Source: Lelliottia jeotgali (GTDB taxonomy: Bacteria > Pseudomonadota > Gammaproteobacteria > Enterobacterales > Enterobacteriaceae). From it: a DNA stretch of 64,000 nucleotides. The notes beneath the pieces are model-generated. The model was not told where the DNA came from, ran no database searches, and worked only from the letters and a program-made list of their open reading frames with translations. A program made the translations under genes and the position numbers. Numbering within the stretch: the stretch's first letter is position 1; every line of letters starts with the position of its first letter. Below, in pieces: positions 1 to 64,000 of the stretch. The stretch is from positions 1,488,001 through 1,552,000 of the forward strand of contig CP018628.1 in NCBI GenBank assembly GCA_002271215.1, in the 5' to 3' direction.

Positions 1-835
1 GGAGATCACCGGCCAGGCGCTGAAAAATCTTAAGATCCCGCGTGAAAACGTGGTTGTCGCTACCAAAGTCTTCGGCGAAACCGGCACGGCGGGCGTCAAT
101 TCGCGCGGCAGTTCGCGCTATCACATCATTAACAGCGTCAAAGAGAGCCTGCGCCGCATGCAGCTCGATCATATCGATCTCTATCAGCTGCACGGTTTCG
201 ACCCGGCAACGCCGATCGAAGAGACGCTCTACGCCCTGGATAATCTGGTGCAGCACGGTCACGTGCGCTACATCGGCGTATCAAACTGGGCGGCGTGGCA
301 AATCACCAAAGCGCTGGGGATTTCCGAGCGTCTCGGGCTGGCACGTTTTGCCTCGCTGCAGGCGTATTACACCATCGCCGGGCGCGATCTCGAACGTGAG
401 CTGGTACCGATGATGCAAAGTGAAGGCGTCGGGCTGATGGTCTGGAGCCCACTGGCCGGTGGTTTACTGAGCGGAAAATATGGCCGTGACGGCCAGAGCG
501 AAGCGGGCAGTCGTCGTCAGGAGTTTGACTTCCCGCCGGTGGAAAAAGATCGCGCGTTCGACTGTGTCGATGTGATGCGCACCATTGCTGAGAGCAAAGG
601 CGTGTCGGTGGCGCAGATCGCGCTGGCGTGGCTGCTGCATCAGAAAGTGGTGAGCAGCGTGATCATTGGCGCCAAACGCGTCGATCAGCTGGACGATAAT
701 ATCGCCGCGACCGCGATTCGTCTGAGCGACGATGAACTGCAACAGCTCGACGCCGTCAGCGCGCTGCCGCGGGAATATCCGGGCTGGATGCTGGAGCGCC
801 AGGGTGAATATCGCCAGAATCAGCTGAAGGGTTAA
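1..835 (+). CDS. Aldo/keto reductase, 5'-truncated by the window edge
   Basis: The reading frame is already open at base 2 and runs to TAA at 833-835, so the N-terminus and true start lie outside the window. About 277 residues are visible. The motif VVVATKVFG near the left end carries what should be the catalytic lysine, and LYQLHGF carries the family histidine. The C-terminal VIIGAKRVDQLDDN segment is the usual NADPH-phosphate binding stretch of AKRs. These are cytoplasmic NAD(P)H-dependent carbonyl reductases; the family covers many substrates and none can be named here. The gene ends in a REP pair that probably acts as its terminator and is separated from the following beta-glucoside cassette by a promoter of its own. 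Family assignment is firm, substrate unknown. Confidence 0.85.
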   Translation, partial: EITGQALKNLKIPRENVVVATKVFGETGTAGVNSRGSSRYHIINSVKESLRRMQLDHIDLYQLHGFDPATPIEETLYALDNLVQHGHVRYIGVSNWAAWQITKALGISERLGLARFASLQAYYTIAGRDLERELVPMMQSEGVGLMVWSPLAGGLLSGKYGRDGQSEAGSRRQEFDFPPVEKDRAFDCVDVMRTIAESKGVSVAQIALAWLLHQKVVSSVIIGAKRVDQLDDNIAATAIRLSDDELQQLDAVSALPREYPGWMLERQGEYRQNQLKG

Positions 836-843
836 CCTTTTTT

Positions 844-931
844 GCCGGATGCGCTTTGCTTATCCGGCCTACAAAACATCCTCAATTTGATCCCCCGTAG
901 GCCGGATAAGCGAAGCGTCATCCGGCTTTTT
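844..931. repeat. Inverted REP pair (BIME)
   Basis: Two REP palindromes face each other at 844-876 and 896-926, of the GCCGGATGCG...TATCCGGC type, with the second followed by a run of T. The pair lies immediately after the aldo/keto reductase stop codon and could work as a transcription terminator or mRNA stabiliser. Confidence 0.8.
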
Positions 932-967
932 TATTTCTATCCCGCTCACAAAAAACGATCCTTCCCT

Positions 968-996
968 TTGCTTGATTTTTCATCTTTAGCTATATG
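968..996 (+). promoter_or_regulatory. Sigma-70 type promoter of the beta-glucoside cassette
   Basis: TTGCTT at 968-973 and TATATG at 991-996 are separated by exactly 17 bp. The -10 element overlaps the first of two operator palindromes, a classic repression geometry. Inferred by inspection only. Confidence 0.5.
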
Positions 997-1030
997 ACTA
1001 GTCATAAAATTTAAATGACTAGTCATATAG
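990..1030. promoter_or_regulatory. Twin palindromic operators (ATGACTAGTCAT twice)
   Basis: Two identical 12-bp palindromes, ATGACTAGTCAT, occupy 994-1005 and 1015-1026. Their centres are 21 bp apart, two helical turns. The surroundings extend this to one large near-perfect palindrome with 16-bp arms spanning 990-1030. The first copy covers the -10 element, the second abuts the ribosome binding site of the glycosidase gene. The shape resembles operators of HutC-type GntR regulators, and the GntR gene at 3807 is the obvious candidate. Confidence 0.75.
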
Positions 1031-1039
1031 GGAGAGACC

Positions 1040-2416
1040 ATGAAGCAATCACTGCCAGCTAACTTTTTATGGGGTAACTCGGTGTCCAGCATGCAGACCG
1101 AGGGGGCGTGGAACGAGGGCGGAAAAGGGATGTCGGTGTACGACATCCGTGAAGCCGGTGAAAATGCCTCCGACTGGAAAGTCGCCACCGACTCCTATCA
1201 TCGCTACAAAGAAGATTTCGATTTAATGCAGGATCTGGGCATGAACTGCTACCGCTTCCAGATCTCCTGGAGCCGCGTCTGCCCTCAGGGCGACGGGGAA
1301 TTCAATGAAGAAGGCATCGCGTTCTACGATCGTTTCATCGACGATCTGATCGCGCGCGGTATCGAGCCGATGGTCTGCCTGTATCACTTCGACATGCCGC
1401 TGGCGCTGGCCCAGGAGTACAACGGCTTTAACGACCGCCGGGTGCTGGATGCGTTCGTGCGCTACGGCAAAAAGATGATCGACTGCTACGGCGACCGCGT
1501 AAAGTACTGGCTGACCTTTAACGAGCAGAACATTTTCCACATGCCGGAAGCGTTCCGGGTTTCAGGCTACATGAAGGGCGAGCAAACTCTGCGTGAACTT
1601 TATGAAGTTCAGCACCATACGATGGTGGCGCACATGGCGCTGACGGAGTATCTGCATCAGGCGAAACCGGGCCAGATGATGGGCGGCATGCTGGCGCACC
1701 AGCTGATCTATCCGGCAACCTGCAAGCCGCGCGACATCTTCTGCGCCCAGCAGTACGACGAGTTCCTCAACCAGAACCTGCTGCGGGTCTTTGCGGGGCA
1801 AGGCTACAGCCCGGCGGTGATGGCGGTGGTTGAGCAGCAAGGCTTCGGCGATATTTATCGCGCGGAAGATTTGGCCCTGTTGGCGCGCACCAAAAACGAC
1901 TTCATGGCCTTCAGCTACTACGCGAGTAAAACCCTCGACAGCGATCCGATCCCGGAAGGCACGCCGGTCAACTACTACCTGACGCACGGCGAGAAAAACA
2001 ATCCGTTCCTGAAAGCCACCGAATGGAACTGGCAGATCGACCCGCTTGGCTTTCGCACCATCATCACTCGCTACTACAACGACTGGCGTATGCCGGTGTT
2101 CCCGATTGAAAACGGTATCGGGGTCATTGAGTCCTGGGACGGCGTGAATCAAATCGAAGACGATTACCGCATCGACTATCACCGCAAGCATTTCGAGGCG
2201 ATGAAAGCAGCGATCTTCGAAGACGGTGCGCAGGTGATTGGCTATCTCGGCTGGGGTTTGATCGACATTCTCAGCTCCCAGGGCGACATGCGCAAACGCT
2301 ACGGCGTGGTGTACGTCAACCGCGAGAACCACGATCTCAAGGACCTGAAACGCGTGCCGAAAAAGAGCTATGCGTGGTTAAAACAGGCTATTCATAGCAA
2401 CGGAAGCGAGCTGTAA
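1040..2416 (+). CDS. Glycoside hydrolase family 1, probable 6-phospho-beta-glucosidase
   Basis: This cytoplasmic enzyme should hydrolyse phosphorylated beta-glucosides delivered by a PTS. The 458-residue product has the usual GH1 length. The acid/base glutamate is E162 in TFNEQN and the nucleophile is E357 in FPIENG. The C-terminal segment S-x6-K-x-Y (in LSSQGDMRKRYG) matches the 6-phosphate pocket of BglA/BglB/AscB-type enzymes rather than plain beta-glucosidases. The ATG at 1040 follows a GGGAGAG ribosome binding site. The gene is first in a three-gene cassette with a PTS EIIC and a GntR regulator, behind twin operators. No signal peptide is present. The exact sugar (cellobiose, arbutin, salicin or another) cannot be told. 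Confidence 0.88.
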   Translation: MKQSLPANFLWGNSVSSMQTEGAWNEGGKGMSVYDIREAGENASDWKVATDSYHRYKEDFDLMQDLGMNCYRFQISWSRVCPQGDGEFNEEGIAFYDRFIDDLIARGIEPMVCLYHFDMPLALAQEYNGFNDRRVLDAFVRYGKKMIDCYGDRVKYWLTFNEQNIFHMPEAFRVSGYMKGEQTLRELYEVQHHTMVAHMALTEYLHQAKPGQMMGGMLAHQLIYPATCKPRDIFCAQQYDEFLNQNLLRVFAGQGYSPAVMAVVEQQGFGDIYRAEDLALLARTKNDFMAFSYYASKTLDSDPIPEGTPVNYYLTHGEKNNPFLKATEWNWQIDPLGFRTIITRYYNDWRMPVFPIENGIGVIESWDGVNQIEDDYRIDYHRKHFEAMKAAIFEDGAQVIGYLGWGLIDILSSQGDMRKRYGVVYVNRENHDLKDLKRVPKKSYAWLKQAIHSNGSEL

Positions 2417-2468
2417 GTCGTACGCTGCCGGACCGGTTTTTGTGACTGATTGATGGGAAATATCCGCT

Positions 2469-3791
2469 ATGTCTGATACAAAAATTACACCTGCGATGCA
2501 GTCGTTTGTCGACAGATTTGTTGAGTTCTCCGCGCGCCTGGCCAACCAGGTGCACTTACGCTCCCTGCGCGATGCCTTCGCCACGGTGATGCCGATCTTC
2601 ATCCTTGCCGGTCTTGCGGTACTGGTGAATAACGTGGTGTTTCCGTGGGTACTGGAGGGGGAAACCCTTACCCAGTTCAAGGTGTGGGGCGAGGCGATTA
2701 TCAACGGCACGCTGAACATTGCGGCGCTGTTGCTGGCGCCAATGATTGCCTGGTCGCTGGCGCGCAACAAAGATTTCGACAACCCGGTTTCGGCAGTGGT
2801 TATCGCCGTGAGCAGTTTTATCATTATGATGCCGATGCAGCTGCAACTGGTGCCCGTCGGCAGCCAGACTGCGGTGAACGTCACCCAGGTGCTGACGTTC
2901 GGTAACATCGGCTCGACGGGGATTTTTGCCGGGGTGCTGATCGGTCTGATCTCAACGGAAGTGTTTATTGCGATTTCGCGCCTGAAAGCGCTGCACATTT
3001 CGCTGGGCGAGAACGTCCCGCCTGCAGTGAGCAAATCCTTTACGGCGCTGATCCCAACCATCATCACGCTTTCGCTCTTCGCCATTGTGGCGGCGCTGCT
3101 GGCGAACGTACTGCACACGGATCTGATCCATCTGATCACTCATTTCATCCAGCAGCCGCTCCGACTGATTAACACCAGTCTGCCCGGCACGATATTTATC
3201 TATAGCTTCGGGAATTTCCTGTTTACGCTCGGTATCCACCAGTCGGTGGTGAACAGCGTGATTCTGGAACCTTTCCTGTTAATCAACACCAATGAGAACA
3301 TGCTGGCCTTCGCCAACGGTCAGCCAATCCCGCATATCATCAACAATATTTTTGTCCCGACCTTCGGGATGATTGGCGGGACGGGCAGCACTATTTCGCT
3401 GCTGATTGCCATCTTCATCTTCTCGCGCCAGAAATCGGCCAAACAGGTGGCGCGGCTGTCGCTGGCGCCGGGGCTGTTTAACATCAACGAGCCGGTGATT
3501 TTCGGTCTGCCGATTGTCTTCAACCTGCCGCTGATGATCCCGTTTGTGTTGCTTCCGGCGATCGGAATTTACTTCGCCTGGCTGTGCACCACGCTCGGGC
3601 TGATGTCGCGCTGCGTGGTGATGATCCCGTGGACTACGCCGCCGATACTCAGTGTCTGGCTGGCGACGGCGGGGGACTGGCGGGCGGTGGTGGTTCAGTT
3701 GGCAATCATTGTATTTGGTGTATTCTTCTACCTGCCTTTCCTCAAGATTGCTGAGAGGGTGGCGTTGAAAAACAGTGTGATAGCGGATTAA
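2469..3791 (+). CDS. PTS system EIIC component, lactose/cellobiose family
   Basis: This is the membrane permease domain of a sugar phosphotransferase system. The 440-residue protein has about ten hydrophobic segments and the conserved stretches GNFLFTLGIHQSVVN, GTGSTISLL and NEPVIFGLP, which are typical of ChbC/CelB-type EIIC proteins. It begins 52 bp after the glycosidase and ends 15 bp before the GntR gene, so the three are probably co-transcribed. No EIIA or EIIB gene accompanies it in the window, so it must borrow those subunits, for example chitobiose-type ones, from elsewhere in the genome. The substrate is likely a beta-glucoside, judged from the neighbouring phospho-glucosidase. Confidence 0.85.
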   Translation: MSDTKITPAMQSFVDRFVEFSARLANQVHLRSLRDAFATVMPIFILAGLAVLVNNVVFPWVLEGETLTQFKVWGEAIINGTLNIAALLLAPMIAWSLARNKDFDNPVSAVVIAVSSFIIMMPMQLQLVPVGSQTAVNVTQVLTFGNIGSTGIFAGVLIGLISTEVFIAISRLKALHISLGENVPPAVSKSFTALIPTIITLSLFAIVAALLANVLHTDLIHLITHFIQQPLRLINTSLPGTIFIYSFGNFLFTLGIHQSVVNSVILEPFLLINTNENMLAFANGQPIPHIINNIFVPTFGMIGGTGSTISLLIAIFIFSRQKSAKQVARLSLAPGLFNINEPVIFGLPIVFNLPLMIPFVLLPAIGIYFAWLCTTLGLMSRCVVMIPWTTPPILSVWLATAGDWRAVVVQLAIIVFGVFFYLPFLKIAERVALKNSVIAD

Positions 3792-3806
3792 TCAAAAGGA
3801 AAAGGC

Positions 3807-4523
3807 ATGGCGGCGAAGTACATCACCATCGCGCGGGAAATTAAGAAACGCATTATCAGCCAGCAGTATGCCGCCAATGAACCGCTGCCAGACCAGTTTG
3901 CGCTGGCGGCGGAGTTCAGCACCAGCCGGATGACCATCCAGCAGGCGATGCGCCAGCTAATAGTGGAAGGACTCGTCTATACGCGCCAGGGGCAGGGGAC
4001 CTTTATCCGTAAAAACTTCCTGCAACTCTCCCAGTGGGATCTCTCCGGCAGCGACTACTTCGGCGCGACCAAAACCTGGGAACATCTTGGGACGGTGAGC
4101 AGCAAAGTGGTCCATTTCGAACTGCGCTTTCCCAACGAAAAAGAGCAGTCATCGCTGATGATCAACGCCGATGCGCCAATCTATGATTTCATCCGTCTGC
4201 GCTCTCTTAACGGCGAACCGATGTCGCTGGATTCAACCGTTATGCCATTGAATCTAGTTCCTGGACTCAATAAAACCCATCTTGAAAGCTCGGTATTCCA
4301 GTACGTTCAGGAGACGCTGGGGCTGAAAATCATGGGATCGTATCGCGTGGTGCGGGCGCTAAAACCGAATGCGCTGGATATGCAGCATCTGGTCTGCGAG
4401 CAAACTGATCCGGTGCTGGAAGTGGAACAGGTCATCTATCTTGAGGATGGCACGCCGCTGGAATACGCCCATTGCCATTATCGCTACGATCACGGCGGCA
4501 TCGTTATCGTGAATAACGGGTAA
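3807..4523 (+). CDS. GntR-family (HutC subfamily) transcriptional regulator
   Basis: The first 70 residues form a winged helix-turn-helix of GntR type (RMTIQQAMRQL recognition region, GQGTFI wing). The remainder resembles a UTRA effector domain that usually binds a phosphosugar or similar ligand. At 238 residues it has the typical HutC-subfamily length. It is the last gene of the cassette, starting 15 bp after the EIIC stop with an AAAAGGAAAAGG ribosome binding site, and is followed by a bidirectional terminator. It most likely represses the cassette through the twin ATGACTAGTCAT palindromes at 994-1026; that link is inferred from position and symmetry. Confidence 0.85.
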   Translation: MAAKYITIAREIKKRIISQQYAANEPLPDQFALAAEFSTSRMTIQQAMRQLIVEGLVYTRQGQGTFIRKNFLQLSQWDLSGSDYFGATKTWEHLGTVSSKVVHFELRFPNEKEQSSLMINADAPIYDFIRLRSLNGEPMSLDSTVMPLNLVPGLNKTHLESSVFQYVQETLGLKIMGSYRVVRALKPNALDMQHLVCEQTDPVLEVEQVIYLEDGTPLEYAHCHYRYDHGGIVIVNNG

Positions 4524-4524
4524 T

Positions 4525-4554
4525 AAAAAAGCGGGCTGATCAGCCCGCTTTTTT
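4525..4554. terminator. Bidirectional rho-independent terminator
   Basis: A perfect 18-bp palindrome GCGGGCTGATCAGCCCGC at 4531-4548 is flanked by six A and six T. It lies between the convergent GntR gene and ldtB and can serve both. Confidence 0.9.
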
Positions 4555-4571
4555 GTTTGCGACAACTTAAA

Positions 4572-5492
4572 TCAATTCAAACGTACCGGCATACCAGAAC
4601 GGTTCTGCACCGCCTGATCAACAACCGTCGGTTCAACGTCCGCCTGGCTGGTCACAGCCTGGATGTTGCTTTTCAGGTTAATCGGTACGATTTCGTTGTT
4701 GTTAATCTGATCTTCGCTGGTGGACAGCGGGTTATGCACTTCGATATAGCGGCTGCCATCCGGCTCGGAGGTCGCTTTGACCGGTTCGTTGATGAACTGG
4801 ACGCGAGTACCGACCGGAACATTCTCGAACAGGAATTTGATATCGTCGTTACGCAGACGTACACAGCCGTGGCTCACGCGAAGACCAATACCAAAGTTGG
4901 CGTTGGTGCCGTGGATAGCATACAGACGGCCAATGTACAGCGCGTACAGACCCATAGGGTTGTCCGGGCCGGCAGGCACAACGGCTGGCAGCGGTTCACC
5001 GGCAGCGATGTACTCGGCGTGCATTTTGGCAGTCGGCGTCCAGGTTGGGCCCGCTTTCTTACGCTCTACTTTGGTGGTCCAGTTCAGCGGGGTGTCTTTA
5101 CCCAACTGACCGATACCGATTGGCAGAACGATGACGGTATTGGTGCCTTTCGGGTAGTAATACAGGCGCATTTCGGCACTGTTAATCACAATACCTTCAT
5201 GGACGGTATCCGGCAGGATCAGCTGCTGAGGGATGTTCAACACCGTACCCGCTTTAGGCAGATACGGGTCAACGCCGGGGTTTGCTTCCAGCATGTTGGA
5301 CAGGCCCAATTGGTACTCAGCGGCATAATATTCCAGCGGCTGTGAGTTGCCTTCCGGAACAATAACCACCTGGTTTTGACCCACCAGACGGCTACCGTCT
5401 GTCGGCAGCGGATAAGTCACCGCAGAAGCGGTATTGCAAAAACCTACTACGGCTAACGCCGCCGCAAAAAGCGTTGATAATTTCATATTCAT
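4572..5492 (-). CDS. ldtB: L,D-transpeptidase LdtB (YbiS), attaches Braun lipoprotein to peptidoglycan
   Basis: The protein acts in the periplasm, where it links the C-terminal lysine of Lpp to diaminopimelate residues of peptidoglycan. It has a Sec signal peptide (about residues 1-24, ending TASA), a LysM-like segment near residues 55-92, and a YkuD catalytic domain with the signature SHGCVRL, giving H208 and nucleophile C210. The length of 306 residues matches the E. coli protein. It is divergent from ybiT as in E. coli. A minus-strand TATAAT lies 66 bp upstream. Identification is secure from sequence and synteny. Confidence 0.96.
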
Positions 5493-5557
5493 GTTATGCG
5501 AGGTATCTTTGCCACTCTGGCGATTAGTTGATGAGTCTGAATCATTGATGGGAGCGC

Positions 5558-5563
5558 ATTATA
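5558..5563 (-). promoter_or_regulatory. -10 element of ldtB
   Basis: On the minus strand the hexamer is a perfect TATAAT, with a poor -35 (TTCCAT) 17 bp upstream. It leaves a leader of about 60 nt before the ldtB start codon. Confidence 0.45.
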
Positions 5564-5715
5564 TGTGCATTCCCTCGCGCATGGAATTCAGATGTGTACG
5601 AAATCACATTTTTTTCGATTTTGTTAAAGTTTAGTGCTTCGTTGCAACACGGGATCTCAATTCGGAATTGTGGCATAATGCCGTGTTTATCACACTTTTT
5701 CGCAGGAATCTCTCC

Positions 5716-7311
5716 GTGTTAGTTACCAGCAACATCACTATGCAGTTTGGCAGTAAGCCGCTGTTCGAAAACATTTCCGTCAAATTTGGCGGCGGCAACC
5801 GTTACGGCCTGATTGGTGCCAACGGTAGCGGAAAATCCACCTTTATGAAAATTCTCGGCGGCGATTTAGAGCCGACGCTTGGCAACGTGTCGCTCGACCC
5901 TAATGAGCGCCTCGGTAAGCTGCGTCAGGATCAGTTCGCCTTTGAAGAGTTTTCTGTGCTCGACACCGTGATCATGGGACACGGGGAACTGTGGGAAGTG
6001 AAGCAAGAGCGCGACCGCATCTACGCGCTGGCTGAAATGAGCGAAGAAGACGGCTATAAAGTGGCCGATCTCGAAGTGCTTTACGGTGAAATGGACGGCT
6101 ACTCTGCGGAGTCACGTGCCGGTGAACTGCTGCTCGGCGTCGGTATTCCGGTGGAGCAACATTACGGCCTAATGAGCGAAGTCGCACCAGGCTGGAAGCT
6201 GCGTGTGCTTCTGGCGCAGGCGCTGTTCTCCAACCCAGAAATTCTGCTGCTCGATGAACCGACGAACAACCTGGACATCGACACCATTCGCTGGCTGGAG
6301 CAGGTGCTGAACGAACGTGGCAGCACCATGATCATCATTTCGCACGACCGTCACTTCCTGAACATGGTCTGCACCCACATGGCCGATCTGGACTACGGCG
6401 AGCTGCGCGTTTATCCGGGCAACTACGACGAGTACATGACGGCGGCGACTCAGGCGCGTGAACGCCTGTTGTCTGATAACGCCAAGAAAAAAGCGCAGAT
6501 TGCTGATCTGCAATCCTTCGTCAGCCGCTTTAGCGCCAACGCCTCTAAATCACGTCAGGCAACTTCTCGTGCGCGTCAGATTGACAAAATTAAGCTGGAT
6601 GAAGTGAAAGCTTCCAGCCGTCAGAACCCGTTCATTCGCTTCGAGCAGGACAAGAAACTGTTCCGTAATGCGCTGGAAGTGGAAGCGCTGGCGAAAGGTT
6701 TTGATAATGGTCCGCTGTTCAAAAAACTCAATCTGCTGCTGGAAGTGGGCGAGAAGATTGCGGTACTGGGTGCGAACGGCGTGGGTAAATCAACCCTGCT
6801 GAAAACCCTGGTGGGCGAACTGACGCCTGACCACGGTACGGTGAAATGGTCTGAAAACGCCCAGCTTGGTTATTACGCGCAGGATCACGAATACGAATTC
6901 GAAAACGATCTGACCGTCTTTGACTGGATGAGCCAGTGGAAGCAGGAAGGCGACGACGAGCAGGTCGTGCGCGGTATTCTGGGCCGTCTGCTGTTCAGCC
7001 AGGACGACATCAAAAAGCCTGCTAAAGTGCTTTCTGGTGGTGAAAAGGGTCGCATGCTGTTCGGTAAACTGATGATGGAAAAACCAAACATCCTCATCAT
7101 GGACGAACCGACCAACCACCTGGATATGGAATCTATCGAATCGCTGAACATGGCGCTGGAAATGTATCAGGGCACCCTGATCTTCGTTTCCCACGACCGT
7201 GAGTTTGTGAGCTCCCTGGCAACCCGCGTGATTGAGATTACGCCTGAACGCATCGTGGACTTCACCGGGAATTACGAAGATTACCTGCGCAGTAAAGGCA
7301 TTGACGGATGA
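5716..7311 (+). CDS. ybiT: ABC-F family ATPase YbiT
   Basis: This soluble protein has two ABC nucleotide-binding domains and no membrane segments, as in ribosome-associated ABC-F factors. The first Walker A is GANGSGKST (residues 34-42) with Walker [12 protein letters not shown]; the second is GANGVGKST with the signature LSGGEKGR and [11 protein letters not shown]. In the first half the usual signature is replaced by [11 protein letters not shown], as in E. coli YbiT. The GTG at 5716 is chosen because it gives the [12 protein letters not shown] start matching E. coli; an in-frame ATG at 5668 would add a non-conserved 16-residue tail. The linker between domains is rich in Lys and Arg, typical of the family. 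A strong terminator follows at 7365. Confidence 0.95.
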
Positions 7312-7319
7312 TGTAAAAA

Positions 7320-7353
7320 TGCCGGGTGGCGCTAACGCTTACCCGGCCTACAA
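7320..7353. repeat. REP element
   Basis: A palindrome of the GCCGGGTGGCG...TTACCCGGCCTACAA type lies just after the ybiT stop; a second, oppositely oriented copy lies at 7454-7487. Confidence 0.85.
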
Positions 7354-7364
7354 GGTCAAAGCAA

Positions 7365-7391
7365 AACGGCAACCCAAGGGTTGCCGTTTTT
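7365..7391 (+). terminator. Rho-independent terminator of ybiT
   Basis: An 11-bp perfect stem (AACGGCAACCC at 7365-7375 with its complement at 7378-7388) with a two-base AA turn is followed by a T-run. Confidence 0.85.
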
Positions 7392-7399
7392 AATGTTTT

Positions 7400-7436
7400 C
7401 TCCCTCTCCACGTGGGAGAGGGGCAGGGTGAGGGCA
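7400..7436. repeat. Dispersed CTCCCTCTCC/GGGAGAGGG repeat, copy 1
   Basis: A GC-rich palindromic module that begins CTCCCTCTCC and ends GGGTGAGGGCA recurs at 52355-52393 and, split by the insertion sequence, around 35277 and 36585. Here it directly follows the ybiT terminator hairpin. Confidence 0.8.
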
Positions 7437-7453
7437 TCAAACCACACCGATCC

Positions 7454-7487
7454 CGTAGGCCGGGTAAGGCGAAGCCGCCACCCGGCA
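7454..7487. repeat. REP element
   Basis: GTAGGCCGGGTAAGGCGAAG followed by CCGCCACCCGGCA is a REP in the opposite orientation to the copy at 7320, close to the stop codon of the GH31 gene. Confidence 0.85.
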
Positions 7488-7495
7488 ATCAACGA

Positions 7496-9859
7496 CTACA
7501 AAGCCCACTCACTCTGCTCGATACCGTTCACCAGCAACTTACGTTTCTCACCCACCGGCAACGACACCTTCAGCGCTTTCCACGCCGGACGATAATCCCC
7601 GCGCGCCGTCACGTTCAGGTTGATAGTGGAGCCTTCGCACACCATCTCCCACTCCAGCCACAGCGCATTGCCTTTCTGATAACCCCAGCTTTCGCCGTCG
7701 TCTTCAAACAGCAGACCAGATGTCGTACCCACGCCTTTCAGCGGGAACAATTTCAGCTCGCGGGTATCGTCTTTCGCGGCGCTCACATGGGTGATGCGTT
7801 CGCTGAGCGGCAGACCCGCACCGGCGCGTACCAGTAGCGGCAGTTTTTCCAGCGGTGCGTCGCGGACGATCCACTGCCCGCCGGAGAACCACTCGTGGGT
7901 GTAAAAATCGTACCAGCCGGTTTCGTTATCCGGCAGCCAGAGGCGGCGCTCGCGCTGGCCTTGTTCGACCACGCTGGCAACCAGCACATCGCGACCCAGC
8001 AGGAAATCGTCACACTCTTCGAACGTTTGCGCGTCATGCTCGTGATCGAGGAAGGTCGGGCGCAGCATCGGCTCGTCATCTGCATGGGCCTGCCACAGCA
8101 GGGTGTAGAGATACGGCAGCAGGCGATAGCGCAGTTCAATCGCACCGCGAATGGCAGGTGTCACGCCCGGATACATCCACGGCTCATTCACAGTGTGATC
8201 GTCATTCCATGAGTGAATGGTAAAGCGCGGATGCATCACGCCGTTTTGCACCCAGCGCACAAACAGCTCGGCATCTGGTTTATCGCCGGAGAAACCGCCG
8301 ACATCGTGTCCGACGTTAAACAGCCCGGAGAGGCTCATGCCCAGCCCCATGCGGGTGTTATAGCGAAGGGTGTCCCAGTTGGTGCGGTTGTCGCCGCTCC
8401 AGGTCTGAACGTAGCGCTGCATCCCGGCGCAGCCGGAGCGGGAGATCAGGTACGGACGTTTGTCCGGCGCAAAGCGCTGCTGGGCTTCCATCGAGGCGCG
8501 CATCATCAGCAACGGCATCACCGGGCGGATATGCTTGATCGCAATCTCCTGACCAAATCCGTGGCAGCGTGCTTCCCCGTCCCAGACTTCAAACTCGTTG
8601 TTGTCGTTCCAGGTGGAGTCGATACCCATTTCCAGCAGCTGGGTGGTCACGCCTTCCTGCCACCACTGAATGGTCTGCGGATGGGTAAAGTCGAGGTGCG
8701 ACCCTTCGTCATCCCAGAAGCTGGAACGTTCTGGCGCATCGGTTTCTGAATCACGGATAAACAAGCCGCGTTCTGCCACTTCGTTATAGCGTGGATGATC
8801 TTGCAGCAGGCACGGCTTGATGTTCGCCGCGAGCTTCAATCCTGCGTCGTGGAACGCCTGGCTCATCACCTTCGGCTGCGGCACTTTGTCGTAGTTCCAG
8901 TTGAAGACGTAACGCTTGCCGTTGATCGAGGTATACCCGGACGACAGCTGGAACGAATCGCACGGAATTGCGTGCTCTTCGCACAGGCGAATGAAGTTCA
9001 TCAGCTGATTTTGCGCGTCCGGTGCGTCGGTGTAGTGCATGGTCGATCCGCTGTAGCCGAGGCTCCATTTCGGGCCAAACAGGGTTTTCCCGGTCAGACG
9101 AACAAAGGCTTTGGTCACGTCCAGCACGCGTTTCCCGGTGAAAATATAGTAATCGATATCGCCCGCTTCGGCCTGCCAGCGGCGATACGCCGTGTGGTAG
9201 TTGTCGATTTCGTTGCCCAGATCCAGCCAGCAGCTGCTCAGGTTGTCGTAAAACAAACCGTAGCTCACGTCGTCGCGGCGGGTGATGGTGAACGGAATAT
9301 GCTTGTACAGCGGGTCGGTGCTGACCGCGTTATAGCCCATCGCGTCGAGGTTACGCATCTCGTAACGTTTACCGTTGCGCTGCAAATCGCCCGCTTTCTC
9401 GCCCAGGCCGTAAAAACGCTCGTCCTTGCGACGGCTGAGATAGTGCGCCGCGCCGTCGCCGTGGGCGTTCAGCAGATAGGCGCTGGTCGGGCGATCGTGC
9501 GCCAGTTCCTGCCACTCACCGGCTTCATTACGGTAATGCCACTCCAGCCACAGAGGCTGATGGACAGTCACGCGCAGCTGTTCGCTGGCAACCACCAGAG
9601 TGTCGTCCTGCTGGGCCAGCGTCCATGTCGGACAGGTGAATCCGCTCAGATCGTCGCGCTGACGACCTTCCCACGGCACATCCTTATCCGGCGCGATGCT
9701 CCAGGTTTTATCCAGCGACAGCTCGCCTTTGCGTTTGATCAGCACGCGGAACAGATTCTGTTCCAGCACATACAGGCACAGACGGTGCTGGCTATCGACC
9801 AACAGTTCCAGATGGTTCGCGGACTGTTCAAGTAGGGTCCAGTTTTTCAGGGTTTTCAT
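7496..9859 (-). CDS. Glycoside hydrolase family 31 (alpha-glucosidase/xylosidase type)
   Basis: The enzyme should be a cytoplasmic retaining alpha-glycosidase, since no signal peptide is seen. Of 787 residues, the N-terminal 240 form the beta-sandwich (including FYGLGEKAGD near 149-158), followed by the TIM barrel. The nucleophile is D419 in STWNDNNEF and the acid/base is D490 in TWSGDN. NDNNE differs from the usual W-x-D-M-N-E signature, which places it in a less studied branch. The ATG at 9859 is preferred; a GTG five codons upstream, just after the transporter stop, is possible. The gene is cotranscribed with the upstream MFS transporter. GH31 also includes alpha-xylosidases, sulfoquinovosidases and glucan lyases, so the substrate is open. 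Confidence 0.85.
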   Translation of the reverse strand: MKTLKNWTLLEQSANHLELLVDSQHRLCLYVLEQNLFRVLIKRKGELSLDKTWSIAPDKDVPWEGRQRDDLSGFTCPTWTLAQQDDTLVVASEQLRVTVHQPLWLEWHYRNEAGEWQELAHDRPTSAYLLNAHGDGAAHYLSRRKDERFYGLGEKAGDLQRNGKRYEMRNLDAMGYNAVSTDPLYKHIPFTITRRDDVSYGLFYDNLSSCWLDLGNEIDNYHTAYRRWQAEAGDIDYYIFTGKRVLDVTKAFVRLTGKTLFGPKWSLGYSGSTMHYTDAPDAQNQLMNFIRLCEEHAIPCDSFQLSSGYTSINGKRYVFNWNYDKVPQPKVMSQAFHDAGLKLAANIKPCLLQDHPRYNEVAERGLFIRDSETDAPERSSFWDDEGSHLDFTHPQTIQWWQEGVTTQLLEMGIDSTWNDNNEFEVWDGEARCHGFGQEIAIKHIRPVMPLLMMRASMEAQQRFAPDKRPYLISRSGCAGMQRYVQTWSGDNRTNWDTLRYNTRMGLGMSLSGLFNVGHDVGGFSGDKPDAELFVRWVQNGVMHPRFTIHSWNDDHTVNEPWMYPGVTPAIRGAIELRYRLLPYLYTLLWQAHADDEPMLRPTFLDHEHDAQTFEECDDFLLGRDVLVASVVEQGQRERRLWLPDNETGWYDFYTHEWFSGGQWIVRDAPLEKLPLLVRAGAGLPLSERITHVSAAKDDTRELKLFPLKGVGTTSGLLFEDDGESWGYQKGNALWLEWEMVCEGSTINLNVTARGDYRPAWKALKVSLPVGEKRKLLVNGIEQSEWAL

Positions 9860-9876
9860 ATGCAATACATCCACTA

Positions 9877-11178
9877 TCAGGCGCGCTTGGCGCGACGTTC
9901 AGCAATAAATGCCACCAGGAAAACAGCGCCAATCAGGTCAAAGAAACCCATGGCAATAAAGAGCGGGTTGAAGCCGATTTTGTCGGCGGTCACACCAATT
10001 AACAGAGAGAACAGGAAGCTCGCGATCCACGCCGCCGAGCCGCGCATACCGTTGACGGTGGCCATTTGGCCTTTATCGAACGACTCCACCACCAGGGCGC
10101 TTAACATGCAGGAGATAATTTGATGGCCGAAACCGCCGATGGAGATCAGCACGATGGTGATGTACGGGTCGCGGGTAATGGCGACAGCGGCCAGGGAGAT
10201 CATCAGGAACGCACCGGTAACGGAGCTCGCCACGACGGAGTTCACTCGGGTGCAGCCGAACCAGCGGGTATAGAGGCGGGTGAGGTAGCCGCTGACCACG
10301 CTGCCCAGATCGGCGGCGAGGAACGGCAGCCAGGCGAACATCGCAATCTGTTTCAGGTCCATGCCATGCTCTTTCGCTAGATACAGCGGCACCCAGAAAC
10401 TCAGCACGGCCCAGGCCGGTTCCGCCATAAAGGCGGGAATAGCAATTCCGTAAAAGCGTTTGTTTTTGGATACGGTTTTCAGCGCGGTCAGGAACGGCAG
10501 TCGCACGGCAGGCGGTTCGTTATCTTGCTTGATGTAGTCCAGTTCGTCCTTGCCCAGATTCGGGTGCTGCTCAGGGTTGTGGTAGAACGCCCACCACAGG
10601 ATCACCCACAGCAGGGCCAGCACGCCGGTAAACATAAACGCGCCCTGCCAGCCGAAGGAGGCGTGAGCGAAGTAGATGATCGGCGGGGCGAGCATCGCCC
10701 CAATCGAGAACCCGACCCCTGCCCAACCGGCAGCCACCGGGCGCTCTGATTTCGGGAACCATTCGCCAATGGTTTTGGCGTTCGCCGGAGTCGCGGCCGC
10801 TTCTGATGCGCCCATAAAGAAGCGCAAGATGGCCAGATGCAGCCAGCTGTTTGCCCCGGCGTGGAAAATGCACATCAGCGCCCAAATCCCGGCGCAGACC
10901 ATAAAGCCAATCTTCAGGCCAATTACGTCAATCAGCCAGCCGCATAGGGGCTGGAACAGGGTATAAGCAATCTGGAAGGCACCGACGATCCAGGAGTACT
11001 GTTCGGTAGTGATCCCCATGCTCTCTTTCAGCTCTGGGGCCAGAATACCTAACGAGTTACGGGTGATGTAGTTAACGGTGACGCCCAGTAAAAACAGCAC
11101 CAGCACGTACCAGCGCAGATTCTTCACGACGCGGCGGGTTTTGCTCGCCACGACAGGGGTATTAATGTCCTGACTCAT
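9877..11178 (-). CDS. MFS transporter, anion:cation symporter (ACS) family
   Basis: The 433-residue inner-membrane protein has about twelve hydrophobic helices. YITRNSLGILAPELKESMGI near the start and the loop RFFMGASEAAATPANAKTIG are typical of ACS-type members such as ExuT and GudP, which carry organic acids like hexuronates with protons. The ATG at 11178 follows a GGAGAG site at 4-bp spacing; a GTG four codons upstream is less likely. It lies upstream of and in line with the GH31 gene and is divergent from a LacI-type regulator. Together they look like an uptake-and-hydrolysis unit for an alpha-glycoside that may carry an acidic group; this last step is inference from the transporter family. 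Confidence 0.85.
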   Translation of the reverse strand: MSQDINTPVVASKTRRVVKNLRWYVLVLFLLGVTVNYITRNSLGILAPELKESMGITTEQYSWIVGAFQIAYTLFQPLCGWLIDVIGLKIGFMVCAGIWALMCIFHAGANSWLHLAILRFFMGASEAAATPANAKTIGEWFPKSERPVAAGWAGVGFSIGAMLAPPIIYFAHASFGWQGAFMFTGVLALLWVILWWAFYHNPEQHPNLGKDELDYIKQDNEPPAVRLPFLTALKTVSKNKRFYGIAIPAFMAEPAWAVLSFWVPLYLAKEHGMDLKQIAMFAWLPFLAADLGSVVSGYLTRLYTRWFGCTRVNSVVASSVTGAFLMISLAAVAITRDPYITIVLISIGGFGHQIISCMLSALVVESFDKGQMATVNGMRGSAAWIASFLFSLLIGVTADKIGFNPLFIAMGFFDLIGAVFLVAFIAERRAKRA

Positions 11179-11222
11179 TTTTCTCTCCACAAGACGGACG
11201 GTAAGGGGATGAACGTATCGGG

Positions 11223-11306
11223 TGTCACACCGGTTTTTATGCCTTTGATCGTTATCGGTTTTATCACTTCAAGTTGCTATACAACTAGTATGGAAGTGGT
11301 GTGACA
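11223..11306. promoter_or_regulatory. Inverted GGTGTGACA copies in the MFS/LacI intergenic region
   Basis: The 9-mer GGTGTGACA occurs on the plus strand at 11298-11306 and on the minus strand at 11223-11231, inside the 289-bp gap between the divergent transporter and regulator. An imperfect palindrome CACTTC...GAAGTG at 11265-11298 lies between them. They may be operators of the LacI-type protein; no canonical CG-centred LacI site was found. Confidence 0.3.
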
Positions 11307-11467
11307 AGTTCACCTTAAGGGAGAAAATGGACGGGAAATAGTGGATTTTGTGCAAGCTTTCTCATAAGTGTGCGTCGAAGTTTGGCATGATGCCGATACA
11401 GCCTGCTGTTACCGCAATCTCACGTTATGAAAATTTTTTCATTTAGCAAATGGAGCGAGATCACAAA

Positions 11468-12541
11468 ATGGATAAAAGACTCAAAATCGCTGAAATCGCC
11501 TCCCGCACGCAGCTTTCGATCAGCACCGTTTCTCGCGTGCTGGCCGGGAAGTCGAACACCAGTGAAAAAGCGCGAACCAAAGTGCTGGAATGTGCGCGGG
11601 GGCTGGGCGTCATGGACGGTATGGCCGCTGGACGTTTGTTGCTCAACAGCCTGGTGGTCTTCGCCCCGCAGCGCGCGTTTGACGAGCGGTCTGATATCTT
11701 TTACTACCGCGTGATCCAGAGTGTCAGCAAAGGACTGGCTTCGCACGAAGTTCGGCTTCGCTATTGCGCACTGGAAGAAAACGACAGTGACGCGCAGCTG
11801 TTCCTCGCGCGAATGAATGAAACCGACACCCAGGCGGCGATTCTGCTCGGCATCGACGATCCGCATATTCACGATCTGGCCGTCGATATTGGCAAGCCCT
11901 GTATGCTGATTAACTGCCGGGACCAGCGGATGCGCCTGCCGGCCGTGGCGCCAGACCATCGCGCGATTGGCGAGCGGGCGGCAGAGTATTTGTTCGAGAT
12001 GGGCCATCGCGAGGTGATGAACGTTCTGTGTCTGCGCCGCTACACAATGGAGCTGCGTCTGGCGGGCATCCGCGATGCGTGGCGCGGTCATAATCTGAAG
12101 TTTAACGACAAACGCGATCTGTTGGTGGTGCCGAGTTTCAGCGCCAAAGAGACTGAGCAGCAGGTGAGCGAGTGGCTGAGTCAGATGGCGGAAAAAGCGC
12201 TGCCGACGGCGTTTTTGGTTGGCGGGGATTTTATGGCGGCAGGCACTATTAGCGCGCTACAAAAGCACGGCCTGCGCGTCCCGCAGGATGTGTCGGTGAT
12301 GAGTATCGACGGCTTTAATCTGGCCGCGATTCAGGATGTGCCGTTAACGGCAGTACATGTTCCGCGTGATGAGCTGGGAACTGAAGCAGTGCATATGCTC
12401 CAGCAAAGGCTGATGCGCCCGGACGCGCCGGTCGGCACGTTGTTGCTGAACGGTACGCTGACGGTGCGGGAGTCGGTACGGCGGATACGTCAGGGGAAAC
12501 GACGCACCGCCGTGGAGCGGGAGGGGCTTTACGACGCTTAG
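11468..12541 (+). CDS. LacI-family transcriptional regulator
   Basis: Residues 1-50 form the LacI helix-turn-helix (LKIAEIASRTQLSISTVSRV), and the rest is a periplasmic-binding-protein-like effector domain with the usual VGGDFMAAGTISAL and VSVMSIDGF motifs. The ATG at 11468 is chosen because GGAGCGAGA lies 7 bp upstream; an in-frame ATG at 11450 has no such site. The 357-residue length is usual. It is divergent from the MFS-GH31 operon and so probably its specific regulator, with the glycoside or a breakdown product as inducer. Its stop overlaps the convergent ybiU stop by four bases. Confidence 0.88.
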   Translation: MDKRLKIAEIASRTQLSISTVSRVLAGKSNTSEKARTKVLECARGLGVMDGMAAGRLLLNSLVVFAPQRAFDERSDIFYYRVIQSVSKGLASHEVRLRYCALEENDSDAQLFLARMNETDTQAAILLGIDDPHIHDLAVDIGKPCMLINCRDQRMRLPAVAPDHRAIGERAAEYLFEMGHREVMNVLCLRRYTMELRLAGIRDAWRGHNLKFNDKRDLLVVPSFSAKETEQQVSEWLSQMAEKALPTAFLVGGDFMAAGTISALQKHGLRVPQDVSVMSIDGFNLAAIQDVPLTAVHVPRDELGTEAVHMLQQRLMRPDAPVGTLLLNGTLTVRESVRRIRQGKRRTAVEREGLYDA

Positions 12542-13794
12542 GCCATGCCGAGCGCGCGTTTCCCGTGGATATTGAGATCGTTCAGGGTAAAGCGGTCCTG
12601 CCAGGTTTTCTCGTAATCTTCGCGCGGGAAATCACCCGGTGACGCGCCGGTTTCCAGCGCCGCTTTGACTTTCTGCGCGTAGGCGAGGTTTTTCTCGCAC
12701 ATCGGTGCGGCAGGAATGTACATCACGTTGCCCCAACCCTGCTGATTATCCACCGGCGCGACGGAGTGGATCACATCGCAATGCCACCACACGGAATCGC
12801 CCGCTTCCAGCGCCGGAATACTGGTCAGCGCTTCGATAAGCAGCGGATGCCACTTCTCGGAGACCGGCAGCACGCGCCCTGGCGCAACGCCGCACAGTTC
12901 ATCTTCCGGCACATCGTCCAGCAGTGGACGCAGCAGAATGTAGGCCATCGCTTCCGGGATCGGCACCACGTGCAGCAGACCCTGATTCGGGATCATATCC
13001 GACAGCGCGGTCCAGCCCTGGAAGGTACGGAACACCGAACATTTGGTGGTGTTATCCACGGTGTACTCTTCCACTTCGGTGCGATGCGCCGCATTCCACG
13101 GATCGTACTGATCGATATTCCCGTCAAACACACGGGCAAACACCTGCTGATAGGCCGGGAGCAGCCAGCGCTCCAGCGCGCCAGAATCCGTATGCGCGCC
13201 CAGTCCTTTCGAGGTGGTGCCAGGCGGACGACGGCGGATGCGATCCGGGTAGATCACGCTGACATCCGGGTTGAACCACTGTTTGCCGTTGCTCTCAAAA
13301 GTCCACAAACGGTTCAGGAACGACTGCACCTGCGCCATCTCTTCGCTCTGACGCGCCTGCATCTGTGCCTGCGACCAGTAGATCGGGAAAATTTCCGGAC
13401 GCGACGCGGTCAGAGTGCCGAAGAAGTTATCCCCCGGCCCTTTGTACACCTCGTCAAACTGGTTGAGATCGAGATAGTCGAGCATCGAGTTATCCCACGC
13501 CAGCGCCTGCTCGCGCGGGAAATGACCTTTAATCACGGCGCATCCACGGCGTTTTACGGCTTCACGCTGTGCTGCCGTGATTTTCCCGTTCTTCACATCC
13601 TCGAAGGGAATGATCGGCCACACACTTTCACCCTTGGTTTTCAGGGCGTTGATTTCCGCCACGCGGGTGGCGATTTTGTCGCTGAGTTTATCAAAAACAC
13701 CCTGAACGTCGCCGATCTGCGCACGCAACTCGCGTTTCAACTGGCGAATGGCGGCTTTGTGGTCCGCAGGCAAAATTTCACTGGAGAAGGTCAT
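12538..13794 (-). CDS. ybiU: DUF1479 protein YbiU
   Basis: The 418-residue product matches E. coli YbiU, a protein of the DUF1479 family with a double-stranded beta-helix fold expected for 2-oxoglutarate/Fe(II) oxygenases. Candidate metal ligands include the GAHTDSGALERW segment and the distal CDVIHSVAPV segment. Its substrate is not known to me. The ATG at 13794 is favoured by a GAGG five bases upstream and by the conserved MTFSSEILPADHKAAI start; an ATG seven codons earlier is also open. A palindrome shared with the ybiV and ybiY-fsaA promoters lies 15-28 bp upstream of the start, so ybiU is likely part of the same regulon. Confidence 0.9.
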   Translation of the reverse strand: MTFSSEILPADHKAAIRQLKRELRAQIGDVQGVFDKLSDKIATRVAEINALKTKGESVWPIIPFEDVKNGKITAAQREAVKRRGCAVIKGHFPREQALAWDNSMLDYLDLNQFDEVYKGPGDNFFGTLTASRPEIFPIYWSQAQMQARQSEEMAQVQSFLNRLWTFESNGKQWFNPDVSVIYPDRIRRRPPGTTSKGLGAHTDSGALERWLLPAYQQVFARVFDGNIDQYDPWNAAHRTEVEEYTVDNTTKCSVFRTFQGWTALSDMIPNQGLLHVVPIPEAMAYILLRPLLDDVPEDELCGVAPGRVLPVSEKWHPLLIEALTSIPALEAGDSVWWHCDVIHSVAPVDNQQGWGNVMYIPAAPMCEKNLAYAQKVKAALETGASPGDFPREDYEKTWQDRFTLNDLNIHGKRALGMA

Positions 13795-13808
13795 AACTGC
13801 CTCGCTAT

Positions 13809-13822
13809 CTTTCATTCGAAAG
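13809..13822 (-). promoter_or_regulatory. Shared palindrome, copy A (before ybiU)
   Basis: On the minus strand it reads CTTTCGAATGAAAG, two 5-bp arms around GAAT. The same 13-base core TTTCGAATGAAAG recurs at 14833-14845 and 18307-18319. It sits between a weak candidate promoter (TTGCAT 13870-13865, TAAAGT 13848-13843) and the ybiU start codon, a position suited to a repressor. Confidence 0.65.
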
Positions 13823-13952
13823 TAAAAGTGTCTACAAGTGATACTTTAAGTTAAAAATAAGTTAATGCAAGTTTAAAAACTTGACGGGCAGCACAGGATG
13901 GAAAAAGAGTGATCTGCCGGAGTATTACCCCGGCGAGAGAGGAAATCAGAGG

Positions 13953-14762
13953 TTAAAACGGAGCAGTATTGTCGAGCACGGCCTGAATGACGTTCAGCGC
14001 ACCCTGGTGGTTATTGTCATCGGTGTTGAATTTGCTGATGGTTTTGATGCTTTCCGCCGCATTGCCCATGGCGAAAGAGTATTTCACCAGCTTGAGCATC
14101 TCCGCATCGTTGCCGCTGTCGCCAATCGCCACGCACTCCTGCGGAGAGACATTCCAGCGTTTCAGCAGGCGGCTGATCCCGTTGGCTTTATGCAGGCCAG
14201 GAATGATCAAATCAACAAAGCCGAAGCCGCTGGTGACCGGTTTCATGATGCCGTCTAACGAGACGTGCAGTTTATCGATCAGATCAGGGATATCGCTGTC
14301 CGGCAGGTTCAGGGAGAACTTAAACAGTACATCGTCGATCTCCTGATAATCGCTGATGCGCTGTAAGCGGTGGTAGTGCTTCGACATTAGCGCGACGAAT
14401 TCGTCCGGCGCGTTTTTGCTGACATAGGCGCTTTCCAGCCCGCAGGCGACGAAGTTGAGCTGTTTGTCTTTCAGTAATTCGCCGATCACGATCTGAGATT
14501 CGTGACGCGTCAGTTCGCCGTGAAAAATTTGCTCGCCATGATCGAAGACCAGAGCGCCGTTTTCCGCCACGAAGGAGATCTGTTCTTTCAGTTCCGGGAA
14601 GAAGGAGATGAGCTGGTAATACTGATTCCCGCTGGCGACCACGAACTCGATGTCGCGGGCCTGAAGCTGCTGAAATTGCGCCATAAAGCGGTCACGATCG
14701 TACTGCTTGGCGTCATCAAGGAAAGTCCCGTCCATATCGGTGACGATAACTTTTACGGTCAT
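13953..14762 (-). CDS. ybiV: HAD sugar phosphatase YbiV (SupH), Cof subfamily
   Basis: This cytoplasmic HAD phosphatase starts with the nucleophile motif DMDGTFLDD (catalytic Asp near residue 9) and ends with [10 protein letters not shown], the Mg-binding motif IV, with a C2 cap between. E. coli YbiV dephosphorylates sugar phosphates and fructose-1-phosphate in vitro. At 269 residues it has the family length. It has its own promoter (TTGTGG 14827-14822, TAGAAT 14803-14798 on the minus strand) next to palindrome copy B, and a GGAGAG ribosome binding site. It is a close paralogue of ybjI at 36642 in this window. Confidence 0.95.
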
Positions 14763-14831
14763 ACATTGCTCTCCAGAATATTACTGCGACCAGCAACATT
14801 CTAATAACAATGTGACCCGAACCACAAATTT

Positions 14832-14846
14832 ATTTCGAATGAAAGT
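14832..14846. promoter_or_regulatory. Shared palindrome, copy B (before ybiV)
   Basis: ATTTCGAATGAAAGT shares the 13-base core with copies A and C and lies directly upstream of the candidate -35 element of ybiV, 70-85 bp before its start codon. Confidence 0.65.
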
Positions 14847-14851
14847 AAAGG

Positions 14852-14927
14852 CGCCGGGTGGCGGCTGCGCCTTACCCGGCCTAAGGGGAGAAACATGTAG
14901 GCCCGGTAAGCGTAGCGCCACCGGGCG
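14852..14927. repeat. Inverted REP pair between ybiW and ybiV
   Basis: REP palindromes lie at 14852-14884 and 14897-14927 in opposite orientation. They separate the ybiYW transcript from the ybiV promoter. Confidence 0.85.
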
Positions 14928-14933
14928 TGAAGG

Positions 14934-17366
14934 TTAAAGCGTATGCTCAGTACGGGCGATAATATCGTCCTGCGCATCCGGCGATAGGGCGGTGAAGAAT
15001 GCGGAATAGCCCGCGACGCGCACCACCAGGTCACGATACTGGTCAGGATGTTTCTTCGCTTCCAGCAGCGTCTCGCGCGACACGATGTTGTACTGAATAT
15101 GCCAGCCTTTATGCACCTCGAAGAAGGTGCGCAGGAGCACCATCAGTTTCTCGCGGTCTGAATCGTTTTCCAGCGTCGCCGGGTTCAGCTTCTGGTTCAG
15201 CAGCACGCCGCCCAGAATCGCCTCGGTTGGCAGTTTGCCGACCGAGCCAATCACCGCCGTTGGGCCGAGGTGATCGGTACCGGAAGCCGGACTTGCTCCT
15301 TCCGCCAGCGGCGTATGGGCCTTACGGCCGTCCGGCGTTGCCATCGTCGCTGCGCCAAACGGCACGTTCGCGGAGATAGACGACGTACCCGCGTAGTAAT
15401 TCCCGCCAATCGGACCGCGACCGTAGCGCGGGTTGTGATACTGCTTCAGCTCTTCAATATAGGTTTCATACGCACGGGCCAGCAGAAGATCCACGCTGTC
15501 ATCGTCGTTACCGTACTTCGGCGCGCCGTTGATCAAACGCTGGCGCAGCTGCTCATGAGTCAGACCGTCGTAGTCCTCTGCCAGCGCTTTCGCCAGCTGT
15601 TGCTGACCAATGGCTCCCTGTTCGAACACCAGTTTTTTCACCGCCGCCAGGCTGTTGCCGAGGTTGGCGATACCGACCTGCAAACCGGACACCCAGTCAT
15701 ATTTCGCGCCGCCTTGTTTGATGCTTTTTGCGCGTTCGATGCAGTCATCCACCAGCGCCGAGCACAGAATATCGTGGACGTTCTCCTCCAGCATGGTGTC
15801 GACCACGTACTCGATTTCGATCGATTTACGCGTGTAGTAACGGATCTGGTGATCCCAGGCTGCCATCACTTCGTCGAAGTTCTCGAAGTTACCCGCCGAC
15901 AGCGCTTTGTTCTGAGGCAGGAACACCTTGCCGCTGGTGGCATCGCGGCCACCTTCCATCGCTGCCAGCATCACGCGGGCGAAGTTGATAAAGCTCATGC
16001 CGGTGCAGCGATAGCCCCACTTGCCGCCGACGGCGGTTTCGATGCAGCCGATTGCCGCGTAATCGTAAGCGTCCTCTTTTTCGACGCCGAGTTTGATGAA
16101 CTCGGAGATAACAATTTCGTCGTTGTTAAACGCTGGCATCCCGAAGCCGCAGCGGATCACCTGTACGCAGGCGTCGAGGAAGTCGTTGCTCATCCCCGCG
16201 TGATAACGCACGCTCAGGTTTGGCTGGGTGGAGCGCAGACGACCGCAGGATTCCAGAATCGCATAGGAGAGCGGGTTGACCGCATCCATCGGCTCGCCGT
16301 TAACCAGTTTCTGCCCGCCGATAGTGACGTTCTGATACAGCGGGCTGCCCGCCGACGCTTTCGAGTGCGAGCCGGAGCGGATCTTGTTCACTTCCAGCAG
16401 CTTCAGCCAGCAGCTGTGCAGCAGTTCAATCGCCTGTTCACGACCGAGCGTGTTATTCAGCTCCACGTCACGGCGGTAAAACGGATAGAGATACTGGTCC
16501 ATACGTGCGAACGAAACCGAGTGGCCGTTGGACTCAATTTGCAGAATCAGCTGGATGAAATAGCACAGCTGCAACGCCTGCCAGAAGGTTTTTGGCGGCT
16601 CGTGGGCAATCACGTCGCAGTTTTCTGCCATTGCCAGCAGCTCGTTGCGGCGGCTTTCGCGGATCTCATTGCTCGCCATCTCACGTGCCAGGGCGGCAAA
16701 ACGCTGGATGTGCAGGCTGACCGCTTCCAGCACGATATCAATGGCTTTCAGGAACTGATCGCCGTGCAAATCTTCCAGCACGGTGAGGTTGATGCGAGTC
16801 CGGCGCTCGGCCACTTTGGCGCGCATGCCATCGAGGCCTTTTTCCAGCAGCAGCGGGAAGTTCACCGCCAGATGCGCATCGCCGGAGGTCATGTTGCCTT
16901 CGGCCTTGATGATGCCGGTTTCCAGCAGCCCTTTTTGTTCGTCGGTAAACATGCCGTAGCAGCGATCCTGCACCGTCTGGCCGCGCCACCACGGGCAGAC
17001 GTCGTGCAGTACGCGCTTGTTCTCTTCGCTCACCGCGAAGCCTGCGCCTGGACGGTCGGCCAGATCGTCGATCTCTTTTTCAATCCACGAGACAGTGTAT
17101 TCCGGGAAGATCGGCGCGGCGCGCACAACGCTTGCCTGGTTGCCGATAATCAGCTCGTCATGTTTGATCCAGATGGTGCGGTTGGCCAGATGATGGGCCA
17201 GCGCCAGGGCGCGACGCACCGGGATCGGTTTGTCCAGGTGCTGCTGGTACATTTCGGTGTAGTGCTGCGCGCGCTCGGTACAGACCGGCGGTTTCACGAT
17301 ATGCACCAGAGCGGTTTTGTGCGCCTTAATGCGGTCTGTCAGGGTGTTCAGATTCAGCTGTGTCAT
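14934..17366 (-). CDS. ybiW: Glycyl radical enzyme YbiW
   Basis: The 810-residue protein is an oxygen-sensitive glycyl radical enzyme. The radical site is the C-terminal RVAGYSAFF with the radical on G786; the active-site thiyl cysteine is C441 in GCIETAVGG, followed two residues later by E443, the C-x-E arrangement of the dehydratase-like branch rather than true pyruvate formate-lyase. It was long annotated as a putative pyruvate formate-lyase. I recall a report that the E. coli enzyme is a 1,5-anhydroglucitol-6-phosphate lyase feeding FsaA, which I cannot verify here. The gene starts four bases after ybiY, its activase, and they form an operon. Confidence 0.93.
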   Translation of the reverse strand: MTQLNLNTLTDRIKAHKTALVHIVKPPVCTERAQHYTEMYQQHLDKPIPVRRALALAHHLANRTIWIKHDELIIGNQASVVRAAPIFPEYTVSWIEKEIDDLADRPGAGFAVSEENKRVLHDVCPWWRGQTVQDRCYGMFTDEQKGLLETGIIKAEGNMTSGDAHLAVNFPLLLEKGLDGMRAKVAERRTRINLTVLEDLHGDQFLKAIDIVLEAVSLHIQRFAALAREMASNEIRESRRNELLAMAENCDVIAHEPPKTFWQALQLCYFIQLILQIESNGHSVSFARMDQYLYPFYRRDVELNNTLGREQAIELLHSCWLKLLEVNKIRSGSHSKASAGSPLYQNVTIGGQKLVNGEPMDAVNPLSYAILESCGRLRSTQPNLSVRYHAGMSNDFLDACVQVIRCGFGMPAFNNDEIVISEFIKLGVEKEDAYDYAAIGCIETAVGGKWGYRCTGMSFINFARVMLAAMEGGRDATSGKVFLPQNKALSAGNFENFDEVMAAWDHQIRYYTRKSIEIEYVVDTMLEENVHDILCSALVDDCIERAKSIKQGGAKYDWVSGLQVGIANLGNSLAAVKKLVFEQGAIGQQQLAKALAEDYDGLTHEQLRQRLINGAPKYGNDDDSVDLLLARAYETYIEELKQYHNPRYGRGPIGGNYYAGTSSISANVPFGAATMATPDGRKAHTPLAEGASPASGTDHLGPTAVIGSVGKLPTEAILGGVLLNQKLNPATLENDSDREKLMVLLRTFFEVHKGWHIQYNIVSRETLLEAKKHPDQYRDLVVRVAGYSAFFTALSPDAQDDIIARTEHTL

Positions 17367-17370
17367 AACA

Positions 17371-18270
17371 TTATCCTCGTAAGGTCGCAGTCAACCCATT
17401 CTGGGCCGCAAACTGTTGGGCAAAATCCAGTAACTCAGGGTTATCGAGCGGTTTGTCAGGGGCAGAGTAGGGAAGGCCGAGCAGGGTGTATTTGTTCATG
17501 CCAAGGGTGTGGTACGGCAAAAAGTGGATATCGCGGACGTTGAGTTCGTCGGCGGCGAAACGGGTGATGGCTTTAATCGAAGCTTCGTCGGCGTTAAAAC
17601 TCTGAATCAGCGGCACGCGGATGGTCAGCTGTTTTCCGGCGGCGGCCAGGCGTTTTAAATTTTCCAGGATGCGTTTTGCCGAGCCGTCGGTCCACTGTTT
17701 AAACACCTCGGCATCGACGTGTTTCAGGTCGGCGAGGAACAGATCAACATACGGCAAAGAGGGTTCGATATAACTCCACGGCACGTGCAGGCAGGTTTCA
17801 ACCGCGGTGTGAATGCCCTGTTCGTGGCTGGCTTTAAACAGCGAATGGGCAAGCTCCGGACTCATAAAGGGTTCGCCTCCGGAGAGCGTGATGCCACCGC
17901 CGCTGCGATCGTAAAAGGGTTTGTCGCGCAGGACAGTCGCCATAATGTCGGCCACCTGTTTTTCCTCGCCGCAGACCGTCAGCGCCTGGGTCGGGCAGCA
18001 GTCGGTGAGGGCGTCGAGATGGCTTTCGTTGAGTTTTTCGCGATGGATGATCAGTCCGTTCAGCGCACGGTCGATAATTCCCGGAACCGCCTGTTGGCAC
18101 AGGTCGCAGCCTTCGAGGCACAGACGCGCATCAAACAGCACATCTCGCGTGCGGGAGCGGCTTTCCGGGTTCTGGCACCAGCGGCAGCCGAGAGAGCAGC
18201 CCTTCAGGAACACCACGGTACGAATACCTGGGCCGTCGTGGGTGGAGTAACGCTGAATATTGAAGATCAT
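17371..18270 (-). CDS. ybiY: Radical SAM activating enzyme YbiY for YbiW
   Basis: YbiY uses S-adenosylmethionine and a [4Fe-4S] cluster to create the glycyl radical on its partner. The radical SAM motif CxxxCxxC is C25, C29 and C32. A ferredoxin-like insert with further cysteines (CLEGCDLC and DCCPTQAL) follows, as in activases of the glycerol-dehydratase type. SGGEPFM is the SAM-binding GGE motif. The length of 299 residues equals the E. coli protein. It has a GAGGCG ribosome binding site. Its promoter region, shared with divergent fsaA, carries palindrome C and an FNR-like site, fitting anaerobic expression. Confidence 0.94.
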
Positions 18271-18296
18271 ATTTTCGCCTCTTGTTGCGTATGAAG

Positions 18297-18302
18297 ATTA
18301 AA
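18297..18302 (-). promoter_or_regulatory. Candidate -10 of ybiY
   Basis: TTTAAT on the minus strand would place the transcript start near 18290, exactly 41.5 bp from the centre of the FNR-like site, the class II activator spacing. Confidence 0.45.
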
Positions 18303-18324
18303 TAACTTTCGAATGAAAGTTATT
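18301..18324. promoter_or_regulatory. Shared palindrome, copy C (between ybiY and fsaA)
   Basis: A perfect inverted repeat: arms AATAACTTTC (18301-18310) and GAAAGTTATT (18315-18324) around GAAT. Its core is identical to copies A and B. It overlaps the candidate -10 of ybiY and lies in the region shared with fsaA. Confidence 0.75.
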
Positions 18325-18338
18325 TTGATGTGCGTCAA
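18325..18338. promoter_or_regulatory. FNR-like site
   Basis: TTGATGTGCGTCAA matches the FNR consensus TTGAT-N4-ATCAA at nine of ten positions. It lies next to palindrome C, upstream of the oxygen-sensitive YbiY-YbiW system. Confidence 0.6.
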
Positions 18339-18396
18339 CTCTGAGGAAGGTTTTTACGTGGTAGTGTTACGGCAGGTTAATTTTGAGGGTGACATC

Positions 18397-19059
18397 ATGG
18401 AATTCTATCTCGACACATCTGACGTAGCCGCAGTCAAAAAACTGGCACGCATTTTCCCGTTAGCGGGCGTAACGACCAACCCAAGCATTGTCGCCGCCGG
18501 TAAAAAACCGCTGGACGTGTTGTTGCCAGAGCTGCACGACGCGCTTGGCGGAAATGGGCGTCTGTTCGCGCAGGTAATGGCGACCACCGCAGAAGGCATG
18601 GTGGAAGACGCCCGTAAGCTTCGCGCCATCATTAACGATCTGGTGGTGAAAGTGCCGGTCACGGCAGAAGGGCTTGCGGCGATCAAAATGCTGAAAGCGG
18701 AAGGCATTCCAACGCTCGGGACGGCGGTGTACAGCGCGGCGCAGGGGATGTTGTCGGCGTTAGCGGGTGCAGATTATGTCGCTCCGTACGTGAATCGCCT
18801 GGACGCGCAGGGTGGAGATGGAATTCAGACCGTGGTGGAACTTCAGCAGCTGTTAACGCTGCACGCCCCGCACGCCAAAGTGCTGGCCGCGAGCTTCAAG
18901 ACCCCGCGTCAGGCGCTGGACTGTATGCTGGCGGGTTGCGAGTCGATCACCTTGCCGCTGGACGTGGCGCAGCAGTTTATTACTTCTCCAGCGGTCGATG
19001 CGGCGGTGGTCAAGTTTGAGCAGGACTGGCAGAGTGCGTTTGGTCGTACGTCGATTTGA
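18397..19059 (+). CDS. fsaA: Fructose-6-phosphate aldolase FsaA
   Basis: FsaA is a class I aldolase of the transaldolase family that reversibly splits fructose 6-phosphate (or 1-deoxy analogues) into glyceraldehyde 3-phosphate and dihydroxyacetone (or hydroxyacetone). K85 in DLVVKVPVT is the Schiff-base lysine. The 220 residues match E. coli exactly. The ATG at 18397 is chosen because GAGGGT lies 7 bp upstream and the protein starts with the conserved MEFYLDTSD; an in-frame ATG at 18313 adds a non-conserved leader that lies within the regulatory region. It is divergent from ybiYW and shares their control region. Confidence 0.96.
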
Positions 19060-19068
19060 TGCAAATAA

Positions 19069-19153
19069 GCCGGATGGCGCTAACGCTTATCCGGCCTACG
19101 GGTCCGAAGGTTTTTGTAGGCCGGGTAAGGCGAAGCCGCCACCCGGCTTTTTT
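19069..19153. repeat. Inverted REP pair ending in a T-run
   Basis: REPs at 19069-19100 and 19116-19147 face each other between the convergent fsaA and moeB genes; the second runs into seven T, so it may end fsaA transcription. Confidence 0.85.
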
Positions 19154-19904
19154 ATGAGTGACAGACATCGCACCCCGAATTGCGCATCAACTTCATCTCA
19201 CGAAACTGACAGGTCATCGCGTCGTACATCACGATTTTCCCGGCGGCCGGTGTGCCGTAATGCGCCAGCACTTTAATCGCTTCCATCGCCTGCAATGAAC
19301 CGATCACCCCGACCAGCGGCGCCATCACGCCCGCTTCCACGCAGGTGAGGGCATTCTCGCCAAACAGTCGGCTCAGACAGCGATAGCACGGTTCGCCATC
19401 CGCGTAGGTAAAGACGCTGATCTGTCCTTCCATACGAATCGCCGCCCCGGAAATCAGCGGCGTTTTATGGGCAAAACAGCCCGCGTTGAGCTGATTACGC
19501 ACGGTCACATTGTCGGTACAGTCGAGCACGATATGGTGCTGCGCGATTTGTGCGGACAGCGCCGCATCGTCGAGCATTGCATCGATAAGGGTAAACTGAA
19601 CGTTCGGGTTGATTCTCGCCAGTGCGTCGCGCGCCGAAACCACTTTCGGTTCGCCAATAGTCGCATCGCTGTGCAGCGTCTGGCGCTGTAAATTCGACAC
19701 CGACACGGTATCAAAATCCAGCAAGGTCATACTGCCGACGCCCGCCGCCGCCAGGTATTGCGCAGCGGCGCAGCCTAAACCACCCAGTCCGACGACCAGC
19801 ACGTTTGCCGCTTTCAGCGCCTCTTGCCCGTCGAAATCAAATCCGCGCAGGACGATCTGGCGGTTATAGCGCAGCATCTCCTGGTCGTTCAACTCCACCG
19901 CCAT
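19152..19904 (-). CDS. moeB: MoeB, adenylyltransferase for molybdopterin synthase sulfurtransfer
   Basis: MoeB adenylates the C-terminus of MoaD so that it can be thiocarboxylated during molybdenum cofactor synthesis. The E1-like nucleotide motif GLGGLGCAAAQ lies near residues 37-47, and zinc is held by the CYRC and CDVC pairs. At 250 residues it matches E. coli (249). The ATG at 19904 gives the conserved MAVELNDQEMLRYNRQI start; it follows the moeA stop by one base, so translation is probably coupled. Identification is secure. Confidence 0.96.
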   Translation of the reverse strand: MAVELNDQEMLRYNRQIVLRGFDFDGQEALKAANVLVVGLGGLGCAAAQYLAAAGVGSMTLLDFDTVSVSNLQRQTLHSDATIGEPKVVSARDALARINPNVQFTLIDAMLDDAALSAQIAQHHIVLDCTDNVTVRNQLNAGCFAHKTPLISGAAIRMEGQISVFTYADGEPCYRCLSRLFGENALTCVEAGVMAPLVGVIGSLQAMEAIKVLAHYGTPAAGKIVMYDAMTCQFREMKLMRNSGCDVCHS

Positions 19905-19905
19905 C

Positions 19906-21138
19906 TTAGCCTCCGAACAGATGGTTAAAGGCTTCGACCTCAACCCACTCACCGGCTTCGACATTCCCGCGCTCGCGCTCCAGCACGATGAAGCAGTTAC
20001 CCTGGCTGAACGAGCTAAAGATATGCGAGCCCTGATGTCCGGTGGTGCTCACTTCCAGCTCGCCGTTGGCATTACGTGCCAAAATGCCGCGCTGGAAATC
20101 CAGACGCCCTGGCGATTTCTTCAGCCTTGTCGCGGCACGCACGCGCTGACGAACGGGCAGGACTGATGCCGTGTCACCGGAGAGTTTCGCCAGCAGCGGC
20201 TGCACCAGCTGATAAAACGTCAGTGCCGCCGACACCGGATTGCCCGGCAGGCCGCAGAACCAGCTGTGTTCCAGTTTGCCAAAGGCAAAAGGTTTGCCTG
20301 GTTTGATCGCCAGTTTCCAGAAGCCGATTTCACCCAGCTCGTCGAGAATGGTTTTGGTGTAATCCGCTTCGCCGACGGAAACGCCGCCGGAGCTGATCAC
20401 TACGTCGGCGGATTTATCCGCTTCGATAAAGGCCGCGCGCAGTTTTTCCGGATCGTCCGGAATAATACCGAGGTTAATCACCTCGCAGCCCAGTTGCTCC
20501 AGCATCAAATGCACGGCCAGACGGTTGGTGTCGTAGATTTGCCCCGCCTGCAACGGCTGGCCCGGCAGCTGTAGCTCATCGCCGGTGGAGAACACCGCAA
20601 CGCGCACTTTGCGCGCCACGTCGATGTCAGGAATGCCGAGCGACGCCAGCACCGGCAGCTCCGCCACGGTCAGTTTTGTTCCGGCGGCGAAGACGGTCGC
20701 GCCCTGGGCGATATCTTCCCCGGCGCGGCGAATGTTCTGGTTCGCTTTGACGCTGGCGGTAAAGCGCACGCCAGCGTCGGTTTTTTCGGTCTCTTCTTGC
20801 ATCACCACCGCGTCGCAGCCGTCAGGCACCGGTGCGCCGGTCATGATGCGAATACAGGTACCCTTCGGCCACTCACCCAGGAAGGGCTGGCCGGCGAAGG
20901 CTTTTCCGGCAACCGGTAAGGCATTTCCCGCCTGAATATCCGCAAGGCGCACCGCGTAACCGTCCATCGCCGAATTATCAAACCCCGGCACATTAAGCGG
21001 AGAGACAACGTCACTGGCCAGCACGCGCCCAAAGCCGCGCAGCAAAGGCAGCGTTTCATGCTCTTTCAGCGGGGTGATTCTGTCGAGCATCTGTCCGAGT
21101 GCCGTTTCAAGCGGCATCAGTCCGGCGGTAAAATCCAT
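19906..21138 (-). CDS. moeA: MoeA, molybdopterin molybdenumtransferase
   Basis: MoeA inserts molybdate into adenylylated molybdopterin. The 410-residue protein has the expected domains, with the MPT-binding region around [17 protein letters not shown] and [14 protein letters not shown], and the GLPGNPVSA motif near residue 295. It is the first gene of moeAB and divergent from iaaA. Several molybdoenzymes are anaerobic respiratory proteins, and moeA in E. coli responds to anaerobiosis, but no clear FNR site was seen here. Confidence 0.96.
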
Positions 21139-21336
21139 GAGTTACTCCTGCGGGATAGCGGCGAAAGTGGGCATTATGACAGAAAAGTGCTCTCAACTGT
21201 ATGACTCAACAGGCTTAGAGGGCCTTACCCTTTACATCACCCTTACGTCTTTCTATATTCAAAATTCATCTGAAGATCTAACCACGATAATGATATTTAT
21301 AGGAAAAGCAGCGCCTTTACGCTGATGGGTGATGAA

Positions 21337-22275
21337 ATGGGTAATGCGGTGATCGCAATTCACGGCGGCGCGGGGGCGATTACCCGAGCAAAGCTGAGTC
21401 CGGAGCAGGAAATTCGCTATGTTGATGCGCTGTCTGCGATTGTGGAAACGGGCCAACGGATGCTGGAGGCGGGCGAAAGCGCGCTGGATGTCGTCACTGA
21501 GGCGGTGCGTTTGCTGGAAGAGTGCCCGCTGTTTAACGCGGGCATTGGTTCGGTATTTACCCGCGACGAAACTCACGAGCTGGACGCCTGTGTGATGGAT
21601 GGAAACACCCTGAAAGCGGGCGCGGTGGCGGGTGTTAGTCATCTGCGCAATCCGATTCTGGCAGCGCGTATGGTGATGGAGCAAAGCCCGCACGTCCTGA
21701 TGATGGGCGCAGGGGCGGAGCAATTCGCAGCACAACACGGCATGGCGCTGGTGCCTGGCGATACCTTCTCGACGCCCGAGCGTTATCAGCAACTACTGGA
21801 AGCGCGCGACGCCGGGATAACCCAACTCGATCACGCGGCACCGCTGGATGAGAGCACCAAAATGGGCACCGTCGGTGCGGTGGCGCTGGATAAAGAGGGC
21901 AACCTCGCGGCAGCCACGTCGACCGGCGGTATGACTAACAAATTGCCTGGCCGGGTAGGGGACAGCCCTCTGCCGGGCGCGGGATGCTATGCCAATAACG
22001 CCAGCGTGGCGGTCTCCTGCACCGGCACCGGCGAAGTCTTTATTCGCACGCTGGCGGCGTATGACATCGCCGCGTTAATGGATTACGGTAATTTAAGCCT
22101 CGCAGAGGCCTGCGAGCGCGTGGTGATGGAAAAACTGCCTGCTCTCGGCGGCAGCGGTGGGCTGATTGCCGTCGATCGCGAAGGCAACATCGCGTTGCCG
22201 TTTAACAGTGAAGGGATGTATCGCGCGTGGGGTTACGCGGGTGATGCGCCATCAACGGGAATTTATCGTGAATAA
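21337..22275 (+). CDS. iaaA: Isoaspartyl peptidase/L-asparaginase IaaA
   Basis: This Ntn-hydrolase cleaves isoaspartyl dipeptides and has asparaginase activity. It matures by self-cleavage before T178 in KMGTVGAVALD, giving alpha and beta chains. The protein is 312 residues, like the E. coli enzyme. Three closely spaced ATGs (21325, 21332 out of frame, 21337) occur; 21337 is selected because it yields MGNAVIAIHGGAGA, the conserved start. The gene sits 11 bp before gsiA and belongs to the iaaA-gsiABCD operon, where it may process peptides or glutathione products brought in by the transporter. Confidence 0.95.
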   Translation: MGNAVIAIHGGAGAITRAKLSPEQEIRYVDALSAIVETGQRMLEAGESALDVVTEAVRLLEECPLFNAGIGSVFTRDETHELDACVMDGNTLKAGAVAGVSHLRNPILAARMVMEQSPHVLMMGAGAEQFAAQHGMALVPGDTFSTPERYQQLLEARDAGITQLDHAAPLDESTKMGTVGAVALDKEGNLAAATSTGGMTNKLPGRVGDSPLPGAGCYANNASVAVSCTGTGEVFIRTLAAYDIAALMDYGNLSLAEACERVVMEKLPALGGSGGLIAVDREGNIALPFNSEGMYRAWGYAGDAPSTGIYRE

Positions 22276-22286
22276 GGGGATGTTGA

Positions 22287-24152
22287 GTGCCGCACAGTAA
22301 CAGTCTGGATAGCCGGGAAGTTCTGGCCGTCCACAACCTGAATATTGCGTTTCAGGAAGAGCGGCGGCCTGTCCCGGCGGTAAAACAGCTTTCGTTCTCC
22401 CTTAAGCGAGGCGAGACGCTGGCAATTGTCGGTGAATCCGGTTCCGGTAAATCCGTCACGGCCCTCTCATTAATGCGTTTGCTGGAACAGGCGGGCGGGA
22501 TTATCGAGTGCGACAGTCTGCTGCTGCGTCGTCGCAATCAGCAGGTTATCGATCTGACCGAACTCAGCCAGTCGCAAATGCAGAGTGTGCGCGGCGCGGA
22601 CATGGCAATGATTTTCCAGGAACCGATGACCTCGCTGAACCCGGTATTTCCGGTGGGCGAACAAATTGCCGAGTCGATTCGATTGCATCAGGGACTCAAC
22701 CGCGAGCAGGCGCTGGCGGAAGCCAAACGCATGCTGGAACTGGTGCGTATTCCTGAAGCGCAAACCATCCTCGGGCGTTATCCGCATCAGCTTTCCGGCG
22801 GGATGCGCCAACGAGTGATGATCGCGATGGCGCTGTCGTGCCGTCCGGCGGTGCTGATTGCCGATGAACCGACTACCGCGCTGGATGTGACCATTCAGGC
22901 GCAGATCCTCCAGCTCATCAAAGTGCTGCAACAAGAGATGGATATGGGGGTGATTTTTATCACCCACGATATGGGCGTGGTGGCGGATATTGCCGACCGG
23001 GTGCTGGTGATGTACCAGGGCGAAGCCGTCGACACCGGCAGCGTGGAACAGATTTTTCATGCGCCGGAACATCCTTACACCAAAGCGCTGTTGGCGGCGG
23101 TGCCGCGACTGGGCGCGATGAACGGCAGCGATTTACCGCGCCGCTTCCCGCTGATTTCGCCTACCGTGGCGCAAAGTGAGGAAACCGAACAGGACACAGT
23201 GGTACCGGGCGAGCCGATTCTTAAGGTGCGCGATCTGGTGACCCGTTTCCCGCTGCGCGGCGGACTGCTGAACCGCGTGAAGCGCGAAGTGCACGCCGTC
23301 GAAAACGTCAGCTTTAATCTCTGGCCGGGCGAAACGCTGGCGCTGGTGGGCGAGTCCGGCTGTGGGAAATCCACCACTGGACGGGCATTGCTGAGGCTGG
23401 TGGAGTCGCAGGAAGGCAGCATTACCTTTAACGGTGAGCGCATCGACACCTTGCCCGCCAGTAAATTGCAGCCGCTGCGTCGTGACATTCAGTTTATTTT
23501 CCAGGACCCGTATGCGTCTCTCGATCCGCGCCAGACGGTCGGTTACTCGATCATGGAGCCGCTGCGGGTGCATGGCCTGCTGAAAGGTGAAGAGGGACAG
23601 CGTCGCGTCGCCTGGTTACTGGAACGAGTGGGATTAAAGCCGGAACATGCCTGGCGTTATCCGCACGAATTTTCCGGCGGGCAGCGTCAGCGCATCTGCA
23701 TTGCCCGCGCGCTGGCTCTCAATCCGAAAGTGGTGATTGCCGACGAATCCGTCTCGGCGCTGGATGTCTCTATTCGCGCGCAAATCATCAATTTGCTACT
23801 CGATCTCCAGCGCGAGCTGGGTATCGCGTTCTTATTTATCTCGCACGATATGGCGGTGGTGGAGCGCATCAGTCATCGCGTGGCGGTGATGTACATGGGG
23901 CAAATCGTCGAGATTGGCCCACGCCGCGCGGTGTTTGAAAACCCGCAGCATCCGTACACCCGCAAGCTGATGGCCGCCGTTCCGGTGGCCGATCCCGCGC
24001 ACCGCCACGGTCAGCGCGTGCTGTTGCAGGATGAAATGCCCGGCAATATTCGTAAACGCGGCGAGGCGACCGAACGTGTGGTTCTGCGCGAAGTTGGCCC
24101 CGGACATTTTGTGGCTCCGCCGCATCAAAATAATGCATTTTCACGCTTATAG
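22287..24152 (+). CDS. gsiA: GsiA, ATP-binding protein of the glutathione ABC importer
   Basis: GsiA powers import of glutathione and is a fusion of two ABC ATPase domains. The first has [16 protein letters not shown] and [12 protein letters not shown]; the second has [17 protein letters not shown] and [12 protein letters not shown], in which the usual EP is ES. Each domain ends in an oligopeptide-transporter C-terminal motif ([12 protein letters not shown] and [12 protein letters not shown]). It has 621 residues against 623 in E. coli. Translation starts at GTG 22287, which aligns with the E. coli MPHS start; AAGGGGATGTTGA precedes it. Confidence 0.95.
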
Positions 24153-24185
24153 CCTTTGACAGACAGGGAACAACAGGAGAATACA

Positions 24186-25724
24186 ATGACAAAATTTGTT
24201 GCTCGTTCATGGCTGTTAGCCGCGAGCGTGACGGCAGCGCTGGCAACCGCGCCTGCGTTTGCTGCCAAAGATGTGGTGGTCGCCGTGGCGTCCAACTTCA
24301 CCACGCTGGACCCGTATGACGCCAATGACACACTGTCTCAGGCGGTGGCGAAATCCTTCTATCAGGGGCTGTTCGGCCTTGATAAAGAGATGAAGCTGAA
24401 AAACGTGCTGGCCGAGAGCTATACCGTCTCCGACGACGGGCTGGTCTACACCATCAAACTGCGCAGCGGCGTCAAGTTCCAGGACGGGACCGATTTCAAC
24501 GCCGAGGCGGTGAAGGTGAACCTCGATCGCGCCAGCGATAAAGAAAACAGCCTCAAGCGCTATAACCTGTATAAAAATATCGCCAGCACCGAAGCGGTCG
24601 ATCCGACGACGGTGAAAATCACCCTGAAAGAGCCGTTCTCGGCGTTTATCAATATTCTGGCGCACCCGGCGACGGCGATGATCTCCCCGGATGCGCTGAA
24701 AAAATACGGCAAAGAGATCGGCTTCCACCCGGTCGGGACCGGGCCGTACGAGCTGGTGACCTGGAATCAGACCGATTTTGTGAAGGTGAAGAAATTCGCC
24801 GGTTACTGGCAGAAAGGCTTGCCGAAGCTGGACTCTATCACCTGGCGTCCGGTGGTCGATAACAACTCCCGCGCCGCAATGCTGCAAACCGGTGAAGCGC
24901 AGTTTGCGTTCCCGATCCCTTACGAGCAGGCTGCGATTCTGGAGAAAAACAGCAAGCTGGAGCTGGTCGCCAGCCCGTCGATCATGCAGCGCTACATCAG
25001 CATGAACGTCACGCAAAAGCCGTTTGATAATCCAAAAGTGCGCGAGGCGATCAACTACGCCATTAACCGTCAGGCGCTGGTGAAAGTGGCCTTTGCGGGC
25101 TACGCCACGCCGGCGACGGGTATCGTCCCGCCGTCGATTGCCTACGCGCAAACCTACAAGCCGTGGCCTTACGATCCGGCAAAAGCGCGCGAATTGCTGA
25201 AAGAGGCGGGCTTCCCGAACGGCTTTAGCACCACGCTCTGGTCTTCGCATAATCACAGTACCGCGCAGAAAGTGCTGCAGTTCACCCAGCAGCAACTGGC
25301 GCAGGTGGGCATCAAAGCCCAGCTGACGGCGATGGACGCAGGACAGCGTGCGGCTGAAGTCGAAGGCAAAGGGCAGAATGAGAGCGGCGTGAGAATGTTC
25401 TACACCGGCTGGACGGCTTCTACAGGTGAAGCCGACTGGGCGCTGTCGCCGCTGTTTGCTTCGCAGAACTGGCCACCGACGCTGTTCAACACCGCGTTTT
25501 ACAGCAATCCGCAGGTGGATAAAGATCTGACTGACGCCCTGAAAACCACCAAAACCGACGAGAAAGAGCGTCTGTACAAGGATGCGCAGGATACCCTGTG
25601 GAAAGAGTCGCCGTGGGTACCGTTGGTGGTCGAAAAACTGGTTTCTGCCCATAACAAGGCGCTGACCGGGTTCTACATCATGCCGGATACGGGCTTCAGC
25701 TTCGATGACGCGGATTTGAAATAA
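24186..25724 (+). CDS. gsiB: GsiB, periplasmic glutathione-binding protein
   Basis: GsiB is the solute-binding component of the glutathione importer, of the extracellular binding protein family 5. A signal peptide covers about residues 1-26 (cleavage after APAFA). The mature protein has the family motif near [19 protein letters not shown] and [13 protein letters not shown]. The 512-residue length is as in E. coli. ATG 24186 lies 5 bp after AGGAGA, so the start is clear. Confidence 0.95.
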
Positions 25725-25772
25725 CAGAACTCATTCCCGCGGGCGACGGCCTGCGGGATGAGAGGGAAAGGC

Positions 25773-26693
25773 ATGCTGAATTATGTTTTTAAACGCCTGC
25801 TGGGCTTAATCCCCACGCTGCTGATTGTGGCGGTGCTGGTGTTTTTGTTTGTCCATATGCTGCCAGGCGATCCGGCTCGACTTATCGCCGGGCCGGAAGC
25901 GGATTCGACGGTGATCGAGATGGTGCGCAAGCAGCTGGGTCTCGACAGGCCGCTGTATGTGCAGTTCTGGCATTACATCACTAACGTGTTGCAGGGCGAT
26001 TTTGGTACGTCGATGGTGTCGCGCCGTCCGGTCTCCGAGGAGATAGCCAGCCGCTTTATGCCGACCTTCTGGCTGACGATTGCTAGTATGTGCTGGGCGA
26101 TGATCTTCGGTCTGGCGGCAGGGATTATCGCTGCCGTCTGGCGCAATCGCTGGCCGGATAAGCTCGGCATGGCGCTGGCCGTCACCGGGATTTCGTTCCC
26201 GGCGTTTGCGCTGGGGATGCTGCTGATGCAAATCTTCTCCGTCGAACTAGGCTGGCTGCCGACAGTCGGCGCAGATACCTGGAAGCACTATATTCTGCCG
26301 TCGCTGACCTTAGGCGCGGCGGTGGCTGCGGTGATGGCCCGCTTTACCCGCGCCTCGTTCGTGGATGTGCTGAGTGAAGACTACATGCGCACCGCGCGAG
26401 CCAAAGGGGTGAGCGAAAAATGGGTGATCCTCAAGCACGGCCTGCGCAACTCGATGATTCCGGTGGTCACAATGATGGGCCTGCAATTTGGCTTTTTGCT
26501 CGGCGGCTCGATTGTGGTGGAGAAGGTCTTTAACTGGCCGGGGCTGGGTCGTCTGCTGGTCGATTCAGTCGACATGCGCGACTATCCGGTGATTCAGGCG
26601 GAAGTGCTGCTGTTTTCACTGGAGTTTATTCTTATCAACTTAGTGGTGGATGTGCTCTACGCCGCCATTAACCCGGCTATCAGGTACAAGTAA
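25773..26693 (+). CDS. gsiC: GsiC, glutathione ABC importer permease
   Basis: GsiC is an inner-membrane permease with six predicted helices, beginning with an N-terminal anchor ([19 protein letters not shown]). The binding-protein-dependent transport signature, which contacts the ATPase, lies in [20 protein letters not shown] near residues 205-225. It pairs with GsiD. The 306-residue length equals E. coli. ATG 25773 follows AGAGGGAAAGG; upstream in-frame ATG 25758 would add five residues with no ribosome site. Confidence 0.95.
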
Positions 26694-26694
26694 G

Positions 26695-27606
26695 ATGCGA
26701 TTGTTTAACTGGCGTCGTCAGGCCATTCTGAAGGCCATGCCGGGGTTAAAACCGGACCATATCCGCACGCCGTGGCTGGAGTTCTGGCGTCGATTTCGCC
26801 GTCAGCCGGTGGCGATGACTGCCGGATTGTTTGTTCTGCTGCTGATCGTGGTGGCGATTCTGGCCCCCTGGATCACGCCGTTCGATGCCGAAAATTACTT
26901 CGACTACGATCGGCTGAATGACGGTCCGTCGATGATGCACTGGTTTGGCGTGGATTCCCTGGGGCGCGATATCTTTAGCCGGGTACTGGTGGGGGCGCAA
27001 ATCTCGCTGGCGGCGGGGGTTTTCGCGGTGCTGATCGGTGCGGCCATCGGTACGGTATTGGGATTGCTGGCCGGTTTCTACGAAGGCTGGTGGGACCGCA
27101 TTATCATGCGCATCTGCGACGTGCTGTTTGCCTTCCCCGGTATTCTGCTGGCGATTGCGGTGGTGGCGATCATGGGCAGCGGCATGGCGAACGTAATCAT
27201 CGCCGTGGCGGTGTTTTCCATTCCGGCGTTTGCCCGCCTGGTGCGCGGCAATACGCTGGTGCTGAAACAGCAGACCTTTATCGAGTCGGCGCGCAGTATC
27301 GGTGCCAGCGATGCGACCATCCTGTTCAACCATATCCTGCCCGGCACGGTCTCCTCGATTGTGGTCTATTTCACCATGCGTATCGGCGTGTCGATCATCT
27401 CGGCGGCGAGCCTGTCGTTTCTGGGATTAGGCGCGCAGCCACCCACGCCGGAGTGGGGCGCGATGCTCAACGAAGCGCGCGCCGATATGGTGATTGCGCC
27501 GCACGTGGCGATCTTCCCGAGCCTGGCGATCTTCTTCACGGTGCTGGCATTTAACCTGTTGGGTGACGGCTTGCGCGACGCGCTGGATCCGAAGATTAAG
27601 GGGTAG
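26695..27606 (+). CDS. gsiD: GsiD, glutathione ABC importer permease
   Basis: The second permease of the importer has an N-terminal cytoplasmic segment, an anchor helix at about residues 40-62, and the EAA-loop motif [20 protein letters not shown]. It has 303 residues as in E. coli. The ATG at 26695 is one base after the gsiC stop, so the two are translationally coupled. It is the last gene of the operon and is followed by a REP element. Confidence 0.95.
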
Positions 27607-27618
27607 TGTGGCGGAAAG

Positions 27619-27651
27619 TGCCGGGTGGCGGCTGTGCCTTACCCGGTCTAC
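27619..27651. repeat. REP element
   Basis: A single REP palindrome GCCGGGTGGCG...TTACCCGG lies 12 bp after the gsiD stop. Confidence 0.75.
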
Positions 27652-27785
27652 GGCCCTGGCGCCAGGAAAGTTGTCACATTGTAAATCATGTTAATCAGTT
27701 GCGATTTATTGACCTGGCGCATTATTCTGTACAAAAATTGAGCTTACTCTGATCTTGCACAATGGCTGACAAGGGAGGAAATAGC

Positions 27786-28169
27786 ATGTCCGTTGACAGA
27801 CTGAAACGCGATCTTCTGAACAAGCTGATCAATGCCCGAATTGACCTTGCGGCATACCTACAGTTAAGGATGGCAAAAGGGTACATGTCAGTCAGCGAAA
27901 GCGACCATCTGCGTGATAATTGTTTTGAACTGTGTGACTACATGCGTGAGAAAGCGCCGATCCTGCGGGATCATTACGACGCTGATGAACAGCTTGTCCT
28001 GCAACGCGCGGCTGACGCGTTGTCCAAAGCTGCCGTATGCCTGATGACCGGACACCATGATTGTCCAACGTTTGTCGCCGTCAGCGCAGAGAAACTCGAA
28101 CACTGCCTGACGACACTGACTCTCTGCATTATGTGCCTGAAAGAGCATGCCGCGCTCCATCAGCACTAA
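27786..28169 (+). CDS. bssR: BssR (YliH), biofilm regulator
   Basis: The 127-residue protein aligns through its length with E. coli BssR, with the shared segments LAAYLQLRMAKGYMSVSES and AAVCLMTGHHDCPT. BssR influences biofilm formation and indole/catabolite signalling in E. coli, with no known enzymatic domain. The ATG at 27786 is preceded by AGGGAGGAAAT, a strong ribosome binding site. In E. coli yliE, yliF and rimO lie between gsiD and bssR; here they are absent and bssR follows gsiD directly after 179 bp. Confidence 0.88.
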   Translation: MSVDRLKRDLLNKLINARIDLAAYLQLRMAKGYMSVSESDHLRDNCFELCDYMREKAPILRDHYDADEQLVLQRAADALSKAAVCLMTGHHDCPTFVAVSAEKLEHCLTTLTLCIMCLKEHAALHQH

Positions 28170-28276
28170 ATCTCGGGGGAGGCGACTCCCCCTTCTGCTT
28201 AAGCTTTTGTAAAAGTGCTCACGCGCCCGAACGACCTGGCTACTCTTTATGCCAAACGTCGAAAAAGGAGTGCGTA

Positions 28277-29395
28277 ATGCGCCGATCTTCGCTGATTTCT
28301 CTGTCTCTCTTGTTCCTCTCCACTTCTGTGATGGCCGCACCCGCCGCGGTGAAGGTCGACGTGCTGCAAACCAAACTCGATCATCCCTGGTCGCTGGCCT
28401 TTTTGCCGGATAATCAGGGAATGCTGATAACACTGCGGGGTGGACAGCTCAAGCACTGGCAGACGGGTAAAGGGCTGTCGGACCCGATTGTCGGCATCCC
28501 GAAAGTTTGGGATAGCGGGCAGGGCGGACTGTTTGACGTGGTGCTGGCTCCGGATTTTGAGAAATCACGCCGCGTATGGCTCAGTTACGCCGAAGTCGGC
28601 AACGACGGCAAAGCGGGTACGGCGGTTGGGTATGGTCGTCTGAGTGACGATCTCTCGCGCGTCGAAGCCTTCCAGGTGGTGTTCCGCCAGATGCCGAAAC
28701 TCTCAACGGGCAATCACTTCGGCGGGCGACTGGTGTTCGACGGCAAAGGCTATCTGTTTATCGGACTCGGTGAAAACAACCAGCGCCCGACAGCGCAGGA
28801 TCTGGATAAACTCCAGGGCAAAGTGGTGCGCCTGACGGATCAGGGCAAAGTTCCGGCGGATAATCCGTTCGTCGATAGAGCGGGCGCGCGCCCGGAAATC
28901 TGGTCCTACGGCATTCGCAATCCGCAGGGCATGGCGATGAACCCGTGGACCGACGTGCTATGGCTCAACGAGCACGGCCCGCGCGGCGGGGATGAGATTA
29001 ACATTCCCGAAAAAGGCAAAAACTACGGCTGGCCGCTGGCGACGCACGGCATCAACTACAGCGGCCTGAAAATTCCGGAAGCTAAAGGCGAGCACGTCGA
29101 CGGTACCGAGCCGCCGCTGTTCGTCTGGAAAGTGTCGCCTGCGGTGAGCGGGATGGCGTTTTATAACAGCGACGTGTTCCCGCAGTGGAAAAACAAACTG
29201 TTTGTCGGCGCGTTGAAAGAGAAGGACGTGATTGTCCTGAGTGTGAATGGCGATAAGGTGACGGAAGACGGGCGAATTTTGGGGGATAAAGGGGATCGCG
29301 TTCGCGATGTGCGGGTCGGGCCGGATGGTTATCTGTATGTGCTGACCGATGAATCGGACGGGCAACTGCTGAAAGTCAGCCCGTCCGGGACCTGA
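28277..29395 (+). CDS. yliI: Soluble PQQ-type aldose sugar dehydrogenase YliI
   Basis: This periplasmic beta-propeller oxidoreductase oxidises aldoses using pyrroloquinoline quinone in vitro. A signal peptide covers about residues 1-20 (ending VMAAP). GSDH-family segments include LDHPWSLAFLPD, GGRLVFDGKGYLFIGLGEN, SYGIRNPQGMA and NEHGPRGGDEIN, the last two contributing calcium and PQQ ligands. It is 372 residues long (E. coli 371). The ATG at 28277 follows AAAAAGGAG. Since enterobacteria related to E. coli usually do not make PQQ, activity may depend on environmental cofactor. It converges on gstB with abutting stops. Confidence 0.93.
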   Translation: MRRSSLISLSLLFLSTSVMAAPAAVKVDVLQTKLDHPWSLAFLPDNQGMLITLRGGQLKHWQTGKGLSDPIVGIPKVWDSGQGGLFDVVLAPDFEKSRRVWLSYAEVGNDGKAGTAVGYGRLSDDLSRVEAFQVVFRQMPKLSTGNHFGGRLVFDGKGYLFIGLGENNQRPTAQDLDKLQGKVVRLTDQGKVPADNPFVDRAGARPEIWSYGIRNPQGMAMNPWTDVLWLNEHGPRGGDEINIPEKGKNYGWPLATHGINYSGLKIPEAKGEHVDGTEPPLFVWKVSPAVSGMAFYNSDVFPQWKNKLFVGALKEKDVIVLSVNGDKVTEDGRILGDKGDRVRDVRVGPDGYLYVLTDESDGQLLKVSPSGT

Positions 29396-30022
29396 TTAGC
29401 TGACCGGGATCATCACCGCTTTCTGGAAGGCCGGGCGCTCTTTAAGCTGCGCAATCCAGCGCTCCAGGTTCGGATGCGACTGCCACTCCAGACCGACGTT
29501 GGTCAGGTTCCAGATAAACGGCCCGACGGCGATATCCCCCACACCAAACGCGCTGCCCGAGAGCCACGGCTGATTCGCCAGGGCGTCATCCAGCAGCGCA
29601 AACATTTTCTCGCAGGCCTCTTTCCCGGCGTTGATGGCGGCGTAATCGCGCTCGGCTTCCGGGGTTCTGACCAGTCCCATCAGGATTGGGCGGTGTGCCA
29701 CAGAAAGCGTCTGGTTCGCCCAGTCCATCCATTTTTCCCCTTCGGCACGACGGGCAGGATTATCCACCCACAGGCGGTTTTGCCCGTACTGCGCCGCCAG
29801 ATAACGCACGATGGCGTTGGATTCCCACAGGGTTAAATCGGTTTCATCGTCGCGTAACAGCGGCACCAGCCCGTTCGGGTTCATCGCCAGGTACTCGGCG
29901 TCTTTGTTCACACCAAACTGCAAACCGGCCATGATTTGGTTAAACGGTAAATCCAGCTCTTCCAGCGTCCACAGCACTTTTTTGACGTTGGTTGAATTGT
30001 TCCTGCCCCACAGCGTAATCAT
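29396..30022 (-). CDS. gstB: Glutathione S-transferase GstB (YliJ)
   Basis: GstB is a cytoplasmic GST with an N-terminal thioredoxin fold ([18 protein letters not shown]) and a C-terminal helical domain (about residues 85-208). E. coli GstB acts on bromoacetate and related halides. The product has 208 residues as in E. coli. ATG 30022 is preferred, with AGGAGTCATT upstream; an in-frame earlier start would add a 26-residue tail without conservation. It is divergent from dacC, with 258 bp between the start codons that hold no other gene. Confidence 0.93.
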
Positions 30023-30280
30023 AATGACTCCTGAATGAGTGAAATAACCTGAGTGGTGAATCAAAGCCTGCGGTTTCACATGGTGAGATAAACCTAACAT
30101 TTACGCAACAGAAGACAAAAAAATCGCATCAGGAACAGCGCCCCGGCCCGTTATTGCGTAAACTTTAAAAACTTTACCTGGTTTAGGTTTCTTTAGACTC
30201 ATTAGTACGTTATTACTCATCGCTTCTTGCGACACGGTGATGTGACGTGATTTTTTAGAAAGGACACTCGGGTGGCATTT

Positions 30281-31483
30281 ATGACGCATAAAACTTCTTC
30301 TCTGCGCAGCCTCGCAGCTGGCTCCGCACTGCTTTTCCTGTTTTCTCCAACCCTGTATGCAGCGGAAGCCGCGGCACCTGAAGCGCCGCCAGTTGACGCG
30401 CGCGCGTGGATCCTGATGGATTACGCGAGCGGCAAAGTGCTGGCCGAAGGTAACGCTGACGAGCAGCTCGATCCGGCGAGTCTGACCAAGATCATGACCA
30501 GCTACGTGGTCGGGCAGGCGCTCAAAGCCAACAAAATTAAGCTCGACGATATGGTGACCATTGGCAAAGACGCCTGGGCCACCGGCAACCCGGCGTTGCG
30601 CGGTTCATCCGTAATGTTCCTGAAACCGGGGGATCAGGTTTCCGTATCCGATCTGAATAAAGGGGTGATTATTCAGTCGGGTAACGACGCCTGTATCGCG
30701 CTGGCGGATTACGTCGCCGGGAGCCAGGACTCCTTTATCGGCCTGATGAATGGCTACGCGCAAAAGCTGGGGCTGACCAAAACCACCTTCAAAACCGTTC
30801 ACGGCCTGGACGCGCCGGGGCAGTTCAGTACCGCGCGCGATATGGCGCTGTTGGGCAAAGCGCTGATCCACGACGTACCGGATGAGTACGCGATCCACAA
30901 AGAGAAAGAGTTTACCTTCAACAAGATTCGTCAGCCGAACCGCAACCGTCTGCTGTGGAGCAGCAACGTAAACGTGGACGGCATGAAAACCGGGACCACC
31001 GCGGGCGCGGGCTATAACCTGGTGGCCTCTGCGACCCAGGGCGATATGCGTCTGATCTCCGTGGTGCTCGGCACCAAAACCGACCGTATCCGCTTTAACG
31101 AATCCGAAAAACTGCTGACCTGGGGCTTCCGCTTCTTTGAAACGGTCACGCCGATTAAGCCGGATGCGACATTTATCAGCCAGCGTGTCTGGTTCGGTGA
31201 CAAGAGCGAAGTGAATCTTGGCGCGGGTGAAGCCGGCTCGGTGACCATCCCGCGCGGGCAGCTGAAAAACCTGAAAGCGAGCTACACGCTGACCGATCCG
31301 CAGCTGACGGCTCCGCTGAAAAAGGGCCAGGTTGTCGGAACGATTGATTTCCAGCTGAATGGCAAATCCATCGAGCAGCGTCCGCTGATCGTAATGGAAG
31401 CGATAGAAGAGGGCGGATTCTTTAGCCGGATGTGGGACTTCGTGATGATGAAATTCCACTCGTGGTTTGGTGGTTGGTTTTAA
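30281..31483 (+). CDS. dacC: D-alanyl-D-alanine carboxypeptidase DacC (PBP6)
   Basis: DacC trims the terminal D-Ala from peptidoglycan pentapeptides in the periplasm. The 400-residue precursor has a signal peptide (about residues 1-28) and the three penicillin-binding motifs: S67-L-T-K70, S133-G-N135 and K236-T-G238. A C-terminal amphipathic helix ([19 protein letters not shown]) anchors it to the inner membrane. ATG 30281 gives the E. coli length; a GTG at 30272 with a similar ribosome site cannot be excluded. REP sequences follow the gene. Confidence 0.95.
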
Positions 31484-31505
31484 GTGATTACAGCGCCGTC
31501 TGCTA

Positions 31506-31622
31506 TGCCCGGCGGCGCTTCGTTTGCACGGGCCTACAAAACCCGTAGGCCGTGTGGCGCGCACAATACATCAATTTAATCCGGTTTTGTAGGCCGGGTA
31601 AGGCGTAGCCGCCACCCGGCAA
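31506..31622. repeat. Cluster of REP-like palindromes
   Basis: A degenerate REP at 31506-31539, a partial inverted copy at about 31544-31563 and a complete copy at 31588-31622 fill the gap between the convergent dacC and deoR. Confidence 0.75.
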
Positions 31623-31631
31623 AACCCGCAC

Positions 31632-32390
31632 TCAAAACATCAACTTAATCTGCTGCGCTTTTGCGTGTGCGACCAGTTCGTCGTCAGGCTTGCAGTCGCT
31701 CACTATCGCATCAAAACGCGCCAGCTCGCCCATCCGCGCCGGACGGACCTTGCCAAACTTACTGTGATCCACCACCAGCACATGATACTGAGCGGCATTC
31801 ATCGCCCAGTGCTTCACCGTCAACTCTTCGAGATTAAAACAGGTCGCGCCCTGAAGCACGCTCACGCCCGCCGCCGAGTAAAAGGCGATATCAGGGCATA
31901 AATTACTGAGCGTATCCTGCAGATTCAGTGGTTTAAAAATGGCGTTGCTGGCGTGAAACTCCCCGCCGCAAAGGATGACCCGACACTCGGGCTTTTCCTG
32001 TAAGGCCAGAAAGGTGTTCAGGGAGTAACACACCGCCGTGAACGGCAGCGTGTTATCGATGGCTTCGATAATCCACGGCGTGGTGGTGCCACAGTCAAAA
32101 AACAGTGTCTGATGCGGCTGCACAAGGGACGCAGCCAGCCGCGCGGCTTTGCGTTTCTCTTCAACCAGACGGGTCTTTTGATCGCTTAGCAGATAGTGGC
32201 TGCCACTACGCGGCTCCAGCATGATATACCCGCCCAGTAGCACTACCGGGGCACTTTCGCTGTTCAGGTCGCGACGAATGGTCATCTCGGAAACGCCGAG
32301 TAACTGGGCGGCTTCTTTGAGATGCAGCTTATCGCTGCGCTTCAGGGCGTGCAGCAGCTGGGATATGCGGTCGTCGCGTCGTGTTTCCAT
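31632..32390 (-). CDS. deoR: DeoR, repressor of deoxyribonucleoside catabolism
   Basis: DeoR represses the deo operon and nupG and is released by deoxyribose 5-phosphate. The N-terminal helix-turn-helix is KLHLKEAAQLLGVSEMTIRRDL, and the DeoR-type sensor domain includes LFFDCGTTTPWII and YSAAGVSV. The 252-residue length matches E. coli. ATG 32390 is favoured by GAGGAT upstream and by the METRRDDRI start. It lies downstream of ybjG in the same direction but is separated by a hairpin. Confidence 0.95.
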   Translation of the reverse strand: METRRDDRISQLLHALKRSDKLHLKEAAQLLGVSEMTIRRDLNSESAPVVLLGGYIMLEPRSGSHYLLSDQKTRLVEEKRKAARLAASLVQPHQTLFFDCGTTTPWIIEAIDNTLPFTAVCYSLNTFLALQEKPECRVILCGGEFHASNAIFKPLNLQDTLSNLCPDIAFYSAAGVSVLQGATCFNLEELTVKHWAMNAAQYHVLVVDHSKFGKVRPARMGELARFDAIVSDCKPDDELVAHAKAQQIKLMF

Positions 32391-32405
32391 AGATCCTCGG
32401 GGCGA

Positions 32406-32435
32406 AAAAGTGAACCCCCACAATGTGGGGGTTCA
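32406..32435 (-). terminator. Hairpin terminator between ybjG and deoR
   Basis: A perfect inverted repeat with 12-bp arms (TGAACCCCCACA at 32411-32422, complement at 32424-32435) leaves only one base between. On the minus strand it is followed, after G-T-free C-A-C bases, by TTTTT. It should end the PAP2-ybjG transcript before deoR. Confidence 0.65.
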
Positions 32436-32457
32436 AGTGTAACCTGTCGGACCGGGA

Positions 32458-33066
32458 TTAGTCACGTATCCAGCCCTTGCGGATAGGCAGGGCGAAGCAA
32501 ATACGGTAAACCCGTTGCAGCCCGCGGTAAATCTGTTGGCCCATGATATTCCACAGGATTTGCGCCGTCAGACAGCCCATAAAGCCAACCAGCAATCCGC
32601 CCAGCATATCCAGCGGCCAGTGGACACCAAGATAAACGCGCGACCACGCAATGCCGAGCGCGATGACCATCAACACCACGCCAGACCAGACGCGATGCCA
32701 GAACAAGAACGCCAGCGAGAAGGTGAAAATCACCGTACCGTGATCGCTTGGGAAAGAGTCGTCAGCTGAATGGTGCAGGAAGTTTGAGCCGATATGGTCG
32801 ACAAACGGACGGTCGTGCGGGAACAAATGTCCCAGCGTCCAGGACGCGGTCATGCTCACGGCCAACGCCATCACTACCTTAATCACCAGCTGACGTTGGG
32901 CGCCGACCTGCTTGCGCGGGCCCCATAGCCAGAGTATCGCGATAAGCAGCGGCACGATGTTAATCAGATCTTTTGCCACAAATTTGGCAAAAATAATCAT
33001 CCACTCCGGCGAAGCAGGGGTGGCATTAATCAGATAAAACAGTCCGTAATTGAGATTCTCTAGCAT
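32458..33066 (-). CDS. ybjG: Undecaprenyl-diphosphate phosphatase YbjG (PAP2 family)
   Basis: YbjG recycles undecaprenyl diphosphate at the periplasmic face for peptidoglycan and O-antigen synthesis and gives bacitracin tolerance. The 202-residue membrane protein has the three PAP2 motifs in canonical form: HLFPHDRPF, SFPSDHGT and SRVYLGVHWPLD. ATG 33066 gives MLENLNY as in E. coli MLENLNL. It starts 7 bp after the stop of a second PAP2 gene, so both form an operon, and that operon has a PmrA-type box upstream. Confidence 0.94.
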   Translation of the reverse strand: MLENLNYGLFYLINATPASPEWMIIFAKFVAKDLINIVPLLIAILWLWGPRKQVGAQRQLVIKVVMALAVSMTASWTLGHLFPHDRPFVDHIGSNFLHHSADDSFPSDHGTVIFTFSLAFLFWHRVWSGVVLMVIALGIAWSRVYLGVHWPLDMLGGLLVGFMGCLTAQILWNIMGQQIYRGLQRVYRICFALPIRKGWIRD

Positions 33067-33073
33067 TCCATCA

Positions 33074-33811
33074 TCACTCTTTAGCAAACCAGGCAGAAAC
33101 AAGGCCGTAAGCCACGACCTGAGAAAACCACACCCACCAACCTGCCCACAGGTTGTGAGAGAAAAAATGCGCCCCGCGCATTACCTGACCGAAGCCCATC
33201 GCCAGCCCGGCAAAAATGCCCAGGGCGACAAAGCACCACGCCAGACGAGGACGCTCGCGCCAGAAAGCGAAAAACAGCCCCATCACCATAAAGCCGCTTG
33301 AGGCGTGCCCGCCAGGGAAGCAACGACCGGGGCCGCTGCCGTCAGGCGTGCTACCAAACAGCGGATAAGAAACCGCCTTGCCGCCGTACTCCAGCAAATC
33401 CCACGGACAGCTATGATGACTGATACCTTTCAGTATGCCGACCACCAGCGTCCCGAGCCCCATCAGCAGAGCGCCTGTCACCAGCGGCATATTGCGGCGA
33501 TATGCGCCGTAAATCAGCGCCACGGCCGCCATCGCAATAGCGATGTACTTCGCCAGCCGATGATTCAGCAGATCCAGCAGGTGATTTTGCTGTAACGGAA
33601 AATGGTGAGTGGCGGCGTCATACCAGAAACCCGTTATCCACCGATCCAGCGTTTCATCGCGTGAAAGCCAGGTAAACAGCACCGCCAAAGCAATCAGCGC
33701 GAAAAGCTGATAACCATAAAAGCGTGCCGGTAAACGGTAAAGGGGTTTTGTCTTAGTTGTCGGCGACTTAGATAAATCCGATGGGGCAGTATTGTGGGCC
33801 ATAAATGACAT
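33074..33811 (-). CDS. Additional PAP2-superfamily membrane phosphatase with altered motifs
   Basis: The 245-residue inner-membrane protein has about six hydrophobic helices and PAP2-like motifs that deviate from canonical ones: SHHSCPWDL in place of the RP motif, FPGGHAS for PSGH, and RGAHFFSHNLW, with histidine where the third motif usually has aspartate. Such variants occur in PAP2 proteins tied to lipid A or undecaprenyl phosphate metabolism, including those next to phosphoethanolamine transferases. It precedes ybjG with 7 bp between and carries a PmrA-type box 38-54 bp upstream. E. coli K-12 has no gene here. The start may be 33811 or 33802; neither has a good ribosome site. Confidence 0.82.
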   Translation of the reverse strand: MSFMAHNTAPSDLSKSPTTKTKPLYRLPARFYGYQLFALIALAVLFTWLSRDETLDRWITGFWYDAATHHFPLQQNHLLDLLNHRLAKYIAIAMAAVALIYGAYRRNMPLVTGALLMGLGTLVVGILKGISHHSCPWDLLEYGGKAVSYPLFGSTPDGSGPGRCFPGGHASSGFMVMGLFFAFWRERPRLAWCFVALGIFAGLAMGFGQVMRGAHFFSHNLWAGWWVWFSQVVAYGLVSAWFAKE

Positions 33812-33832
33812 TCATTGACGGGGAATAAGGCC

Positions 33833-33838
33833 ATCATA
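33833..33838 (-). promoter_or_regulatory. -10 element of the PAP2-ybjG operon
   Basis: TATGAT on the minus strand lies 10 bp downstream of the PmrA-type box, with no good -35 hexamer, as expected for an activator-dependent promoter. Confidence 0.5.
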
Positions 33839-33848
33839 AATGTGTCAA

Positions 33849-33865
33849 CTTAAGGAAACCTTAAA
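33849..33865. promoter_or_regulatory. PmrA/BasR box
   Basis: CTTAAG-GAAAC-CTTAAA on the plus strand (TTTAAG-GTTTC-CTTAAG on the minus strand) fits the consensus YTTAAK-N5-YTTAAK with no mismatch. It is placed upstream of the PAP2-ybjG promoter; ybjG belongs to the PmrA/BasR regulon in Salmonella and E. coli. Confidence 0.75.
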
Positions 33866-33970
33866 CGGCGACGATATGTGCTTTATTTCTGTTTATCTTC
33901 GATAATTTACTATCTCGCGACCGGTCATTTCATTACACTCATCGCGATTTTTTCATCAAAAAGAGACTGC

Positions 33971-35200
33971 ATGTTAAACCGTTCTTCTTCCGGTAATCGT
34001 CTGGGTCGTCAGGCGTTACTTTTCCCTCTCTGTCTGGTGCTGTACGAATTCTCAACCTATATCGGCAACGATATGATTCAGCCGGGTATGCTGGCGGTGG
34101 TTGAGCAGTTCAACGCTGGTATCGAGTGGGTACCGACATCCATGACCGCCTATCTGGCTGGCGGCATGTTTTTGCAGTGGCTGCTTGGGCCGCTGTCGGA
34201 TCGCATTGGCCGTCGCCCGGTAATGCTCACCGGCGTGGTGTGGTTTATCGTCACCTGCCTCGCCATTCTGCTGGCGCAAACCATTGAACAATTTACGATC
34301 CTGCGTTTTTTGCAGGGGGTAAGTCTGTGCTTTATCGGCGCGGTAGGGTACGCCGCCATCCAGGAGTCGTTCGAGGAGGCGGTGTGCATCAAAATCACCG
34401 CCCTGATGGCGAACGTGGCACTGATTGCGCCATTGCTCGGCCCGCTGGTGGGCGCGGCGTGGGTGCACGTGGCTCCGTGGGAAGGGATGTTTGTGCTGTT
34501 CGCGCTTTTGGCGGCAATCTCGTTCTTCGGTCTGCATCGTGCGATGCCAGAAACCGCCACTCGCCTCGGCGAAAAGCTGTCGCTCAAAGAGCTGGGGCGC
34601 GACTACAAAGAAGTGCTCAGAAATGTGCGTTTTGTAGCAGGAGCGCTGGCGACGGGCTTTGTCAGCCTGCCACTGCTGGCGTGGATTGCCCAGTCGCCGG
34701 TTATCATCATTAGCGGCGAGAAGCTCAGCAGCTATGAATATGGCCTGTTGCAGGTACCGATTTTTGGTGCGCTGATTATCGGTAACCTGGTGCTGGCGCG
34801 TCTCACATCGCGTCGCAGCGTGCGTTCGCTGATCATCATGGGTGGCTGGCCTATTATGGCGGGTCTGGTCGTTGCGGCGGTCGCCACCGTCGCCTCATCA
34901 CACGCTTATCTGTGGATGACTGCCGGGCTGAGCATTTATGCGTTCGGCATTGGTCTGGCTAACGCAGGTCTGGTGCGTCTGACGTTGTTTGCCAGCGAAA
35001 TGAGTAAAGGGACAGTTTCTGCCGCAATGGGCATGTTGCAGATGCTGATATTTACCGTCGGGATCGAAGTCAGTAAGCACGCGTACAGCTTTGGCGGCAA
35101 CGGGCTGTTCAGCCTGTTTAATCTCGCCAACGGCATACTGTGGCTGGGGCTGATGGTGGTGTTCCTGAAAGATAAACGCGTAGGTAGCGCATTGCAGTAA
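33971..35200 (+). CDS. mdfA: Multidrug efflux transporter MdfA
   Basis: MdfA is a 12-helix MFS proton antiporter that exports chloramphenicol and cationic drugs. The acidic pair in helix 1, E26 and D34 ([13 protein letters not shown]), which is required for drug and proton exchange, is present. The loop 2-3 motif [11 protein letters not shown] and motif C ([10 protein letters not shown]) are intact. It has 409 residues (E. coli 410). ATG 33971 is chosen to match the conserved N-terminus; upstream in-frame codons are not conserved. Divergent from the PAP2-ybjG operon. Confidence 0.95.
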
Positions 35201-35227
35201 CTTCTGCGGATTCGGTGCGGTCTTTGT

Positions 35228-35261
35228 GCCGGGTGGCGGCTGCGCCTTACCCGGCCTACAA
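35228..35261. repeat. REP element
   Basis: A REP palindrome lies 27 bp after the mdfA stop, followed by the left half of the CTCCCTCTCC repeat that the insertion sequence interrupts. Confidence 0.85.
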
Positions 35262-35276
35262 GAGCAACGCGTGTTT

Positions 35277-35294
35277 TCTCCCTCTCCCCGTGGG
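35277..35294. repeat. Dispersed CTCCCTCTCC repeat, copy 2, left part
   Basis: The left half of the repeat stops at GTGGG, where the IS481 element is inserted. The right half resumes at 36580. Confidence 0.75.
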
Positions 35295-36579
35295 TGTACG
35301 GTCCGGGGACATCATGAACACTTGTTCGGGGACATGGTAGACACTTACAACTAAGGCATACGAACCCGTTTTTGGAGTCGCTTATGCCCTGGGATGCGAG
35401 AGATACCATGTCATTACGTACCGAGTTTGTTCTGTTCGCCTCGCAAGACGTGGCGAACATCCGTTCTCTTTGCCGTCACTACGGCATTTCGCCCGCTACT
35501 GGCTACAAGTGGCTCGCCCGCTGGTCTGAACACGGCGCTGCCGGCCTGGCTGACCGCTCCCGCGTGCCTCATCATTCGCCGAACCGCTCATCTGACGCCA
35601 TCACTGACCTGCTGCGCCTGGCGCATGCCCGTCATGAACGCTGGGGCGCGCGCAAGATTAAGCGCTGGCTCGAAGACCAGGGACACAGGATGCCCGCTTT
35701 CAGCACTGTCCATAACCTGATGGCCCGTCACGGCCTGCTGCCGGGCACGACACCGGGCATTCCGGCCACTGGCCGCTTTGAGCATGACGCCCCCAACCGC
35801 CTCTGGCAGATGGATTTTAAGGGCCACTTTCCCTTTGGGGGCGGGCGCTGCCATCCACTGACCCTGCTCGACGACCACTCCCGTTTTTCCCTCTGTCTGG
35901 CGCACTGCGACGATGAGCGCCGGGAGACCGTGCAGTCACAGCTGATAAACGTGTTCAGGCACTACGGGTTGCCGGAGCGGATGACGATGGACAACGGGGC
36001 ACCGTGGGGAGACACCACCGGAGTCTGGACGGCACTGGAGTTGTGGCTGATGCGCCAGGGTATCCGGGTGGGCCACTCGCGGCCTTATCACCCGCAGACG
36101 CAGGGCAAGCTGGAGCGTTTTCACCGCAGCCTGAAGGCGGAAGTCCTGCAGGGGAAGTGGTTTGCGGACAGGGGTGAGCTGCAGCGTGCCTTTGACCACT
36201 GGCGCAACGTCTATAACCTTGAACGGCCGCACACCTCGCTGGATATGGCAGTGCCCGCTTCGCGGTATCAGCCATCAGCGCGGCAGTACAACAGTCACGC
36301 TGAACTCCCGGAATACGACGAGGGCGTGATGGTCAGGAAAGTGGATATCAGCGGAAAGCTGAGCCTGAGAGGGGTAACGCTGAAGGCAGGAAAAGCGTTC
36401 AGGGGCGAATATGTGGGACTGAAGGAAGGGGCTGAAGATGGCTGTTATGAGGTGTGGTGGTACAGCACGAAAGTGGGGGTGATCGACCTGAAGAAAAAGT
36501 CGATCACCATGGGTAAAGGATGTTAAATAGTGTTCACCATGTCCCCGAACACCTGTCTACCATGTCCCCGGACCGTACA
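35295..36579 (+). mobile_element. Complete IS481-family insertion sequence, 1,285 bp
   Basis: Both ends read TGTACGGTCCGGGGACAT inward as terminal inverted repeats. Each end carries a second tandem CGGGGACATGGT unit about 33 bp further in, probably extra transposase binding sites. A direct repeat GTGGG flanks the element (35290-35294 and 36580-36584), a 5-bp target duplication. Removing the element and one GTGGG restores the same GC-rich repeat found intact at 52355, so the boundaries are firm. One intact transposase gene fills the interior. The specific IS name is not assigned. Confidence 0.92.
35384..36526 (+). CDS. IS481-family DDE transposase
   Basis: The 380-residue protein has an N-terminal helix-turn-helix region (ANIRSLCRHYGISPATGYKW), an integrase-type RNase H fold and a C-terminal tail. 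The DDE triad is seen as D in WQMDFKG, D in TMDNGAPW and E in TQGKLERFHRS. ATG 35384 follows TTGGAG by 6 bp; an in-frame ATG at 35372 lacks a ribosome site. The frame is intact, so the element may be active. Confidence 0.93.
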   Translation: MPWDARDTMSLRTEFVLFASQDVANIRSLCRHYGISPATGYKWLARWSEHGAAGLADRSRVPHHSPNRSSDAITDLLRLAHARHERWGARKIKRWLEDQGHRMPAFSTVHNLMARHGLLPGTTPGIPATGRFEHDAPNRLWQMDFKGHFPFGGGRCHPLTLLDDHSRFSLCLAHCDDERRETVQSQLINVFRHYGLPERMTMDNGAPWGDTTGVWTALELWLMRQGIRVGHSRPYHPQTQGKLERFHRSLKAEVLQGKWFADRGELQRAFDHWRNVYNLERPHTSLDMAVPASRYQPSARQYNSHAELPEYDEGVMVRKVDISGKLSLRGVTLKAGKAFRGEYVGLKEGAEDGCYEVWWYSTKVGVIDLKKKSITMGKGC

Positions 36580-36642
36580 GTGGGAGAGGGCCGGGGTGAG
36601 GGCACCAGATCGCACTAAGCTGTAGGGTGCGCCACCGGGCAC
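36580..36642. repeat. Right part of interrupted CTCCCTCTCC repeat and a REP remnant
   Basis: GTGGGAGAGGGCCGGGGTGA at 36580-36599 continues the repeat broken at 35294. A partial REP, GGTGCGCCACCGGGC, lies at about 36626-36640 beside the ybjI stop. Confidence 0.7.
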
Positions 36643-37454
36643 TAGTTAAACGGCGCTTCCCCGTTCAACGCTTTCTCAATCACATCCAGCACGCCTTCAT
36701 CGTTATTATGCGGCGCTTCATAACGCGCGGCCGCTTTGATGTGCGGTTTGGCGTTGGCCATCGCAAAACTAAAGCCCGCCTGACGCAGCATTTCAACATC
36801 ATTTCCGCTGTCACCAAATGCCACGACTTCGCTATCCGCAATGCCCCAGTGCTGCTGCAAAATGCGCAGACCGTTGGCCTTGTGCACGCCCGGAATAATC
36901 AGGTCGATGTTGCCATGCCCGGTGGTCACCGGAACCATAATGTCGCTCAGCTCGGCGTGGATCATCTCCTGAACGCGCGGAATATCGCTGTCCGGCAGGT
37001 TAAGTCCAAACTTAAAGAAGATGTCGTCCAGATGGTCGAAATTATCGACCATTTCCAGACGATGGTAATATTTCGCTGCCATCTCTTTTAGGCTGTCGTC
37101 ATAGGCCTTCAGGGTGTACGCGCTGCTCTTGCCGCAGGCGATCACTTCCACATCGGGCAATGCACAGAGAAAACGCGCCACCTTATCGAACTGGGCGTTG
37201 GTCAGCTCGCCGTTGAATACATCTTCGCGGGCGTTCACCACCCAGCCGCCATTTTCGGCGACAAAGGCAATCTCATCGGCAATTTCCGGGAAAAAGGAGA
37301 TCAGCTGGTAATACTGATTTCCGCTGGCGACCACGAAGCGAATATTTTGCTCTTTCATGCGCGCATATTGTGCCAGAAAGCGCTCGCGGTTATAGGTTTT
37401 GGCGTCGCTCAGGAAGGTTCCATCCATGTCGACCGCGATTAACTTAACGCTCAT
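36642..37454 (-). CDS. ybjI: HAD phosphatase YbjI (Cof subfamily)
   Basis: YbjI dephosphorylates flavin-pathway intermediates (5-amino-6-(5-phosphoribitylamino)uracil) and FMN in E. coli. The 270-residue protein has the nucleophile motif [10 protein letters not shown], the cap domain and the Mg motif [11 protein letters not shown]. It is closely related to ybiV at 13953, sharing [17 protein letters not shown] and LNLPDSDIP. Its start overlaps the end of ybjJ by 11 bp and its GGAGAAGGG ribosome site is within ybjJ, so the two are coupled. Confidence 0.93.
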
Positions 37455-38658
37455 ATCCCTTCTCCATTGCTGAATGTTGCGTAGTAGGTTTAGCGACGGC
37501 TTTCGCGACCAGTGCGGCGATGATCACCAGACCGAGCACGACCAGCATAGCGCTGCGTAAGCCGTAATGTTCGCCGAGGAAACCGAGCAGCGGCGGGCCA
37601 ACCAGGAAGGCAAGATAGCCGGTGGTGGCGACCACACTGACGCGCGTTGGCGCATCCGGGCCGGTATCGCTGGCCGCTGAAATGGTGAGCGGGAAGCCGA
37701 GTGATGCGCCCGCGCCCCACAGGATGACCGAGACCCCGGCTATCCAGTCCACGTCGACGAAGATAATCAGCGCGATACCCAACGCGCCCATCAGCGCACT
37801 GGCGCGCACCACGGCTACGCGGCTGTAGCGATCGATAAACCAGCCGCCGGTAAAGCGACCCAAGGTCATCCCGAGGGTAAACCCGGCGTAAATCAGTGAA
37901 CCGGAAGTTGGGCTAAAACCGTGGCCGTCCACCATCAGCAGCGGCAGCCAGTCGTTGGCAGAGCCTTCGGCAAACGCCATCGCCAGCACCACCACACCAA
38001 TCAGCATCAGCTGCATATCGCGATAGAAGGGTAAACCTTTCTCAGCCGATTTTTGTTCTTCTGCGCTGTTTTTGCCGTTGCCGTCAGGAATAAAAGTAAT
38101 GCCGGTCAGGATTGGGAGAATGCACACCAACGCTGCCAGTAAAATATGCAGGCTGGCAGCAGTGCCAAAGGCCGTCAGCGCCATGCCAACGCCCGCACCA
38201 GCCAGCGTGCCGAGGCTGTAGAAGCCGTGCATCATCGGCAAAACCGTTTTATTCAGCTCGCGTTCAACGGCTGCACCTTCGACGTTAATCGCCACTTCCG
38301 CTGAGCCAAAGCTGCCGCCAAAGACCATCAGACCAAACGCGAACATCACCGGCGAGGTGAACCACAGGGCGACGCTGAGGAAAATCATGCCGACCACGGC
38401 GCAGCACATGGTGGTGCGGATCACTTTGCGCGTGCCAAAGCGCTTTACCAGCCACGCCGAACACAGAATACCGCTCATCGACCCGATCGACAGACCGAAC
38501 AGTACGATGCCCATTTCAGCGGTCGACACCGACAAAATATCGCGGATCGCAGGAGTACGCGTCGCCCAGGATGCCATTAGCAATCCGGGGATAAAGAAGA
38601 ACATAAACAGCGCCCACAGGCGTCGCTGTAGGGCTTTACGAGGAGAAATCAACGTCAT
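37444..38658 (-). CDS. ybjJ: MFS transporter YbjJ
   Basis: YbjJ is a 12-helix MFS protein with 404 residues, very similar to E. coli YbjJ, with the loop motifs [13 protein letters not shown] and [16 protein letters not shown]. Its substrate is unknown. ATG 38658 is taken because it yields a start similar to E. coli YbjJ; an in-frame ATG 18 codons earlier overlaps the operator of rcdA. It forms a unit with ybjI and is divergent from rcdA, which is likely to control it. Confidence 0.9.
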
Positions 38659-38705
38659 TGAGAAGCACCAGAAGTACAACAATAGCGACAACACTAACAA
38701 GTTTG

Positions 38706-38719
38706 TGTACATTTGTACA
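38706..38719. promoter_or_regulatory. TGTACA-TT-TGTACA operator between ybjJ and rcdA
   Basis: Two copies of the palindrome TGTACA are separated by TT, 20 bp before the rcdA start and 48 bp before the ybjJ start. The symmetry suits a TetR-family dimer pair, so RcdA autoregulation and ybjJ control are likely. Confidence 0.6.
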
Positions 38720-38738
38720 TAAACCGGAAGGAGAATTT

Positions 38739-39281
38739 ATGAGCAGACGACCAAACGATCCGCAGCGGCGGGAACGGATACTGCAGGCGACGCTGGAGTC
38801 TATTGCCGAGCATGGGATCAATGCCGTTACACACCGGAAAATCGCCACGTGTGCAGGCGTGCCGTTGGGGTCGATGACCTATTATTTCGATGGGATAGAT
38901 TCGTTGCTCGAAGAGGCCTTCATGGGATTCACCCGTGATATGTCGCAGCAGTATCAGGATTTTTTTGCGGGCGTAACGGGGCCAGAAATGGCCTGCGAAT
39001 CTATCACGACGCTGATCCACAGCTCTGAAGTTACTACACCGCACAATATGGAGCTGATGTATCAGCTTTACGCATTGATGAACCGTAAACCGGCGCTGAA
39101 AAACGTCATGCAGGACTGGATGCAAACCAGCCAAAGCACTCTTGAGCAGTGGTTTGATCCGGTAACAGCCCGTGCACTCGATGCATTTATTGAGGGTATG
39201 ACCCTGCATTTCGTGACGGATCGAGAACCGCTGTCGCGGGAAGAAATCCGGGCGATGGTAGGGCGTATCGCGGGGCTTTAG
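38739..39281 (+). CDS. rcdA: TetR-family regulator RcdA (YbjK)
   Basis: RcdA controls csgD and stress genes in E. coli. The 180-residue protein has a TetR DNA-binding domain ([22 protein letters not shown] near residues 30-51) and a helical ligand domain. ATG 38739 follows AAGGAGAAT. The conserved core begins [12 protein letters not shown], as in E. coli RRANDPQRREKI. The adjacent TGTACA palindromes are likely its own target. Confidence 0.92.
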
Positions 39282-39451
39282 TGCGTCGCTCCGGTGGTCA
39301 CTATAACCATTGTTGCCTTTGTGATAATGGCTGTAATAATCGCACTTGCGCAATTTCCTCTCAAATAAAGAGGTCAGTTTTTGTAATGCTGAAGAATGCG
39401 ATAAAGAGTGGGAAATTAAAATGAATTTGATTTCCCATCCATCTCATTCAT

Positions 39452-40063
39452 TTATTCAATGTGAGGTATTAATGTAGGGCTGACATTTTTCAAGAAATCA
39501 TCAATTTGAGCACTGTTAGCGGTATCGGCCTCATAGAGATAATCAAGAGTAATATCTTTTAGTCCGCAGAACCCAAATACGCCTTCGACAATTTGCGTGT
39601 GAATCGCGGTGGTATATCCGTGGCGATCAAACCCACTTTTATCACTCCCGGCGATGGCGACCAAACGAACCGGGATATTTTTCATGATCCCAACGATACG
39701 GCCATCATCTGCTGTTTTATAAGCCCAGCCATTGGTCAGCACACGATCAAACCAGCCTTTAAGAATACCCGGCACGGACCACCAGTAAACAGGGAACACA
39801 AAGACTAGCATATCCGCACTGTCCACACGCGCTTGCTCAGCCAGGATATCGTCCGGTAAGGCTTGCTTACCGTGGTAAACGCCCAGATCGGCATTCGTCA
39901 TGGCTGGCTGAAAAGAAGCACTATCAAGGTTATTCATATCCACGCGAATTCCCTGGCGGGAATATTGTTCTGCAATTCTCACGGCAAGAGAACGCGTCAG
40001 TGAATCCTCTACCGGATGAGCCGTAATAATAAGGACGTTTTGAATATTTTGAAGATTAGACAT
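39452..40063 (-). CDS. Flavodoxin-like NAD(P)H:quinone oxidoreductase (Flavodoxin_2/NQO1 family)
   Basis: The 203-residue protein has the family outline: an N-terminal beta-strand and FMN-phosphate loop in LIITAHPVEDSLTRSLA, the FPVYWWSVPGILKGWFDRVL segment that stacks on the flavin, and the WAYKTADDGRIVGIM region. Members are KefF, MdaB and NQO1-like two-electron reductases of quinones or azo and nitro compounds. A TetR gene lies 70 bp upstream in the same direction and a palindrome sits 21-35 bp before the start, so substrate-induced expression is likely. No counterpart lies at this position in E. coli K-12, which suggests an accessory insertion. Confidence 0.85.
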   Translation of the reverse strand: MSNLQNIQNVLIITAHPVEDSLTRSLAVRIAEQYSRQGIRVDMNNLDSASFQPAMTNADLGVYHGKQALPDDILAEQARVDSADMLVFVFPVYWWSVPGILKGWFDRVLTNGWAYKTADDGRIVGIMKNIPVRLVAIAGSDKSGFDRHGYTTAIHTQIVEGVFGFCGLKDITLDYLYEADTANSAQIDDFLKNVSPTLIPHIE

Positions 40064-40083
40064 AGCTGCCTCCTGTGAATCTC

Positions 40084-40098
40084 ACAGTATGTTACTGT
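40084..40098. promoter_or_regulatory. Palindrome before the quinone reductase gene
   Basis: ACAGTATGTTACTGT has perfect 6-bp arms around TGT. A second palindrome, TGTGAATCTCACA (40074-40086), overlaps it. Either could be the site of the TetR-type protein encoded upstream. Confidence 0.5.
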
Positions 40099-40133
40099 TG
40101 GTAATTTAGGTAAGGCAAGCCAATTTGTGCTTT

Positions 40134-40721
40134 CTAGATTTGCTGGTACGCGTTAAGGCTCCCGAGCATTGCCCCTGTCAAAATATTGATGGCGTCATCG
40201 GCAGAAATCGTGTTTCTGCTTGCCAGAGCTGATATGGCGTCAGCAGCACCGAGTTGCGTGGCAATCACACTTTCGCCGAGAGAGCCCTGCAAGTTGATAT
40301 AGGGTTGCAACGCTTCAATAAGGCTGTCCGCGCAGGCTTTGCGCCCTTTATCGAGGGCTTCCATCAGCGCTTCAGAGCCGGAAAGCGCCGCGATTATCTG
40401 AGTAATCTCGGGGCCGGTACTGATGACGCACTTGATGTAGGCGGTGCTGTAGAGTCGGACGGCCTGTTCAAGGCTGGTGGTGGGACTCGTCAATGCCTGT
40501 TTGAAATTGTCAATTTGCTGCTCATTAAATGATGCATAAAGGACGGTCAGAAGACCCTTCCGGTCGCCAAAATGATCGTAGGTGATGGGTTTTGTCACCC
40601 CTGCTTTCTCAGCGAGATAGCCCAGCGTCAGATTCTCCGTACCCTCTTCACGAATGATCGCTCTGGCCACGTCCAGAAGCTGCTGCCTGCGTTCTTCTTT
40701 TTTTAATCGTTTGGTTGCCAA
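40134..40721 (-). CDS. TetR-family transcriptional regulator
   Basis: The product of 195 residues has a TetR N-terminal domain (ENLTLGYLAEKAGVTKPITYDHF) and an all-helical ligand domain. No ATG is in frame near the N-terminus. TTG 40721 is chosen because GGAGGC lies 7 bp upstream; a TTG at 40784 would add 21 residues without a ribosome site. It is upstream of and in line with the quinone reductase gene, and most likely represses it in response to an electrophile or quinone, by analogy with NemR-type pairs. No E. coli counterpart lies in this position. Confidence 0.82.
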   Translation of the reverse strand: MATKRLKKEERRQQLLDVARAIIREEGTENLTLGYLAEKAGVTKPITYDHFGDRKGLLTVLYASFNEQQIDNFKQALTSPTTSLEQAVRLYSTAYIKCVISTGPEITQIIAALSGSEALMEALDKGRKACADSLIEALQPYINLQGSLGESVIATQLGAADAISALASRNTISADDAINILTGAMLGSLNAYQQI

Positions 40722-40819
40722 GATATGAGCCTCCAGTTGAGCATGGGGGATTATTCTATCAGAGTTTGCCTGGAACGCAGGCAAGGGGGATATGGCAGGG
40801 GACGCGAATTTCAGGCAAC

Positions 40820-40899
40820 AAAAAACCCATCAACCTTGAACCAAAGTGGCGGGGTTGATGGGCTCCACAAATTGGGGGACATCAAAGAAAAGCAGTGGC
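40820..40899 (-). ncRNA. rybB: RybB small regulatory RNA
   Basis: On the minus strand the transcript begins GCCACTGCTTTTCTTTGATG and ends in a rho-independent terminator with stem CCCATCAACC/GGTTGATGGG and six T. The 5' seed GCCACUGCUUUUCUU is identical to the RybB seed I recall from E. coli and Salmonella. RybB is an Hfq-dependent sRNA that silences outer-membrane protein mRNAs under envelope stress. The position between rcdA and ybjL is conserved, and a sigma-E promoter lies upstream. About 80 nt. Confidence 0.95.
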
Positions 40900-40904
40900 A
40901 ATAG

Positions 40905-40932
40905 TTATGACTGCCTCATATACGAAAAGTTC
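40905..40932 (-). promoter_or_regulatory. Sigma-E promoter of rybB
   Basis: On the minus strand GAACTT (40932-40927) and TCATAA (40910-40905) are 16 bp apart, and the RNA begins 6 bases beyond the -10. This fits the sigma-E consensus GAACTT-N16-TCTRA well. Confidence 0.8.
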
Positions 40933-40974
40933 TGCGCATCGCAAAAATAATTGTGCGATGCGCCATCTTCAGAG

Positions 40975-42660
40975 TTATCCGAGTGCGGGCCAGATGATGA
41001 TGATCAGCGTACCGGCGAGGGTCAGCAGGACGTTGGCGATAGCATAAGTGCCTGCGTAGCCAAGTGCCGGGATGTTGCTGCGTGCGGTGTCGCTGATGAT
41101 TTCCATCGCCGGGGCGCAGGTGCGCGCACCCATCATTGCGCCGAACAGCATCGCACGGTTCATACGCAGGACGTAGGCGCCGAACAGGAAACAGATGACC
41201 ACCGGCAGCAGGCTGACGATCAAACCGGCGACCAGCATCTGCCAGCCAACCGCGCCGAGACTGTGGCCGATGCCGCTGCCTGCACTTAAACCGACACCTG
41301 CCATAAAGACCATCAGGCCGAACTCTTTCACCATGTTTAGCGCGCCCTGCGGGATATAACCGAAGGTCGGGTGGTTGGCTCGCAGGAAGCCAAGCATAAT
41401 CCCGGCGAACAGCAGACCGGCTGCGTTACCCACGCCGAAGCTAAAGTTGCTGAACTGGAAGGTGATCATCCCAATCATCAGGCCGACAATAAAGAAGGCG
41501 CAGAAGGCAAGCAGGTCGGTGACCTGGCTATGAATGGAGATAAAGCCGATGCGGTCGGCAACGGTTTTCACGCGTCGCGCGTCACCGCTCACCTGCAGCA
41601 CGTCGCCTTTATTCAGCACGACATTGTCGTCAATTGGCATTTCAATCTGGCTGCGAATCACGCGATTCAGGAAGCAGCCGTGGTCAGTCAGCTTAAGCTG
41701 CGCCAGACGGCGACCGACGGCGTTGTGGTTTTTCACCACAATCTCTTCTGTGACGATACGCATGTCGAGCAGGTCGCGGTCGAACACTTCTTTGCCGTTA
41801 CGGAAGCTTGGGTCGAGACGTGCGTGCGCATCCGGGTAGCCGACCAGCGCAATATCATCGCCCATTTGCAAAACGGCATCGCCGTCCGGGTTCGCCAGAA
41901 TACCGTTGCGGCGGATACGCTCGATATAACAACCGGTCTGGCGATAAATCCCCAGCTCGCGCAGATTTTTACCGTCGGCCCAGGCGACCAGTTCCGGCCC
42001 GACGCGATAGGCGCGAATAACAGGCAAATAGACTTTACGTTTGGTGTCGGTGTCCAGGCCGCGCTCACGAGCGATTTGCTGGGCGCTGGTCTGAAGATCC
42101 TGATGCTGTAATTTAGGCAGATAACGTGCGGCGACGATCAGGCTTACCAGCCCGATCAGATAAGTGAGGGCGTAGCCGAGGCTCAGATGATCGAGTGCTA
42201 AAGAAAGCTGAGTGCCCTCCATGCCGGAGTGGCGCAACGTATCGCCTGCGCCAACCAGCACCGGTGTCGAGGTCATCGAACCGGCGAGCATCCCCGCCGT
42301 TAACCCGATATCCCAGCCAAACAGTTTACCCAGCCCTAACGCAATCACCAGCGCACTGCCAACCATCACCAGCGCCAGCATCAGATAATTTTTGCCGTCG
42401 CGGAAGAAAATTGAAAAAAAGTTCGGCCCGGCTTCCACACCCACGCAAAAAATAAATAGCATAAAACCGAGATTGAGCGCATCCGTGTTAATGCTGAAAT
42501 GCTGCTGGCCTAATAATAATGAGACCACTAAAACGCCAATGGAATTACCAAGTTGAACTGAACCCAGGCGTAATTTACCCAGACACAGTCCCAGTGCCAG
42601 TACAACAAATAATAACAGGATGTAATTCCCATTTAACAAATCTGCGACGTTTATATTCAC
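40975..42660 (-). CDS. ybjL: YbjL, AspT/YidE-family putative transporter
   Basis: YbjL is a 561-residue inner-membrane protein of the aspartate-alanine exchanger family, with two hydrophobic halves of about five helices each separated by two cytoplasmic RCK-C (TrkA-C) domains near residues 205-380. The [10 protein letters not shown] and [12 protein letters not shown] segments are family hallmarks in the membrane halves. E. coli YbjL is linked to glutamate export when overproduced. The start is GTG 42660, giving [14 protein letters not shown] as in E. coli. No clear ribosome site is visible. Confidence 0.93.
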
Positions 42661-42937
42661 GGAGGCTAACTTCTTGTTTACCGTTAAGCTGTTGAAAGGA
42701 TGGGGGATTTAGGCTACTGTTTTAACCCGTATGAGTGCAGGGATTACCCCTTTCGCCCATACAGAATATATCCCACAGAACAATAACTGGCCGATAGTCT
42801 AATCGTATTAGATATCCAGGGCCAGAAAAGATCGCGTAACAACGTATGAGCTTTGGCAAGGAATGCCACATTGCATTATCTGACTGGGCGTCCTCTGGAC
42901 GATTGTGTATTCGATAGTGATGGAGTCAGGAGGATTT

Positions 42938-43309
42938 TTGAACATAAAGCGGAACTGGGCAGGCGTCGTCTGCTGTTTTCTACTGTTTATCGCGGTTTGC
43001 CTTTCGTTAGCATTCCACGTGAAGGGCGCATTCAGAACGTCAGGTCATCCTGAGCTGGGTTTGCTGTTTTTCATTTTACCCGGCGTGGTGGCGAGCTTTC
43101 TCTCTCGCGGGGGAGAAGTGGTGAAGCCGTTGATCGGTGCGATGCTGGCAGCACCGCTGTGTCTGGTGTTGCTGCGACTGGTTTTTGTCTCGTCGCGCTC
43201 CCTGTGGCAAGAGCTGGCGTGGCTGATGAGCGGGATTTTCTGGTGTGCGTTGGGCGCGCTGAGTTTTATGTTTGTGCGCAGTCTTTTTCATCGTGCACGG
43301 CACAAATAA
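42938..43309 (+). CDS. ybjM: Inner-membrane protein YbjM
   Basis: A 123-residue hydrophobic protein with about four membrane helices, similar to E. coli YbjM (shared WAGVVCCFLLFIAVCL and GLLFFILPGVVASF). Its function is unknown. The start appears to be TTG 42938, as AGGAGG lies 4 bp upstream and MNIKRNWAG aligns with E. coli MKHKQRWAG; an upstream frame-continuing ATG at 42905 would add 11 residues without a ribosome site. The 277 bp before it, after ybjL, hold no further gene that I can see. Convergent with grxA. Confidence 0.85.
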   Translation: MNIKRNWAGVVCCFLLFIAVCLSLAFHVKGAFRTSGHPELGLLFFILPGVVASFLSRGGEVVKPLIGAMLAAPLCLVLLRLVFVSSRSLWQELAWLMSGIFWCALGALSFMFVRSLFHRARHK

Positions 43310-43312
43310 AAA

Positions 43313-43330
43313 CGCCCTCCTGAGAGGGCG
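43313..43330. terminator. Terminator between ybjM and grxA
   Basis: CGCCCTC-CTGA-GAGGGCG forms a 7-bp stem; on the minus strand it is followed by TTTTT, ending grxA. Confidence 0.85.
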
Positions 43331-43338
43331 CTTGTCGC

Positions 43339-43608
43339 TTACTGGGCTGCAAAAAGTCCCAGATTTTCTTTGGCGTAGGCTTCGAAATCGGTAAAGCCGC
43401 CAATGTGCGTCTGATCGAGGAAAATCTGCGGTACGGTTTCAACCGGTTTACCCACGGTTTTTTCCAGATCGGCTTTGCTGATGCCTTCCGCGTGAATGTC
43501 CACGTAGCGGAAGTTAAAGTCATCACGCTCGGCGGTCAGTTTTTCTGCCAGTTCTTTAGCGCGCACGCAGTAAGGGCATCCCGGACGTCCAAAAATCACT
43601 GCAAACAT
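43339..43608 (-). CDS. grxA: Glutaredoxin 1 GrxA
   Basis: GrxA is a small cytoplasmic dithiol oxidoreductase that reduces ribonucleotide reductase, PAPS reductase and OxyR using glutathione. The active site is CPYC at residues 11-14, and the glutathione-binding TVPQIF motif with cis-proline and the GGFTD loop are present. It is 89 residues, four more than E. coli, by a short C-terminal tail (LFAAQ). It has a GAGGAGAGAG ribosome site. An OxyR-like site lies 73 bp upstream of the start. Confidence 0.96.
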   Translation of the reverse strand: MFAVIFGRPGCPYCVRAKELAEKLTAERDDFNFRYVDIHAEGISKADLEKTVGKPVETVPQIFLDQTHIGGFTDFEAYAKENLGLFAAQ

Positions 43609-43680
43609 ATCTCTCTCCTCAAAACGTAAGCCTAACGGCGAATGTCGCTTAGTGTGCCCGATAACACTTGCTGATGGAAA

Positions 43681-43717
43681 GCAGGTTTTACCTGTCGCTT
43701 TAATACTTACAGGCTAT
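43681..43717 (-). promoter_or_regulatory. OxyR-like site before grxA
   Basis: On the minus strand ATAG-7-GTAT-7-ACAG-7-CTGC follows the four-quarter OxyR layout ATAG-N7-CTAT-N7-ATAG-N7-CTAT with 12 of 16 matches. E. coli grxA is OxyR-activated. Confidence 0.4.
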
Positions 43718-43749
43718 GTTTCGCCAATTACATCACACTTTTCTTTGCC

Positions 43750-43755
43750 TATACT
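43750..43755 (+). promoter_or_regulatory. -10 element of nfsA
   Basis: TATACT lies 16 bp after TTACAT (43728-43733) and about 40 bp before the nfsA start. A SoxS/MarA box was looked for and not clearly found. Confidence 0.45.
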
Positions 43756-43795
43756 GGCAGTCATTCCGCGTACAGACAGAGAAAAGAGAGACCTA

Positions 43796-44518
43796 ATGAC
43801 GCCGACGATTGATGTGATTCGCGCCCACCGCTCCATCCGCCATTTTACCGATAAGCCGATTAGCGACGCCGAGCGTGAGGCAATAGTGGACAGCGCGAGA
43901 GCCACCTCCAGCTCAAGCTTCTTACAGTGCACGTCGATTATTCGCGTCACCGACCCGGCTATGCGCGAACAGCTTGTCCCGCTGACGGGCGGACAACCCC
44001 ATGTGGCGCAGGCGGCGGAATTTTGGGTGTTTTGCGCCGACTTTAACCGCCATCTGCAAATTTGCCCTGAAGCCGAGCTTGGGCTGGCGGAACAGTTGCT
44101 GCTGGGCGTGGTCGATACCGCGCTAATGGCGCAGAATGCCCTCACGGCGGCGGAATCTCTCGGATTAGGTGGCGTTTATATCGGCGGGCTGCGTAATAAC
44201 ATAGACGCCGTGACCGAACTGCTTACACTGCCAAAACACGTGCTGCCACTGTTTGGTCTGTGCCTCGGCTGGCCTGCGGATAACCCGGATCTCAAGCCGC
44301 GTCTGCCTGCGGCAATGCTGATGCATGAAAATCACTACCAACCGGTGGATGCAGACGTTCTTGCGCAGTATGACGAAGAAATCGCCAGTTACTATCTGTC
44401 GCGCGGCAGCAATACCCGCCGCGATACCTGGAGCGATCACATTCGCCGCACCATCATTAAAGAAAACCGTCCGTTTATTCTCGACTATTTGCATAAACAG
44501 GGCTGGGCTGTGCGATAA
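43796..44518 (+). CDS. nfsA: Oxygen-insensitive NADPH nitroreductase NfsA
   Basis: NfsA is an FMN-dependent cytoplasmic enzyme that reduces nitroaromatics and quinones by two-electron transfer and activates nitrofurantoin. The 240-residue sequence is close to E. coli Nfs[13 protein letters not shown] binds FMN phosphate, and [13 protein letters not shown] carries the Arg/Lys residues near NADPH. ATG 43796 follows AAGAGAGACC. In E. coli ybjC lies between grxA and nfsA; here only 187 bp separate their starts, so ybjC is missing. rimK and ybjN follow in the same direction. Confidence 0.95.
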
Positions 44519-44535
44519 GCCCATTCATCCTGTGC

Positions 44536-44562
44536 CAGCCTGCGTGTATGATACGCAGGCTG
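44536..44562 (+). terminator. Hairpin between nfsA and rimK
   Basis: CAGCCTGCGT and ACGCAGGCTG form a 10-bp stem with a 7-base loop and only a weak T tract. It may reduce read-through or stabilise nfsA mRNA instead of ending transcription. Confidence 0.5.
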
Positions 44563-44588
44563 TTATCGAGTCTTTAGAGAGGTGCAGG

Positions 44589-45491
44589 GTGAAAATTGCC
44601 ATTTTGTCCCGGGATGGAACGCTCTATTCGTGTAAACGTCTGCTTGAGGCAGCCAATAAGCGTGGCCATCTGGTTGAAATCCTCGATCCGCTGTCGTGCT
44701 ATATGAACATCAGCCCGGCGGCGTCCTCTATTCACTACAAAGGCCGCCATCTGCCGCACTTTGATGCGGTTATTCCCCGCATCGGCTCGCAAATTACCTT
44801 TTACGGCACTGCTGCACTGCGTCAGTTTGAGATGCTCGGAAGCTACCCCCTGAATGAATCCGTCGCCATTACCCGAGCGCGCGACAAGCTGCGCTCCCTG
44901 CAACTGCTCGCTCGTCAGGGGATCGACCTGCCCATTACCGGCATTGCCCATTCCCCGGACGACACCAGCGATCTTATTGATATGGTCGGCGGCGCGCCGC
45001 TGGTGGTGAAGCTGGTGGAAGGCACGCAGGGCATCGGTGTGGTGCTGGCCGAAACGCGCCAGGCCGCAGAGAGCGTGATTGATGCTTTTCGCGGACTGAA
45101 CGCCCATATTCTGGTGCAGGAATATATCGAAGAGGCAAAAGGCCGCGATATCCGCTGCCTGGTGGTGGGCGATGAAGTTGTGGCAGCCATTGAACGCCAG
45201 GCCAAAGACGGCGATTTTCGATCGAATCTGCACCGTGGCGGCGTGGCGCGTATCGCGACTATCAGCGAGCGCGAACGTGAAATCGCGATTAAGGCGGCGC
45301 AAACACTGGGGCTGGATATTGCTGGCGTGGATATTTTGCGGGCGAATCGTGGCCCACTGGTAATGGAAGTCAACGCCTCGCCAGGTCTTGAAGGCATTGA
45401 AAAAACCACAGGAATTGATATTGCAGGTAAAATGATCTCCTGGATCGAACGCCAGGCCACGCCGGGCTTTTGCCTGAAAACGGGTGGTTAG
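44589..45491 (+). CDS. rimK: RimK, ribosomal protein S6 glutamate ligase
   Basis: RimK is an ATP-grasp ligase that adds glutamate residues to the C-terminus of ribosomal protein S6. The 300-residue protein has the ATP-grasp motifs [18 protein letters not shown] and [19 protein letters not shown], with metal-binding Glu and Asn in the last. The start is GTG 44589, as in E. coli ([14 protein letters not shown]); the frame is open upstream through nfsA's end but that is not conserved. A GAGAGG precedes it. Confidence 0.95.
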
Positions 45492-45544
45492 AACTGTCAT
45501 TTTTGCGTAATCTAGACGAAGTTTTTTGATGAGGCTGCACTGCT

Positions 45545-46027
45545 ATGGATATGGACTTACAGATCGTTCCCACGCTGGATACATTGCGCCAATGGCTCGA
45601 TGATGCAGGTATCACTTATTTTGAGTGTGATTCCTGTCAGGCGCTGCACCTGCCGCATATGCAAAATTTCGACGGCGTGTTCGATGCCAAAATCGATCTG
45701 ATCAACGACGTTATCCTTTTCTCGGCGCTGGCGGAGGTCAAGCCCTCGGCATTGCTGGCTCTGGCCTCTGATTTGTCAGCCATTAATGCCGGTTCTTTGA
45801 CGGTGAAAGCATTTCTCGATATACAGGATGATAATCTGCCAAAGCTGGTGGTATGCCAGTCTTTATTCTCTGGTGCGGGGGTATCGTTTAAGCAGTTTTC
45901 CTGGTTTATGCGCCTGAGCGAAGAGCAGATTTCTATGGTCATGCTCGAAGCCAGCGCACACCATCTACTCTTTACGACAGAAGAGGATATGGAGAATAAC
46001 GATCCACGCGAGTCTTTTTTGCACTAG
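45545..46027 (+). CDS. ybjN: YbjN, type III chaperone-like stress protein
   Basis: The 160-residue protein aligns with E. coli YbjN (DTLRQWLDDAGITYFECDSC and HLPHMQNFDGVFDAKIDL). The family has a type III secretion chaperone-like fold; in E. coli and Erwinia it affects motility, biofilm and stress sensitivity. No catalytic residues are known. ATG 45545 follows GAGG; ATG 45551 is an alternative. It is the last gene before a 357-bp gap leading to potF. Confidence 0.9.
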   Translation: MDMDLQIVPTLDTLRQWLDDAGITYFECDSCQALHLPHMQNFDGVFDAKIDLINDVILFSALAEVKPSALLALASDLSAINAGSLTVKAFLDIQDDNLPKLVVCQSLFSGAGVSFKQFSWFMRLSEEQISMVMLEASAHHLLFTTEEDMENNDPRESFLH

Positions 46028-46384
46028 GCCTTTCTGACATTCACGCAGTCGCTGCCAGAGCGGCTGCGTAACACCAAATTTTCTTCTGCTGTTAACCTTT
46101 CATTAAAGAATTATTCACCTCCCTGAAGGCCGTTTCGGCTTATCACATAGACAGATTCTGCATAAAAAATTGATAAAAGGCGTTTTTTAATTTGGGCTAT
46201 AGCCTGGGGCACGGGCTACAGTTATTCTTGCGGAGCTTAAAAAAGCGAGCGGAAACTGACTCAAATATTTTTCTTATGCGTCAGGCAGATCGACAAAATA
46301 TGCATGATTCTTGCATATCATCAATTGCATGGTTTTAGTTCGTTTGTTAACAACAGTTAACGAGCTTTCATAAGGAATAACGAT
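46028..46384. other. 357-bp non-coding region between ybjN and potF
   Basis: No gene is seen here. It is AT-rich towards potF. It contains a candidate sigma-54 promoter at 46299-46316 and a small hairpin GGGCTATAGCC near 46193. A 20-codon frame at 46276 has no support. Confidence 0.6.
46299..46316 (+). promoter_or_regulatory. Candidate sigma-54 promoter of potF
   Basis: TATGCATGATTCTTGCAT matches the -12 half (TTGCA) and most of the -24 half, but has TG in place of the key GG. It lies about 70 bp before potF. potFGHI is reported as nitrogen-controlled in E. coli, which makes the match worth noting. Confidence 0.3.
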
Positions 46385-47497
46385 ATGATCGCCTTGAATA
46401 AAAAATGGTTATCGGGTCTGGTTGCGGGTGCTCTGATGGCTGTCTCTGCCGGTACGCTCGCTGCGGAACAAAAAACGCTGCACATCTATAACTGGTCTGA
46501 TTATATCGCGCCGGACACGGTGGCGAATTTCGAAAAAGAGACCGGCATTAAGGTGGTCTACGACGTCTTTGACTCCAACGAAGTGCTGGAAGGTAAACTG
46601 ATGGCGGGCAGCACCGGTTTTGACCTGGTCGTCCCGTCAGCCAGCTTCCTTGAGCGTCAGCTCACCGCCGGTGTGTTCCAGCCGCTGGATAAAAGCAAAC
46701 TGCCGAACTGGAAAAACCTCGATCCTGAGCTGCTGAAGCTCATTTCCAAACACGACCCGGAAAACAAATTCGCCATGCCGTACATGTGGGCGACCACGGG
46801 TATTGGCTATAACGTCGATAAAGTGAAAAAAGCGTTGGGTGCAGACGCACCGGTGAACAGCTGGGATCTGGTGCTTAAACCGGAAAACCTCGAAAAATTG
46901 AAAAGCTGCGGCGTCTCCTTCCTCGATGCACCAGAAGAGGTCTTTGCCACCGTGCTGAACTACCTCGGTAAAGATCCGAACAGCACCAAAGCGGACGACT
47001 ACACCGGCCCGGCGACCGATCTGCTGCTGAAGCTGCGCCCGAACATTCGCTACTTCCACTCCTCACAGTACATCAACGATCTGGCGAACGGTGATATCTG
47101 CGTGGCCATCGGCTGGGCGGGTGACGTCTGGCAGGCAGCGAACCGGGCGAAAGAAGCCAAAAATGGCGTGAATATCTCCTATTCGATTCCGAAAGAGGGG
47201 GCGATGGCGTTCTTTGACGTCTTTGCGATGCCTGCGGATGCGAAAAACAAAGACGAAGCCTATCAGTTCCTGAACTATCTGCTGCGTCCTGACGTGATTG
47301 CCCACATCTCTGACCACGTCTTCTACGCCAACGCCAACAAAGAAGCGACGCCGCTGGTGAGCGCTGAAGTACGCGACAATCCGGGGATTTACCCACCGGC
47401 TGACGTGCGCGCAAAAATGTTCACCCTGAAAGTACAAGATCCGAAAATCGACCGTGTGCGTACTCGCGCATGGACGAAGGTGAAAAGCGGTAAATAA
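46385..47497 (+). CDS. potF: PotF, periplasmic putrescine-binding protein
   Basis: PotF delivers putrescine to the PotGHI importer. The 370-residue precursor has a signal peptide (about residues 1-26, ending TLAAE). LHIYNWSDYIAPDTVANFEK at the mature N-terminus is the polyamine-binding protein hallmark, containing ligand-contacting Trp and Ser; DVFDSNEVLEGKL, GWAGDVWQA and FDVFAMPADA continue the pocket. Length is as in E. coli. The ATG at 46385 follows AAGGAATAAC. It is first in the potFGHI operon. Confidence 0.96.
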   Translation: MIALNKKWLSGLVAGALMAVSAGTLAAEQKTLHIYNWSDYIAPDTVANFEKETGIKVVYDVFDSNEVLEGKLMAGSTGFDLVVPSASFLERQLTAGVFQPLDKSKLPNWKNLDPELLKLISKHDPENKFAMPYMWATTGIGYNVDKVKKALGADAPVNSWDLVLKPENLEKLKSCGVSFLDAPEEVFATVLNYLGKDPNSTKADDYTGPATDLLLKLRPNIRYFHSSQYINDLANGDICVAIGWAGDVWQAANRAKEAKNGVNISYSIPKEGAMAFFDVFAMPADAKNKDEAYQFLNYLLRPDVIAHISDHVFYANANKEATPLVSAEVRDNPGIYPPADVRAKMFTLKVQDPKIDRVRTRAWTKVKSGK

Positions 47498-47593
47498 CAG
47501 CCGTTATGTGCGCCGGGCTGGCTTCACGCAGCCCGGCGAAGCGCACTGTTCCGGTGCGTTTGCACTATTTTAGATTTTGCCGGAGAGCACCCC

Positions 47594-48727
47594 GTGAACG
47601 AAACCATCCCCCGCCCGCAGGCGAAAACCCGTAAAGCGCTGACTCCGCTTCTCGAAGTCCGTAATCTGACCAAATCTTTCGACGGCCAGCACGCCGTGGA
47701 CGATGTCAGCCTCACCATTTATAAAGGCGAAATTTTTGCGCTACTGGGCGCTTCCGGCTGTGGAAAATCTACGCTGCTGCGCATGCTGGCCGGTTTTGAA
47801 CCTCCGACGGCCGGACAAATTATGCTGGATGGTGTCGATCTCTCCCGCGTTCCGCCGTACGAGCGCCCGATTAATATGATGTTCCAGTCCTACGCGTTGT
47901 TTCCCCACATGACGGTGGAGCAGAACATTGCCTTTGGGCTCAAGCAGGACAAGCTGCCGAAAGCAGAAATCGCCGCACGTGTCGCGGAAATGCTGAGCCT
48001 GGTGCACATGCAGGAGTTTGCAAAACGCAAACCGCATCAGCTTTCCGGCGGTCAACGTCAGCGCGTGGCGCTGGCGCGAAGCCTGGCGAAACGGCCAAAA
48101 CTGCTGCTCCTCGACGAACCGATGGGGGCGCTGGATAAGAAATTACGTGACCGAATGCAGCTCGAAGTGGTGGATATCCTCGAGCGCGTCGGCGCGACCT
48201 GCGTGATGGTGACGCACGACCAGGAAGAGGCGATGACGATGGCCGGGCGTATCGCGATCATGAATCGCGGGAAGTTTGTGCAAATCGGCGAACCAGAAGA
48301 GATTTACGAGCATCCGACCACCCGCTACAGCGCGGAGTTTATCGGCTCGGTGAATGTCTTCGAAGGGCTGCTGAAGGATCGCCAGGACAACGGCCTGGTG
48401 ATTGACTCGCCGGGGCTGGTGCATCCGCTCAAGGTCGACCCGGACGCGTCGATTGTCGATAACGTCCCGGTTTACGTGGCGCTGCGCCCGGAAAAAATCA
48501 TGCTCTGCGACGAGCCGCCAGCCGATGGCTATAACTTTGCCGTCGGGGAAGTGGTCCACATTGCGTATCTCGGCGATCTCTCGATCTACCACGTGCGCCT
48601 CAAAAGCGGGCAGATGATCAGCGCTCAGTTGCAAAATGAACACCGCTACCGGAAGGGGCTGCCGACCTGGGGCGACGAAGTGCGTCTGTGCTGGGATGCG
48701 GACAGTTGCGTTGTGCTGACGGTATAA
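47594..48727 (+). CDS. potG: PotG, ATPase of the putrescine importer
   Basis: PotG is the ABC ATPase with Walker A GASGCGKST, signature LSGGQRQR and Walker B LLLLDEPMGALD, and a C-terminal TOBE regulatory domain (about residues 300-377). It has 377 residues, the E. coli length. The start is GTG 47594; the sequence MNETIPRPQAKTRKALTPLL matches E. coli from here. The gene lies 96 bp after potF, in which a GC-rich inverted repeat (CCGGGCTGG...AGCCCGGC) at about 47512-47538 may stabilise potF mRNA. Confidence 0.95.
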   Translation: MNETIPRPQAKTRKALTPLLEVRNLTKSFDGQHAVDDVSLTIYKGEIFALLGASGCGKSTLLRMLAGFEPPTAGQIMLDGVDLSRVPPYERPINMMFQSYALFPHMTVEQNIAFGLKQDKLPKAEIAARVAEMLSLVHMQEFAKRKPHQLSGGQRQRVALARSLAKRPKLLLLDEPMGALDKKLRDRMQLEVVDILERVGATCVMVTHDQEEAMTMAGRIAIMNRGKFVQIGEPEEIYEHPTTRYSAEFIGSVNVFEGLLKDRQDNGLVIDSPGLVHPLKVDPDASIVDNVPVYVALRPEKIMLCDEPPADGYNFAVGEVVHIAYLGDLSIYHVRLKSGQMISAQLQNEHRYRKGLPTWGDEVRLCWDADSCVVLTV

Positions 48728-48736
48728 GGAGCGGCT

Positions 48737-49690
48737 ATGAGTACACTTGAACCACCGGCCCGCGTCCAAAAACCGGGCGGGTTCGCGCAGTGGCTGACGC
48801 GCATGCAGATGGCGCACGGTCGCAAGCTGGTGATTGCCATGCCATACGTGTGGCTGATCCTGCTTTTCCTGCTGCCGTTCCTGATCGTTTTCAAAATCAG
48901 CCTCGCGGAAATGGCGCGAGCAATCCCGCCGTACACCAATCTGATGGAGTGGGCCGACGGGCAGCTGTCGATCACTCTGAATCTCGGTAATTTCCTGCAG
49001 CTCACCGACGATCCACTCTATTTCGAAGCGTATCTGCAATCGTTGCAGGTGGCGGCGATCTCGACGATCTGCTGTCTGGCGATGGGCTATCCGCTCGCCT
49101 GGGCGGTGGCACACAGCAAACCGTCAACGCGCAACATTTTGCTGCTGCTGGTGATTTTGCCGTCCTGGACCTCGTTCCTGATCCGCGTTTACGCCTGGAT
49201 GGGAATATTAAAAAACAACGGCGTGCTGAATAACTTCCTGATGTGGCTGGGCGTTATCGATCAGCCGCTGACGATTTTGCACACCAACCTGGCAGTCTAT
49301 ATCGGGATTGTGTACGCCTATTTACCGTTCATGGTGCTGCCGATTTATACCGCATTAACGCGTATTGATTACTCGCTGGTGGAAGCTTCGCTGGATCTCG
49401 GCGCGCGCCCGCTGAAAACCTTCTTCCAGGTGATCGTGCCGCTGACCAAAGGCGGGATTATCGCCGGTTCGATGCTGGTCTTTATCCCGGCGGTGGGCGA
49501 GTTCGTGATCCCGGAACTGCTCGGCGGCCCGGACAGCATCATGATTGGTCGCGTGCTGTGGCAGGAGTTCTTCAATAACCGCGACTGGCCAGTGGCATCG
49601 GCGGTGGCGATTGTGATGCTCCTCCTGCTGATTGTGCCGATCATGTGGTTCCATAAACATCAGCAAAAACAAATGGGAGGGAACGGATGA
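48737..49690 (+). CDS. potH: PotH, putrescine importer permease
   Basis: PotH is an inner-membrane permease with six helices and the EAA-loop motif VEASLDLGARPLKTFFQVIVP that contacts PotG. It has 317 residues, as in E. coli. The ATG at 48737 follows AAGGAGCGG. Its end overlaps the potI start by four bases (ATGA), indicating translational coupling. Confidence 0.95.
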   Translation: MSTLEPPARVQKPGGFAQWLTRMQMAHGRKLVIAMPYVWLILLFLLPFLIVFKISLAEMARAIPPYTNLMEWADGQLSITLNLGNFLQLTDDPLYFEAYLQSLQVAAISTICCLAMGYPLAWAVAHSKPSTRNILLLLVILPSWTSFLIRVYAWMGILKNNGVLNNFLMWLGVIDQPLTILHTNLAVYIGIVYAYLPFMVLPIYTALTRIDYSLVEASLDLGARPLKTFFQVIVPLTKGGIIAGSMLVFIPAVGEFVIPELLGGPDSIMIGRVLWQEFFNNRDWPVASAVAIVMLLLLIVPIMWFHKHQQKQMGGNG

Positions 49691-50532
49691 ACAACTTACC
49701 GGTCGTGCGCTCCCCGTGGCGTATTCTGATTCTGGTGCTCGGCTTTACCTTCCTCTACGCGCCGATGCTGATGCTGGTGATTTACTCATTTAACAGCTCG
49801 AAACTGGTGACGGTCTGGGCGGGTTGGTCGACGCGTTGGTACGGCGAACTGTTCCGCGACGATGCGATGATGAGCGCGGTGGGCCTGAGTCTGACGATTG
49901 CCGCCTGCGCGGCAACGATGGCGTCTGTTCTAGGCACTATTGCAGCGATGGTGATGGTGCGTTTTGGCCGTTTTCGCGGCTCGAACGGCTTTGCGTTTAT
50001 GATCACCGCCCCGCTGGTGATGCCCGATGTGATCACCGGTCTGTCGCTGCTGTTGCTGTTCGTCGCCTTGGCGCACGCCATCGGCTGGCCGGCGGATCGC
50101 GGGATGCTGACCATCTGGCTGGCGCACGTCACGTTTTGTACCGCTTACGTGGCGGTGGTGATTTCGTCGCGTCTGCGCGAACTGGATCACTCCATCGAAG
50201 AGGCGGCGATGGATCTCGGCGCAACGCCGCTGAAGGTCTTCTTCATCATCACGCTGCCGATGATCATGCCTGCCGTGATTTCCGGCTGGCTGCTGGCGTT
50301 TACCTTGTCGCTGGACGATCTGGTGATCGCCAGCTTCGTCTCCGGACCGGGAGCGACCACGCTGCCGATGCTGGTTTTCTCCAGCGTGCGCATGGGTGTG
50401 AATCCAGAAATCAACGCCCTGGCGTCAATCATTCTGGGCGTGGTAGGCGTTGTCGGTTTCATCGCCTGGTATCTAATGGCGCGGGCGGAAAAACAGCGTG
50501 TGCGTGATATCCAGCGTGCAAGACGCGGCTGA
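49687..50532 (+). CDS. potI: PotI, putrescine importer permease
   Basis: PotI is the second permease, with six helices and the EAA motif IEEAAMDLGATPLKVFFIITLP. At 281 residues it matches E. coli. Its start codon overlaps the potH stop and its GGGAGGGAAC ribosome site lies inside potH. It closes the potFGHI operon. Confidence 0.95.
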   Translation: MNNLPVVRSPWRILILVLGFTFLYAPMLMLVIYSFNSSKLVTVWAGWSTRWYGELFRDDAMMSAVGLSLTIAACAATMASVLGTIAAMVMVRFGRFRGSNGFAFMITAPLVMPDVITGLSLLLLFVALAHAIGWPADRGMLTIWLAHVTFCTAYVAVVISSRLRELDHSIEEAAMDLGATPLKVFFIITLPMIMPAVISGWLLAFTLSLDDLVIASFVSGPGATTLPMLVFSSVRMGVNPEINALASIILGVVGVVGFIAWYLMARAEKQRVRDIQRARRG

Positions 50533-50598
50533 AGCATTTAAAATTCTCAGTGAAGTGCCGCGCCTGTCGCGGCACTGTTTTTCAGGGAAGTAAAAACA

Positions 50599-51072
50599 GT
50601 GGGATTTTTTCGCAAATCACGACATTCGCATGCGCGCCTGAATGTTCCTGCTCTGGTGCAGGTGGCTGCGCTCGCCATTATTCTGATTCGCTGCCTGGAT
50701 TTGCTGATGCTGTTTAACATGCTCGGCGTGCGGGGTATTGGCGAGTTTATCCATCGCAGCGTGCAGACATGGAATCTGACGCTGGTCTTTTTCGCAAGCC
50801 TGATGCTGGTTTTCGTCGAGATCTACTGCGCGTTTTCGCTGGCGAGAGGGCGCAACTGGGCGCGCTGGGTGTATCTCCTGACGCAGGTCATTGCGACGGG
50901 TTATCTGTGGGCTGCCTCAATTGGCTACGGCTATCCCGAGCTGTTCAGCATTGCCGGGGAATCGAAGCGAGAAATTTTCCGCTCGCTGGTGATGCAGAAA
51001 CTGCCTGACCTGCTGGTGCTGTTCCTGTTATTCATCCCGGCTTCCAGTCGACGCTTCTTCCGTCTGCAATAA
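50599..51072 (+). CDS. ybjO: Inner-membrane protein YbjO
   Basis: YbjO is a 157-residue protein with about four hydrophobic helices (LVQVAALAIILIRCLDLLML first) and charged ends, aligned with E. coli YbjO. The function is not known. The start is taken as GTG 50599, preceded by AGGGAAG; no ATG is available. It lies 66 bp after potI and may be read from the pot promoter. Confidence 0.88.
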   Translation: MGFFRKSRHSHARLNVPALVQVAALAIILIRCLDLLMLFNMLGVRGIGEFIHRSVQTWNLTLVFFASLMLVFVEIYCAFSLARGRNWARWVYLLTQVIATGYLWAASIGYGYPELFSIAGESKREIFRSLVMQKLPDLLVLFLLFIPASSRRFFRLQ

Positions 51073-51086
51073 TGTGTATACACTTC

Positions 51087-51126
51087 ATCATTCAAGCTGC
51101 CTCCGCCTTGATGCAACTTGAATGAT
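51087..51126. repeat. Stem-loop repeat before rlmC
   Basis: ATCATTCAAG and CTTGAATGAT form a 10-bp stem around a 20-base core CTGCCTCCGCCTTGATGCAA. The perfect 10-bp palindrome GTGTATACAC lies just upstream at 51074-51083. It resembles small intergenic repeats common in enterobacteria; it may end ybjO transcription. Confidence 0.5.
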
Positions 51127-51132
51127 TTTGTG

Positions 51133-51138
51133 TATAAT
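51133..51138 (+). promoter_or_regulatory. -10 element of rlmC
   Basis: A perfect TATAAT lies 30 bp before the rlmC start, without a well-placed -35 hexamer. Confidence 0.45.
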
Positions 51139-51167
51139 CGCAGCCCCTCAATTTTTAAGGTTTTCCT

Positions 51168-52295
51168 ATGCAGTGCGCACTCTATGACGCCGGTCGCTGC
51201 CGCTCCTGTCAGTGGATAGAACAGCCGGTTTCCCAACAACTCGCCACCAAAATGGCCGATCTCCAGCAGTTGCTTGTGGAGCATCCGGTGGCGGAGTGGT
51301 GCGCGCCTGTTAGCGGCCCGGAGCAGGGTTTTCGCAATAAAGCTAAAATGGTGGTCAGCGGCAGTGTCGAACGACCGCTGCTGGGCATGTTGCATCGCGA
51401 CGGCACGCCGGAAGACTTGACCGATTGTCCGCTCTATCCCGCCACCTTTGAGCCGGTCTTCGCCGCGCTGAAGCCCTTTATCGCTCGCGCCGGTCTGACG
51501 CCTTACAACGTCGCCCGCCAGCGCGGTGAGCTGAAATATCTTCTGCTGACCGAAAGCCAGCTCGATGGCGGCATGATGCTGCGCTTTGTGCTGCGTTCGG
51601 AAACCAAGCTAGAACAACTGCGCGCCGCGCTGCCGTGGCTGCAACAGCAGCTGCCGCAGCTGAAACTGATTACCGCCAATATTCAGCCGGTGCACATGGC
51701 GATTATGGAAGGGGAGAAAGAGATTTTCCTCACCGAACAGCAGGCGCTGGCAGAGAATTTCAACGGCGTGCCGCTGTGGGTCCGCCCGCAAAGTTTCTTC
51801 CAGACCAATCCGGTCGTTGCCAGTCGTCTCTACGCCACCGCGCGTGACTGGGTGCAGGCGTTAAATATCGATCATATGTGGGATCTGTTCTGCGGGGTCG
51901 GCGGTTTTGGCCTGCACTGCGCCACGCCAAACATGAAGCTGACCGGAATAGAAATCTCCGCTGAGGCCATTGCCTGTGCAAAACAGTCAGCCGCCGAACT
52001 CGGCTTAACGGATCTGCACTTCCAGGCGCTGGATTCGACACAGTTTGCTACCGGGCAGGGCAGCGTTCCGGACCTGGTGCTGGTCAATCCGCCGCGCCGC
52101 GGGATTGGCAAAGCGCTCTGCGACTATCTGAGCCAGATGGCGCCGAAAACCATTATCTATTCCAGCTGTAACGCACAGACGATGGCGAAAGATATCGCGA
52201 TGCTTTCGGGTTATCGCGTCGAGCGGGTGCAGCTTTTCGATATGTTCCCGCATACGGCGCACTATGAAGTGCTGACGCTGCTGGTGCGTTTGTAA
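51168..52295 (+). CDS. rlmC: RlmC, 23S rRNA (uracil-747-C5)-methyltransferase
   Basis: RlmC (RumB) methylates U747 of 23S rRNA with S-adenosylmethionine. The 375-residue protein has the [4Fe-4S] cysteines C3, C11, C14 and C87, a SAM-binding Rossmann domain ([13 protein letters not shown]) and the catalytic cysteine in [12 protein letters not shown] near residue 334. The NPPRRG motif is also present. The ATG at 51168 follows TAAGGTTTTCC. Same length as E. coli. Confidence 0.96.
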
Positions 52296-52321
52296 GAAAT
52301 GCCGGGTGGCGAGGTAAAAGC

Positions 52322-52347
52322 AAATGGTCACGGTAGTGACCATTTTT
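52322..52347 (+). terminator. Terminator of rlmC
   Basis: AATGGTCAC-GGTA-GTGACCATT forms a 9-bp stem followed by TTTTT. A truncated REP (GCCGGGTGGCG) precedes it at about 52301-52312. Confidence 0.8.
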
Positions 52348-52354
52348 AGTGTTT

Positions 52355-52393
52355 TCTCCCTCTCCCCGTGGGAGAGGGCCGGGGTGAGGGCAT
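52355..52393. repeat. Dispersed CTCCCTCTCC/GGGAGAGGG repeat, copy 3 (intact)
   Basis: The uninterrupted copy reads CTCCCTCTCCCCGTGGGAG followed by AGGGCCGGGGTGAGGGCA. It gives the empty-site sequence for the IS481 insertion at 35295. Confidence 0.85.
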
Positions 52394-52506
52394 CAGACCG
52401 CACCTACCCGACACTTCCCCCCGCACAATCTTCAACAAAATGTGAACTCTTTCGCCGCCCAAAATCAGGTAAGCTTTAACTATTGAAGGTGAATAAAGGC
52501 TGACTG

Positions 52507-53214
52507 ATGAAGCACATTTTGCTGGTGGAAGACGATAACGATATCGCCGCGCTGCTGCGTCTAAATTTAGAAGATGAGGGCTACACGATCACGCATGAGG
52601 TGGACGGTGCGAAAGCCCTGCAGTTGCTCGATCAAACGCACTGGGATGCGGTGATCCTCGATCTGATGCTCCCGAACGTCGACGGACTGGAGATTTGCCG
52701 TCGCATCCGCCAGCTCACCCGCTATCTGCCAATCATTATCATCAGCGCCCGCAGCAGTGAAACCGACCGCATCACTGGCCTCGAAACGGGTGCCGATGAT
52801 TATCTGGCAAAACCTTTTTCTGTGCAGGAGCTGATTGCGCGTATCAAAGCCCTGTTTCGTCGTCAGCAGGCGATGGGACAGGCGCAGACCAGCGGGGCTA
52901 TTTCTGCTCATGGCCTGACGCTCGATCCGCTCTCGCGCAATGTCCGTTTGCACGGCAAAGAAGTGGATCTCACCCCGCGTGAATTCGAGTTACTCTGGTT
53001 TTTTGCCCGCCATCCGGGCGAAGTATTCTCCCGTCTGGCGCTGCTGGAACAGGTCTGGGGCTATCAGCACGAAGGCTACGAGCACACCGTTAATACGCAC
53101 ATCAACCGCCTGCGAATCAAAATCGAAAAAGATGCCGCCGAACCGGAAATTATTCGCACCGTCTGGGGTAAAGGTTACAAATTTGCGGAGCTGAACCATG
53201 ATGCGACGTCTTAG
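52507..53214 (+). CDS. OmpR-family response regulator
   Basis: The 235-residue protein has a receiver domain (residues 1-120) with acidic pocket E8/D9/D10, phosphoacceptor D52 in VILDLMLP and the conserved lysine in LAKPFS. A winged-helix OmpR/PhoB DNA-binding domain (about 135-230, with LTPREFELLWFFARHPGEVF) follows. It overlaps the sensor kinase gene by 17 bp, so the pair is translated together. No E. coli K-12 two-component system lies between rlmC and artJ, and I cannot name this one. Confidence 0.9.
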   Translation: MKHILLVEDDNDIAALLRLNLEDEGYTITHEVDGAKALQLLDQTHWDAVILDLMLPNVDGLEICRRIRQLTRYLPIIIISARSSETDRITGLETGADDYLAKPFSVQELIARIKALFRRQQAMGQAQTSGAISAHGLTLDPLSRNVRLHGKEVDLTPREFELLWFFARHPGEVFSRLALLEQVWGYQHEGYEHTVNTHINRLRIKIEKDAAEPEIIRTVWGKGYKFAELNHDATS

Positions 53215-54670
53215 CCTGAGCCAGCGTCTGACGCTGCTGTTTATCCTGCTGCTGATCCTCTGTGCCAGCGTCGCCTGCGCGGTACAGCTTTATACCAGCA
53301 TGCAGTACGGCAACGCGATGGTGCAGCGGCTTTCCAGCGGGCTGGCGCAGCAGATTGTCCAGCGCGAGCCGGTACTCGACGCGCAGGGGCAGGTCGATCG
53401 CAGCCGTCTGAAACCGCTGTTTGACCGGTTGATGACCTTTAACCCCAGCGTTGAGCTGTACGTTGTCTCACCCGACGGCGATCTGCTGGCGGATGCCGCG
53501 CCGCCGGGGCATATCCAGCGGCAAAAAATCTCGATGGTGCCGCTGCAAACCTTTCTCAGCGGCACCAGTTGGCCAGTGTACGGCGATGATCCCAGGAGTC
53601 TCGATAAACAGAAAGTCTTCAGCGTGACGCCGCTGCGCCAGGGCGGGGAGTTGCGCGGTTATTTGTATATCATCCTGCAGGGCGAAGAGTTTAACTCGCT
53701 GGCAGAAATGGCGTGGCACAAGGCGCTTTGGAGCACGGCGATGTGGTCCTTACTGCTGGTGGCGAGCTTCGCCCTGCTGGCGGGACTGTTGGTCTGGTAC
53801 TGGGTGACGCGACCGGTGAAACGGCTAACGGCGGAGGTTTCCGGGCTGGAACAGGACAGTATCAGCGCGATCAAGCAACTGGCGGCACAAACGCCCGAAC
53901 CCGGATCACGGGACGAAGTCACTCAGTTGCGCAATACCTTTATTGAACTGGCGCGCCAGATTACGTCTCAGTGGGACAAACTGGCCGACAGCGACCGCCA
54001 GCGCCGGGAATTTATCGCCAATATCTCTCACGATTTGCGCACGCCGCTGACATCGTTACTGGGCTATCTCGAAACTCTGTCGCTGAAGTCATCTACTCTG
54101 ACTACCGAACAGCATCAGCAATATCTGGCGACCGCGCTGCGGCAGGGACAAAAAGTGCGTCATCTTTCGCAGCAACTCTTTGAGCTGGCCCGGCTGGAGC
54201 ACGGTGGCATCAAACCGCAGCGCGAGCGTTTTGCGATGGCGGAGCTGATCTCTGACGTGGCGCAGAAATTTGAGCTGACCGCGCAGACGCGCCAGCTTCG
54301 GCTGCATATCGACGTGCCGGGACGGTTACCGTTGGTATTTGCTGATGTGTCGATGATCGAGCGAGTGGTGACCAATCTGCTGGATAACGCAGTGCGCCAT
54401 ACGCCATCGGGGGGGGATATTCGGCTGTCGGTGTGGCAGGAGAACGAGCAACTGCAGGTGGAAGTGACCGACAGCGGGCCAGGGATTGAAGCGTCATTGC
54501 GTGATGAACTGTTCCAGCGGCCTTCCGCGCTGAGCCAGCAGGCGTCTCGGGAAAATCGCGGTGGGCTGGGGCTGCTGATTGTGAAACGAATGCTGGAATT
54601 GCACGGAGGCGGGATTTCTTTGCAGGATTTTGAACCGGGGGCGAAGTTCAGGTTTTACGTTCCGCTCTAA
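53198..54670 (+). CDS. Membrane sensor histidine kinase
   Basis: The 490-residue kinase has a first membrane helix at about residues 10-32, a periplasmic domain of about 140 residues, a second helix at about 178-202, then a HAMP linker, a HisKA domain with phosphoacceptor H278 in ISHDLRTPL, and an HATPase domain with N box NLLDNAVRHTP (about 393-403), G1 DSGPGI (425-430) and G2 GGLGLLIV. The periplasmic part is not a recognised sensor to me. It begins in the end of the response regulator gene. ATG 53198 or 53201 may start translation. Confidence 0.9.
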   Translation: MMRRLSLSQRLTLLFILLLILCASVACAVQLYTSMQYGNAMVQRLSSGLAQQIVQREPVLDAQGQVDRSRLKPLFDRLMTFNPSVELYVVSPDGDLLADAAPPGHIQRQKISMVPLQTFLSGTSWPVYGDDPRSLDKQKVFSVTPLRQGGELRGYLYIILQGEEFNSLAEMAWHKALWSTAMWSLLLVASFALLAGLLVWYWVTRPVKRLTAEVSGLEQDSISAIKQLAAQTPEPGSRDEVTQLRNTFIELARQITSQWDKLADSDRQRREFIANISHDLRTPLTSLLGYLETLSLKSSTLTTEQHQQYLATALRQGQKVRHLSQQLFELARLEHGGIKPQRERFAMAELISDVAQKFELTAQTRQLRLHIDVPGRLPLVFADVSMIERVVTNLLDNAVRHTPSGGDIRLSVWQENEQLQVEVTDSGPGIEASLRDELFQRPSALSQQASRENRGGLGLLIVKRMLELHGGGISLQDFEPGAKFRFYVPL

Positions 54671-54674
54671 GAGA

Positions 54675-54756
54675 TGTCGGGTGGCGCTTACGCTTACCCG
54701 GCCTACAAAAACTCCCGAACCCGTAGGCCGGGTAAGGCGTAGCCGCCACCCGGCAA
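54675..54756. repeat. Inverted REP pair
   Basis: REPs at 54675-54707 and 54721-54756 face each other between the convergent kinase gene and artJ. Confidence 0.85.
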
Positions 54757-54768
54757 AAACTCGCAATA

Positions 54769-55500
54769 TTACTGCGGGAACCACTGGTCGCTAATTTTCT
54801 GATACGTACCGTCGGTTTTAATCGCTTTCAGCGCACCGTTCAGTTTTTCCAGCAGCGCTTTGTTATCCGGACGAACCGCGATACCCAGACCCGTTCCGAA
54901 GTACTGCGCGTCAGTCACTTTCTCTGTCGCGGTCCCCAGCTGTGGGTTGGTTTTCAGCCATTCGTTCACCACCGCAGTATCACCAAACACGCCATCGATA
55001 CGGCCATTTTTCAGGTCGATGATTGCGTTCTGGTAGCTGTCATAGGCCACAGTTTTTACTTCAGGATGTTTATCCTGCAGGTATTTCTGGTGCGTGGTGC
55101 CGTTTTCCATGCCGATGCGTTTGCCTTTCAGCTGGTCAAAGGAGGTGTACGCGCCTTTCTTCGCAATCACCACCGCAGAGTTGGCGTAGTACGGGTCGGT
55201 AAAGGTGACCTGCTTGCTACGCTCTGGCGTGATGTCCATACCGGAAATCACCGCGTCGTATTTTTTGAATTTCAGAGACGGGATCAGGCTGTCAAACGCG
55301 TGGTTGGTGAAGGTGCAGTCGGCCTGCATCTGCTTACACAGCGCTTTGGCGAGGTCGATATCGAAACCGACGATCTGGTTGCTGGCATCCAGCGACTCAA
55401 ACGGCGGATATGTTGCAGATACGCCGAAGTTGATTTTGTCTGCTGCCGATGCGCCAGCGGCGAAGGTTGCCAGTAATGCAGCCAGAACTAACTTTTTCAT
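54769..55500 (-). CDS. artJ: ArtJ, periplasmic arginine-binding protein
   Basis: ArtJ binds L-arginine for the ArtPQM importer. The 243-residue precursor has a signal peptide (about residues 1-19, ending ASAAD), and the family segments ATYPPFESLDASNQIVGFDI, DAVISGMDITPER and GIAVRPDN. ATG 55500 gives the E. coli length. It is transcribed from its own promoter, separated from artPIQM by a terminator and with tandem ARG boxes upstream, as in arginine-repressed artJ. Confidence 0.95.
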   Translation of the reverse strand: MKKLVLAALLATFAAGASAADKINFGVSATYPPFESLDASNQIVGFDIDLAKALCKQMQADCTFTNHAFDSLIPSLKFKKYDAVISGMDITPERSKQVTFTDPYYANSAVVIAKKGAYTSFDQLKGKRIGMENGTTHQKYLQDKHPEVKTVAYDSYQNAIIDLKNGRIDGVFGDTAVVNEWLKTNPQLGTATEKVTDAQYFGTGLGIAVRPDNKALLEKLNGALKAIKTDGTYQKISDQWFPQ

Positions 55501-55569
55501 TTTAATGCTCCCGTCTGTCAATCTTGTCATTATGCGCCGTGTCTCCGGCATGGACGTACAATGCCAGTT

Positions 55570-55608
55570 AATGAATTTGTATGCAATAAATATGATTAAG
55601 TATTTTTA
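55570..55608. promoter_or_regulatory. Tandem ArgR boxes before artJ
   Basis: Box 1 at 55570-55587 (AATGAATTTGTATGCAAT) matches WNTGAATWWWWATTCANW at 16 of 18 positions. Box 2 at 55591-55608 matches at 14 of 18. They are 3 bp apart, the spacing that a hexameric ArgR requires, and lie 70-108 bp before artJ. Confidence 0.75.
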
Positions 55609-55613
55609 TCTGA

Positions 55614-55649
55614 ATAAAAAAAACGGGCAGTCGTTAGACTTACCCGTTT
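55614..55649 (-). terminator. Terminator of artPIQM
   Basis: On the minus strand a stem AAACGGG/CCCGTTT with an inner AGTC/GACT stem is followed by a long T tract, placed 23 bp after the artM stop. Confidence 0.8.
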
Positions 55650-55671
55650 TAATGATGCAGTGATTATGCAG

Positions 55672-56340
55672 TTAGTTTCGACGCTCAAAGGCCAGCGCTT
55701 TGCTTTCGATAACACGCATCAGCAGCGTCAGCAGGCCGTTCACGACCAGATAAACCAGGCCGGCAGCGCCAAAGACCATGACATCATACGTGCGTCCGTA
55801 CAGCAGTTGGCCGTGACCCATGACTTCCATCAGTGTAATGGTATAGGCCAGTGAGGTACTTTTAAACACCAGCACCACTTCGTTGGAATACGACGAAAGC
55901 GCGCGTTTAAAGGCATACGGCAGCAGGATTGCCAGCGTGTCTTTCTTGCTCATGCCCAGCGCACCGCAGGACTGCCATTGCCCTTCCGGAATGGCGCGGA
56001 TCGCACCATAAAACAGCTGAGTGGTATAGGCGGCGCTGTTCAGCGACAGCGCAATCAGTGCGCACAGCCAGGGTTCAGACAGCAGATGCCAGATGACCGG
56101 ATAGTTCTGCAGCGACGGGAACTGGCCCGGGCCGTAGTAAATCAGGAAGATCTGCACCAGCAGCGGCGTGCCGGTAAACAGGGTGATATAGGCGCGAACA
56201 ATCCACACCAGTACCGGCGTTTTCAGCGTCAGAACAATGGTGAAAAAAAGCGCCAGAATGAGAGCCACCACGATGGACGCCACGGTCAGCGTCAGGCTGG
56301 TATGAAGCCCTTTCATCAGCTCCGGTAAGTATTCAAGCAT
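55672..56340 (-). CDS. artM: ArtM, arginine importer permease
   Basis: ArtM is a 222-residue inner-membrane permease of the HisMQ type, about five helices, with the ATPase-contact region GALGMSKKDTLAILLPYAFK. The start ATG overlaps the artQ stop by one base (TGATG), so expression is coupled. Same length as E. coli. Last gene of artPIQM. Confidence 0.95.
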   Translation of the reverse strand: MLEYLPELMKGLHTSLTLTVASIVVALILALFFTIVLTLKTPVLVWIVRAYITLFTGTPLLVQIFLIYYGPGQFPSLQNYPVIWHLLSEPWLCALIALSLNSAAYTTQLFYGAIRAIPEGQWQSCGALGMSKKDTLAILLPYAFKRALSSYSNEVVLVFKSTSLAYTITLMEVMGHGQLLYGRTYDVMVFGAAGLVYLVVNGLLTLLMRVIESKALAFERRN

Positions 56341-57056
56341 CAGCCTGGTCTCCGTTCAAAACGCGTTGCGCGCAGGTCAATACGTTTAAGAACGTACTGG
56401 CTCAGCAACGTGATCACCAGGTAGATAGCCGCCGCAACAATATACCAGGTAAAAGGCTCCTGGGTGCGGGTGGCGATGCTTTTGGTTTGCAGCATTAAAT
56501 CGTTGACGCTAATCAGGCTGACCAGCGCGGTATCTTTCAGCAGCACCAGCCACTGATTACCCAGCCCCGGCAGGGCATGACGCCACATCTGCGGCATCAC
56601 CAGACGGAAGAAGATCGCTGCTTTAGATAACCCCAGCGCCTGGCCGGATTCCCACTGACCGACGGGCACCGCTTTCAGTGCGCCGCGCAGCGTCTGGGAC
56701 GCATAGGCGGAATAGAGCAGGGAGAGGGCGATTACACCGCACAGGAACGGGCTGACGTCGAAGTTCTCAATCTGCATTTGCACCGGAATCTGCGCAAAGC
56801 CGAAATTAATCGTGAAGCCGTCCGATAGCATCAGCAGCAGCTGTGAGGAACCGAAATAGATAAACAGGACCACCAGGATTTCCGGCAGCCCACGCAGAAC
56901 GGTCACCAGCGCCGAGCCTGTCCATGCGATGGGACGCCATTTGGCTGACTCCCACACCGCAAAGATCATCGCCAGCACCAGGCCGATTATGAGTGCACAA
57001 ACGGCAAGGCCGACGGTCATCCCGGCGGCGCTTGCTAATGGAAAAAGTTCGTTCAT
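56340..57056 (-). CDS. artQ: ArtQ, arginine importer permease
   Basis: ArtQ is the partner permease, 238 residues, with five hydrophobic helices and the EAA-like segment [20 protein letters not shown]. Start ATG 57056 lies 6 bp after the artI stop. It pairs with ArtM in the membrane and with the ATPase ArtP. Confidence 0.95.
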
Positions 57057-57062
57057 CAGCTC

Positions 57063-57794
57063 TTACTTCTGGAACCATTTGGAATAGATGGTCTGGTAAG
57101 TACCGTCTTTTTTCACTTTATCCAGCGCAGTATTGAGTTTCTGCTGCAGGTCGGTGTTGCCCTGACGAACCGCGATACCCAGACCGGTGCCGAAGTAATC
57201 TTTGTCTGTCACTTTATCGCCGATAGCGGCCAGTTTCGGTTCCGCTTTCAGCCACTCGGTCACCACGGCAGTGTCACCGAACACCGCATCAATACGACCA
57301 TTCTGCATATCCAGCTTGGCGTTCATGTAGCTGTCGTAAGGCACAACGGTGATTTCCGGGTGCTTATCGGTAATGAATTTCTGGTGCGTGGAGCCGTTCT
57401 GCATCCCGACTTTTTTGCCTTTCAGCGCGGCGATGTCGGCAATTTTACCTTTCTGGCCGACGAACAGGGCCGAGTTTTCATAGTACGGCTGGGTGAACAG
57501 CACCTGCTTTTCACGCTCAGGAGTGATGTCCATTCCGGAAATCACTGCGTCAAAACGACGGAACTTCAGACTTGGGATCAGGCTGTCGAATGCCTGGTTG
57601 GTGAAGGTGCAGGTGGCGTCGATCTCTTTGCAGAGTGCGTTCGCCAAATCCACGTCGAAGCCCACAATCTTATTGCTGGCGTCCATGGATTCAAACGGAG
57701 GGTAAGACGCTTCCATGGCAAAACGAATCGTCTGTGCTGCGGTAGCGGAAAGGCTGACGCTGGCAAGCAGCGCGGCTATCAGTACTTTTTTCAT
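57063..57794 (-). CDS. artI: ArtI, periplasmic binding protein of the arginine transport system
   Basis: ArtI is a paralogue of ArtJ with the same pocket segments (ASYPPFESMDASNKIVGFDV, DAVISGMDITPER), 243 residues, and a signal peptide at about residues 1-19. In E. coli its ligand is less certain than that of ArtJ. ATG 57794 is used; the frame continues upstream into artP but that part is not conserved. It is the second gene of artPIQM. Confidence 0.94.
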   Translation of the reverse strand: MKKVLIAALLASVSLSATAAQTIRFAMEASYPPFESMDASNKIVGFDVDLANALCKEIDATCTFTNQAFDSLIPSLKFRRFDAVISGMDITPEREKQVLFTQPYYENSALFVGQKGKIADIAALKGKKVGMQNGSTHQKFITDKHPEITVVPYDSYMNAKLDMQNGRIDAVFGDTAVVTEWLKAEPKLAAIGDKVTDKDYFGTGLGIAVRQGNTDLQQKLNTALDKVKKDGTYQTIYSKWFQK

Positions 57795-57813
57795 TGTCAT
57801 TTTCCCTAACACA

Positions 57814-58542
57814 TCAGTGAGATAAATAGTTTTTAAAGGCGTCGGTTTGCGGGGCGGCAAAGCAGCTCGCATCACCTTGTTCAACAATATGACCGTTTTC
57901 CATGTACACCACGCGGCTGGCGGTTTTACGCGCCACTTCCACTTCATGGGTGACGATCACCTGTGTGATATTGGTTTCGGCCAGTTCGCGGATAATGCTG
58001 ACGATCTGGGCGGTAATCTCAGGGTCCAGCGCGGCGGTTGGCTCATCGAACAGCAGAACCTGCGGTTCCATCATCAGCGCGCGGGCAATGGCGACACGCT
58101 GCTGCTGGCCACCTGAAAGGTGCAGCGGATAGCGATCGCTGTACGGTTTTAAGCGCAGACGTTCAAGCAGTTTTTCGGCACGCGCCAGCGCCTGATCTTT
58201 GCTTAAACCCAGCACGCGGCAGGGCGCTTCAATCAGGTTTTGCTGCACGGTCAGATGCGGCCAGAGATTATATTGCTGAAACACCATGCCGACGTTCTGA
58301 CGCAAATCGCGAATCGCTTTATCAGAAGGGGCTTTGGCGAAATCGAAATGATTCCCGGCGATTTCAAGCTGGCCGGAACGTGGCATTTCAAGCAGATTGA
58401 GGACGCGCAGCAGTGAGCTTTTGCCTGCACCGCTTGGGCCAAGCAAAACCAGCGTTTCGCCCTCAGGGCAGTTCAGCGTGATGTCGAACAGCGCCTGGTG
58501 TGCGCCGTAAAAGCAGTTAATGCCGTTTAGTTGAATACTCAT
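57814..58542 (-). CDS. artP: ArtP, ATPase of the arginine importer
   Basis: ArtP is the ABC ATPase of the importer, 242 residues as in E. coli, with Walker [10 protein letters not shown], signature LSGGQQQR and Walker [13 protein letters not shown]. It begins the artPIQM operon. The 217-bp upstream region to ybjP holds one degenerate ARG-box-like site near 58615. Confidence 0.95.
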
Positions 58543-58614
58543 CGGGGCAGTCTTTACTCATCCAGGCAATCTATAGCAATTGAAGCCGCAGATAGTACCG
58601 TTGACAGAATAGTT

Positions 58615-58632
58615 ATGCAATATTTATGCGTT
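58615..58632. promoter_or_regulatory. Weak ArgR-box-like site before artP
   Basis: On the minus strand AACGCATAAATATTGCAT matches the ARG box at 14 of 18 positions. A neighbouring box at the required 3-bp spacing matches only about 12 of 18. Confidence 0.35.
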
Positions 58633-58759
58633 AAAAGTTAAATATAAACCGTATCCATGTATAAACATAGCACAAAATCTCGTGCGGTCTTGGGGCCGAG
58701 AATAAATGTCGGCATTCCTCACGAAATGCCGCACATTTTACGGGGGAAACTTTTCTGAA

Positions 58760-59278
58760 CTAACGATTCTCAATCGACTGACGCAGCGTACCGGCAGGAG
58801 CATGGACGCTGCCGCCAAGATAGCGAACGTCGTCAATAGCCCAGCACTGGCCCTCACGGATCATCAGCACTTCATCCTGCCAGCTCTGGCTGCCCTGGGT
58901 CAGTTTGACCCGCAGCGGAATATTGCGTGCGTCGGTGTTCGGGATGGTGGAGGCGCTGGAGACCTCGGCGCTGTCTGGCGGCGTGGTACGGCTGGAGAAC
59001 GGATCGGATTTAAGCAGCGTATTGTGCTGCGGATCGCGTGAAGCGTCGTTCAGCAGCTTCGCCAGATTGTCACTCAGGTACGGGCGCAGGGCCGTGAGAT
59101 CGCTGCTCTTGTGTGAAATACGGTAATCATAGAACTGTTGCGCGACGGCATCGGGACCGCCGTCAATGCACGGACCGCTACGTGTCCCAATGTCCTTAAA
59201 AGCAGGCGTGACCGTGGTGGTGCAGGCGCTGAGCAGCAGCGCGCACGGCACTAAAAGCGTCAAAGCAGAATAGCGCAT
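58760..59278 (-). CDS. ybjP: Lipoprotein YbjP
   Basis: YbjP is a 172-residue lipoprotein. The lipobox LLSAC puts the acylated cysteine at residue 19, after a hydrophobic signal. The following threonine, not aspartate, suggests the outer membrane. The rest is a DUF3828-type domain (ARNIPLRVKLTQGSQSWQDE) of unknown function. It matches E. coli YbjP in length and position. Confidence 0.9.
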   Translation of the reverse strand: MRYSALTLLVPCALLLSACTTTVTPAFKDIGTRSGPCIDGGPDAVAQQFYDYRISHKSSDLTALRPYLSDNLAKLLNDASRDPQHNTLLKSDPFSSRTTPPDSAEVSSASTIPNTDARNIPLRVKLTQGSQSWQDEVLMIREGQCWAIDDVRYLGGSVHAPAGTLRQSIENR

Positions 59279-59385
59279 GTTGATTTCCTTAATGATTAAC
59301 TATCCTTTCAATAATAGCGTAACGAACCGATAATGCTGCTCAACCGTTACGCTAAGGCATTGAACGCTAAAGAGGGAGATAAATT

Positions 59386-59709
59386 ATGCAATTTTCCACA
59401 ACCCCGACGCTGGAAGGACAACCGATTGTCGAGTATTGCGGCGTCGTGACCGGTGAAGCCATTCTTGGTGCGAATATTTTCCGCGACTTTTTCGCCGGTA
59501 TTCGCGATATCGTCGGTGGGCGTTCGGGTGCCTATGAGAAAGAGCTGCGCAAAGCGCGCGAAATCGCCTTTAAAGAGCTGGGCGAGCAGGCTAAAGCGCT
59601 GGGCGCAGATGCGGTCGTTGGCATTGATATCGACTACGAAACGGTCGGGAAAGACGCCAGTATGCTGATGGTGAGCGTCAGCGGCACCGCGGTGAAAACG
59701 CGCCGATGA
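59386..59709 (+). CDS. ybjQ: YbjQ, UPF0145 family protein
   Basis: YbjQ is a 107-residue cytoplasmic protein of the UPF0145/YbjQ family, a small pentamer-forming fold. Conserved stretches are [20 protein letters not shown] and [12 protein letters not shown]. Its role is unknown to me. The ATG at 59386 follows AGAGGGAG. Its stop overlaps the amiD start by 4 bp. Confidence 0.92.
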
Positions 59710-60533
59710 AACGCGTATTATCGACACTCCTGCTGGCGCTATTGCTGGCAGGCTGTGCAGAAAAAGGGATTGTCGATAAAGGTGCCTATGAGCTGGATAC
59801 GCGCCATCAGGCGCAGGCGGCGTATCCGCGCATCAAAGTGCTGGTGATCCACTACACCGCCGATGATTTCGACAGCTCGCTGGCGACGCTCACGGACAAA
59901 AATGTCAGCTCGCACTATCTCATTCCGGCTAAACCCCCTGAGCCTTCCGGCAAACCGCGCATCTGGCAGCTGGTGCCGGAGAAAGATTTAGCCTGGCATG
60001 CAGGCATCAGTTTCTGGCGCGGAACCAATCGTATCAACGATACCTCGATCGGCATTGAGCTGGAAAACCGTGGCTGGCAAAAATCGAACGGTGAGAAAAC
60101 CTTTACGCCATTTGAACCGGCGCAAATTGCGGCGCTGATCCCACTTGCCAAAGACATTATCGCCCGCTACGACATCAAACCGGAAAACGTGGTCGCCCAC
60201 TCGGATATCGCCCCGCAGCGCAAAGACGATCCCGGCCCGCTGTTCCCGTGGAAAATGCTGACCCAGCAGGGCGTTGGTGCGTGGCCCGATCCCGCGCGTG
60301 TGACGTTTTATCTCAACGGAAAGTCGAAGTATGAGCCGGTAGATACGACAACACTACTCGATCTACTGACGCGTTACGGCTATGAAGTGCCGGAAAACAG
60401 CACTGCCGCGCAGCAAAAACGGGTGATTATGGTCTTCCAGATGCACTACCGTCCCGAGCTCTGGAACGGTAGTGCCGATGCTGAAACGCTGGCGATTGCC
60501 GAAGCGTTACTGGAGAAGTACGGGCAGGGGTGA
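59706..60533 (+). CDS. amiD: N-acetylmuramoyl-L-alanine amidase AmiD
   Basis: AmiD is an outer-membrane lipoprotein that cleaves the MurNAc-L-Ala bond, including in anhydro-muropeptides. The lipobox LLAGC sets the acylated cysteine at residue 17. The amidase_2 domain has zinc ligands H49 (LVIHYTADD) and the His/Asp of [17 protein letters not shown] peptidoglycan-binding-like domain covers about residues 200-270. The 275-residue length is near E. coli (276). ATGA overlap with ybjQ suggests co-translation. Confidence 0.94.
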
Positions 60534-61547
60534 TCAGCGGTGCAGTTTGCCGTGATCGCGCAGCCACGCCGCCGTGCGCACGATCCCTTCGTCGAGGGTG
60601 ACGATCGGCTGATAGCCTAACTCGGTCTCGGCGCGCGTGGTGTCCAGCGTAAAATCAAAGTTCAGCTTTGAGACGCCGTAGTGCGTCAGGGCCGGTTCTT
60701 TCGCCGATTTGTTGCCAAAGCGTTCCATGCTGCGGGCGATCATGTCTAGCATCGGATACGGCACAGAACGGATGCGGCAGTGAATATTCAGCTCATCGAT
60801 CAGGCGCTGGACGATACTGCGCAACGTTTGCGGTTCGCCATTGGTGATGTTGTAGGCGCGACCGGAGACCAGGTGATCGCACTCGGTCTGGCTGGCGAGC
60901 CACATCGCGTGAACCGCATTTTCGTAATAGGTCATATCCACCAGCGCATCGCCGCCGCGCGGCAACAGCACGCTGCCGTAGTGGTGCATCATCTGCGCCA
61001 GACGCGGGATAAACACCTTATCGTGCGGACCAAACAGACTCTGCGGACGCAGAACGGTGAAACGGGTGTGCGGGTTAGACTGCGCGAGCAGATCGATCAC
61101 CTCTTCGCTGGCGGCTTTGCTGCGCGCAAACTCGCAGGCGAAACGCGCCGGGCGGAAATCTTCCTGGATATCGCGATGGTGGTGATAGTCAAAATAGAGC
61201 GACGGAGAGGAGATATGCACGAAGTTGCGCACGCCCCAGGCCACGGCCCATTCACCCAAGCGGCGGGTGGCGCGCACGTTGGCGAGATCAAACGCTTGCT
61301 GAGTGCCCCACGGAGAAGTAAAGCTGGAGCAGTGCCACAGTGTATCGATACCGGCGAGCATGGCTTTGGCTTGCGAAGAAACCAGCTCCGTCAGATCGGC
61401 GTGGATAAATTCCGCGCCCATTTTTTGCAGGAGTTTACCCATCGCTTCGTTACGACCGGTGGCTCTGACGCTGATGCCTTTCTGACGCAAAAACTCGACC
61501 GCATTTCGACCTAAGCCGCTGGTGGCGCCGGTAACCAGTACCTTCAT
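60534..61547 (-). CDS. ybjS: NAD-dependent epimerase/dehydratase-like protein YbjS
   Basis: YbjS is an extended short-chain dehydrogenase/reductase with the nucleotide motif GATSGLG at residues 7-13. The active-site Ser and Tyr lie in [13 protein letters not shown], though the Lys of YxxxK is not where expected, so activity is uncertain. It has 337 residues as in E. coli. ATG 61547 fits the conserved MKVLVTG start. Its stop abuts that of amiD. Its substrate is unknown. Confidence 0.9.
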
Positions 61548-61639
61548 ATCAATCCACTGTGTTGAAAAGAATTTCGTGCGCATTCTTCCGTGAATTACGT
61601 CATGTTGCAATGGGAAAGGTGAAAGAATCAGAGGATTAA

Positions 61640-63076
61640 TCAGACTTTTTCCGTCATTCCTTCTGCAAGATGCGCAATACGCTTTGCCATACCCCGGAAG
61701 ATGAACAGATGCGCCGGGATCATAAATAGCCAGTAGAACAGCCCTGGCATTCCGTGTGGGTGCCACCAGGCGCGAACGTCCAGCTCGCGATGATCGCCTT
61801 TGTCCTTCAACGTAAAGCATAGCCGACCGAGGCCTGGCGCTTTCATTCCGAACAGCAACGCCAGCTGTTTTTCCGGCTCGACGATAATCACCTTCCAGCT
61901 GTCGACGTTATCACCCGTCTGCAAATAGGGATGGGCAGGACGGCCTCTGGCCAGCTTATGCCCGACCAGCAGATCCATCATCCCACGCGTCGTCCAGAGA
62001 ATATTGCCGAAGAAATAGCGCTCTTTGCCGCCGATCTGGTTGATGACTTCCCACAGCGCGGCGAGGCTGGCGGTGGTTTTCACGGTGCAACCGGCCTGCT
62101 TCGGATAATAACCGTATTCCGGCCGCCAGCGGGCAAAGGCCTGAGCGTCATACCCCCAGTCGCTAGAGTTGGCCAGTTTTTCTTCTTCCTTAAGCGTATC
62201 GCGTACAGCGTCGTCGAAGCGGATCAGATCCTGCGGAATCAGTGCCCGTAGCTCGCGGTCGTCGGCCAGCAGATCGTGTTTCAGCCCCTGGATCAGCGCC
62301 TTGGCGGTGGTCGGCGGAACCGAAGTGATCACGTTCAGAAACCATACCGAAATCCAGCTGGTGGGGAAGGGAATGGGTACCAGCCAGCGACGGCGGCCGC
62401 TGACAGTCATAAAGTGCTCGAATTGTTCCTGATAGCTCAGGACTTCCGGCCCGGCGGCTTCCAGCACCCGGTGGTTTTCTGTCGGATGATTCAGCAGCTC
62501 GACCAGATAGTGCAGCAGGTTTTCCAGCGCAATCGGCGTGGTACGCGAGCGTACCCAGCGCGGTGGCGTGAGCACCGGCAGGTTATAAACCATATCGCGC
62601 ATCACTTCGAAGGCCGCAGAACCGGCGCCGACGATAATGCCTGCCCGCAGTTCCGTCACCGGAATCCCCGCGCTGCGCAGCATTTCGCCCGTCAACTGAC
62701 GGGCGCGCAGATGGTCGGACTGTTCGTTTTCCGGCGCCTGGAGCGAGCTGAGAAAAATGACCTGCTTCACCGGCGTCTGGAGCAGCGCATCGCGCACATT
62801 CAGCGCCACCTGGCGTTCATGAGCGATAAAGTCGCCGCCTTCGCCCATGCTGTGTACCAGATAATAGAGCGTATCGACGCCCTCCAGCAGGGCGGGCAGC
62901 GCCTTTGGCCAGTTAAGATCGACCGTATGGCAGGTGACGTTAGGCAGGTTAAGTTTTTCCAGGCGCTCCACATTACGTGCCGCTGCCAGCACCTGATGTC
63001 CGTGCTGGCTGAGCGCCGTCGTCAGATGTTGACCGATATACCCACTGGCGCCGAGCACCAGAATTCGTTGCGACAC
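61640..63076 (-). CDS. ybjT: NAD(P)-binding protein YbjT
   Basis: YbjT has an N-terminal atypical SDR domain ([11 protein letters not shown] at about residues 7-17) and a C-terminal DUF2867-type domain with a hydrophobic patch ([19 protein letters not shown]) near the end that may touch the membrane. It is 478 residues against 476 in E. coli. No catalytic residues were identified. It follows ltaE with 10 bp between, so the two are likely co-transcribed. Confidence 0.9.
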
Positions 63077-63086
63077 GTCGTGCTCC

Positions 63087-64000
63087 TTAACGCTGTAAAA
63101 AGGCCTGCCAGTGTTTCACCACTTCCGCCAGCTGTTCGCGACTCACGTCGAGATGCATCACGAGACGCACAATCGGTGAGGCATTCATCAGCACGCCGCG
63201 TGCTTTCATAAACTCGCCCAGCGCTGCCGCATTTTCTTCGCCGACGCGCACAAACAGCATATTGGTGTCGTGGCGCATCACGTCCGCGCCAATCTCGCGC
63301 AGTTGCGTCGCCATCCAGGCTGCGTTGTCGTGATCGTCTTTTAGGCGGGCGACATTATTTTTCAGAGCGTACAGTCCGGCTGCCGCCAGAATCCCGGCCT
63401 GACGCATTCCGCCGCCGGTCATTTTACGCCAGCGGTTGGCGCGCTTGATGTACTCCGCATTCCCGACCAGCAGCGAGCCAACCGGCGTTCCCAGCCCTTT
63501 CGACAGGCAGATGGTGAACGAGTCGCAATATTGGGTGATCTCTTTCAGCTCGCAGCCGTATTCCACCACGGCGTTAAAAATACGCGCGCCGTCGACGTGG
63601 AGACAGAGTTTGCGCTCGCGGGTGAACTCCCACGCGTCTTTCAGATACTCACGCGGCAGCACTTTGCCGTTGTGGGTATTTTCCAGACTCAGCAGTTTGG
63701 TGCGAGCAAAGTGAATATCGTCGGCTTTGATTTTGGCCGCCACTTTATCCAGCGGAAGGGAGCCGTCAGCGGCGGCGTCGATAGGCTGCGGCTGAATGCT
63801 GCCGAGCACTGCCGCACCACCGGCTTCGTACAGATAATTATGTGCGCCCTGGCCGACGATGTACTCTTCGCCGCGCTCGCAGTGGCTGAGCAATGCCACC
63901 AGATTGGCCTGCGTGCCAGTCGGCAGGAACAGCGCCGCCTCTTTGCCGCTTAATTCGGCGGCGTAGCGCTGAAGTTCATTGACGGTAGGATCGTCTCCGT
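63087..64000 (-). CDS. ltaE: Low-specificity L-threonine aldolase LtaE, start outside the window
   Basis: LtaE is a PLP enzyme that splits L-threonine and L-allo-threonine to glycine and acetaldehyde. The PLP lysine lies in [25 protein letters not shown] carries the PLP-ring Asp and neighbouring residues. The gene runs past base 64000; about 304 of the usual 333 residues are visible, from around [16 protein letters not shown]. It heads the ltaE-ybjT unit. Identification is secure. Confidence 0.95.

Follow-up and report, generated by a model that had tools for sequence, protein, structure and literature searches.

Which regulator, if any, unites ybiU, ybiV, ybiYW and fsaA of Lelliottia jeotgali is the question raised by a palindrome found before ybiU, before ybiV and between the divergent ybiY and fsaA genes. 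The locus lies in the window, the stretch of 64,000 nucleotides of contig CP018628.1 that was analysed as a whole (Table 1). Three exact copies of the 13-mer TTTCGAATGAAAG are present in the window, at 13809-13821 (- strand), 14833-14845 (+) and 18307-18319 (+), as described in the initial annotation except that the ybiU site had been placed one base off, at 13822-13810. The copy between ybiY and fsaA has the 10-bp perfect arms attributed to it (18301-18310 and 18315-18324). The GAAT spacer, said to be identical in all three copies, is so when one strand is read; read in gene direction it has two forms, GAAT for ybiU and fsaA, ATTC for ybiV and ybiY.

Table 1. Coordinates in the window of the genes and of the putative control elements of the ybi/fsaA locus.
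Feature	Position	Strand	Description
ybiU	12538..13794	-	Probable Fe(II) oxygenase; DUF1479/Gig2-like (Pfam PF07350), HTD motif conserved
ybiV	13953..14762	-	Cof-type HAD sugar phosphatase
ybiW	14934..17366	-	Glycyl radical enzyme; Pfam PFL-like and Gly_radical (PF01228)
ybiY	17371..18270	-	Glycyl radical enzyme activase (radical SAM); TIGR02494 above cut-off
fsaA	18397..19059	+	Fructose-6-phosphate aldolase; NF009296 above cut-off
Probable operator before ybiU	13809..13822		CTTTCATTCGAAAG on +; 15-28 bp 5' of the ATG at 13794
Probable operator before ybiV	14832..14845		Core 14833-14845; imperfect arm, ATTTC for CTTTC
Probable operator between ybiY and fsaA	18301..18324		10-bp perfect arms; inner 16 bp at 18305-18320
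CRP-like box before ybiV	14811..14826		TGTGGTTCGGGTCACA on -; putative role
FNR box	18325..18338		TTGATGTGCGTCAA, differing from TTGATN4ATCAA at one position; in the region from which ybiYW and fsaA diverge
Predicted -10 hexamer of ybiYW	18297..18302	-	TTTAAT; predicted +1 at about 18290

A motif frequent throughout the genome would speak against a common regulon. The full motif is rare: TTTCGAATGAAAG has three exact copies in 4,603,334 bp, every one at these promoters, for a chance expectation of about 0.14 copies of a fixed 13-mer per genome (our own arithmetic from the base count). CTTTCN4GAAAG is found at three places in the genome, two of them at the ybi/fsaA promoters, and the only other exact TTTCGAATGAAA precedes yjfP, where the palindrome may be part of UlaR control and not mark an extra regulon member. 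The signal is lost at looser criteria, the window holding 4 matches with up to two mismatches to the palindrome for 1.82 expected, and TTTCN4GAAA occurs 86 times genome-wide, with no excess over the 101 copies of its reversed control. These background levels under relaxed matching are what could be expected of chance repeats, or of a structural element devoid of regulatory meaning, a reading that is almost certainly wrong and is ruled out by the conservation of the sites upstream of orthologous genes.

Conservation was assessed in the best 80 of 481 YbiW loci together with the window and E. coli K-12 MG1655, scanning 300 bp upstream of each gene for TTTCN4GAAA. In this set the motif, whose lack of conservation in relatives had been named as the other observation that would count against the regulon, is present upstream of ybiU in 69/69 cases, of ybiV in 70/72 (L042 counting solely through a site 293 bp upstream), of ybiY in 79/82 and of fsaA in 62/65, the last two counts not being independent as they concern the same intergenic region. 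The exact GAAT/ATTC spacer is kept in 58/69, 62/72, 71/82 and 54/65 of them, respectively. The control region upstream of ybiW, mostly the 3' end of the ybiY coding sequence, has TTTCN4GAAA in 0/82 cases, and its contrast with the ybiU, ybiV and ybiY promoters argues against chance. The three ybiY promoters lacking TTTCN4GAAA still have the site, with 1, 1 and 4 changes, and in MG1655 TTTCGAATGAAAG is present at each of the three promoters, among them those bound by YciT in E. coli. The proposal that ybiU, ybiV, ybiYW and fsaA form one regulon is thus supported by a motif that is both rare in the genome and conserved in relatives. Membership of ybiV appears looser because the operator is found at 2/16 YbiV orthologues located away from the ybi locus. 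Note that simple repression is not obvious from the operator position at ybiV, and that a CRP-like box precedes this gene, its best site having at most 2 mismatches in 71/72 ybiV promoters of the same set (best 80 of 481 YbiW loci, window and MG1655) and lying at an offset of 18-19 from the operator in at least 52 among the promoters listed.

The initial annotation stated that no regulator of the set was known, which is incorrect. YciT of E. coli was located by ChIP-exo at ybiV, ybiY and fsaA, with altered expression in a yciT deletion (PMC8464067, Gao et al. 2021), and in DNA chromatography it was enriched on the ybiYW promoter (PMC12132413, 2025 preprint). The YciT orthologue of this genome (G000:C1:2442467-2443204) is 79% identical to the E. 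coli protein, scores 511.9 bits with NCBIfam NF040887 (cut-off 450) and has the HTH_DeoR (PF08220) and DeoRC sensor (PF00455) domains, both above cut-off. From its family, YciT would be expected to respond to a sugar-phosphate effector. The LacI-type gene at 11450-12541 was rejected as the regulator, being of another type and with nothing seen that links it to the palindrome; this is compatible with its initial placement outside the set.

In this genome yciT is remote from the ybi/fsaA genes; it adjoins them in many relatives. Among 86 yciT genes, 24 lie within 400 bp of ybiW, 9 of ybiU and 6 of an fsa gene, and 40 have one or more of these genes no farther than 8 kb away; ybiW was observed within 8 kb of yciT 27 times versus 0.28 expected. 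The linkage and co-occurrence lists were compiled by hand from match tables, the former from all yciT and ybiW entries and from ybiU, fsa and ybiV entries that come mainly from contigs bearing yciT. A locus-wise ORF tally (38/52 loci linked within 5 kb) falls below the coordinate-based count and is too low because in L217 and L221 the fsa gene next to yciT escaped ORF picking. The ybiY promoters of yciT-linked loci carry a site with at most 2 changes from the 16-mer consensus in 23/27 cases, the site being weak or absent in L219, L224, L229 and L235, and the ybiU promoters do so in 6/9. At loci where fsa is the sole counted linked gene, a site is located between divergent fsa and yciT in 3/7, with none within 5 changes in the other four (L212, L217, L221 and L229). 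Presence of the proteins is also correlated: YciT is found in 70/70 genomes with YbiW, and YbiW in 0/40 genomes of at least 3 Mb without YciT. Against the assignment to YciT, this protein is missing from 8/67 genomes that have CTTTCGAATGAAA. The gene yciT would have been detached from the gene set in the lineage of E. coli and of this genome, the operators being kept, if the direction of the gene-order change is read correctly. In the tree, L113, L122 and L125 are labelled orphan, yet are linked to ybiW by coordinates, and change counts were not used; none of the three is inside the 27-row clade to which E. coli and the present genome belong. Control of its own expression by the detached yciT gene was considered and rejected, an operator upstream of it being found neither in E. 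coli nor here.

YciT is very probably the regulator of the gene set, and the palindrome of consensus ACTTTCGAATGAAAGT is very probably its operator, the identity of the motif resting on co-location. The palindrome could also be the operator of another member of the DeoR family, either UlaR or a paralogue, or be common to several of them with YciT as one binder. Palindromes of this class are not exclusive to YciT: a related one precedes yjfP, next to ulaR, here as well as in E. coli and at 7 further loci, and a similar one precedes a DeoR gene in G081 (L184), a genome without YciT; moreover, this genome has 8 YciT-like matches, YciT included. Such an assignment is nonetheless very unlikely, given that two independent published methods found YciT itself at these promoters (PMC8464067, PMC12132413), that in relatives its gene is a neighbour of ybiW, of ybiU and of fsa genes (the neighbour survey covered yciT) and that no YbiW genome of the 70 is devoid of it.

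The YciT protein, labelled a dual regulator in RefSeq, is viewed by Gao et al. 2021 as osmolarity-related (PMC8464067), and following that study's suggestion it could act mainly in osmotic or general stress with the present genes as minor targets. The 49 ChIP-exo sites, some at membrane genes, the assay of the deletion on sorbitol with NaCl (PMC8464067) and the annotation of osmB beside yciT in E. coli fit this proposal. It is highly improbable in view of the conserved operators and gene linkage, which all concern sugar-phosphate genes, and of the published targets cusF and ompX, which are without a good match upstream in E. coli (best 0.9 and -2.0, respectively); cusF expression is altered in the yciT deletion too (PMC8464067). 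The further published target ybiO has a matching palindrome, CTTTCACCCGAAAG, upstream in E. coli, which favours YciT as the protein that recognises the motif; the poor matches at cusF and ompX count against this. Here ybiO (C1:1472121-1474319) is within a TTTCN4GAAA-free stretch, 1409880-1501810, which again speaks against the osmotic proposal, and it was rejected as a regulon member in this genome.

A second input is suggested by the sequence of the ybiYW promoter, where an FNR box is placed as in class II promoters. In the 82 ybiY promoters (best 80 of 481 YbiW loci, window and MG1655) the box is found with at most 2 mismatches in 81 and at most 1 in 58, versus 13/82 and 1/82 for shuffled sequences, and among the promoters listed at least 75 have it at an offset of -20 from the operator. 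A -10 hexamer (at least 5/6 bases) starts exactly 30 nt from the FNR-box centre in 57/66 distinct ybiYW promoters, L087 being excluded for its poor FNR box, and at the other offsets (23-29 and 31-40) in 0/66. A separate promoter scan gave 2 promoter-like sites versus 2.1 expected and was not used. Class II FNR-dependent promoters have their FNR box centred at about -41.5, as here; the particularity of ybiYW is that a DeoR-type operator fills the space from the FNR box to the -10 hexamer, its inner 16 bp (18305-18320) spanning about -30 to -15 of the predicted promoter.

The ybiYW promoter was reported to be anaerobically active with an activator just upstream that was left without a name (PMC12132413, 2025 preprint). 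Judging from the box and its spacing, FNR is probably this activator. The site given for it, about -20 of the predicted start (PMC12132413), can be reconciled with FNR only by assuming an error of about 20 bp in that start, and ybiYW had been chosen from the YgeV iModulon (PMC12132413), so that a regulator other than FNR may be thought of. We regard such a regulator as rather unlikely. The FNR box is conserved at a fixed spacing to operator and -10 hexamer, active FNR is not expected in the preprint's lysates because these were aerobic (PMC12132413), and fsaA expression rises on a shift to anaerobic growth (PMC6643234). The initial view of one anaerobic pathway is half borne out: the conserved FNR box at ybiYW supports it, whereas a search of the ybiU and ybiV promoters revealed no conserved box, and YbiU has the appearance of an enzyme that uses oxygen.

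YbiW of this genome is 93% identical to MG1655 YbiW and has the glycyl radical domain PF01228. FsaA is presumably the next enzyme after YbiW in the anhydrohexitol-phosphate pathway. The activity on 1,5-anhydroglucitol-6-phosphate mentioned in the initial annotation is in print, YbiW converting this compound to 1-deoxyfructose-6-phosphate (Ma et al., via PMC12441222), and a ybiU-ybiV-ybiW-ybiY-fsaA pathway was already suggested by Gao et al. 2021 (PMC8464067). The explanation as a whole, YciT operators and an FNR switch at ybiYW controlling a gene set for anhydrosugar phosphates, is in our judgement likely. YciT would most likely keep ybiU, ybiV, ybiYW and fsaA repressed as long as no sugar-phosphate inducer, possibly 1,5-anhydroglucitol-6-phosphate or 1-deoxyfructose-6-phosphate, is bound to it. 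At ybiYW, a putative two-input switch, FNR would activate in the absence of oxygen from the box centred at about -41.5, and YciT bound between this box and the -10 hexamer would block RNA polymerase. The substrate would then be converted by YbiW, activated by YbiY, and its product cleaved by FsaA, with YbiU and YbiV taking putative roles in the same pathway. Note that the sites, their conservation, gene linkage, co-occurrence and promoter spacing were computed here, while YciT binding, the expression change upon deletion, anaerobic ybiYW promoter activity and YbiW chemistry are published for E. coli.

YbiU matches the sequences of PDB entries 2dbi, 2dbn and 2csg; GAHTDSGALERW, with the HxD motif expected of Fe(II)/2-oxoglutarate oxygenases, is found in 68/69 full-length YbiU proteins and the distal form HCD[VT][IV]HSVAPV in 53/69, features of a probable Fe(II) oxygenase. 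It looks like a core regulon member because the operator, at a score above 10 (null maximum 7.9 over 600 windows), is found at 15/24 divergent YbiU-like paralogues encoded at unlinked chromosomal sites; the other 9 score below 10. YbiU-family genes are present in 69/83 genomes with YciT versus 1/40 genomes of at least 3 Mb without it. In 9 genomes yciT is directly beside ybiU, 6 of them without YbiW and 4 of these 6 also without an FsaA/B match. This arrangement, the co-occurrence, the paralogue operators and the lack of a conserved FNR box at ybiU led us to consider, tentatively and with more doubt than confidence, a two-armed YciT pathway partitioned by oxygen and devoted to one family of rare anhydrohexitol phosphates. 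Its anaerobic arm would use the radical lyase YbiW, under FNR and YciT, to open the ring; its oxic arm, YbiU under YciT alone together with YbiV, would act on the same compound or a close relative of it. The 14/83 YciT genomes with no YbiU-family match and the low-scoring paralogues count against it.

The system shares regulator and targets with the YciT regulon of E. coli K-12, for which a palindromic motif is reported, the passages of PMC8464067 giving no operator letters and no FNR, gene-order, co-occurrence or YbiU-paralogue evidence. The promoter dissection of PMC12132413 likewise has YciT near the start, anaerobic activity and an activator just upstream, not named, FNR being mentioned 0 times in its main text. 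The passage of PMC12441222 on the YbiW/PflD anhydrohexitol-phosphate pathway has the same YbiW substrate and product and is silent on regulation, YbiU and YbiV. New here are the yciT gene linkage, the operators at linked loci, the YbiW/YciT co-occurrence, the FNR/-10 spacing and the operators of YbiU paralogues. FsaA is up 163-fold in the piglet gut (PMC3686733) and YbiW is increased inside animals (PMC3136414), both consistent with the proposed control. The compound 1,5-anhydroglucitol-6-phosphate is reported to be toxic and tied to two human neutropenias (PMC12441222), hence some medical interest in how its breakdown is switched on in gut bacteria. A likely anaerobic activator, FNR, is supplied for a promoter left open by a large promoter study, the poorly known YbiU gains a regulatory home, and YciT, so far a vague osmolarity regulator, would become a testable pathway-specific switch.

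The palindrome that the initial annotation had placed at three promoters occurs before ybiU, before ybiV and between ybiY and fsaA as exact copies of TTTCGAATGAAAG, the only ones in the genome (4,603,334 bp). Allowing one mismatch adds four matches, with four in total for the reversed control pattern. The shorter TTTCN4GAAA is not enriched genome-wide (86 matches versus 101 for the control), so that information lies only in the full motif, which is rare. Between ybiY and fsaA the copy is flanked by the perfect 10-bp arms described earlier (18301-18310 and 18315-18324). An in-frame ATG of the ybiU reading frame, open to 13815, lies inside the operator; the start at 13794 has the better ribosome site as judged by eye.

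Operator copies, FNR-like box and the yjfP palindrome
Feature	Position	Strand	Sequence	Remark
Operator, exact copy	13809-13821	-	TTTCGAATGAAAG	Window pattern search
Operator, exact copy	14833-14845	+	TTTCGAATGAAAG	Window pattern search
Operator, exact copy	18307-18319	+	TTTCGAATGAAAG	Window pattern search
FNR-like box	18325-18338		TTGATGTGCGTCAA	Adjoins the ybiY-fsaA operator
yjfP palindrome	G000:C1:446286-446297 (L244:6287)		ATTTTCGAATGAAAAT	Own genome, outside the window; upstream of yjfP beside ulaR

Conservation was assessed by scanning 300 bp upstream of each gene for TTTCN4GAAA in the best 80 of 481 YbiW-relative loci of named genomes, the window and E. coli MG1655, a sample whose rows are not independent because many are near relatives. 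Two Lelliottia records encode YbiW proteins with 99% and 98% identity to that of the window, whose genome is probably from this genus. The motif precedes ybiU in 69/69 cases, ybiV in 70/72 (in one, L042, only through a site at 293 bp), ybiY in 79/82 and fsaA in 62/65, the last two counts not being independent since they derive mostly from one common intergenic region. It was found in 0/82 of the 300-bp regions before ybiW. The promoters grouped by the initial annotation share the site in relatives also. In MG1655 each of the three promoters has an exact copy of the 13-mer. The spacer at ybiV reads GAAT in some species and ATTC in others. The three ybiY misses retain recognisable versions of the site with 1, 1 and 4 changes, the last (L066) having CCTTC and GAAGG altered in concert.

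The initial annotation knew of no regulator for this set; that statement has to be corrected. According to PMC8464067, the DeoR-family protein YciT is located upstream of ybiV, ybiY and fsaA by ChIP-exo, deletion of yciT alters expression of these genes and of cusF, and an uncharacterised ybiU-ybiV-ybiW-ybiY-fsaA pathway is proposed in the discussion. A 2025 preprint (PMC12132413) reports YciT enrichment at the ybiYW promoter by DNA chromatography and mass spectrometry, and PMC7567609 has phnA among the listed YciT locations. The orthologue of the own genome scores above the cut-off of the NCBIfam YciT model and is remote (G000:C1:2442467-2443204, locus L243), flanked by pdeR/yciZ and yciH/pyrF.

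Gene content and gene order tie YciT to the same genes. Among 197 genomes of the family (YciT called at E <= 1e-60, lists compiled by hand) YciT is found in 83, including all 70 that have YbiW; of 40 YciT-less genomes with a size of 3 Mb or more, none encodes YbiW (Fisher p ~2e-21, ignoring relatedness). The 86 yciT genes lie within 400 bp of ybiW in 24 cases, of ybiU in 9 and of an fsa gene (FsaA/FsaB-type aldolase) in 6; 40 have one or more of the three within 8 kb, and for ybiW at this distance 27 cases are observed versus 0.28 expected by chance. A partial ybiW adjoining yciT near a contig end (G024) is a further case. The layout fsa <- operator -> ybiY-ybiW-yciT recurs. At yciT-linked loci a site within two changes of the 16-mer operator is present at 23/27 ybiY promoters (no good site in L219, L224, L229 and L235) and 6/9 ybiU promoters, and the best matches directly before yciT inside linked operons have 5 to 8 changes. 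Where fsa is the sole linked gene, the operator lies between fsa and yciT in 3/7 loci (L138-L140), with no good site in L212, L217, L221 and L229. When 77 distinct YciT proteins are arranged in a tree, E. coli and the own genome fall in a 27-row clade (support 95/96) whose rows are all unlinked, three rows outside it carrying a wrong linkage label; a single detachment of yciT in that lineage would therefore be the simplest reading. Two yciT genes are found in each of G017, G155 and G178, one beside ybiW and the other elsewhere (L214/L213, L231/L230, L237/L110). A ybiU broken into two pieces with one stop lies within a yciT-ybiU-fsa-ybiY-ybiW cluster (G124:C1:1104177-1105423, L227).

The association of YbiU with YciT is strong: YciT is present in 46/46 genomes with a close YbiU and in 69/70 with any YbiU-family match, while 14/83 YciT genomes have no such match. 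Distant YbiU paralogues (45-50% identity), encoded elsewhere on the chromosome, have an operator score above 10 in 15/24 cases, the best of 600 null windows reaching 7.9; the only paralogue-bearing genome without YciT, G113, scores -3.4. The operator accompanies 2/16 distant YbiV orthologues. YbiU is a Pfam Gig2-like member, matched by sequence to structures 2dbi, 2dbn and 2csg, and its HTD motif is conserved in 68/69; family and motif together suggest an iron-dependent oxygenase.

1-Deoxyfructose-6-phosphate is cleaved further by FsaA. Its formation from 1,5-anhydroglucitol-6-phosphate by YbiW is credited to Ma et al. in PMC12441222.

The operator between ybiY and fsaA adjoins an FNR-like box. 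The best FNR match in 82 ybiY promoters has at most one mismatch in 58 and at most two in 81 (1 and 13 after shuffling), and in 75 promoters, at the five commonest positions, the offset from the operator is identical. A -10-like hexamer (at least 5/6 to TATAAT) starts at a distance of exactly 30 nt from the centre of the box in 57/66 distinct promoters, L087 being omitted for its poor FNR box, and at offsets of 23-29 or 31-40 in 0/66. This distance is typical of class II FNR promoters. The YciT operator occupies the gap between box and -10, at about -30 to -15. In most of the 30 yciT-linked loci listed an FNR-like box precedes the operator by 18 or 19 nt, none being so placed in L128, L131, L229 and L235. 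No conserved FNR box was found at ybiU or ybiV (at most two mismatches in only 12/69 and 2/72, respectively); a CRP-like box is conserved at ybiV (at most two mismatches in 71/72). The 2025 preprint (PMC12132413) found the ybiYW promoter active anaerobically and saw an activator there that it left unnamed; its lysates were aerobic, and its accessible main text does not mention FNR. We infer from the promoter sequences that this activator would be FNR. Among the accessible papers none combines ybiY, FNR and anaerobic. PMC6643234 cites an increase in fsaA expression when growth becomes anaerobic and calls FsaA regulation unknown.

Several observations speak against a motif unique to YciT. CTTTCGAATGAAA is present in 67 genomes, 8 of them without YciT. 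The close palindrome upstream of yjfP, which reads TTTTCGAATGAAAA at the matching place in E. coli and has similar sites in seven more loci (L152-L155, L163, L164, L188), may belong to UlaR or to YciT. This palindrome also stands, in four genomes, between syd and a stretch identified by eye as csrB-like small RNA (L147:4897, L148:5090, L172:4982, L207:5055; genomes G178, G059, G011, G145). In G081, without YciT, three related palindromes (L184:5018-5330) precede a DeoR-type gene that has a transketolase-N gene as neighbour; its product may be a paralogous regulator that shares this class of motif. As to reported YciT targets in E. coli, ybiO has CTTTCACCCGAAAG (score 7.3, reached by 1.75% of null windows), with no TTTCN4GAAA near ybiO of the own genome, and no convincing match was found at cusF (0.9) or ompX (-2.0). 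In two genomes that belong to a single genus, CTTTCGAATGAAAC precedes the gene of a nitrate-sensor-like histidine kinase (L145:5876, L146:5583); the domain scan of L145 identified PilJ, HAMP and HATPase domains.

The regulon is real, and its core is already published for E. coli. New are the exact operators and their conservation, the case for YciT from gene order and co-occurrence, a probable class II FNR promoter, and the placing of YbiU among the core members. A YciT-operator regulon with FNR-activated ybiYW is the best explanation overall and likely correct; what is said of its effector, of the sign of control and of the YbiU reaction is a proposal.
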